Of a DNA stretch of 33,230 nt, positions 1 to 33,230 are shown one piece after another. The stretch's first letter is position 1. Each line of letters opens with the position of its first letter. A program made the translations under genes and the position numbers. The notes under the pieces are model-generated. The model saw only the letters and a program-made list of their open reading frames with translations, was not told the DNA's origin and made no database searches. Source of the DNA: Lactobacillus agrestimuris (GTDB lineage: Bacteria > Bacillota > Bacilli > Lactobacillales > Lactobacillaceae); assembly GCF_943193025.1 (NCBI RefSeq), contig NZ_CALPCQ010000022.1:1-33230 (forward strand), written 5' to 3'.

Positions 1-137
1 GAAAGTAAAATATCTTTTTTACTGTAACCCTTTCCTTTGGAAATTTTAACTAAATTCTTTGTGATACGTTGTTGCCATGCATCAGTATATCCCTTAAATC
101 TCAGTTTTGGCGCCGTTTGCTCTTCTTTATTCTTCAT
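1..137 (-). CDS. hsdS: Type I restriction enzyme specificity subunit HsdS, N-terminal fragment
   Basis: Only the first 45 codons lie in the window; the gene runs off the left edge. The reading frame starts at the ATG at 137-135 and begins MKNKEEQTAPKLRFKGYTDA, the typical opening of lactic acid bacterial HsdS proteins (PKLRFKGY..AW), just before the first target recognition domain. HsdS confers sequence specificity on both the methylase and the restriction complex. The start is supported by a GAGGGAG ribosome binding site about 8 nt upstream, inside the end of hsdM; the two genes overlap by 11 nt, implying translational coupling. The recognition sequence cannot be read because the target recognition domains are outside the window. 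Confidence 0.85.
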   Translation of the reverse strand, partial: MKNKEEQTAPKLRFKGYTDAWQQRITKNLVKISKGKGYSKKDILL

Positions 138-1764
138 GTAATTCTCCCTCAAGTACCTTTATCATCTCATTTAAACCATCCATAATTTCATCATCTTCTG
201 AGGTTAATTCTTTGAGCATCCCCACTAATTCTTTTTGATTCTTCTCAATTTCTGCATCAGTTTCTTTTAATTCAGCAGCAACCTTTTTAAGATCAACTGG
301 TGGTTCAGGGACAAAAGTATCAACATAGCGTGGAATATTTAAATTAAAGTCATTTTCTTCAATTTCTTCCATTGTAGCTACATGAGCATAACGTTCTACA
401 TCTTCACGCTTCTTATAGGTCTCAAGAATCTTGTTAATATCTTCTTCTCTTAACCTATTCTGATTCTTACCCTTTTCAAAACCTTTAGAAGCATCAATAA
501 ATAGGACGTCCTTATTAGGTTTATTCTTTCTTAAAACTAATACAACTGTAGGAATACCAGTAGAATAAAATAGTCCTGCAGGCAAACCAATTACAGCATC
601 TATCTGATTCTTTTTAAGTAGACTTTCACGAATTTTACCTTCTTTGGCTCCCCTGAAAAGTACACCATGAGGTAAAACTATCGCCATAGCTCCATCATCT
701 TTTAAGTGATAAAGTCCATGCAATAAGAATGCATAATCAGCTTTAGTCTTTGGTGCTAAACCATAATCTTTAAAACGTGGATCTTTCAATTTTCGATCAC
801 TATTATCCCAGCGTGCAGAATAGGGAGGGTTAGCAACTACTACGTCAAAATTTCTTGGACGGTCTACTCCTTGCGCATCTAAACCATCAGGCCAATCTTG
901 TTCTAAGGTATCAGCATTCCTAAGCGTCATTCGATCATACTTAACTCCGTGCATCATCAGATTCATACGAGCTAAGTTATATGTAGTAGTATTTAACTCT
1001 TCTCCAAAATATAATGGTTTATTATTAAACTCATCTTTCAGAGTTAATAATAAAGATCCACTACCACAAGCAAAATCATAAACCGAGGGCTTCTGAATAT
1101 CTCGATCTAAGTTAGCAGTTGCTAGTTTTGCTAAAACCTGTGATACTTCATGCGGAGTATAAAATTCTCCCGCCTTCTTACCAGAATTTCCAGCAAATTC
1201 GGCAATTAGAAATTCATAAATATCACCTAAAATATCATGACCATTTTCATCTTTATATTCAACTTGATCAACTAAACTAACTATATCAGTTAAAGCTTTA
1301 GCTCTAGCTGCAGTAGTATTACCCAGACGTGAATTTGCTAAATTCATATCGGCAAATACACCAGTAAAATCTTGTTTAGCATTGGGATTCAATTTAAGAT
1401 TATTATCAAAACTACTAAACATATTTTGGAAGGTATCGGGAGCAATAGTGCTATTATCAACTTCTTCAACAATTGTCTTCCAAGTGTATTTTGGTTCAAT
1501 TGCATAACCTAAAGAACCAGCAATTTCTGCTAAATAGTCAGCTTTATCGTCTCCACTTGCCTCTTCGCTATATGTTTTATTAATTTCATCTAAATTATCT
1601 GCTAATTGTAATTCATTTAATAGATAATCTTCTTGTCTTTCAGATAAATAGCGATAAAACATAAAGCCCAAAATATAATTACGATATTCTGAAGCATCCA
1701 TATTACCTCGTAAACGGTTTGCCATTTCCCAAATTTGACTAGTTACGTCTTGTGCTTTACTCAT
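127..1764 (-). CDS. hsdM: Type I restriction-modification system methyltransferase subunit HsdM
   Basis: A 545-aa adenine-N6 DNA methyltransferase subunit. The N-terminal helical HsdM domain spans roughly residues 8-150. The catalytic domain carries the family sequence GEFYTPHEVSQVL at about 199-211, the SAM-binding motif FACGSGS at 231-237 and the N6-adenine motif NPPY at 312-315. A charged, probably coiled-coil C-terminus follows from about 490, as expected for contact with HsdS. With HsdS it forms the modification enzyme; with HsdR it forms the restriction complex. It starts 13 nt after the hsdR stop codon, with an AGGAG site before the ATG, and overlaps hsdS, so the three genes form one operon. 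Length and motifs fit an intact protein. Confidence 0.95.
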   Translation of the reverse strand: MSKAQDVTSQIWEMANRLRGNMDASEYRNYILGFMFYRYLSERQEDYLLNELQLADNLDEINKTYSEEASGDDKADYLAEIAGSLGYAIEPKYTWKTIVEEVDNSTIAPDTFQNMFSSFDNNLKLNPNAKQDFTGVFADMNLANSRLGNTTAARAKALTDIVSLVDQVEYKDENGHDILGDIYEFLIAEFAGNSGKKAGEFYTPHEVSQVLAKLATANLDRDIQKPSVYDFACGSGSLLLTLKDEFNNKPLYFGEELNTTTYNLARMNLMMHGVKYDRMTLRNADTLEQDWPDGLDAQGVDRPRNFDVVVANPPYSARWDNSDRKLKDPRFKDYGLAPKTKADYAFLLHGLYHLKDDGAMAIVLPHGVLFRGAKEGKIRESLLKKNQIDAVIGLPAGLFYSTGIPTVVLVLRKNKPNKDVLFIDASKGFEKGKNQNRLREEDINKILETYKKREDVERYAHVATMEEIEENDFNLNIPRYVDTFVPEPPVDLKKVAAELKETDAEIEKNQKELVGMLKELTSEDDEIMDGLNEMIKVLEGELHEE

Positions 1765-1777
1765 GCCTTATATTCTC

Positions 1778-4700
1778 CTAATACTTTTTGACAATCTCAT
1801 CGGCAAATTTTTGCAAATGATCTCTTAATTGACGACGATATTTAATCTTATTTAATGACTGAATTTCTTCGTCCTCTGCATCTGTTTTATATACAGCAGA
1901 AGCCTCTCGGACTATATCATCTAGCTCTCCACCCAGATTCAAATCATCTGAACCTTCGATATGACCGTAAATTACATTATTAACCTTTTGACTAGAAGCA
2001 ATATCAACTAAACCCCATTTGCGTTTAAACGAAAGAATTTCTTCTCTTTCCGATCTATCTGTATACTTCTGCAATAGTTCATCAATATCTTCTTGATGAA
2101 TAGGATAATCTCCTACCACTTTATCTGCTAATACTTGATCAGTAAAGTCATTAATCTTGTCTGCTTTTTTTCGATCATCCATACGAGCAGAAAGTTCTTT
2201 AATCCTTTGAGCTGTTGCTTTGGCCCCTTCTTCATTTTTTTCATGCTTTTGATTCATTAATTTTGCAATTAATTGTTTTAAGTACGAATATGATACCCGT
2301 ACTTCTTTTACATGTTCCATTTCTAGATCAATAGCAGAAAAATCTACATCCATACGTTTTGCAATGCTCTTTCTAAGATCAATCGCTAAAGTGGTGGTTA
2401 AAACTTCCTCTTGTCTTTCTGAAATTCCAATTTCATCCAAAAGAGTGTTAGGATTCTTAGCATCATATTCGTCATCCTGCTTAGCCATCGCCATTAAATG
2501 GTTATATTCACGTAAATCTCTAAGCATTTGATCTTGTCGTTCTTTTTCAAGACTTTGTGGAACTGTCGTAAAATTATCAGTTAAATCACTAAGTGAATTT
2601 ACTACTTTGGTTAAATCCTTTTTTATTTCACTAAATTCTGGTACTATTACACCCTCATTCGTTGATTCAACTTCAATTAAATCAGTTTGTTCATCAGCAG
2701 AATGACGATCAGCATATTTTGCTAGAGCTTGTTTCATGTACTTTTCGCTTTGTACCGGCCAACGATAATTTACGATTCTACCGAAAGGCTTAGTTTGCAT
2801 ATTAAAGACACGATTTGTTCTTGAATAAGCCTGAATCAATGCAGCCCCTTTTAGAGTGCGATCAACATATAACGTATTTAATTGTGGTGCGTCGAATCCA
2901 GTTAATAATTGGTCCACTACGATAACAATATCAAAGTACTTATCATCATCAATTGAACGGTTAAGACGAGCAACTACCTGATCGGTATATTCTTTGACAT
3001 CTTTTGGACCAAAGTTAGTACCAAATTCTTCATTATAATCTCTCATTGCTTCATAAAGAGATTTATTATTCTCTAATTGTCCATCATCATTACTTTTATC
3101 TTGGCTAAAAGTAATTCCAATTCTTAATGGTTTATCTCGTAAAGAATTTTGTTTCTTAAATTCTCGATAATACATCATTGCCATTGGAGTAGATGCGCGA
3201 TTACCACCCACATGAGTAGTAAGAAGAGCATTAAATTCCCCATTACGTGAACGTTTATCCCAATTATCTAAGATATCCTTAACAACCATCTCGACATGCT
3301 TTCCGTTATTATCATAAACACTTGGCTCAATCATATCGTCAGTATCTTCCGGCTGCAGATTAGCAATTCTATTTTTAATGTCTTCTTCGGTATAGTTAGG
3401 GTAGCGAGCCTTAAAATATGCTGGCAAATATTGTTCTTTTAATACTTGCTCACTTAATGTCGTTTCAAAATCAACTTTAAAACCCAAAGTATTACCATCT
3501 CTAATTGCATCTGAAATAGTATAACTATGGATATTACTGCCAAAAATATCTTTAGTGGTTGGATAATTATCAAAATTAGGCGTTCCCGTATAACCTACCC
3601 AGGCTGATCTTGGTAATGCCTTCTTGATATTATTCAACATATCACCAGCAGTTGAACGATGAGCTTCATCCACGATAAATAAAATATTCTTATTAATCAA
3701 AGAACTAATATCCTCTTTATTCTTCACTAGTGCTGACATCTTTTGCAAAGAAGTAACAATAATTCCATTGCGTTTAGTCTTTAGCTTATTAGCTAAGACC
3801 CATCTATTAGTGGCATCAGTTACTACTCCACCGATACCGTTTTCATCTTTTTCTGGATCATAAGCACTATATTCTTCTACAGTTTGATTAGTAAGAGCAA
3901 CTCTATCTACTAAAAAGACAACTTTATCTACATTTGGCAAGTGAGAAGCAAGCCAAGCTGTCTTAAATGAAGAAATTGTTTTACCTGAGCCAGTTGCATG
4001 CCAAACATAGCCGATTTCCTGTGGCCCAACATCAAAATTATGTTGACGAACCTTTTGAATTATTGAACTAGCTGCATAAACTTGATAAGGACGCATAACT
4101 TTGAGCGTCTGATCCTTAGGAGTTCCATCTAAGATCATATAATTCGTTGCCATCTGGTGAGCCATTGGAATAGATAAGACGCTAGAAGTAAATTCATTCC
4201 AATTCATCACTGGCGAATTATCATTTTTTCTTTGCCATCTAAAGGCAAAAGCTTTATTAAACTTTTCATCTGTTGTATTTGCTATATACTTTACATCTTC
4301 TGGTGTCATACCAACAAGAATCTGCAAAGTGGAGTAAATACCTGTGTACTGTTTTTCATAAATATACTGCTGCATTTGATTTAGAGCTTCATCCGTATCA
4401 TGATTAGAAGCTTTTTCTTCAATTTGAATAATAGGTAAGCCATTGATAAGCAAAGTAGTGTCAAAACGACGTTCTTCAAAACCAGGAATAACTGCCTTTC
4501 TTTGAATCTGGTTTACAACTTGATACTTTGTATTTCCAGCACCAACTTGGGCTTGATCAAAAACCGTTAAATAAACATGTTCTCCAGAATCTAAATCAAC
4601 TTCAATTTGTGAGACACCATTTAATCCATAAAGAAACTGACCAGCTTCATATGGAGTTTTTAAATTATTAATAATCTGTTTAACTTGATTAAATTCATTC

Positions 4701-4882
4701 TTTGATAATGGTTGATCTAATTTATCTTGATTATTATTTTCGAGAATATTTTTAAAATTATCCCACAACGCTTCAGTAGTTTTAATATCAGGACGATATT
4801 CCCATTGCTTAACTCCACCTAAAGTAGTAAGTTTAGTTATTAATTCATCTTCAAATTTAAGTTCATCAGTTTGTAATGACAA
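1778..4882 (-). CDS. hsdR: Type I restriction enzyme endonuclease/translocase subunit HsdR
   Basis: A 1034-aa restriction and DNA-translocation subunit. An N-terminal PD-(D/E)xK-like nuclease is suggested by D141 followed by E155-x-K157 (IIQIEEKAS). The SF2 motor has Walker A ATGSGKT at 296-302, Walker B DEAHRS at 405-410, motif III TGTP at 432-435, TGFDAPQ at 661-667 and motif VI QAYSRTNR at 684-691. The C-terminal helical region (about 750-1030) would bind the methylase core. The length is close to EcoR124I HsdR, suggesting type IC, which is an inference. The start codon is TTG, preceded by GAGGAG with 9 nt spacing; no in-frame ATG lies nearby. It is the first gene of the hsd operon and appears intact. 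Confidence 0.95.
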   Translation of the reverse strand: MSLQTDELKFEDELITKLTTLGGVKQWEYRPDIKTTEALWDNFKNILENNNQDKLDQPLSKNEFNQVKQIINNLKTPYEAGQFLYGLNGVSQIEVDLDSGEHVYLTVFDQAQVGAGNTKYQVVNQIQRKAVIPGFEERRFDTTLLINGLPIIQIEEKASNHDTDEALNQMQQYIYEKQYTGIYSTLQILVGMTPEDVKYIANTTDEKFNKAFAFRWQRKNDNSPVMNWNEFTSSVLSIPMAHQMATNYMILDGTPKDQTLKVMRPYQVYAASSIIQKVRQHNFDVGPQEIGYVWHATGSGKTISSFKTAWLASHLPNVDKVVFLVDRVALTNQTVEEYSAYDPEKDENGIGGVVTDATNRWVLANKLKTKRNGIIVTSLQKMSALVKNKEDISSLINKNILFIVDEAHRSTAGDMLNNIKKALPRSAWVGYTGTPNFDNYPTTKDIFGSNIHSYTISDAIRDGNTLGFKVDFETTLSEQVLKEQYLPAYFKARYPNYTEEDIKNRIANLQPEDTDDMIEPSVYDNNGKHVEMVVKDILDNWDKRSRNGEFNALLTTHVGGNRASTPMAMMYYREFKKQNSLRDKPLRIGITFSQDKSNDDGQLENNKSLYEAMRDYNEEFGTNFGPKDVKEYTDQVVARLNRSIDDDKYFDIVIVVDQLLTGFDAPQLNTLYVDRTLKGAALIQAYSRTNRVFNMQTKPFGRIVNYRWPVQSEKYMKQALAKYADRHSADEQTDLIEVESTNEGVIVPEFSEIKKDLTKVVNSLSDLTDNFTTVPQSLEKERQDQMLRDLREYNHLMAMAKQDDEYDAKNPNTLLDEIGISERQEEVLTTTLAIDLRKSIAKRMDVDFSAIDLEMEHVKEVRVSYSYLKQLIAKLMNQKHEKNEEGAKATAQRIKELSARMDDRKKADKINDFTDQVLADKVVGDYPIHQEDIDELLQKYTDRSEREEILSFKRKWGLVDIASSQKVNNVIYGHIEGSDDLNLGGELDDIVREASAVYKTDAEDEEIQSLNKIKYRRQLRDHLQKFADEIVKKY

Positions 4883-4917
4883 AACAATTTACTCCTCTAT
4901 CTTTTTCTAACAGTTAG

Positions 4918-4923
4918 ATTATA
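4918..4923 (-). promoter_or_regulatory. Probable -10 box of the hsdRMS operon
   Basis: On the minus strand a consensus TATAAT lies 36 nt before the hsdR TTG start. No convincing -35 hexamer was found at 16-18 nt, so only the -10 element is called. Confidence 0.4.
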
Positions 4924-4980
4924 CAATAATATTACTCTCACTTGATTGGAACGAAAACAGAATAAGCAAAAATGATTTAT

Positions 4981-5032
4981 AAAAAAATAAAAAACACATC
5001 CCAAATCGATAATACAATCAGAACGTGTTTTT
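4981..5032 (-). terminator. Intrinsic terminator downstream of the cupin gene
   Basis: In minus-strand RNA the arm at 5032-5018 (AAAAACACGTTCTGA) pairs with 5004-4990 (TTGGGATGTGTTTTT) using several G-U pairs. This gives a 15-bp stem with a 13-nt loop, followed by a U-rich tract (4989-4981). It lies about 85 nt after the cupin stop codon. The intervening 5033-5115 also contains a 7-bp hairpin (5038-5058) but no convincing gene. Confidence 0.6.
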
Positions 5033-5115
5033 CTTTAGATTGCATGCTACCTGCAATCATTAAGCCAAGTAAGTCCACATTGGCATTTTTTCAGTAATTC
5101 TCTTTATCTTGAACA

Positions 5116-5529
5116 TTAACCTAATTTGTTATATTCTTCATCACTTACCGGTTCAAGCCAAGTGTTCTTAGAGTCACCAATCATCACAGCGATGTGTGCA
5201 AACCATGAATCCTTAGTTGCACCATGCCAGTGCTTTGTATTTGGATTTACAATTATAACATCCCCAGGAACCATCTTTTGTGCGGGCTTGCCTTCTTCTT
5301 GGTACCAACCTTCACCGGCAACTGCAATCAAAATTTGAGGAACTGAATGTTTATGCCAATTATTACGGCAACCTGGTTCAAAACTAACATTATGAACAGC
5401 GGTTTTAGCTTCTTCGCTTAACGCTAATTCTTTAAGATAGCTTGTACCCTTAAAGAACTCAGCAAAAGCTTCGTTAGATTCACCAAAACCAAAGACACTA
5501 TTTTTTACTTCTTCTTCATTTTTAGCCAT
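5116..5529 (-). CDS. Small cupin-domain protein
   Basis: A 137-aa single-domain cupin. The first cupin motif is seen as WHKHS, with metal-ligand candidates H59 and H61, then Q65 in the usual Glu position and a conserved glycine after it (AGEGWY). The second motif is PGDVIIVNPNTKHWHG at about 88-103, with H100 or H102 as the last ligand. No signal peptide is seen. In lactobacilli such cupins often sit with carboxymuconolactone decarboxylase-like, SDR and AKR genes of unknown substrate; here an SDR pseudogene lies just upstream. A GAGGT ribosome binding site precedes the ATG. Its promoter carries copy 1 of the 43-bp motif shared with the CMD gene at 25 kb, linking the two genes. Enzymatic activity is unknown. 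Confidence 0.85.
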   Translation of the reverse strand: MAKNEEEVKNSVFGFGESNEAFAEFFKGTSYLKELALSEEAKTAVHNVSFEPGCRNNWHKHSVPQILIAVAGEGWYQEEGKPAQKMVPGDVIIVNPNTKHWHGATKDSWFAHIAVMIGDSKNTWLEPVSDEEYNKLG

Positions 5530-5563
5530 ATTTAATTACCTCACTATTTCTTTTGTTAATGAT

Positions 5564-5630
5564 AGTATATGACTTTTTGATAAGAATGATAAATACTTAT
5601 AAATATTAGTCAGGTATTACTTTTTATTAT
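5564..5630 (-). promoter_or_regulatory. Cupin promoter with copy 1 of a 43-bp shared motif
   Basis: On the minus strand the -35 is TTTATC (5593-5588), the spacer 18 nt and the -10 TATACT (5569-5564). The -35 forms the downstream end of the motif 5588-5630. The motif contains two direct repeats of consensus WAWTACTTWT (plus-strand reading), 24 nt apart, at 5591-5600 and 5615-5624. The same arrangement recurs at 23505-23547 and 25212-25254, with 26 of 43 positions identical in all three. Confidence 0.6.
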
Positions 5631-5636
5631 GATAAT

Positions 5637-6417
5637 TTATTGAACCGGCTGACCTGAATAAATTCCAAATCCAGCAGTTACTTGAACATTTTGGCCAGTA
5701 ATTGATTTGGCCTGATCACTCGCCAAGAAGTAAGCCATATTTGCAATATCTTCCGGTTGAACAATATGGCCTAAAGGACTAGCTTCATTAAACTTCTGAA
5801 TAACCTCTTTAGGATTTCTCTGAAACATAGCAGTATTGGTTGGACCGGGCGCAATATTATTTACTCTAATACCATATTTTCCATAATCTAACGCCATCGA
5901 CTTAACTAAATTTACAACTGCACCTTTAGCAGCATTATAAACTGCCATATTGTAGTCACCCATTAGACCTGATACAGAAGCAATATTAGTAATCACACCA
6001 TGACCTTGTTTGATCATTGTTGGAACAAATGCTTTTGTCATAAGAAAAATGGATTTTACATCAATTGCCATCACTCTATCCCAAGTTTTGCTATCTAGTT
6101 CGTGAAGCGCACCTTTTGCAAATACACCTGCATTATTAATAATATTATCTACGCTATCAAAGTTTTCCAAAACCGCATCTGCTAAAGTTTGCACAGAATT
6201 TTCATCAGAAACGTCTACTTTTTGGAATAAAACTTTTACCTTTGGAAATTCTTTTTGAAGTTCTGTTGCAACTTTACTGCCATTTTTTTCATCAAAATCT
6301 GCCATTTTTTTCATCAAAATCTGCCATTACAACATTCCAATTATTTTCTAGAAACTTCCGCGTATCACTAAGTCCCATTCCTGAAGCAGCACCTGTAATT
6401 ACAACTGTATTAGCCAT
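5637..6417 (-). pseudogene. Short-chain dehydrogenase/reductase, frameshifted by a 22-bp tandem duplication
   Basis: The real start is the ATG at 6417-6415, behind a strong AGGAGG (6429-6424). It encodes MANTVVITGAASGMG, the TGxxxGxG cofactor-binding motif of classical SDRs. After 41 codons the frame hits TGA at 6294-6292 because a 22-bp segment is present twice (6279-6300 and 6301-6322). The rest of the enzyme continues in another frame: NNAG motif, IASVSG with the catalytic Ser, YNAAK with the catalytic Tyr and Lys, and the PG motif. Removing one copy gives 759 nt, exactly 253 codons (252 aa plus stop), a normal SDR length. Initiation at TTG 6317 would give a protein lacking the nucleotide-binding motif, so the allele is probably null. 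Substrate unknown. An IclR regulator lies upstream in the same orientation. Confidence 0.88.
6279..6322. repeat. Perfect 22-bp tandem duplication inside the SDR gene
   Basis: Two adjacent identical copies, 6279-6300 and 6301-6322, each starting GCCATTTTTTTCATC on the plus strand, followed by a partial third unit (GCCATT at 6323-6328). The unit is not a multiple of 3, so it shifts the frame of the dehydrogenase. Each unit contains a run of seven T, which would favour slippage. Confidence 0.95.
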
Positions 6418-6484
6418 AACTTTCCTCCTAAAAATCAGTCCAATAAATTTAATTCAATTTCTTTACTAACTTTCTTTAAACTTT

Positions 6485-7171
6485 TTACAAGCTTACTAAT
6501 ATTAGATCTCTTAATTCCGATAAAGTACCTGATAAGCCAATGACTGCAACAAAATTATTGTTTTTGCATAAAGGAACCGATAAACACCTAAACTTCATTT
6601 CTTTTTCTTCATCATCCAAGGCGTAACCTTGATCACGGATTACTTTTAACGCACTTACCAACGACAATGGATCTGTTAAAGTGTTTACTGTTTTAGCCTC
6701 AAAACTATTTTTCGAAAATGTATCTTGTTGCTGATCTAATGGTGAAAATGCTAATGCGCATTTCCCCATTGCAGTCGTATTTAATGGCAAACTTTCACCT
6801 AACCGTTGATAGTCCTCGTAGTGCTTATCTGTTGGAATAACTTGACTAATAACAATCTTACCTTTAAACACAATTCCAACATATGCACTCAGTTGGTATT
6901 CATCGACAACAGGTTTTAATAATGGGACAACGGTCCAATTAATATCTTGAATACTTTCAGGCTGTGCAAACTGCTGCTTTAGTGAATATTTTCGTCCATT
7001 CTTTACCAAAAAATCTAATTCAGTTAGTGAATAAAGCAATCTAAATGCTGTGGCTGAATTTAAGTTAAACTCTTTCTGAACCTCATTTAATGTGACTACT
7101 TTTCTTTTTTGAACTAAATCTAAAATTTTCTTTGCTCTAACTAAAGTAGAAAGGAGATATTTATTTTCCAT
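6485..7171 (-). CDS. IclR-family transcriptional regulator
   Basis: With the ATG at 7171 this is a 228-aa protein. The N-terminal winged helix (about residues 5-60) has the helix-turn-helix-like segment TLNEVQKEFNLNSATAFRLL. The rest resembles the IclR effector domain, with PLNTTAMGKCALAF and the late segment SVPLCKNNNFVAVIGLSG typical of the family. A TTG start at 7222 would add 17 residues but has no good ribosome binding site, whereas the ATG at 7171 is preceded by AAGGGCGG at a reasonable distance. The broken SDR follows 67 nt downstream on the same strand and may be its target. Palindromes at its own promoter suggest autoregulation. The effector is unknown. Confidence 0.85.
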   Translation of the reverse strand: MENKYLLSTLVRAKKILDLVQKRKVVTLNEVQKEFNLNSATAFRLLYSLTELDFLVKNGRKYSLKQQFAQPESIQDINWTVVPLLKPVVDEYQLSAYVGIVFKGKIVISQVIPTDKHYEDYQRLGESLPLNTTAMGKCALAFSPLDQQQDTFSKNSFEAKTVNTLTDPLSLVSALKVIRDQGYALDDEEKEMKFRCLSVPLCKNNNFVAVIGLSGTLSELRDLILVSL

Positions 7172-7230
7172 GGAATTTTCCGCCCTTCGTAAACTATCAT
7201 AATCAGAATTTTCTTTTTTCAAAAAACTAC

Positions 7231-7283
7231 TGAAAAATTTTCATATAGTGAAAATTTTATTGCATAATAGAAAGAATTTTCAA
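7231..7283 (-). promoter_or_regulatory. Promoter and operator-like palindromes of the IclR gene
   Basis: Minus-strand promoter candidate: -35 TTGAAA (7283-7278), 18-nt spacer, -10 TAAAAT (7259-7254). A perfect palindrome TGAAAAATTTTCA lies at 7231-7243. Related half-matching elements follow at 7249-7258 (TGAAAATTTT) and 7270-7281 (GAAAGAATTTTC), so the promoter is lined with TGAAA/TTTCA elements, a form common for IclR operators. Confidence 0.45.
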
Positions 7284-7381
7284 CTTCAATTAGGTCATAT
7301 ATTCCCAATTTTTCAATATTTTATTGCATCTAATTTGACTTTAAACTTTTGTAGAGAAATATATATTTTTCATAAAATATA

Positions 7382-7410
7382 TTGATCTCTATTCTTCAAT
7401 ATGATTTAAT
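7382..7410 (+). promoter_or_regulatory. Candidate promoter of the riboswitch-ATPase unit
   Basis: TTGATC (7382-7387), 17-nt spacer, TTTAAT (7405-7410). The predicted transcript would begin near 7417, directly before the first riboswitch stem. An alternative TTGACT at 7335-7340 has no equally good -10. Confidence 0.4.
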
Positions 7411-7419
7411 TTTAATTAC

Positions 7420-7518
7420 ATTAATTATAGGGAGTAACCGACAAATTTAATTTGTATTTATGGCGTCATATCACGAAAGCAATTTCCGCTGTAAATTTAA
7501 ATGGTGAGACTATGTTAA
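7420..7518 (+). promoter_or_regulatory. yybP-ykoY-like manganese riboswitch
   Basis: The leader has the hallmark loop GGGAGTA at 7430-7436 and the second conserved loop CACGAAAGC at 7472-7480. It closes with GGTGAGACT (7503-7511). ACC (7437-7439) and AAATTTA pair with TAAATTT and GGT to form the second stem. The outer stem pairs TTAATTATAG (7421-7430) with CTATGTTAA (7510-7518). That 3' strand overlaps the 5' arm of the terminator at 7506-7514, so ligand-stabilised P1 would prevent termination, an ON switch as known for this Mn2+-sensing class. The downstream gene is a cation ATPase, a common partner. The identification is by motif and fold read by eye. Confidence 0.75.
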
Positions 7519-7551
7519 AACTTTTTTGAGTTTGGCATAGTCTCTTTTTTT
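7506..7551 (+). terminator. Riboswitch-controlled intrinsic terminator
   Basis: GAGACTATG (7506-7514) pairs perfectly with CATAGTCTC (7536-7544), with additional pairing AAACT/AGTTT inside, followed by seven T (7545-7551). It lies 29 nt before the ATPase start codon and shares bases with riboswitch stem P1. Confidence 0.85.
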
Positions 7552-7580
7552 GTCTATGCTACCTAATTATGGAGGTAAAA

Positions 7581-10205
7581 ATGAGAGAATACTACCGACA
7601 GCCAAAAGCTGAAGTTTTAAAAGAATTTAAAACTGATAGCAAAGGTTTATCATCTGCTCAAGCTAAAGAAAATCTTGAAAAATTCGGCAAGAATGCTTTA
7701 GTTGAGGGCAAGAAAAAAAGTACCCTTCAAGTATTCTTAGAGCAGTTCAAAGACTTAATGGTTATTATCTTAATCATTGCAGCAATTATTTCTGCTTTTA
7801 CTGGTGAACTTGAAAGTACTTTAGTAATTATTGCAGTTTTAATTTTGAACGCAGTACTCGGAACTGTTCAACATATTAAAGCTGAAAAGTCATTAGAATC
7901 TTTAAAATCGCTTTCTTCTCCAAGCGCAAAAGTTATACGTAATGGTGAAAAGATTGAGATTGATTCTAAAGACGTAGTTCCTGGAGATATCATGCTTCTT
8001 GAAGCTGGTGACATGGTTACTGCGGATGGACGAATCTTGGATAATTATTCACTTCAAGTTAATGAAAGTTCCTTAACTGGTGAATCAACCAATATTGACA
8101 AAGCCGATGTCGATATCGATGAGGAATTACCAATCGGTGACCGTATTAACATGGTTTACTCAAGTTCTTTGGTAACATACGGGCGTGCCAATGTTTTGGT
8201 TACAGAAACTGGAATGAACACTGAAATTGGTAAGATTGCTTCCTTAATGAACGAAACTAAAGAACGTCGTACCCCGCTTCAGGTTTCACTTGATAACTTC
8301 TCATCTAAATTAGCAATTACAATTTTAATTATTTGTGCGGCTGTCTTAGGTTTACAAATCTGGCGTGGCCAACCATTGTTAGATGCCCTCTTATTCGCAG
8401 TTGCCTTAGCCGTAGCTGCAATTCCCGAAGCTTTAAGTTCGATTGTTACAATTGTTCAAGCGATGGGTACTCAAAAAATGGCTAAAGAAAATGCCATTAT
8501 CAAAAACTTGGCTGCTGTTGAATCTTTAGGTTCAGTTTCCGTAATTTGTTCAGATAAAACTGGAACTTTAACTCAAAACAAAATGACCGTTGAAGACATC
8601 TACATTGGCGGTGAAGTTCTTAAGCCAAATCAATTAGACTTAAGTAATCAATTGCACCGCTACTTGCTTTACGATGCAGTCTTAAACAACGATTCAAGTA
8701 TCAAAGACGGTCAAGTAATCGGTGATCCAACTGAATCGGCCTTGCTTGAAATGTATCACCAAGTTCCTGGGATTGACTTAGGCAACAATCAACTTGGTTT
8801 ATCAGAAAAAGATTTACGTGACTTATTAACTCGTCAGCAGGAACTTCCATTTGATTCTGACCGTAAGTTAATGTCAACTAAACACCTTATTCACAACGAA
8901 CCAACTATCTTTGTTAAGGGTGCCATCGATGTTTTACTTGATCGCTGCGTTAACATTCGTATTGGCGATGAAGTTCGCCCAATTACTGACGAGGATAAGA
9001 AGCAAATTTTAACTCAAAACACTCATTTTTCAGAAAATGGTTTACGTGTTTTAACATTTGCTTACAAAGAAAAAAATGATGATTTATCTATCGAAACTGA
9101 AAACGGCTTTACTTTTATTGGTTTGGTTTCTGAAATGGATCCACCAAGACCTGAATCTGTTGCAGCTGTTGCTCGTGCCAAGAAGGCCGGCATCCGTACT
9201 GTTATGATTACTGGTGACCATAAAGTTACTGCTGTCGCAATTGCAAAAAAGATTGGTATTTTCAATGACGGTGATCTTGCCGTAACTGGTTTAGAATTAG
9301 ATAAAATGAGCGATAGTGAACTGGCTGATAAAATTGAAAAAATCGCAGTTTACGCTCGTGTATCACCTGAAAACAAGATTCGAATTGTTAAAGCATGGCA
9401 ACAAAAAGACAAGATTGTTTCCATGACTGGTGATGGTGTTAATGATGCCCCTGCCCTTAAGAAAGCTGATATTGGTGTAGCCATGGGAATTACTGGTACT
9501 GAAGTATCTAAGGATGCTGCCAGCATGATTCTTGCGGATGATAACTTTGCGACTATTATTAAGGCTGTCGCAAATGGACGTACTGTTTTTGAAAATATTA
9601 AGAACGCAATTATGTACCTTCTTTCAGGTAACTTATCTGCAATTATTACTGTATTATTTGCATCAATTGCTGGATTACCAGTTCCATTTGTTGCAGTACA
9701 ACTTTTATTTATTAACTTGGTAACTGACTCACTTCCAGCCCTTGCAATCGGAATGGAGCCAGGAGCCACAGATGTTTTAGATAAAAAGCCACGTGATCCA
9801 AAGATTGGAATTCTTAATAAGAGTTTAGTAAATAAGATTACCCTTCAAGGTATCCTTATCTCTATTGGAGTTATTACTGCTTTCCTATTGGGACTTCAAG
9901 ATAGTCCAGCAGTAGCCACTACAATGGCCTTCTCGACTTTGACTTTTGCTAGATTACTTCACGGATTCAACTGTCGTTCACAACATAGCATCTTTAAGAT
10001 CGGTTTTAAAAATAACTGGTACAGTTTAGCAGCATTCGGTTTAGGTACTTTCCTACTTGCTTTAATCCTTTTTGTTCCTGCTTTACATGGATTATTCGCA
10101 GTTACTCCTTTAGCAATGAATGAATTAATGTGGATTGTAATCCTCGCATTGATTCCAACAATTATTATTCAACTTGTTAAGGTTGCTAATGATAGAAAAT
10201 TATAA
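7581..10205 (+). CDS. P2A-type cation-transporting ATPase (Ca2+/Mn2+ efflux type)
   Basis: An 874-aa P-type ATPase of the plasma membrane. It shows an N-terminal cation-ATPase domain, the actuator motif TGES (166-169), the phosphorylation motif DKTGTLT with Asp at about 325, a nucleotide-binding domain and GDGVNDAP at about 617. The M4 ion-site sequence is IPEALSS instead of IPEGLP; this PEAL form occurs in bacterial calcium pumps such as Listeria LMCA1. About ten membrane helices are present, six of them C-terminal. The start at 7581 is chosen because GGAGG lies at 7571-7575; the upstream ATG at 7569 overlaps that site. Control by a Mn2+-type riboswitch favours Mn2+ (or Ca2+) export, as reported for lactococcal YoaB and pneumococcal MgtA. 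Ion specificity is an inference. Confidence 0.92.
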   Translation: MREYYRQPKAEVLKEFKTDSKGLSSAQAKENLEKFGKNALVEGKKKSTLQVFLEQFKDLMVIILIIAAIISAFTGELESTLVIIAVLILNAVLGTVQHIKAEKSLESLKSLSSPSAKVIRNGEKIEIDSKDVVPGDIMLLEAGDMVTADGRILDNYSLQVNESSLTGESTNIDKADVDIDEELPIGDRINMVYSSSLVTYGRANVLVTETGMNTEIGKIASLMNETKERRTPLQVSLDNFSSKLAITILIICAAVLGLQIWRGQPLLDALLFAVALAVAAIPEALSSIVTIVQAMGTQKMAKENAIIKNLAAVESLGSVSVICSDKTGTLTQNKMTVEDIYIGGEVLKPNQLDLSNQLHRYLLYDAVLNNDSSIKDGQVIGDPTESALLEMYHQVPGIDLGNNQLGLSEKDLRDLLTRQQELPFDSDRKLMSTKHLIHNEPTIFVKGAIDVLLDRCVNIRIGDEVRPITDEDKKQILTQNTHFSENGLRVLTFAYKEKNDDLSIETENGFTFIGLVSEMDPPRPESVAAVARAKKAGIRTVMITGDHKVTAVAIAKKIGIFNDGDLAVTGLELDKMSDSELADKIEKIAVYARVSPENKIRIVKAWQQKDKIVSMTGDGVNDAPALKKADIGVAMGITGTEVSKDAASMILADDNFATIIKAVANGRTVFENIKNAIMYLLSGNLSAIITVLFASIAGLPVPFVAVQLLFINLVTDSLPALAIGMEPGATDVLDKKPRDPKIGILNKSLVNKITLQGILISIGVITAFLLGLQDSPAVATTMAFSTLTFARLLHGFNCRSQHSIFKIGFKNNWYSLAAFGLGTFLLALILFVPALHGLFAVTPLAMNELMWIVILALIPTIIIQLVKVANDRKL

Positions 10206-10218
10206 AATTTAATAATAC

Positions 10219-10261
10219 AAAAATGGTTGAGTTATCCAAAAAAGATATCTCAACCATTTTT
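10219..10261. terminator. Bidirectional terminator between the ATPase and the aldo/keto reductase
   Basis: AAAAATGGTTGAG (10219-10231) pairs with CTCAACCATTTTT (10249-10261), with an inner TATC/GATA extension. The T/A flanks suit termination in both directions, serving the convergent genes on either side. Confidence 0.85.
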
Positions 10262-10281
10262 CTTTATACTAATAATTTTAG

Positions 10282-11148
10282 TTACATCTTACCGCCAAAG
10301 ACTGGAAATACTCCTGCTTGACCATAGTCAACTGGAGTAAACTTCTTAAGCTTATCCATGTCTTCATCGCTGATTTCAAAATCAATTTCAGCATTACTCT
10401 TCATATGGGTCGGATTTGCGGACTTAGGTAAAACAACGCAGTTAAGTTGCCAGTCATAGCGAATACATAATTGAGGAACACTGACACCATATTTCTCCGC
10501 CATCTTATTAATATCAGGATTGTTCAAAGCTGCACCGTGTGCAATTGGTGAGAATGCTTCAACCACAATATCATTTTCTTGACTGTAGTTAATTAGATCC
10601 ATTGGAGTTTCACCGATATGAACCAAAATTTGGTTAACTGCAGGCTTAGTAGAACTATTTTTAATGATGTTGTCTAAGTCTTCCTTTTCAAAACTTGAAA
10701 CACCAATTGTACGAAGCTTACCTTCTTTAACAGCATCTTCCATTGCACGCCAAGCTTCAAGATTACCTTCGAAATGACGATCATTTGATTGATTTACTTC
10801 ATTCCAAGGTTGTGGGTTGTGGATGATCATCATATCAAGATAATCTAAACCCATCTTGTTCAAAGTTTCATCAATTGAAGCCTTAGCATCTTTATAATTC
10901 TTTAATTCTGCAGCAACTTTTGAATTTATAAAGATTTCATCACGTGGAATTCCAGACTTCTTAACGCCTTCGCCTACCCCACGTTCATTTCCATAAGCCT
11001 GAGCAGTGTCAATGTGGCGATAGCCCATATCAATCGCAGCTTCAACAGCTTCCGGAGTTTGAGCATCAGGAATTTCCCAGACACCAAGAGCCATTTTAGG
11101 AATTTTTACACCATTATTCATAGTTAAAGTTTCATCAAAAATAGACAT
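10282..11148 (-). CDS. Aldo/keto reductase (2,5-diketo-gluconate reductase-like)
   Basis: A 288-aa cytosolic NAD(P)H-dependent carbonyl reductase. The AKR tetrad is visible: D47 and Y52 (HIDTAQAYGNE), K77 (INSKV) and H110 (MMIIHNPQPW). The C-terminal cofactor-binding stretch VVLPKSANPTHMKSN contains the family's KS..P..N pattern for the NADP phosphate. Length is typical. An AAAGGA ribosome binding site precedes the ATG. It lies 97 bp after the luciferase-like gene on the same strand and has its own promoter candidate. Substrate unknown; such genes in lactobacilli probably reduce aldehydes or short dicarbonyls. Confidence 0.92.
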   Translation of the reverse strand: MSIFDETLTMNNGVKIPKMALGVWEIPDAQTPEAVEAAIDMGYRHIDTAQAYGNERGVGEGVKKSGIPRDEIFINSKVAAELKNYKDAKASIDETLNKMGLDYLDMMIIHNPQPWNEVNQSNDRHFEGNLEAWRAMEDAVKEGKLRTIGVSSFEKEDLDNIIKNSSTKPAVNQILVHIGETPMDLINYSQENDIVVEAFSPIAHGAALNNPDINKMAEKYGVSVPQLCIRYDWQLNCVVLPKSANPTHMKSNAEIDFEISDEDMDKLKKFTPVDYGQAGVFPVFGGKM

Positions 11149-11170
11149 CGAATCATTCCTTTCTTCATTA

Positions 11171-11199
11171 ACTATATTTTAAAGAAAAAAGGAGATCAA
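11171..11199 (-). promoter_or_regulatory. Promoter of the aldo/keto reductase gene
   Basis: Minus strand: -35 TTGATC (11199-11194), 17-nt spacer, -10 TATAGT (11176-11171), ending 22 nt before the ATG. A short palindrome GTCTAAGAC lies just upstream of the -35 (11201-11209) and could be an operator. Confidence 0.55.
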
Positions 11200-11245
11200 T
11201 GTCTAAGACCTTGTTTGTATTGATTTCTATAACTTAAATGTATAA

Positions 11246-12298
11246 CTATTTGTTCAAATCATTAATTACTTCACTAAACATCTTATATGACTTCAACCAT
11301 TTCTTCTCATCATAAATATAAGTATTAACCATTAATTCATCAAAATGCACCTTTAAACTTAGACGTTTAATTTGCTCTTTGACTTCTTCTTTTGTGCCAA
11401 TAACGGTTAAGGCGCCCATCTCTTTTACAATTGCCTTTTCCCTACCAATGATATCCTCTGATTCAAATGCTACTGGACCAAAATTAGGAACATATCTAGC
11501 CTTAATATAATCGTGCCAAATCTGATCTTCTGACTCAACTGGTTTCGGCAATAATTTTTCACCTTGCCCAGTTACAATATTTAGCATTTGTTGAGTCTGA
11601 GTTGTAGACAGATATTTTGCTTCTTCATGCGTATCTGCTAAATAAGCATTAATTCCAACGATAGTATAAGGTTTATCTAAGAATCTAGATGGTTTAAATT
11701 CGTCTTGATAAATCTTAACTGCTTTAATTAATTGTGCCGGCGCAAAGTGTGATGCAAAAGCATATGGCAAACCAAGTTTTGCTGCTAAATGCGCACTGTC
11801 AGTACTTGACCCTAAAATATAAATTGGAATATCAGCTCCAGCTGCCGGATACGCATGAACGTTTAATGTGTCATCAAAGTATCCTTGAAGTTCTTCAATA
11901 TCATTTTCAAAATTATTTTGTGCATGAAAATTTTCTTTTCGAATAGCTTGAGCAGTTTTTATATCAGTTCCTGGAGCACGACCTAATCCTAAATTTACAC
12001 GTCCTGGATACATTCTTTCCAGCATTCCATATTGCTCGGAAACAATATAAGGCGTGTGATTAGGAAGCATAACTCCACCTGACCCAACTTGAATAGTCTT
12101 TGTCTTATCTAATGTTTTTTCAATTAATAATTGTGTTGCTGAACTAGCAAAAATTTTTGCATTATGATGTTCAGCAATCCAGTACCTAGTGTAGCCCCAC
12201 TCTTCTGCTTTCTGGGCTAAATCAACCATTTCTTGATAAGCCTTTTGATAACCATCTTCAGTTTTTATAGGTACCAAATTTAAGATTGAGTATTTCAT
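11246..12298 (-). CDS. Luciferase-like FMN-dependent oxidoreductase (MsnO8 type)
   Basis: A 350-aa member of the bacterial luciferase-like monooxygenase family. Recognisable stretches are RYWIAEHHN near residue 40, QVGSGGVMLPNHTPY, EQYGMLERMYPGRVNLGLGRAPGT and YILGSSTDSAHLAAKLGLPYAFASHF. These form the TIM-barrel FMN site of the MsnO8/YceB branch. It would use reduced flavin and oxygen, or act as a reductase in an anaerobic setting; the substrate is unknown. A GAGGT ribosome binding site precedes the ATG. It follows patA on the same strand, but a strong promoter with an inverted repeat separates them, so it is probably regulated independently, perhaps by an electrophile sensor. Confidence 0.9.
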   Translation of the reverse strand: MKYSILNLVPIKTEDGYQKAYQEMVDLAQKAEEWGYTRYWIAEHHNAKIFASSATQLLIEKTLDKTKTIQVGSGGVMLPNHTPYIVSEQYGMLERMYPGRVNLGLGRAPGTDIKTAQAIRKENFHAQNNFENDIEELQGYFDDTLNVHAYPAAGADIPIYILGSSTDSAHLAAKLGLPYAFASHFAPAQLIKAVKIYQDEFKPSRFLDKPYTIVGINAYLADTHEEAKYLSTTQTQQMLNIVTGQGEKLLPKPVESEDQIWHDYIKARYVPNFGPVAFESEDIIGREKAIVKEMGALTVIGTKEEVKEQIKRLSLKVHFDELMVNTYIYDEKKWLKSYKMFSEVINDLNK

Positions 12299-12326
12299 TT
12301 TTACCTCACTAATTCAAAAAATCATA

Positions 12327-12369
12327 ACTTACTTATCGTAAGTATATATCCTTTGAAAAAGTAAGTAAA
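12327..12369 (-). promoter_or_regulatory. Promoter with overlapping inverted repeat before the luciferase-like gene
   Basis: Minus strand: -35 TTTACT (12369-12364), 17-nt spacer, -10 TATACT (12346-12341). The -10 overlaps nested inverted repeats: TACTTA-TCG-TAAGTA (12330-12344) and ACTTAC-N5-GTAAGT (12327-12343). TTAC/GTAA repeats of this form resemble HxlR/DUF24 (YodB, CatR) repressor sites, so repression by a redox or electrophile sensor is plausible. No such regulator gene lies in the window. Confidence 0.6.
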
Positions 12370-12395
12370 GAAAAAGTAATATACTTTAATTTTTC

Positions 12396-13562
12396 TTAAT
12401 TCAAAAATTCTGCAAGTCGCTTCATTGCTTCATGCAAATTCTCATCACTTGAGGCATAAGACATTCTCACATATCCGTCTCCACCAGGACCAAAAGCACT
12501 ACCTGGAGTTAAACCAACTTTCTTATCAAATGCCAAATCCAGGGCAAATTTCATATCGTCTTTACCATATTTTTCTGGAATTTTGGCAAAAATATAGAAC
12601 GCTCCTTCAGGCTTTACAGTTTCCATGCCCATTTTATTGAGTTCTTCCAAAACAAAATCACGACGTTTTCTATAAACTTCTCTATACTTCTTCGGATCAT
12701 CCAAACCATTTTCTAATGCTTCAATTGCTGCTGCTTGAGAGGAATCATTAGTAGTGGTAACCAAAAGTCCATGTACTTTACTAATCTCAGCCATGATTTC
12801 GGCAGGACCAGCAATATAGCCAATCCGGTAACCGGTCATAGCATGCGATTTAGAAAGACCTGAAATATAAATTGCTCTTTCTGGAATCATTGAAGCAATT
12901 GAATAATGATCAACACCATATGTTAATTCACTATAAATTTCATCAGTAATGACATATAAATGATTATCTTTAATAACCTTCGCAAGTGCTTGTATTTCTT
13001 CTTTTGAATATTCAACCCCAGTTGGATTAGTTGGATAATTCAAAATCACAGCCTTTACTTCTGGGTTTTCATTAATAGTCTCTTGTAGTTTTTGAGGGGT
13101 AAGTTTAAAACCATCTTCGGAAGTATTCATTAATACGTATGAGGTATTGGCCAAAGTAGCCGCAGGCCAGTAAAGCGAGAAAACTGGTGTAGGAATAGCT
13201 ACCTTATCTTCTGGATTAGTAATCGCAAATAAAACTGCATTAATTGCCTCTGTTGCACCAACGGTAACAGCTACTTCTGTTTCAGGATCATAATCAACGC
13301 CAGTTTTTTGCTTTAAATAATTACTAATGGCTTTTCTTAACTCTAATTTTCCCTTTTGTGGAGCATAATGAGAATCATTATCTTCAATACTTTTAATTGC
13401 TGCTTTTTTGACATGCTCTGGAGTATTCATGTCTGGCTCACCTAAAGTTAACTTAATAATCCCAGGAATTGCTGAAACTTTATTATCAAAAATTCTAATT
13501 CCTGAAGCTTTCAAGTTAGCAATTTTTTTACTGTAGTCCAAGTCATTAGCTAATTGAGGCAT
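12396..13562 (-). CDS. patA: N-acetyl-LL-diaminopimelate aminotransferase (PatA-like)
   Basis: A 388-aa class I fold type I PLP aminotransferase. The PLP-binding lysine is K238 in SGLSKSHAMTGYRIGY. Other family residues are YPTNPTG at 176-182 and D207 in ITDEIYSEL. It would transfer an amino group from glutamate to N-acetyl-2-amino-6-oxopimelate. This substrate is inferred from position: it is the last gene of the lysine operon, and this pathway step has no other candidate in the window. By sequence alone it could be a general aromatic/aspartate aminotransferase. It starts 25 nt after asd, with an AAGGA site. No clear intrinsic terminator follows. Confidence 0.88.
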   Translation of the reverse strand: MPQLANDLDYSKKIANLKASGIRIFDNKVSAIPGIIKLTLGEPDMNTPEHVKKAAIKSIEDNDSHYAPQKGKLELRKAISNYLKQKTGVDYDPETEVAVTVGATEAINAVLFAITNPEDKVAIPTPVFSLYWPAATLANTSYVLMNTSEDGFKLTPQKLQETINENPEVKAVILNYPTNPTGVEYSKEEIQALAKVIKDNHLYVITDEIYSELTYGVDHYSIASMIPERAIYISGLSKSHAMTGYRIGYIAGPAEIMAEISKVHGLLVTTTNDSSQAAAIEALENGLDDPKKYREVYRKRRDFVLEELNKMGMETVKPEGAFYIFAKIPEKYGKDDMKFALDLAFDKKVGLTPGSAFGPGGDGYVRMSYASSDENLHEAMKRLAEFLN

Positions 13563-13586
13563 TGTGATCCTTCTTTCTTTTTATAA

Positions 13587-14645
13587 TTAGATTAAATCCA
13601 TCTTTACCAAGTATTCTGCATTTTCTACGGTATTCCATGCAGCACCCTTTAATAAATTATCTGCGACCACCCACATATTGAACGCACCTGGATTTTCATA
13701 GTCTGGACGAATTCTTCCGACAAAAGTTTCTCGTTTACCTGTTGCATTAATCGGTTGTGGGTAAATTTGATTTTTAATATCATCTTCAAGCACAACTCCA
13801 GGGAAACTAGCAACAGCATCCATAATATCTTGAGCAGTTGCACTTTCATCTTCAACGGTAAAGTAGACACTTTCACCGTGAGAAATTGGCACTGGAACAC
13901 GGACACAAGTTGCCGTCACCTTGATGTCCTTGGCATTCATATCATTTAGCATGATCTTCTTAGTTTCATGAATCATCTTCCATTCTTCATGAGAATAACC
14001 GCTATCTTCTAAAACATCGATTTGTGGTAAGAGATTAAATGCTAAAGGATAATGCTTCTTGTCGCCTTTAGTTGGCAAAATATGTGCATCTGCTTGCATA
14101 TCTTTTCCATCTAAATAATCCTGACTTTCTTTTTTAAGTTCATCAATTGCTGCTTGACCAGCACCTGAAGCAGCTTGATAAGTAGAAACAATAATTTGTT
14201 TCAAGCCAAACTTTCTTCTAATTGGTTCAAGTGCCATTACCATTTGAATAGTTGAACAATTAGGGTTAGCAATAATACCGTGGTGATTTTTTAATGCTTC
14301 TGGATTTACTTCTGGCACTACTAATGGCACATCTTCATCCATTCTAAAGGCGCTAGTATTGTCAACACAAACTGCACCGCGCTTAACGGCTTCTGGTAAA
14401 AATTTTTTTGACACCGCTCCACCAGCTGAAGATAATACTAAATCAACTCCGTCAAAAGATTCTGGCGTTGTTTCTTCAACAACTAAGTCTTGATCTCTAA
14501 ATTTTAAAGTTGTTCCGGCTGAGCGACTTGATGCAAGGAGCTTTACACTCTTAACTGGAATCGTTGACTTAGCCAATTGATCAATCATTCTTCTACCTAC
14601 CGCTCCGGTAGCACCTAAAATTGCTACATTATATTCTCTACTCAT
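13587..14645 (-). CDS. asd: Aspartate-semialdehyde dehydrogenase
   Basis: A 352-aa NADP-dependent enzyme converting aspartyl phosphate to aspartate semialdehyde, the second step of the lysine pathway. It has the N-terminal dinucleotide motif GATGAVG (11-17), the catalytic cysteine C130 in NPNCSTIQM and the AASGAGQAA segment. Length and motifs fit the Gram-positive type. AGGGGAT precedes the ATG. It lies 16 nt after dapB and 24 nt before patA in the L-box operon, so it is probably repressed by lysine. Asd is also the branch point toward threonine and methionine, so lysine control here could affect those branches unless another copy exists elsewhere. Confidence 0.95.
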
Positions 14646-14661
14646 TTTTTATATCCCCTAT

Positions 14662-15441
14662 TTACAAAATATTCTCAAGTCCAACAATCAACTCATTCAA
14701 TTGATCAACTTTTTCTAAAGCTACTTTTACTCCGCTCATAAAGCTGTCACGATCAAAAGAATCTTGCCGAATTGTTAATGCTTCACCAGGACCGCCAAAC
14801 AAAACTTGCTCATGAGCAATATAGCCTGGTAAACGAACCGAATGAATTTTAATTCCCTGGTAATCTCCTCCGCGAACACCCTTTAAGCTTTCTTCTTCAT
14901 CAGGGGCAGTCTCATGTGCTGGGCGATTTTCACTTATCAGCTTAGCAGTTGCCAAAGCTGTTCCAGAAGGTGCATCTTTTTTATCAGCATGATGCATTTC
15001 GATGATTTCAACATCTGGGAAATATTTTGCTGCTTCCTGAGCAAACTTCATAAGAAGAACGGCCGACATTCCAAAGTTAGGAGCAATTAGGCCTCCAATA
15101 TTTTTTTCTTTCGATAAACTAATTAACTCTGCTTCTTGTTCATCTGTTAAACCAGTTGTACCAACAATTGGTGAAATATGATGATTTATTGCAAACTTTA
15201 CATTTTCATAAACCGCGCTTGGAGTGGTGAAATCGATCCAAATATCAGCAACATTATCAGGAATTTCATTTAATGAAGTGAAAGTTTTTGCACTTTTTGA
15301 AAGATTAAAGTTTGCTAGATTATCAATCTCCCGTGGTGCTAAGCCTGCTACTATTTCAAAGCCATCCATTTTATTTACTAAATTGACAGCCTTTTGTCCC
15401 ATAGCACCTGTGAAACCAGCAATTAAAACTCTTTTAGTCAT
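14662..15441 (-). CDS. dapB: 4-hydroxy-tetrahydrodipicolinate reductase
   Basis: A 259-aa NAD(P)H-dependent reductase producing tetrahydrodipicolinate. It begins with the Rossmann motif GFTGAMG (9-15). The family signature [16 protein letters not shown] at 148-163 contains the catalytic His (150/151) and the substrate-binding Lys154 and SGT. Its start overlaps the dapA stop by 8 nt, with the GGAAGGA ribosome binding site inside dapA, so the two are translationally coupled. Length is typical and the gene appears intact. Confidence 0.95.
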
Positions 15442-16369
15442 TTTCTAATTCCTTCCCTAAATCTAAGGTCAATTCATGCGATAATGCATCATCTGCCAAG
15501 CCTAAGTTTTGAGCTAAAGCAACTTTTTCTTCATTATTTAAACTTACAAGCGGCAATCTGCATCCCCCAGTACTAAAACCTTGCGCATTAAGTACTGCTT
15601 TAACTGGTGATGGAGATGGATACATGAATAATGCTTGCATTCTAGGTGTTAACCAACGTTGAATCTTAGCGGCCTTTGGATAATTTCCAGCATAAAGTGA
15701 ATCAAACATTTGACGCATTTCTTTGGTATAAATATGACTAGCAACTGAAATCACGCCCGTTGCACCCAGGAGCCTTGCAGGCAAAGCTTGAGTATCTTCA
15801 CCGGTAAAGACCTCAAAATCATCATCTTTATTTTCAATAATATATTCAAGTTCTTCAAGAGATGCACATTGCTTAATCCCTTTAATATTCTTTAAATGAG
15901 ATAGTTGCACGATGGTTTCTTTTTCCATCTTAACGCCGGTTCTACCTGGAATGTTGTAAATTAAAATTGGCATCTTTGTCTGATCATTTACCGCTGAAAA
16001 ATGGGCAACCATACTGCGTTGATTAGGCTTGTTATATGGTGGAACAACAACTAAGGCGTAATCAATTCCTGAAATCTCAGCAACTTCATTAGTGAATTTA
16101 ATGGTTTCAGCTGTATTGTTACTACCGGTTCCCGCAATTACCACGGCTCTGCCATCAACGATTTGACCAAACTTTTGATAAAGTTCAATCTTCTCGTCAT
16201 GTGTTAAAGTTGGAGTTTCACCAGTTGTACCGCCAATCACGAATCCGTTACAACCTAAATCAATTAAATGATTAGTTAGTTTTTTCAAACTAGCAAAGTC
16301 AATCTTTTTATTTTCATCAAATGGCGTTACAATTGCCGTTACTAAATCTGCATCAGTTAAATTCACCAT
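15434..16369 (-). CDS. dapA: 4-hydroxy-tetrahydrodipicolinate synthase
   Basis: A 311-aa TIM-barrel class I aldolase condensing pyruvate with aspartate semialdehyde, the committed step to lysine. It shows [15 protein letters not shown] (46-60), the catalytic Tyr138 in YNIPGRTG and the Schiff-base Lys166 in GIKQCAS. The start lies 1 nt after the deacetylase stop codon, with GGAG inside the end of that gene. It overlaps dapB by 8 nt. Gram-positive DapA is often insensitive to lysine feedback, so the riboswitch may be the main control here (inference). Confidence 0.95.
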
Positions 16370-16370
16370 T

Positions 16371-17522
16371 TTAGTTCTCCATTCTATTAATCAAGAAACC
16401 TTTAATTGCTTCAATACCTTTTTGAATACTTTTTTCATCTGGATTAAGTGTCGCCGAGTGAAGTTGCGAATCATCCCCTACCCCAAGCCAAAACATGGTT
16501 CCAGGAAACTTAGCAAGTAAAAAGCCAAAATCTTCACCGGTCATCTTTGGAGCTGTTTCAATATATTCAACTTCAGGATTATTCTTCATATAAGAAATAA
16601 AGTTCTTTGTTAATTCGGGATTATTTTCAACTGGCCAATATCCACCTTGATTCAAATCCAAATTAACTTCCATATTAAAACTTTTTGCTATTCCCTCACA
16701 GACATCCCTTAGTCGTTGATCAATCTCTAAAATCATCTTTTGAGTTAAACCACGAATTGTTCCTTCAATTCTTGCACGACCCGCAATTACATTTCTGATC
16801 GTGCCCGCTTCAACCTTTCCTAAAGTAATTACTCCACTTTGAATAGGATCAATGCTTCTAGAGATAATGGTTTGAATTTGCATTATTAATGAAGACATTG
16901 CCACAACAGTATCATTTGCATTTTGCGGAAAAGCTGCATGACCACCTTTACCAATCAAATCAATATTTACTTCAGTAGTTCCTGCAAATAAGGTGCCCAT
17001 TCTACAGCCGATACTTCCAGCAGGTAATTCTGGATTATCATGAAGACCATAGAATTCATCAGGTTTAAATTCTCCTTGAAAAATTTCTTTTTCATATGCC
17101 AGCATACCGCCACTTTCACTTTCTTCGGCCGGTTGGAAAAAGAAAAGCAAATTATCTTTTGGTTGATTTTCACTGAAATAACTAAGTAGACCTAATGCGA
17201 CAGTCATATGAATATCATGTCCACAAGCATGCATTACACCAGGATGTTTCGAAGCAAAAGCTAAACCTGTTTTTTCTTCAACAGGAAGAGCATCAATATC
17301 AGTTCTGTAGCCAATTGTTCTTTGCGAGTTACTTCCTTTAACTAATACCAAGATTGCAGTTGGTAATTCTTTGGGAACTTTGATCTTTAAAAATTCTTGA
17401 TTTAGTCCTTGAATAACCTGCATTAAATATCCGTAAGTTTCTTTTTCTTGCAGAGCTAATTCAGGTATTTCATGTAAATGTCTTCTTATCTTTATTAATT
17501 GTTCTTCATTTAAAACTGACAT
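16371..17522 (-). CDS. dapL: N-acetyldiaminopimelate deacetylase (M20 family)
   Basis: A 383-aa M20D metallo-amidohydrolase removing acetate from N-acetyl-LL-diaminopimelate. Features are [12 protein letters not shown] (72-83), the metal-binding HACGHDIHM (98-106), [10 protein letters not shown] (131-140), the dimerisation segment [10 protein letters not shown] and late TGEDFG. Related enzymes act on hippurate or N-acetyl amino acids; the lysine role is inferred from its place between dapH and dapA. The symbol follows Bacillus usage (ykuR/dapL) and must not be confused with the LL-DAP aminotransferase DapL. One base separates it from each neighbour, and its ribosome binding site is weak, so it probably depends on translational coupling from dapH. 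Confidence 0.9.
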
Positions 17523-17523
17523 T

Positions 17524-18234
17524 TTATATCTTTCTCAAATCTTCTTCTAAACCGGTCTTACTTGCTGTTTGATCATCAACTCTTTTAATCACACGAGCGG
17601 GTACACCAGCAACCATTGTATGTGGCTCAACATCTTTAGTTACAACCGCACCTGCCGCAACAACTGCGCCTTCACCTACATGAACACCTTCAATTACTAC
17701 AGCATTTGCTCCCATAACTACGTTATCATCGATTCTAACTGGTTCAGCTGAGGCCGGTTCAATCACACCTGCAAGAACGCTGCCAGCACCAATGTGACAA
17801 TGCTTACCAACAATGGCACGACCACCAAGTACAACTCCCATATCGATCATGGTATCATCACCAATTTCAGCACCAATGTTAATAATGGCGCCCATCATAA
17901 TAACTGCATTCTTTCCTATTAATACTTGATCACGAATGATAGCACCCGGTTCAATTCGAGCATCAAATTTCTTTAGATCAAGTAAAGGTACTGCAGAATT
18001 TCTAGCATTATTTTCAATTCTTGATGCTTCGATCTTATCTTCATTTGCCTTTAAAAATGGTTCAACATCTTTCCAGTCACCAAAAATCACGCCTGAATGA
18101 CTCTCGGTGAAGTTTTCGATTTCAGAAGGAAAATCAATTTGATTCAAATCTCCCTTAATAAATACTTTTACTGGTGTCTTCTTTGGTGCATTTCCAATGT
18201 ATTCAATAATACTTTTTGCGTCTAATTGTGCCAT
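17524..18234 (-). CDS. dapH: 2,3,4,5-tetrahydropyridine-2,6-dicarboxylate N-acetyltransferase
   Basis: A 236-aa acetyl-CoA-dependent transferase that acetylates tetrahydrodipicolinate. An N-terminal DapH domain (about 1-85) is followed by left-handed beta-helix hexapeptide repeats from about 90 to 210, visible as repeated I/V-G-x-x motifs ([40 protein letters not shown]). It ends with the typical [12 protein letters not shown] segment. The length of about 236 aa is that of the acetyl form (DapH), not the longer succinyl DapD, so the operon uses the acetylase branch. GAGG precedes the ATG, 18 nt after lysA. Confidence 0.95.
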
Positions 18235-18251
18235 TTTAAAACCTCTATCTA

Positions 18252-19562
18252 TTAATCTTCATATGATTGATCTAAATGAACTAAATCTTCTAAGCTTTCG
18301 CGCTTAATTACTAACTTTGCCTTACCATTTTCTGCAAATACCACAGCTGGTCGCGGATTACGATTATAATTTGATGCCATTGAATAGCCATATGCACCTG
18401 TATCAAGCATCGCTAGAATTGATCCGGCCTGAGTTACTGGTAATGCTTGATCTTGAGCTAAAATATCGCCGCTTTCGCAATATTTTCCAGCAATCCTGAC
18501 ATGTTCAGTTGCTTTTGCATGAGGATCGGAAGCTAAAACTGTTTCATATTCTGCATCATAAAGGGCGGGACGAATGTTATCACCCATACCACCATCAATT
18601 GCAACATATGGACGATAGCCTGGAATAATTTTTCGACTTCCTGTTGTATATAAGTTATATCCGGCAGGTCCAACGATCGAACGCCCCGGCTCAATATCAA
18701 TTTCAGGAATTGGAAAATCATTTTTATTTGCTTCTTCTTTGATGGTTTGAATAATTGCTCTTACAAATTCCTCTGGTCTTAACGGATTATCATTTGCAGT
18801 ATATTTTATTCCGAATCCCCCGCCAACATTAAGAATACTTGCAGTGTAATCATATTGCTCGCGCCAATTTTCAACAATTTCCATTAGCTTCTTAGCCGCC
18901 ATTTGAAATCCATTTAACTCGAAAATTTGTGACCCAATATGAGCGTGAACACCAACCATTTCCATTCGCGGATTTGCAAGAACCTTTTCTAAAGCTAAAT
19001 CTGCTTGACCTGATTCAAGGTCGAAACCAAATTTACTATCAACTTGACCAGTTTGATCGTATTCATGAGTATGAGCTGAAATACCTGGTGCTATTCGAAG
19101 CATGACTTTCATCTGTTCATCTTTTTCTTGCAAAATTTGATCAAGCAATTCAATTTCATAAAAATTATCTAAGATAATTTTTCCAATATGGTGATCAACA
19201 GCCATTTCAAGCTCTGCTTTTGATTTATTGTTGCCGTGAAAACTAATTCGACTAGTTGGAAAATCAGCCTTCAATGCCGTATAAAGTTCTCCGGCCGAAA
19301 CTACGTCTGTGTATGCACCTTCTTCATTTGCAACTTGATACATGGCAATTGATGAAAAGGCCTTACTTGCATAACTAACTGCGTATGCCACATTTTCTTC
19401 TTCAAAGACCTTTCTAAAAGCTCTAATTTGACTGCGAATTCGTTCAACATCATAAACCACAAGTGGCGTTCCAAATTGATGGGCTAGTTCGACGGCATCT
19501 ACACCACCGATTGTTAAATGACCTTGTTCGTTAATTTGTTCTTTTGTAATTTGAGAATTCAT
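18252..19562 (-). CDS. lysA: Diaminopimelate decarboxylase
   Basis: A 436-aa fold type III PLP enzyme converting meso-diaminopimelate to lysine. The PLP lysine is K67 in [16 protein letters not shown], the glycine-rich [13 protein letters not shown] and the active-site CESGD follow in order. It is the first gene after the lysine riboswitch, with CGGAG before the ATG. Having the final enzyme first in the operon, and its divergence from lysC-dapF, places all lysine genes together. Intact. Confidence 0.96.
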
Positions 19563-19597
19563 AATTTTAGCTCCGTTCTGTTAGACGAAACGCTAAT

Positions 19598-19635
19598 AAA
19601 AAAATCCACTGTCTGCGCATAACAAACAATGGATT
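19598..19635 (-). terminator. Lysine riboswitch terminator
   Basis: On the minus strand AATCCATTGT (19635-19626) pairs with ACAGTGGATT (19612-19603), with one mismatch, and is followed by a run of T (19604-19598). It sits between the aptamer and lysA and is expected to form when lysine is bound. Confidence 0.85.
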
Positions 19636-19649
19636 AACTCTTCTTAATC

Positions 19650-19822
19650 TGATAGTCGATAGCGCTCCGCAAAATCTTTGCGACAGTTCGTAAGTTCTTA
19701 ACTTACGACCCAGCGTATGCATTTGGCACTGCATCGCTTCGGCAACTTCCCCTTTCACAATTATTCAAAGTCTTACCAGACTCCTAATTGCTACTGATGT
19801 CAGTTGCGCCTCTATTGAATTT
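19650..19822 (-). promoter_or_regulatory. Lysine riboswitch (L box)
   Basis: On the minus strand the conserved L-box blocks appear in order: AGAGGCGC (19813-19806), GGGGAAGTTGCCGAAG (19752-19737), GCTGGGTC (19714-19707), ACTGTCG, and GCGGAGCGCTATC (19670-19658). This order and spacing match the lysine aptamer, and a terminator follows. It controls lysA and the rest of the minus-strand operon, switching it off when lysine is abundant. A 63-codon open frame through this region is an accident of the RNA sequence. Confidence 0.93.
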
Positions 19823-19828
19823 ACCTGT

Positions 19829-19857
19829 AGTCTACGCTTTGATTAAATCCAAGTCAA
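19829..19857 (-). promoter_or_regulatory. Promoter of the lysA-patA operon
   Basis: Minus strand: -35 TTGACT (19857-19852), 17-nt spacer, -10 TAGACT (19834-19829). Transcription would start near 19822, just before the L-box aptamer. Confidence 0.8.
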
Positions 19858-19994
19858 TACTTTTATTATGTTTTTTTAATTTTTGTAAAATTATAGTTAT
19901 TAATATATCTGAATTTAACTTGCAAGATTAAAAATTAATGTTAAAATTCAACTTAAAATCATTTCGAGTTCAAAAACATTTTAAGGAGTTTTAT

Positions 19995-21350
19995 ATGAAA
20001 ATTGTAAAGTTTGGAGGCAGCTCCCTTGCCAGTGGTAACAACGTTGAGCAAGCATTAAAAATTATCTTAAGCGATAAAGACAGACAAGTTATTGTAGTAT
20101 CTGCGCCTGGAAAAAGAGATGACCAAGATATTAAAGTTACTGATCTTTTAATCAAATATGCAAAGCAAGTACTAGCTAATAAAAACTCAAATGAAATAGT
20201 TCAAGAAATTTATTCTCGCTATCAAGAAATTGCTAATTATTTTGGTTTAGAAAATGAAAAAGTAGAAATTATCAAAGAAATTTTACTTAATTTACCTAAG
20301 AAAAGTTATCCAAATTCTGACTATTTAATGGCCGCTTTTAAGGCTCATGGTGAAAGATTAAATGCTAGATTAATTGCTCTAATTTTGAATCATCAAGGTA
20401 TCAAAAGTAGATTCTTGGACCCAGTTGAAGCAGGCCTAATCGTCACTGGTGAGCCTAATGATGCGTTAGTAAATCCAGAAACTTATATAAATCTTGATCA
20501 AGTATCAATTGATCCAGATGAACGAGTTATTTTTCCGGGATTCTTCGGTGTAACGCCTTCTGGAAATATTGCGACCTTTGCTCGTGGTGGTTCAGATATT
20601 ACTGGGGCAATTTTGGCTAGAGGATTACATGCCGATTTATATGAAAACTTTACTGACGTGAATGGTATTTTTGCTGCCAATCCGAATATCGTTGATCATC
20701 CCCAATCAATTAAAAAAATGACTTATCGAGAAATGCGAGAATTATCTTACGCTGGTTTCTCAGTATTCCATGACGAAGCCTTAATTCCAGCGATTCAGGG
20801 GCAAATTCCAATTAATGTTAAAAATACCCATGAACCCGAAAATCCCGGTACAATGATCGTTCCTGAAAAGAACTTTGATCCAGATAATATTATTACCGGT
20901 GTTACAAGTCAGAAAAATTTTTCGGCCTTATATTTACACAAATATCTCTTAAATAAAGAGGCCGGTTTTACTTTAAGAATTCTTCAAATCTTGGATAATC
21001 ACAATGTTCCTTATGAACACATGCCATCTGGAATAGATGACATTACGATTATCTTTAACAACGAATTTTTAAATGACCAATTAATTGATCAAATTTGTAA
21101 TGAAATTCAAGCAATGATCAATCCTGACAAACTCGAATGGATCAATAATTATGCCATTATTATGATTGTTGGCGAAGGGATGAAACAAACTGCTGGTGTC
21201 AGCAGACAAATTTTAGATTCTTTAGGACAAGATCAGATAACTCCAAGAATGATCAATCAAGGTGCATCACAAATTTCGATCATGATTGGTACTCAAAAAG
21301 AAAAAGCCGATAAAGCTGTAAAAATAATTTACGATCAATTTTTTAATTAA
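19995..21350 (+). CDS. lysC: Aspartate kinase
   Basis: A 451-aa aspartokinase catalysing the first step of the aspartate pathway. The N-terminal kinase domain begins MKIVKFGGSSLASG, with the KFGGSS nucleotide-binding motif, then KAHGERLNARL, FARGGSDITGA and NFTDVNGIFAANP. The C-terminal part (from about 300) carries two ACT-like regulatory domains. The start at 19995 is chosen because AAGGAG lies 6 nt upstream and the motif begins there; an upstream ATG at 19938 adds 19 unlikely residues. Length indicates a monofunctional class. No lysine riboswitch precedes it: the 137-nt gap is too short and shows no L-box on this strand, so feedback through the ACT domains is likely. Confidence 0.95.
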   Translation: MKIVKFGGSSLASGNNVEQALKIILSDKDRQVIVVSAPGKRDDQDIKVTDLLIKYAKQVLANKNSNEIVQEIYSRYQEIANYFGLENEKVEIIKEILLNLPKKSYPNSDYLMAAFKAHGERLNARLIALILNHQGIKSRFLDPVEAGLIVTGEPNDALVNPETYINLDQVSIDPDERVIFPGFFGVTPSGNIATFARGGSDITGAILARGLHADLYENFTDVNGIFAANPNIVDHPQSIKKMTYREMRELSYAGFSVFHDEALIPAIQGQIPINVKNTHEPENPGTMIVPEKNFDPDNIITGVTSQKNFSALYLHKYLLNKEAGFTLRILQILDNHNVPYEHMPSGIDDITIIFNNEFLNDQLIDQICNEIQAMINPDKLEWINNYAIIMIVGEGMKQTAGVSRQILDSLGQDQITPRMINQGASQISIMIGTQKEKADKAVKIIYDQFFN

Positions 21351-21367
21351 ATGAAAGGGCTAACTAT

Positions 21368-22372
21368 ATGGTTAATTTACTAAAGGTTCATGGCTCACAA
21401 AACCATTTTTTCATTCTAGACCAAACCGAACTTTTTAATCCTCTAACTGATTCTGAATTGCGTGCTTTTACCCAAAAGATTACTGATCCAAGCACCGGTA
21501 TTTTAAATGGTGCCGATGGTGTTTTAGCAATCAATGAACCAACTAGAAAAAATGCTCTTGCACAAATGCGTGTGATCAATGCAGATGGTAGTGAGGCATC
21601 AATGTGTGGTAACGGACTTCGAACTGTTGCTAGATATTTGAGCGAAAAATTCAATAAAGATAACTTTTTGGTCGATACTATGAACGCTAACTTGCAGGTA
21701 AGAAAAGAAAAGGATTTTGCAGAAAATGTTCCTGCATTTGCAGTCGAAATTTCACCAGTTAGCTTTAATAAAGAAGCAGTTCCATTTGAAAATTTAGGTC
21801 ATGATCGCCTAATTGATACACTTGTACCAGAAATTTATCCAGGATTACGCTTCACTTCGATGGCTGTCCCGAATCCGCAACTTGTGAGTTTTGTAAATGA
21901 AGAGCAAATTACTGGCCCTATTCTTGGAATTATTGGTGAAAAATTAAATTCAGAAAATCCCTATTTCACCGATGGAGTTAATGTCAATTTCGCTCAAATT
22001 ATCGACAAAAATAAGATCTTTGTTAGAACTTTCGAAAGAGGGGTTGGCTTTACCAATGCTTGTGGTACAGGGATGTCCGCTACTTCCCTAGCCTTACTTC
22101 TTACTCATCCAGATGACGTTGATATGGATAAAACAATTGATGTGTACAATCCAGGCGGTATGGTTAGAACTAAGTTACATTACGAAAATAATAAATATTG
22201 GATTGAATTAATTGGTAATGCGACATTTACTGATAAAATTGAAATTTCTGAAGATGATTTGCGACATGCAAAGTTTTCAAATATTACTTGCCAAGAAACT
22301 GGTGAACAATCAGCATATAAAAAGTTTGTAGATGATTTGCCAAAGTTTAATAAAATTAAAACTTTAGAATAA
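21368..22372 (+). CDS. dapF: Diaminopimelate epimerase
   Basis: A 334-aa cofactor-independent racemase converting LL- to meso-diaminopimelate. Both catalytic cysteines are present: C80 in MCGNGLRTVARY and C232 in NACGTGMSATS. ERGVGFT supplies the conserved Glu-Arg. The usual GNPHxV motif reads PNPQLVSF, with Gln171 in place of the conserved His. The protein is longer than the usual 270-280 aa; the extra part includes a C-terminal tail from about 300. It lies 17 nt after lysC with an AAAGGG site, forming a two-gene operon. It completes the pathway for lysine and, where used, meso-DAP. Confidence 0.92.
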   Translation: MVNLLKVHGSQNHFFILDQTELFNPLTDSELRAFTQKITDPSTGILNGADGVLAINEPTRKNALAQMRVINADGSEASMCGNGLRTVARYLSEKFNKDNFLVDTMNANLQVRKEKDFAENVPAFAVEISPVSFNKEAVPFENLGHDRLIDTLVPEIYPGLRFTSMAVPNPQLVSFVNEEQITGPILGIIGEKLNSENPYFTDGVNVNFAQIIDKNKIFVRTFERGVGFTNACGTGMSATSLALLLTHPDDVDMDKTIDVYNPGGMVRTKLHYENNKYWIELIGNATFTDKIEISEDDLRHAKFSNITCQETGEQSAYKKFVDDLPKFNKIKTLE

Positions 22373-22376
22373 AAAA

Positions 22377-22404
22377 TGAACTATTCGAAATACCGAATAG
22401 TTCA
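22377..22404. other. Perfect 11-bp hairpin after dapF
   Basis: TGAACTATTCG (22377-22387) and CGAATAGTTCA (22394-22404) form a perfect stem with a 6-nt loop, directly after the dapF stop. No T tract follows, so it is not a standard terminator; it may stabilise the 3' end. Confidence 0.6.
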
Positions 22405-22421
22405 AAATAGATATTTATAGC

Positions 22422-22458
22422 AAAAAGTAGTTGATCACTTTAAAATCAACTACTTTTT
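22422..22458. terminator. Bidirectional terminator between dapF and the lipoprotein hydrolase
   Basis: AAAAAGTAGTTGAT (22422-22435) pairs with ATCAACTACTTTTT (22445-22458), a 14-bp stem whose A/T ends serve both convergent transcripts. Confidence 0.88.
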
Positions 22459-22469
22459 TATATTAAAAT

Positions 22470-23303
22470 TTACTTCCATAAAAAGTTAACCAAAGCACGA
22501 TCAACTTCAGGATTGCTGTGCAAGCGACTATGTTGAGCATTTCTACCAGTAAACTTCTTTTCTTGATAACTCTTAGCATTTGGTAAAACTATATACTTAA
22601 GAGTTTTAGATGAAGTAATACTTACTCTTTGATCTCCACCATTTTCATAATCACCATAAAGATTTAGTACTCTAGCATGAGGATAATATTTCTTCAAAGG
22701 AAGAAGTTCCTTATATGAGCTTGTTTCTTTATTTGGCTTACCTGTTTTGGCATTTACTTTAAGTCCTGCAGGTTCATCATAACCAATAATTCCATCAAAG
22801 TGGCCAGCGATATCTACTTGATTATTTAGTGTAGGTAAATTTTTATTCTTAGCATTATTAAGTAAGTAGAACATGATTGCCATGTTACCCATTGAGTGAC
22901 CAACCATGTTCATCTTCTTGAAGTTGTATGATTTTTGAAGTCTTTTTACTACGTTTAATGCATACTTTCCATCTTGGTGATAATCCGCATTAATATTGTC
23001 TTCAAAGTTAACTTCAACGATTGGATTTTTAGAATTATGGTTAATTTTTCCTTCTAAAGTAACACTACCATTCTTGGAAACATTAGCCTTGATAATTTTA
23101 TTTGTAGCCCCCATGCTTTTTGCGGCATTTGCCATATGCTCTTCCGCATGACTGCTACTACCATAACCATGGAAAAAGATAGTTGGAGTTGAAATAGTTG
23201 TTCTACTTTTAGCAGTAGCTTCTTCACTGGAATTATTTGCTGTACAACCAGCCGCCAAAAGTGCTACTGCCGCCGCTGTTATAATTTTATAAATCTTTTT
23301 CAT
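22470..23303 (-). CDS. DUF915-type alpha/beta hydrolase lipoprotein
   Basis: A 277-aa secreted hydrolase with a lipoprotein signal: positive MKKIYK, a hydrophobic stretch and lipobox LAAGC with the lipidated Cys at 20. The hydrolase fold shows the oxyanion segment FFHGYGSS (43-50) and nucleophile elbow GHSMG with S137. Candidate acid D224 (or D218) and histidine H258 or H262 follow. This matches the DUF915 group of surface hydrolases common in lactobacilli; the substrate (ester or lipid) is unknown. GGGAAGGG lies before the ATG. It converges with dapF. Nearest promoter candidate is 23379-23407; the shared 43-bp motif copy 2 lies farther upstream. Confidence 0.88.
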   Translation of the reverse strand: MKKIYKIITAAAVALLAAGCTANNSSEEATAKSRTTISTPTIFFHGYGSSSHAEEHMANAAKSMGATNKIIKANVSKNGSVTLEGKINHNSKNPIVEVNFEDNINADYHQDGKYALNVVKRLQKSYNFKKMNMVGHSMGNMAIMFYLLNNAKNKNLPTLNNQVDIAGHFDGIIGYDEPAGLKVNAKTGKPNKETSSYKELLPLKKYYPHARVLNLYGDYENGGDQRVSITSSKTLKYIVLPNAKSYQEKKFTGRNAQHSRLHSNPEVDRALVNFLWK

Positions 23304-23378
23304 CTTTAACCCTTCCCTTGTCTCAAATATTTCTTAAAAAGCTATCAGGTCTATCAAATGGAATATCCTTCAGTCAAT

Positions 23379-23407
23379 ACCATAATATGAAACTATTCTT
23401 TGATCAA
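23379..23407 (-). promoter_or_regulatory. Candidate promoter of the lipoprotein hydrolase gene
   Basis: Minus strand: -35 TTGATC (23407-23402), 17-nt spacer, -10 TATGGT (23384-23379), about 75 nt before the start codon. Confidence 0.4.
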
Positions 23408-23480
23408 TACCTAATAAGCAATGGCACCCTTAATACCTGCATATCTGGCATTCCATATCATCCCCTCTTAACTTTTATCT

Positions 23481-23547
23481 ATTTTATGTCTTAAAACAAT
23501 TAATGTTAAATACTTATTTAATAGGTCAATCTATTACTTATTGTTAT
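23481..23547 (-). promoter_or_regulatory. Promoter with copy 2 of the 43-bp motif, no intact gene behind it
   Basis: Minus strand: -35 TTTAAC (23510-23505), 18-nt spacer, -10 TAAAAT (23486-23481), with motif copy 2 at 23505-23547. Transcription would run into 23470-23304, where a GAGGGG site precedes only a 16-codon frame (ATG at 23461) and all frames are soon closed. The intergenic stretch 23304-23675 otherwise holds the hydrolase promoter candidate and the -10 of the divergent LtrA gene. The RNA may be a long leader of the hydrolase gene, a small RNA, or the remains of a lost gene. Confidence 0.5.
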
Positions 23548-23675
23548 ATATTTTGGCAAGAATTTTATAATTATTGCCGATTTATTGTTTAGTAGAAATT
23601 ATTTTAATTAAACACATTTTCAATAACTACTGTATAATTTATGTTAAAAACTAAGAAGGAGTAAAAATATTCATA

Positions 23676-24782
23676 ATGAATAATCCACCTTTAACCAAAC
23701 GAGTTTCAATGATCGAACTTTTCTATGATTTGATTTTTGCATATATGATTTCACAAGCAACTGGACTAATTCACCATTTAGATCACGGAACAATTAGTGC
23801 AAGCTCATTTTTCACCTTCTTTTTGGTGGTAATTGTCTTCATCAATTCCTGGATGGTTCAATCTGTTTTTACCAATAGATACGGTGAATCAAGTTGGACG
23901 GATATTAGCCTTTATTTTGCAAATATGATGGTATTGCTATATATGACTAATTCATTCTCCGATACTAGCTATAAAGATATGCGTGTATTCTTCATTGCTG
24001 CAGGAATTCTTTCATTTCTTCTTTTGTTGCAATATTTAATTATTTTTATCAAAACAGATAATTCAATTGACAAAAAAATTTCATCAGTATTTATTTATAT
24101 TCTCTTATTTAGAACTGCTGTCTTACTAATCGGTGGTTTTCTGAATAATACTGTTGGAAACTTCATTGCAATTATTGGAGTATTAATTTCTTGGATTTTA
24201 CCAAGTTTTACCACTTCAATAACTAAGAATCACCCAATTATCTTTTCACATTTGCTTGAGCGTTTAACGCTTTTGATCATTATCACTTTTGGTGAAACGA
24301 TTATCGGTATTGCTGATTATTTCAAACCAAGTACTTTTTCAATTTATTCAATTTTGATTTTCCTCATTGTGGCCGGATTATTTTTCAACTATATCACGGA
24401 ATTCGATCATTTAATTGAAGAAAAAAGAAGCGGAGAAACTGGTAATTTACTGATCTATTTACATTACTTTATTCTGTTTGGTATCAGCCTGATCACCGTT
24501 TCACTTAAATTCATTAGTGAAGAAAAAGCTGATATGATCTTTGCAATTAGCTGTCTTTACGGGGGAATGTTACTTTTTTATATCGGACTCACAATTTCCA
24601 ATCACTATAATCAGAAAAAGTACCAAAAACAAACTTCAATTACATTAACTTATTTAATTTCATTAATTGTTGGCTATATCATTTTGATTATGAATCCAAC
24701 ATTCTCGTTAATCACCATTATTACAACAATAGTAGTGATTTTAAATGCAGCTATGAAGGTTAGTTTGCTATATACTAAATAA
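23676..24782 (+). CDS. Low temperature requirement protein A (LtrA) family membrane protein
   Basis: A 368-aa polytopic membrane protein with about nine to ten hydrophobic helices. The N-terminus has the LtrA family signature RVSMIELFYDLIFAYM, and an internal LLERLTLLIIITFGETIIGI matches the second family motif. The molecular role is not known; the Listeria name comes from a cold-growth phenotype. A -10 box TATAAT lies at 23633-23638. The only Shine-Dalgarno, AAGGAG at 23656-23661, is 14 nt from the ATG, unusually far, and no alternative ATG, GTG or TTG start is better placed. A terminator follows directly. Confidence 0.85.
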   Translation: MNNPPLTKRVSMIELFYDLIFAYMISQATGLIHHLDHGTISASSFFTFFLVVIVFINSWMVQSVFTNRYGESSWTDISLYFANMMVLLYMTNSFSDTSYKDMRVFFIAAGILSFLLLLQYLIIFIKTDNSIDKKISSVFIYILLFRTAVLLIGGFLNNTVGNFIAIIGVLISWILPSFTTSITKNHPIIFSHLLERLTLLIIITFGETIIGIADYFKPSTFSIYSILIFLIVAGLFFNYITEFDHLIEEKRSGETGNLLIYLHYFILFGISLITVSLKFISEEKADMIFAISCLYGGMLLFYIGLTISNHYNQKKYQKQTSITLTYLISLIVGYIILIMNPTFSLITIITTIVVILNAAMKVSLLYTK

Positions 24783-24786
24783 AAAT

Positions 24787-24812
24787 AAAAACAGGGCAAA
24801 TGCCCTGTTTTT
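24787..24812. terminator. Bidirectional terminator between LtrA and CMD genes
   Basis: AAAAACAGGGCA (24787-24798) and TGCCCTGTTTTT (24801-24812) form a GC-rich stem with A and T flanks, between convergent genes. Confidence 0.88.
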
Positions 24813-24821
24813 GTTTATGAT

Positions 24822-25139
24822 TTACTTCCAAACTTCCTTAGCAATATTGAATGCGCTCCATGCATTTGGCCAACCAACGTAAAATGCTAATTGAGTAATA
24901 ATTTCTGAAATTTCTTCTTTAGTAATACCGTTCTTTTTAGCAATTTGCATGTGAATTGGAAGTTGTTCAAATGCACCTTTGGTAATAAGTGCAGTCACAG
25001 TAATCATACTTCTGTACTTTAATGGAAGTTCCTTTTCTCTTGACCAAACTTCTCCAAATAAAACATCGTCATTAATTTCTGCAAATTTTGGAGCAAATTC
25101 TCCTAATTGATCGCGTCCTGCAGTTTGCTTTTCAGCCAT
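24822..25139 (-). CDS. Carboxymuconolactone decarboxylase-family protein
   Basis: A 105-aa all-helical CMD-fold protein. The core reads LPLKYRSMITVTALITKG, then EQLPIHMQIAKKNGITKEE and LAFYVGWPNAWSAF, matching the PcaC-like branch. The CxxC pair of AhpD-type peroxidase partners is absent; the position has EQLPIH. A true aromatic-degradation role is unlikely because no such pathway is visible; these small proteins in lactobacilli have no firmly known function. An AGAAGG site precedes the ATG. Its promoter contains copy 3 of the 43-bp motif shared with the cupin gene at 5.1 kb, so the two are probably co-regulated. Confidence 0.9.
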   Translation of the reverse strand: MAEKQTAGRDQLGEFAPKFAEINDDVLFGEVWSREKELPLKYRSMITVTALITKGAFEQLPIHMQIAKKNGITKEEISEIITQLAFYVGWPNAWSAFNIAKEVWK

Positions 25140-25188
25140 AATTATTACCTTCTTTTAAAAATTGTATTTTTTCTTTAACTTCAATATT

Positions 25189-25254
25189 ATTATAGGTCAA
25201 TTAATTTTTATGATAAATACTTATTTTATTTAGCTAGATATTACTTTTAGTTAT
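25189..25254 (-). promoter_or_regulatory. CMD promoter with copy 3 of the 43-bp motif
   Basis: Minus strand: -35 TTTATC (25217-25212), 17-nt spacer, -10 TATAAT (25194-25189). The motif covers 25212-25254, with direct repeats at 25215-25224 and 25239-25248. Architecture is the same as at the cupin gene. Confidence 0.62.
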
Positions 25255-25290
25255 CAATAGATCTCAAAACAGAACAAATTTATGATCAAA

Positions 25291-25318
25291 AAAGAGACCG
25301 AAAAAATTCAGTCTCTTT
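25291..25318 (-). terminator. Terminator of the glycosylation operon
   Basis: AAAGAGAC (25291-25298) pairs with GTCTCTTT (25311-25318); on the minus strand a T tract follows (to about 25288). It lies 8 nt after the GtrA-family stop codon. Confidence 0.8.
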
Positions 25319-25325
25319 AAATATT

Positions 25326-25736
25326 TTACTTTCTAAACGTAATCACTTTATTAATCACAAATTGAATCATAGTAGCAACAAATGTCGCTGCAACTTTTAC
25401 AATCAAATGCGGATATCCTAACTTAGTAACAAAAATAAATAATGATGCTGTTGTGAACACAGTCGTAATTTGTCCAACTAAAAAGTAAGAAATAAACCTC
25501 AATAACAGATGATTATGAACTTTGAAGTTAGTATAAGAATTCCAGAAAAAGTTATTGATAATTCCGCAAGTTGAAGAAATAATATTAGCAATTTCAACAT
25601 TCATATTAAAAAATGTGAGCAGTGTATATATTCCAAAATCAACAACTAAGCCTAATACGCCGATTAAGACATATTTAACTAATTGCCTGAAAGTATCTGA
25701 TTTCGCTGTTGTGATAATTTTATTCATTTTGCTCAT
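25326..25736 (-). CDS. GtrA-family membrane protein (putative lipid-linked sugar flippase)
   Basis: A 136-aa protein with four predicted membrane helices (about residues 20-40, 48-66, 80-102 and 108-130), the GtrA/GtcA family pattern: LVKYVLIGVLGLVVDFGIYT near the start, NNFFWNSYTNF in the middle loop and FVINKVITFRK at the end. GtrA proteins are thought to flip undecaprenyl-phosphate-linked sugars across the membrane for wall, teichoic acid or polysaccharide glycosylation. The start lies inside the end of the upstream GT-C gene (17-nt overlap), so the pair is translationally coupled. Last gene of its operon. Confidence 0.92.
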   Translation of the reverse strand: MSKMNKIITTAKSDTFRQLVKYVLIGVLGLVVDFGIYTLLTFFNMNVEIANIISSTCGIINNFFWNSYTNFKVHNHLLLRFISYFLVGQITTVFTTASLFIFVTKLGYPHLIVKVAATFVATMIQFVINKVITFRK

Positions 25737-27453
25737 TAAATTTTTTCTTATCTTTTAAATCAATTAATCGTTTAATTCCATATCCTGCTAAAGCCAACCA
25801 AGAAATTATGGTAATTACTAAAAGGATTTTAAACCAAATTGGGGTAATAAATTGTAATGTTGCTTTATTTAACCCTTTCTTGGTCTTTATTAAAGGTTGA
25901 TTGATCACATTTTTACGGCAATCACTAACGTTGTTCCCATTAACAATCAATCGTGATTGATGATACATCACAACCGGTAAATAGATATTCTTACTATCTT
26001 TGCTATTCCAAGTCAAAATCAACTTATTTCCATCAACTTGATAATGATATTTATAATTTTGTTTCATTACTCCCCTTAAATAGTAGGAGTTAGAAACATG
26101 GTGTTTTTTAACCGGTAAATAATCCGGCTCAACATGGCTTACTAATTCAAATAACTTCCCATCATTACTATATCTAGCACTTGATTTAATATCTTCTTTA
26201 TCAACAGTGATCATACAATAATTATTCATTTCAACCACTTGTTCTTCATCGATAAAGTTATTAGTATTTCGATAAATTGAAGTTAAATTAAAGGAGAAAT
26301 TATGAAGAAGAATTAACATCAAAGCAAAAATTGTATAATATTTTGCTACTTCATGATATTTCTTAACCAATTGATTTAATGAAATTCCAACACTCATTAA
26401 TAATAAAGGATATGCTCCAACCATTAGGCGGTATGGAAATTGAAATGATGCGCCTAATTTAGGAAATATCTGCTGAATAAATGTCCACGGAAATATTCTT
26501 GATGAAACTACTAAAAATACTAAGGCAACAATAGTTGAAATAGTATTGATCTTTGATTTTTTAAAATTGAATGCAATATATATAACTTGAAAAATGATCA
26601 ACGCCAAAATCGAATAAGAAATATATTCATGTAGGCTGATAAATCTTGATACATGTAGAGCCGATTCATTTAAATCAAAAATTCTTGGTAAAGAAATCAT
26701 ATTGGTTGGATAGAGCAAAAGAAATGCTCCCCAAATATTTGCTGTTAATAGAAGTGTTAGAAGCAATGCTTTTCCAAGATCGATAAAAATCTGTTTCTTA
26801 TTTTTAGAAATCACTACACAATAAATAAAGAATGGGATTAATGTAACAGCTAAAATTACTGTTGAAAGCAAGTGAATTTGAGCCAAAGTTGACATTAAGA
26901 TTGCCAAAATCAACCAATGAATCGGCCTTGCTTTATCTTCAATCATATTCACCGCTTGAATCATGACAAATGGCGCAATAGCGGCTCCCCATGACATCCA
27001 GTTAAAGCGTAAAATTCCTACTGTAATTCCAAATTGCAAGTAGATAGTCGCAAGTAATAAGGCAATAACTTGATTTACTTTAACCTTTCTGCCCAAATAG
27101 TACATCCCTATTCCTGCAATCATCATAACAATATAATCAATCACAATTTGGAATGTAAACCAGTTTTTACAAATTAATAAAAGAAGCCCATTCAAATAAG
27201 CAAAAAGCGGACCATATAATGCATTAAAAATCCGTCCACTATGGTTAAAGCCATAGTTTGTTTGGAAATAAGATAAGTTACCAGTTTTAAGCTGCATGGA
27301 ACTATCATAAAAACGATTAAAATGCACCCAAGCATCACTAGTAATAATTGTCGCATGATTAATAAGTTGGTAATTCAGTAAAATAGTAATTACAAAGAAA
27401 ATAACTATATAAGGTAGGGAAAATAATAATATTTTTTTAGATTTTGTTTCCAT
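25720..27453 (-). CDS. Polytopic GT-C-type glycosyltransferase-like membrane protein
   Basis: A 577-aa membrane protein with roughly eleven hydrophobic segments up to residue 385, an extracytoplasmic-looking domain (about 390-540) and a final helix before a charged tail. The first outer loop carries ITSDAWVHFNRFYD with D40 and D50, like the acidic catalytic site of GT-C enzymes. Standing between a GtrB-like transferase and a GtrA-like flippase, it is the likely third component, which transfers the sugar from undecaprenyl phosphate to a surface acceptor, analogous to YfhO or serotype Gtr proteins. The acceptor (lipoteichoic acid, wall polysaccharide or protein) is unknown. It starts one base after gtrB ends. 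Confidence 0.78.
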   Translation of the reverse strand: METKSKKILLFSLPYIVIFFVITILLNYQLINHATIITSDAWVHFNRFYDSSMQLKTGNLSYFQTNYGFNHSGRIFNALYGPLFAYLNGLLLLICKNWFTFQIVIDYIVMMIAGIGMYYLGRKVKVNQVIALLLATIYLQFGITVGILRFNWMSWGAAIAPFVMIQAVNMIEDKARPIHWLILAILMSTLAQIHLLSTVILAVTLIPFFIYCVVISKNKKQIFIDLGKALLLTLLLTANIWGAFLLLYPTNMISLPRIFDLNESALHVSRFISLHEYISYSILALIIFQVIYIAFNFKKSKINTISTIVALVFLVVSSRIFPWTFIQQIFPKLGASFQFPYRLMVGAYPLLLMSVGISLNQLVKKYHEVAKYYTIFALMLILLHNFSFNLTSIYRNTNNFIDEEQVVEMNNYCMITVDKEDIKSSARYSNDGKLFELVSHVEPDYLPVKKHHVSNSYYLRGVMKQNYKYHYQVDGNKLILTWNSKDSKNIYLPVVMYHQSRLIVNGNNVSDCRKNVINQPLIKTKKGLNKATLQFITPIWFKILLVITIISWLALAGYGIKRLIDLKDKKKFNEQNE

Positions 27454-27454
27454 A

Positions 27455-28384
27455 TCATTGTTTTTCCTTTTCTAGATAGATTGGACGATTTTTAACTTGT
27501 AAATAAATTTTACCAATATATTTACCAATAATCCCCAAGCAGAATAATTGAAGCCCGCCAATTAATAAAATGATTGAAACTAAGCTGGCCCAACCAAATA
27601 CACTTGAATTAGGTAAAATGATTTTTCTGATGCAAACAAATAAAATCCCAATAATTGAAAGAAGAAATGAAATCATTCCGATCCACATTGACATGTTTAA
27701 TGGAGTTTGAGAAAAATCAACAATTCCTGTTAAGGCATATTTAAATAATGCCCAAGTTGTCCAATCCGATTTACCTGCTACTCTCTCAATGTTGTGATAT
27801 TCAAGATACTTAGTCCTAAATCCGACCCAAGAGAAAATCCCTTTTGAAAAACGACTATATTCATTCATTTCAAGAACTGCTTGAACCATTTGTTTAGTCA
27901 TCATTCGGTAATCTCTTACGCCAGGCACAATTTCAACGTCTGAAATTTTATTTATTACACTGTAGAAACAATCACTCAAGAAAGATTTAAATCTACTTTC
28001 TCCATCTCGATCTACTCGTCTGCAGCCCACTGAATCATATTTACCTGATTTAATTAGCTGATACATTTTTGGCAAAAGATCTGGTGGATCTTGTAAATCA
28101 ACATCCATTAAAACTACATAATCTGTGTCAACATTCTTTAATCCAGCATAGATTGCAGCTTCTTTACCGAAATTTCTTGAAAAAGATATATAATGTACAT
28201 TTTTATCTTGTTTACGCAATTCTTTTATTTCTGGCAAAGTATTATCTTTTGACCCATCATCAATGAACCAAAAAATTGGTTGAACATCTTTCATTTTTGT
28301 CAAAACTTTTTCTACCGCTTTATAAAAAAGGGGGATAGATTCTTCTTCGTTATAGCACGGCACTATAATTGACAATCCACTCAT
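27455..28384 (-). CDS. GtrB-like undecaprenyl-phosphate glycosyltransferase (GT2)
   Basis: A 309-aa GT2 enzyme of the DPM1/GtrB/CsbB type. The GT-A domain begins LSIIVPCYNEEESI, with DDGSKDNT at 42-49 and metal-binding DVDLQDPPDLL at 94-104, then GVRDYRMM and the later SKGIFSWVGF stretch. Two C-terminal helices (about 230-252 and 265-288) anchor it in the membrane. It is expected to load a hexose from a nucleotide sugar onto undecaprenyl phosphate. First gene of the three-gene cassette, with a -10 TATAAT at 28436-28431; its ribosome binding site is weak. The region 28385-28545 holds this promoter and an 8-bp inverted repeat CGCTTATA/TATAAGCG (28437-28444, 28486-28493). Confidence 0.9.
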   Translation of the reverse strand: MSGLSIIVPCYNEEESIPLFYKAVEKVLTKMKDVQPIFWFIDDGSKDNTLPEIKELRKQDKNVHYISFSRNFGKEAAIYAGLKNVDTDYVVLMDVDLQDPPDLLPKMYQLIKSGKYDSVGCRRVDRDGESRFKSFLSDCFYSVINKISDVEIVPGVRDYRMMTKQMVQAVLEMNEYSRFSKGIFSWVGFRTKYLEYHNIERVAGKSDWTTWALFKYALTGIVDFSQTPLNMSMWIGMISFLLSIIGILFVCIRKIILPNSSVFGWASLVSIILLIGGLQLFCLGIIGKYIGKIYLQVKNRPIYLEKEKQ

Positions 28385-28545
28385 TCATCTTATCTCGCTT
28401 TCTTCCCCAAAATTTAAAGTCACTTAAATTATTATACGCTTATAGGATAGGAAGTTCATTATGAGTTATTTTTCGTTTTATCAAGTATAAGCGCAGATTG
28501 GAAAGATTGTTTAGTCAGTTTTATTTTTTAATAATACGTTCAAAT

Positions 28546-28588
28546 AAAAAAACTGTTGATGATTATCATAAATGATATTCAACAACAG
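28546..28588 (-). terminator. Terminator of the nucleoside deoxyribosyltransferase gene
   Basis: The arms 28553-28569 and 28572-28588 form a long stem (CTGTTG/CAACAG outside, TATCAT/ATGATA inside, two mismatches). On the minus strand it is followed by seven T (28552-28546). Confidence 0.82.
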
Positions 28589-28652
28589 AAAAAATCATAG
28601 AATTAAAATAATTTAGATAAATATTCTTGGTGAATTGTAACATAAATCCTTA

Positions 28653-29156
28653 TTAGATAATCTTATATCCAACTACTGGGTTAGAAGGACATTCGTTGAA
28701 GTCATAAGTAGATAATTTTTCAAGTTCGGTGTTTCCATCAATAATTGTAGTAACACCTTGAGCAAGCATTAGGTTCATGACCTTGTCTTTTTCAGGATGT
28801 TCAGTAAATGGTACTAACACAACTGGTTTGTGCATAGCGCGCATAAAACCAATTTCAAAGGCTGATCCATCATCAAGATTATCCATGTCATACAAGAATA
28901 CGCCACAACTAGCATTAACAATTCCCGTTAAATCATTTTGGTAAGTTGCGTCTCTCCATACCATTGAACGAATACCACCAATTTCTGGATTTTCTTCTGC
29001 TGGATCTGTGAATCCTGCGTCAAATGGGAAAAATATATGTGCAATTGACGGATTTTTACTAAGAAGATCCTTAGCCTGGTCTACACGTCCGCGTTGTGCT
29101 TCATTATAAAAAGGTGATCCTAAATAAATTCTTCCTGTTGGTACTACTGCTTTCAT
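28653..29156 (-). CDS. ntd: Nucleoside 2-deoxyribosyltransferase
   Basis: A 167-aa cytosolic enzyme swapping the base of 2-deoxyribonucleosides, used in nucleoside salvage. The N-terminus RIYLGSPFYNEAQRGRVDQA and the catalytic segment DDGSAFEIGFMRAMHKPV, with nucleophile E101, match the well-known lactobacillus NDT family; the length (about 160-168 aa) also fits. Whether it is type I (purine only) or type II cannot be settled by eye. It follows the adenosine deaminase gene by 52 nt on the same strand, which suggests a shared transcript for purine nucleoside recycling; a GGAGG site precedes the ATG. A terminator lies about 65 nt after the stop codon. Confidence 0.95.
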   Translation of the reverse strand: MKAVVPTGRIYLGSPFYNEAQRGRVDQAKDLLSKNPSIAHIFFPFDAGFTDPAEENPEIGGIRSMVWRDATYQNDLTGIVNASCGVFLYDMDNLDDGSAFEIGFMRAMHKPVVLVPFTEHPEKDKVMNLMLAQGVTTIIDGNTELEKLSTYDFNECPSNPVVGYKII

Positions 29157-29208
29157 ATTGTCCTCCTAAAATTTCACTTTTTACGATTTTACCATTTTTA
29201 GTCAACTT

Positions 29209-30210
29209 TTAAATTAAAGATAGCAATCTTTCTTTTTCTTTCTTTGAACAAAAGGCTGCGTTTATAGCATTTAAAAACAATTTTTGTTCGTCAGATTTAC
29301 TTAAATTTATTTTTTCCTCAAGCATGGAATATTCATTTGGTAAGTTAGTATTGCATACCGTCATATCATCTGAGTTCAAAGTAGCCTTAACTCCTTGAGA
29401 CAGCAAACTTTTAATTGGATAATGATCAATTTGATCAAAAACTTTAGTATTTAAATTCGATGTTGCACAACATTCTAAGGTTATATTGTCTTGAACAATC
29501 TCATTTATCAAACTCGTATTTTCAATACTTCGAATTCCATGACCAATTCTTTTAGCACCTAAATTAAGAGCTTGCTTTACTGATGCTGGCCCCATTGCTT
29601 CTCCTGCATGAATTGTATATGGTATTCCCATTTGCTGGGCAAATTGAAATATACCAGCATAATTTTTAATCGCAAAACGTTCTGATTCCTCACCTGCTAA
29701 ATCCAGACCACTAACTCCCCTTCCAAGAAATTCTTCACAGACTTTAACAGTTTCTACATTTTCTTCTTCATTATTTTCCAGCCGCATTAAACATAATAAT
29801 AAATTCGCATGTAGATCCGGATGAGTAGAATCAGAATTTTTTTGATAAATTAAAAACTGGTTTATGCCATTAATCGCAGCGCGCACTACTTCAGCTTGAC
29901 TCAATCCTTGTTGAGTATGAAGCTGAGGCGCAAAGCGAATTTCGACATAAACCAGTCCCTGCTCTTTTAATTCTTTGAGCAGATCAAAAACAATCATTTG
30001 TAAATTTTCTTTTGTCTGCATAAAACTAACTGGAAAAGCAAATTTTTCCAAAAATTCATTTAAATCATGACAATTTGGTGAAACCGATAATTTATTGCGC
30101 AGACTAAGATCAGCCATTTCAGGCAAATTATTTTCTTTAATTAATTTTTTAATCGTTGAAAATGGTACTGAACCATCTAAATGCAAATGCAGATCAATTA
30201 ACTTTCTCAT
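29209..30210 (-). CDS. add: Adenosine deaminase
   Basis: A 333-aa zinc TIM-barrel deaminase converting adenosine to inosine (also deoxyadenosine). Zinc ligands are visible as LHLHLDGS near the N-terminus (H8, H10), the substrate and metal segment IHAGEA, RIGHGIR, and TLNSDD with the catalytic Asp pair near the C-terminus. Two adjacent ATG codons are possible; 30210 is chosen because GAGGGAG lies 5 nt away, against only 2 nt for 30213. Sequence alone does not fully exclude adenine deaminase or another family member. It precedes ntd in a likely two-gene salvage operon. Confidence 0.93.
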   Translation of the reverse strand: MRKLIDLHLHLDGSVPFSTIKKLIKENNLPEMADLSLRNKLSVSPNCHDLNEFLEKFAFPVSFMQTKENLQMIVFDLLKELKEQGLVYVEIRFAPQLHTQQGLSQAEVVRAAINGINQFLIYQKNSDSTHPDLHANLLLCLMRLENNEEENVETVKVCEEFLGRGVSGLDLAGEESERFAIKNYAGIFQFAQQMGIPYTIHAGEAMGPASVKQALNLGAKRIGHGIRSIENTSLINEIVQDNITLECCATSNLNTKVFDQIDHYPIKSLLSQGVKATLNSDDMTVCNTNLPNEYSMLEEKINLSKSDEQKLFLNAINAAFCSKKEKERLLSLI

Positions 30211-30250
30211 CATGACTCCCTCTAATCAAAATTTATTTTAAATTGTTTCT

Positions 30251-30279
30251 ATTCTATCACAGAAGGAATCTGTTTTTAA
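30251..30279 (-). promoter_or_regulatory. Extended -10 promoter of add with palindrome in its spacer
   Basis: Minus strand: TGATAGAAT (extended -10, hexamer 30256-30251), 17-nt spacer and a weak -35 TTAAAA (30279-30274). The spacer contains an inverted repeat ACAGA-N5-TCTGT (30259-30273), a position where a repressor or MerR-like regulator could act. Confidence 0.5.
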
Positions 30280-30365
30280 TTATTTTTTGTTAAAATTCAA
30301 AAATATCATAACTATTTTAGCAACCTTTTAAATTATTGTTCGTTAATTTAAAAAATATAACTTCA

Positions 30366-30396
30366 AACAAAAAGATCACTCATCACTGAGTGATCT
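30366..30396 (-). terminator. Intrinsic terminator upstream of add
   Basis: AGATCACTCA (30373-30382) and TGAGTGATCT (30387-30396) form a perfect 10-bp stem with a 4-nt loop; on the minus strand TTTTGTTT follows. It may end the TetR transcript or a separate small RNA. Confidence 0.7.
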
Positions 30397-30537
30397 ACCT
30401 GATTTTGCATATACGGTAATAAACATCGACTAAAAAACTAAATGTTTAAAACCAAACCATTTTTTGCGCCAATTCGGTAAAAACTTTGAAATTCTAAACC
30501 GGAATTGGTGCGCAAAGAATTGTATTACACCTACGCA
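30366..30537 (-). ncRNA. Candidate small RNA between add and the TetR gene
   Basis: A minus-strand promoter candidate (-35 TTCGAA 30572-30567, 17-nt spacer, -10 TATTAT 30549-30544) would start an RNA near 30537. Its 5' part folds into a stem of 7, 6 and 3 bp with two small bulges (30463-30478 against 30498-30516) around a 19-nt loop. It would end at the terminator at 30373-30396, about 170 nt in all. A 14-codon frame behind GGAAA (MRRCNTILCAPIPV) lies in the 5' part. No known RNA family is recognised. The remainder of the intergenic region, 30573-30715, is very AT-rich and shows nothing further. Confidence 0.35.
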
Positions 30538-30715
30538 TTTTCCATAATACAGTAGTATTTTTTATTTTCGAATTACATATTAATACTATATACCTATTAA
30601 ATTTTACATTTACGTATATATTTCAAATATTTACCTTTACTTAATAAAGACTTTACCTTTTTTAGAAAATATAGATATAATTATTAACTTTATTAATAAT
30701 TAATCGGAGCAGCAG

Positions 30716-31240
30716 CTAAATAAGTATATGTTTTTGGATATATTTGACTAACTCGTTTACTTCAGTTTGATAATCTTGTTTAACCCACCACACAAGAATC
30801 ATAAAAATACCACCAGATTGATAACTAATTGCATAGTCCTTCAGTGCTAAATCTGGATGATAAATCTTTAGCATTTTATCCAAATAAGTAGTTTGTTCAT
30901 TTAATAGAATACCTTCAAATCCCGCATTTAATAAACTCATCATAATTTCTGGATTCCTTTTAAAAAATGATAAATAGGTCCTTAATTGATCAGTAAAACT
31001 ATCTATATGATTTTCTGTGATATCTTCAGTTAAATTTTGATATTGGCGTTCAATATATCCTCGAATCACACTGTCTTTTTGCTCATAATTTCGATAAAAA
31101 GAAGTTCTCGATACTTTAGCTAATTTAGTTATTTGAGAAATAGCAATGTCGTCATAAGGAGTACTTTTTAATAATTCAAACATTGCTTTTTCAATTTGCT
31201 TTTGCGTTCGTAAACTTTTTTGATTCATTTTAATACTCAT
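30716..31240 (-). CDS. TetR/AcrR-family transcriptional regulator
   Basis: A 174-aa regulator. The N-terminal domain has RTQKQIEKAMFELLKSTPYD and the helix-turn-helix ISQITKLAKVSRTSFYRNYE (about residues 34-53), the TetR pattern ending in FYRNYxxKD. The remaining helical part binds an unknown ligand. Divergent from the oleate hydratase gene, with 95 bp between start codons that contain overlapping inverted repeats, so it probably represses that gene, itself or both; free unsaturated fatty acid would be a logical inducer (inference). The ribosome binding site is weak, and Met5 is an alternative start. Confidence 0.88.
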   Translation of the reverse strand: MSIKMNQKSLRTQKQIEKAMFELLKSTPYDDIAISQITKLAKVSRTSFYRNYEQKDSVIRGYIERQYQNLTEDITENHIDSFTDQLRTYLSFFKRNPEIMMSLLNAGFEGILLNEQTTYLDKMLKIYHPDLALKDYAISYQSGGIFMILVWWVKQDYQTEVNELVKYIQKHILI

Positions 31241-31256
31241 TTTCCAATCATATCAT

Positions 31257-31312
31257 TTGACTTATGAAAGCCCTAACATTATATTATATTTGTAAATAGT
31301 TACAAGTGTAAC
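31257..31312 (+). promoter_or_regulatory. Oleate hydratase promoter with TetR-type operator
   Basis: -35 TTGACT (31257-31262), 17-nt spacer, -10 TATATT (31280-31285). Around the expected start of transcription lie two overlapping inverted repeats: TTGTAA-N4-TTACAA (31290-31305) and GTTACA-N2-TGTAAC (31299-31312). A protein bound there would block transcription of the gene. Confidence 0.65.
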
Positions 31313-31335
31313 GATTATTGAAAGAAGTGTCAATT

Positions 31336-33108
31336 ATGCATTATAGTAATGGTAACTACGAAGCTTTTGTCCATGCAGAAAAGCCAAAAGACGTTGAAAA
31401 GAAATCAGCCTATATTGTCGGATCAGGTCTTGCATCACTTGCGACTGCAACTTTCTTAATCCGTGATGCCCAAATGGAAGGTGAAAAGATTCATATCTTT
31501 GAAGAATTAGCTCTTCCTGGTGGTAGTATGGATGGAATTTATAATCCAGAAAAGCAAGCCTATATCATTCGTGGTGGTCGTGAAATGGAACCGCACTTTG
31601 AAACTTTATGGGACTTGTTTAGATCAATTCCATCACTTGAGCATGAAGGTGAATCAGTCCTTGATGAATTCTACCGTTTGAACCGTAAGGATCCAAGTTT
31701 TTCAAAGACTCGTGTAATTGTAAATCGTGGTAAAGAATTACCTACTGATGGAAAACTCCTCTTAACACCTAAAGCTGTCAAAGAAATTGTTGATTTAGTT
31801 TTAACCCCAGAAAAAGATTTACAAGATAAGAAGATCAACGAAGTCTTCACTAGAGAATTCTTTGAATCAAACTTCTGGTTATACTGGTCAACTATGTTTG
31901 CCTTCGAACCTTGGGCAAGTGCTATGGAAATGCGTCGCTACTTGATGAGATTTGTCCAACACGTAGCAACTCTTAAGGATTTATCATCTCTTCGCTTTAC
32001 TAAATATAATCAATATGAATCATTAATCTTACCAATGGTTCATTTCTTGAAAGATCATGGTGTAAACTTCCACTATGATACAGTCGTTGACAATATCATT
32101 GTTAACAAGTCAGATGGTGAAAAAGTTGCAAAAGAAATCCAATTAACTGAAAAAGGCAAAAAAGATACTATTAAATTAACTGAAGATGATCTAGTCTTTG
32201 TCACTAATGGGTCTATTACTGAAAGTACCACCTATGGTGACAATACTCATCCAGCATCTGAAAAACATGAATTAGGCGCAACTTGGACACTATGGAAGAA
32301 CCTAGCTGCTCAAGATAGTGACTTCGGTCATCCTGAAAAATTCTGTGAAAATATTCCTAAAGCCAACTGGGTAATGTCCGCAACTATTACCTTCAAGAAT
32401 AATGACATAGTTCCATTTATTGAAGCAGTAAATAAGAAGGATCCACATAGTGGTTCAATCGTAACTAGTGGTCCTACAACTATCAAAGATTCAAATTGGA
32501 TGCTAGGCTATTCAATTAGTCGTCAGCCTCACTTCAAGGCTCAAAAACCTAATGAATTAATTGTCTGGTTATACGGCCTCTATTCAGACAGAAAGGGTAA
32601 TTTCATCAAGAAGACAATGCCTGAATGTACTGGTATTGAGCTTTGTGAAGAGTGGCTCTACCACATGGGCGTTCCAGACAATATGATCAATGAAATGGCA
32701 ACTGCTGCAACCACTATTCCACAACACATGCCATACATTACTTCTTACTTCATGCCAAGAGCCTTAGGTGACCGTCCAAAGGTTGTGCCAGATCACTCTA
32801 AGAATTTGGCCTTCATTGGTAACTTTGCAGAAACTCCTCGTGACACTGTCTTCACTACAGAATACTCTGTCAGAACTGCTATGGAAGCTGTCTACACCTT
32901 GTTTGACATTGACCGCGGAGTACCAGAAGTGTTCGCTTCTGCCTTTGATGTAAGACTTCTTATGAATGCAATGTATTACTTAAACGATCAAAAGAAGTTA
33001 ACTGAACTTGATTTACCATTAACTGAAAAGTTAGCCATTAAAGCAATGCTTAAGAAGGTAAAAGGAACCTACATAGAAGAATTACTTAAAGAATATAAAT
33101 TAATGTAA
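31336..33108 (+). CDS. ohyA: Oleate hydratase (myosin-cross-reactive antigen family)
   Basis: A 590-aa FAD-dependent fatty acid double-bond hydratase, converting oleic or linoleic acid to 10-hydroxy acids. It begins [17 protein letters not shown], as in lactobacillus members, with the FAD-binding [10 protein letters not shown] at 29-38, the family motif RGGREME at 79-85 and [13 protein letters not shown]. The late FAD-contact region [19 protein letters not shown] is also present. The ATG at 31336 is chosen over a TTG at 31318 because family members begin there and are about 590 aa long; AGAAGTG is a modest ribosome binding site. The enzyme is thought to detoxify host unsaturated fatty acids at the membrane. 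No terminator is seen before the IS edge. Confidence 0.96.
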
Positions 33109-33158
33109 AAGTTCTATAAATACTTTAATACACAAAAAGGGAAATGATCATTATGAAC

Positions 33159-33230
33159 TGAGACCCAAAAATTGGACAGTTTAAAACATAGGATTATTTA
33201 AGGCGTGATTCCGATATTCTATCGGAGTTG
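33159..33230 (-). mobile_element. Edge of an IS3-family insertion sequence
   Basis: TGAGACCCAAAAATTGGACA starting at 33159 looks like the terminal inverted repeat of IS3-family elements (end form TGTCCAA..TTTGGG). Inside it a hairpin TCCGATA-TTC-TATCGGA (about 33209-33225) resembles the terminator found after the second transposase frame of such elements, so the transposase is expected on the minus strand beyond the window. No transposase coding sequence is visible here. Confidence 0.5.

Follow-up and report, generated by a model that had tools for sequence, protein, structure and literature searches.

The window analysed here, that is the whole stretch of 33,230 nt of Lactobacillus agrestimuris DNA, carries on its minus strand the genes for a cupin, for a DUF915 alpha/beta hydrolase and for a carboxymuconolactone decarboxylase-family (CMD) protein, and upstream of each of them a copy of the same promoter element is located. 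The corresponding features are given below. Promoter boxes and dyads were read from the sequence, while bits and E-values of the sites refer to the weight model R1, for which all three sites were training sites.

5116..5529, minus strand: cupin protein, 137 aa (PF07883, E 1.4e-9)
5564..5569, minus strand: -10 box of site 1, TATACT, spacer 18
5588..5593, minus strand: -35 box of site 1, TTTATC, overlapped by the second half-site
5585..5632, minus strand: site 1 (48-bp model span), before the cupin gene; 34.2 bits, E 5.3e-8, exact pattern match
5616..5630, minus strand: dyad of site 1, ATAA-N7-TAAT, the proposed recognition site of a LysR-type transcriptional regulator (LTTR), T-N11-A; based also on arm co-variation at cupin promoters
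22470..23303, minus strand: DUF915 alpha/beta hydrolase, 277 aa (PF06028, E 6e-79)
23481..23486, minus strand: -10 box of site 2, TAAAAT, spacer 18
23505-23510, minus strand: -35 box of site 2, TTTAAC
23502..23549, minus strand: site 2 (48-bp model span), before the DUF915 gene; 36.9 bits, E 7.9e-9, exact match
23533..23547, minus strand: dyad of site 2, ATAA-N7-TAAT
24822..25139, minus strand: CMD protein, 105 aa (PF02627, E 7.2e-23)
25189..25194, minus strand: -10 box of site 3, TATAAT, spacer 17
25212-25217, minus strand: -35 box of site 3, TTTATC
25209..25256, minus strand: site 3 (48-bp model span), before the CMD gene; 35.2 bits, E 2.6e-8, exact match
25240..25254, minus strand: dyad of site 3, ATAA-N7-TAAT

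Elsewhere in the window, type I restriction genes (HsdM and HsdR) are found at the contig end (127-4882, minus strand), beyond which an HsdS gene may lie, and the region 12396-22372 contains diaminopimelate/lysine-type genes according to Pfam, namely an aminotransferase (12396-13562), a PLP-dependent decarboxylase (18252-19562) and a DAP epimerase (21368-22372). On the plus strand, an MCRA-family protein (PF06100, E 4.9e-218), a member of the fatty-acid hydratase family, is encoded at 31318-33108. In front of this oleate-hydratase-like gene no position scores 8 or more, and there is no plus-strand model match.

A recount showed that the three segments described in the initial annotation align without gaps over 43 bp with 26 of the 43 positions common to all, exactly as had been observed. 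The proposed direct repeats at a distance of 24 nt were also found, in the form of AAGTA cores with this spacing in every copy, and each copy adjoins the -35 box of a minus-strand promoter (TTTATC, TTTAAC and TTTATC), which is followed by the -10 hexamer TATACT, TAAAAT or TATAAT at a spacer of 18, 18 and 17 nt in sites 1, 2 and 3, respectively. Read on the minus strand, each copy is composed of ATAA-N7-TAAT, a loose middle and ATAAGTATTTAWC, the final six letters of which are the -35 box. The pattern AAGTAATA-N16-AAGTATTTA has three exact matches in the window (shuffled mean 0.00), and the three exact matches in the whole 1.88-Mb assembly are all inside the window, while the reversed pattern has none. 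When the pattern was extended by AWC and up to three mismatches were allowed, ten extra matches were obtained in the assembly, all of them with three mismatches; since the reversed pattern gives 24, we consider these ten as background.

Two of the copies had been assigned to a cupin and a CMD gene, and the start codons of these genes are indeed located 58 and 72 nt past the respective copies; the statement that the two proteins have no firm function still stands. The gene context of the third copy had to be corrected. This copy lies 201 nt before the gene of the DUF915 alpha/beta hydrolase, possibly with a decayed gene in between, for which there is the following candidate:

23373..23405, minus strand: possible remnant of a cyclophilin-like lipoprotein gene, between site 2 and the DUF915 gene (tblastn, 72.7% over 11 residues, E 0.001 per query)

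As several hundred queries were compared and this is the best match among them, it counts as weak. In the genomes G021, G029 and G059, a cyclophilin-like lipoprotein gene is located upstream of a DUF915-like gene (judged by eye; PF18050 for the G029 protein), and this gene order would fit the possibility that the remnant is what is left of a decayed first gene before DUF915.

In addition to the three strong sites, the window harbours a weaker fourth site at 11198-11245, which was absent from the initial annotation:

10282..11148, minus strand: aldo-keto reductase (AKR), 288 aa, 49 nt behind site 4 (PF00248, E 1.4e-45)
11176-11181, minus strand: -10 box of site 4, TAAAAT, spacer 19
11201-11206, minus strand: -35 box of site 4, TTAGAC
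11198..11245, minus strand: site 4, weak; matrix score 16.6; 12.4 bits, E 0.0074 within the window, dyad part only
11229-11243, minus strand: dyad of site 4, ATAC-N7-TTAT

Over the window, the 11-site matrix gives scores of 47-49 at the three copies, which are among its training sites, 16.6 at site 4 and values below 0 elsewhere, and the score of site 4 was reached in none of 300 simulated windows. The combination of TTAGAC with a 19-nt spacer is also present in sites of other genomes, and sites are followed by AKR genes in G030, G055, G010 and G021 as well as in Companilactobacillus operons. Judged by these features, site 4 is probably a weak member of the set. Just upstream of it, a gene for a luciferase-like monooxygenase is located (11246-12298). 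A further weak site (15.5 bits) is present on contig C23 of the same genome before a DUF3737 gene and an aminotransferase gene, a pair which is preceded by strong sites elsewhere. The assembly may contain additional weak sites, since the R1 search with its strict filter passed over site 4.

Searching 61 genomes of the genus with the bare pattern and two mismatches revealed 31 places, versus 73 for its reverse (summed from the table). Most of these loose matches are due to chance, since they are rarer than those of the reversed pattern, and because there was no excess over the reverse at two mismatches, a weight model was adopted instead. This model, R1, is sequence-only and was built from 11 sites, namely the three copies in the window and eight intergenic sites from seven other genomes, the latter chosen by eye among loose pattern matches. 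In 75 genus genomes R1 yielded 104 matches at (rough) E-values up to 0.05, distributed over 53 genomes, and the gene calls were inspected at 47 of them (44 outside the window and the three in it). A random scatter had been named in the initial annotation as contrary to its proposal, and the good-scoring matches are not distributed in this way: 40 of the 44 inspected sites outside the window overlap no called ORF (60 aa), and at 42 of the 44 an ORF starts within 500 nt downstream. The genes downstream of the genus sites include those for cupin, CMD, DUF3737 plus aminotransferase, aldo-keto reductases, FMN reductase, a RibD-like reductase, a cyclophilin-like lipoprotein and hydrolases; at some sites it is instead a MerR gene that faces an LTTR gene.

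Conservation in orthologous promoters was analysed for the cupin gene, orthologues of which are present in 61 of the 75 genus genomes. Promoters of 30 of these 61 genomes were inspected, and in 23 of the 30 the site is kept at the same place, 50-72 nt upstream of the gene, albeit in some cases in very degenerate form (several score only 6-11, the minimum being 6.0); the other seven inspected promoters are without a site. At 29 CMD loci of other genomes, no strong site was detected directly before CMD (best score 0.8). This is to be expected of a gene in an operon or a fusion. CMD is found in 35 genus genomes, and when the 14 weakest CMD rows are omitted, which drops one genome, 34 genomes carry both genes. 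In 32 of the 34 the two are fused or adjacent: both matches fall into one open frame of at least 241 aa in 12 genomes and lie side by side in 21, G032 having both forms. The exceptions are G069, in which an LTTR gene is located between cupin and CMD, and the genome studied here, in which they are 19.3 kb apart and each has its own site. As judged from this arrangement, cupin and CMD are likely to be partners. Further, in its middle part (CTAGCTAA) the CMD site is similar to the cupin sites of G029 and G047 (CTAGCTAG), and our guess from this likeness is that the promoter may have been copied.

The comparison of the sites revealed a nearly constant promoter layout. The dyad has the spacing T-N11-A, and the outer AT of either arm never varies among the 11 training sites or among 21 distinct cupin-promoter sites (20 from the cupin promoters inspected and one from G060). 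The dyad centre precedes the inferred transcription start by approximately 66 nt, and the -35 box is overlapped by the second half-site. Among the distinct sites of the fetched loci, 67 have a score of at least 22, and in all 67 a -10 box (two mismatches or fewer) follows at 16-19 nt, in 48 of them at exactly 18 nt. As 36 of the 67 sites also have a stretch further downstream that would qualify as a -10 box by the mismatch count, it is the fixed spacing and not the presence of a -10 box that counts as evidence. At the fourth letters of the arms (positions 6 and 14), the 21 cupin-promoter sites have either A-T (13 sites) or C-G (eight sites) and never a mixture. This co-variation is supportive but is no proof, because it follows the phylogeny. 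The right arm is TAAT at all three strong sites of the window and TTAT, GTAT or GCAT in most relatives.

The sites are linked to a particular kind of regulator gene. In the genus, 16 of the 104 matches are located at most 150 bp from the start of an LTTR match (72 LTTR matches of 188 bits or more were used for this count), while 0.02 would be expected, and all 16 are in divergent orientation. Without the training sites, the number is 14 of 93, and only two of the 11 training sites are within 150 bp of an LTTR gene. The 16 matches are not independent cases, since they originate from about five kinds of locus. A cleaner test than this within-genus count is provided by other genera. In 151 genomes of the family, R1 at E up to 1e-4 detected 12 sites in 11 genomes belonging to six other genera, and at 11 of the 12 sites a divergent LTTR gene lies across the site. 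The sole other-genus site without an adjoining LTTR gene (L278, 1500-1547) precedes an ORF of 247 aa. Downstream, an acetyltransferase-like gene was recognised at 10 of the 12 sites (by eye; one acetyltransferase, in L158, was checked with Pfam), mostly followed by SDR, AKR or DUF3737-like genes (also by eye). In L271 (4-1451), which is from another genus, the site, an acetyltransferase-like gene and a DUF3737-like gene were seen by eye in a row, and this links the acetyltransferase operons to the DUF3737 targets. When the exact 37-base pattern was compared with the genomes of 84,980 species, it was found on three contigs, all from Companilactobacillus. In two of them (L157 and L158) the site is located between an LTTR gene and a redox operon, and in the third (L159) between a nitroreductase gene and a redox operon, with no LTTR gene among the ORFs inspected.

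In a phylogenetic tree, 18 LTTRs form one clade with a support of 100/98, apart from the 12 LTTRs of the genome studied here and from LpLttR of Lactiplantibacillus plantarum. Ten of the 18 are encoded near genus matches, six beside other-genus sites, one beside a Companilactobacillus site, and one stems from the slot in G030 described below; the tree covers seven of the 11 outgroup-side LTTRs and few of the LTTRs of the genus. The underlying alignment (A3) leans toward site-adjacent LTTRs, because it was built from LTTRs found near matches. Among solved structures, the LTTR profile matches CatM (E 2.7e-37) and BenM (E 1.2e-35) best. A strong site but no LTTR match of the 188-bit level is found in G020 and in the incomplete G024. 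Altogether, the original view of an activator site of LysR-like type, which adjoins the -35 box and defines a regulon, is supported, as orthologous genes of other species have the site in their promoters and it also adjoins divergent LTTR genes there. The response-regulator-like type, which had been considered alongside, gains no support from this comparison.

According to the initial annotation, the regulator is not identifiable here. This is only half right: its kind was identified as LTTR, while no member is present in the assembly. The best match to the site-adjacent LTTRs in the assembly has 143 bits, the whole-length matches counted in other genomes having 188 to 484 bits, and the 12 own LTTRs are all placed outside the clade. 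Further, no site was found before any of the 12 own LTTR genes (the best matrix score is 10.4, at L051), and DUF956, which was tried as a marker of one LTTR locus, has no match in the assembly. In G030, G011, G006, G070 and G016, the slot DegV-LTTR-integrase-YoaK is kept, and in G013 it contains a split LTTR gene (gene names by eye). In the genome studied here, this slot coincides with the gap between the ends of the contigs C15 and C9. At the end of C15, a transposase-like fragment is located beside a DegV-like gene (by eye), and C9 begins 1.5 kb before a YoaK-like gene. On C9 (L265, 883-1292), short stretches similar to a RibD-like reductase and to an aldo-keto reductase were noticed by eye; since both kinds are targets of sites in relatives, redox genes may be decaying at this contig end.

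The position of the slot at a contig break implies that the regulator gene is either unassembled or lost. In view of the near-consensus sequence of all three sites we favour the former, and most likely the gene lies in the unassembled stretch between C15 and C9. On the other hand, the transposase-like fragment at the end of C15 could mean that it is lost. In G013 (C3:33390-34252), G058 (C1:1540194-1541067) and G025 (C2:1472148-1473045), the LTTR match is distributed over two frames, and these are either pseudogenes or the result of sequencing errors.

According to the best reading of these data, in which we have good confidence, the three copies would be operators of one LTTR that activates small redox-type genes. 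One dimer of an LTTR tetramer would bind to the upstream dyad ATAA-N7-T(T/A)AT, the centre of which precedes the inferred start by approximately 66 nt, and the other dimer would contact the half-site AAGTATTTAWC, which is located 24 nt downstream and runs into the -35 box. Upon binding of a small inducer, the LTTR would then assist RNA polymerase at a promoter whose spacer is almost constant. LTTR binding, activation, tetramer geometry and inducer are what we infer rather than show; judged from the targets, the inducer is perhaps a reactive carbonyl or a quinone-like compound. In this genome, the proposed regulon would comprise cupin, CMD and DUF915 with strong sites, and AKR as well as the DUF3737 and aminotransferase genes on C23 with weak ones.

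Other explanations have to be weighed against this reading. The operator could be right and the regulator could nevertheless be one of the 12 own LTTRs, most likely L045, which is encoded next to an enolase gene on contig C20 and is the nearest own LTTR in the tree. This would agree with the lack of a clade member in the assembly and with the TAAT right arm at all three strong sites, as if the specificity had shifted. However, the own LTTR loci have no site before the gene, as mentioned above, and LTTR matches of about 110-145 bits are found in many genomes, and we consider such a replacement quite unlikely. It is unlikely, too, that the sites are relics, the LTTR having been lost, perhaps through insertion-element activity, and the promoters being LTTR-independent now. 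The fragments seen by eye at the ends of C15 (transposase-like) and C9 (reductase-like), the possibly decayed gene behind site 2 and the LTTR matches in two frames in G013, G058 and G025 could be explained in this way. Still, the split genes may be sequencing errors, and both halves are near the consensus at all three sites (34-37 bits, a score favoured by their being training sites).

The two AAGTA cores in the same orientation in each copy could also be taken as repeats recognised, at their distance of 24 nt, by a response regulator or another direct-repeat binder. Tandem response-regulator sites rarely have such a spacing, the upstream half forms a dyad with arms changing together, and LTTR genes recur beside the sites, all of which renders a binder of this type very improbable. 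A MerR or IclR regulator is likewise regarded as very improbable, although a MerR gene is located downstream at nine of the 44 inspected sites outside the window (PF13411 for one of them) and an IclR gene (6485-7222) lies 0.9 kb from site 1. In all nine MerR loci, which represent one syntenic setting, an LTTR gene faces the MerR gene across the site, and MerR sites are usually located between the -35 and the -10 box, with long spacers.

Going beyond the window with the LTTR reading, we are inclined to think, with considerable reservation, that the sites belong to an undescribed redox regulon of lactobacilli under one LTTR clade, in which a rigid promoter module (dyad, half-site, -35 box, 18-nt spacer and -10 box) outlives the operons. 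Both cupin and CMD would have kept or regained the module upon their separation, and the arms would have changed in step between lineages (from ATAA/TTAT to ATAC/GTAT), as if operator and regulator co-evolve. The sites are of importance because they would tie uncharacterised conserved proteins of lactobacilli (cupin, CMD, DUF915, DUF3737 and the cyclophilin-like lipoprotein) to one regulator and hence to a single type of signal. As a guess, they could offer a handle on the sensing of reactive carbonyl- or quinone-like compounds by gut and food lactobacilli.

Among the described lactobacillus LTTRs, LpLttR (lp_0057) of Lactiplantibacillus plantarum was compared. Its LTTR box is given as (A/T)TAC-N7-(G/A)(T/A)a(T/A) (PMC9019972) and is, like the dyad described here, an AT-rich 15-base T-N11-A box of a lactobacillus LTTR; it resembles the ATAC-N7-GTAT form at the cupin promoters of G011 and G016. 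Neither Table 1 nor the available part of Table 2 of that paper (PMC9019972) names cupin, CMD or DUF3737 among the LpLttR targets. Four published LpLttR primers were tested and all four match one locus of G321, the LTTR of which groups in the tree with the own LTTR L047 outside the clade. Thus, LpLttR was rejected as the group of the regulator. For lactic acid bacteria, LysR regulons have been reconstructed by comparative genomics, and PMC3616900 names three cysteine/methionine regulons and MleR among them. The regulon proposed here resembles these in that it is an LTTR regulon predicted by comparative genomics in the same order, while cupin, oxidoreductase and aldo are absent from the main text of that paper (PMC3616900). 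A regulon of this gene content was not found in searches of the open-access full-text literature, whereas LTTR promoters of this layout are already well known.

Classical LTTR promoters of the BenM, CatM and CbnR type have a recognition site near -65 and an activation site at -35. Like these, the sites described here have a T-N11-A dyad centred near -66 (relative to the inferred start) and a second half-site that overlaps the -35 box; a further shared feature, seen in relatives and at no site in the window, is the regulator gene that is divergent from its targets. They differ from the classical promoters in that the targets are scattered in this genome with no regulator gene beside them, and in the nature of these targets, which in lactobacilli are cupin, CMD, DUF915, DUF3737, AKR, SDR and FMN reductase genes.
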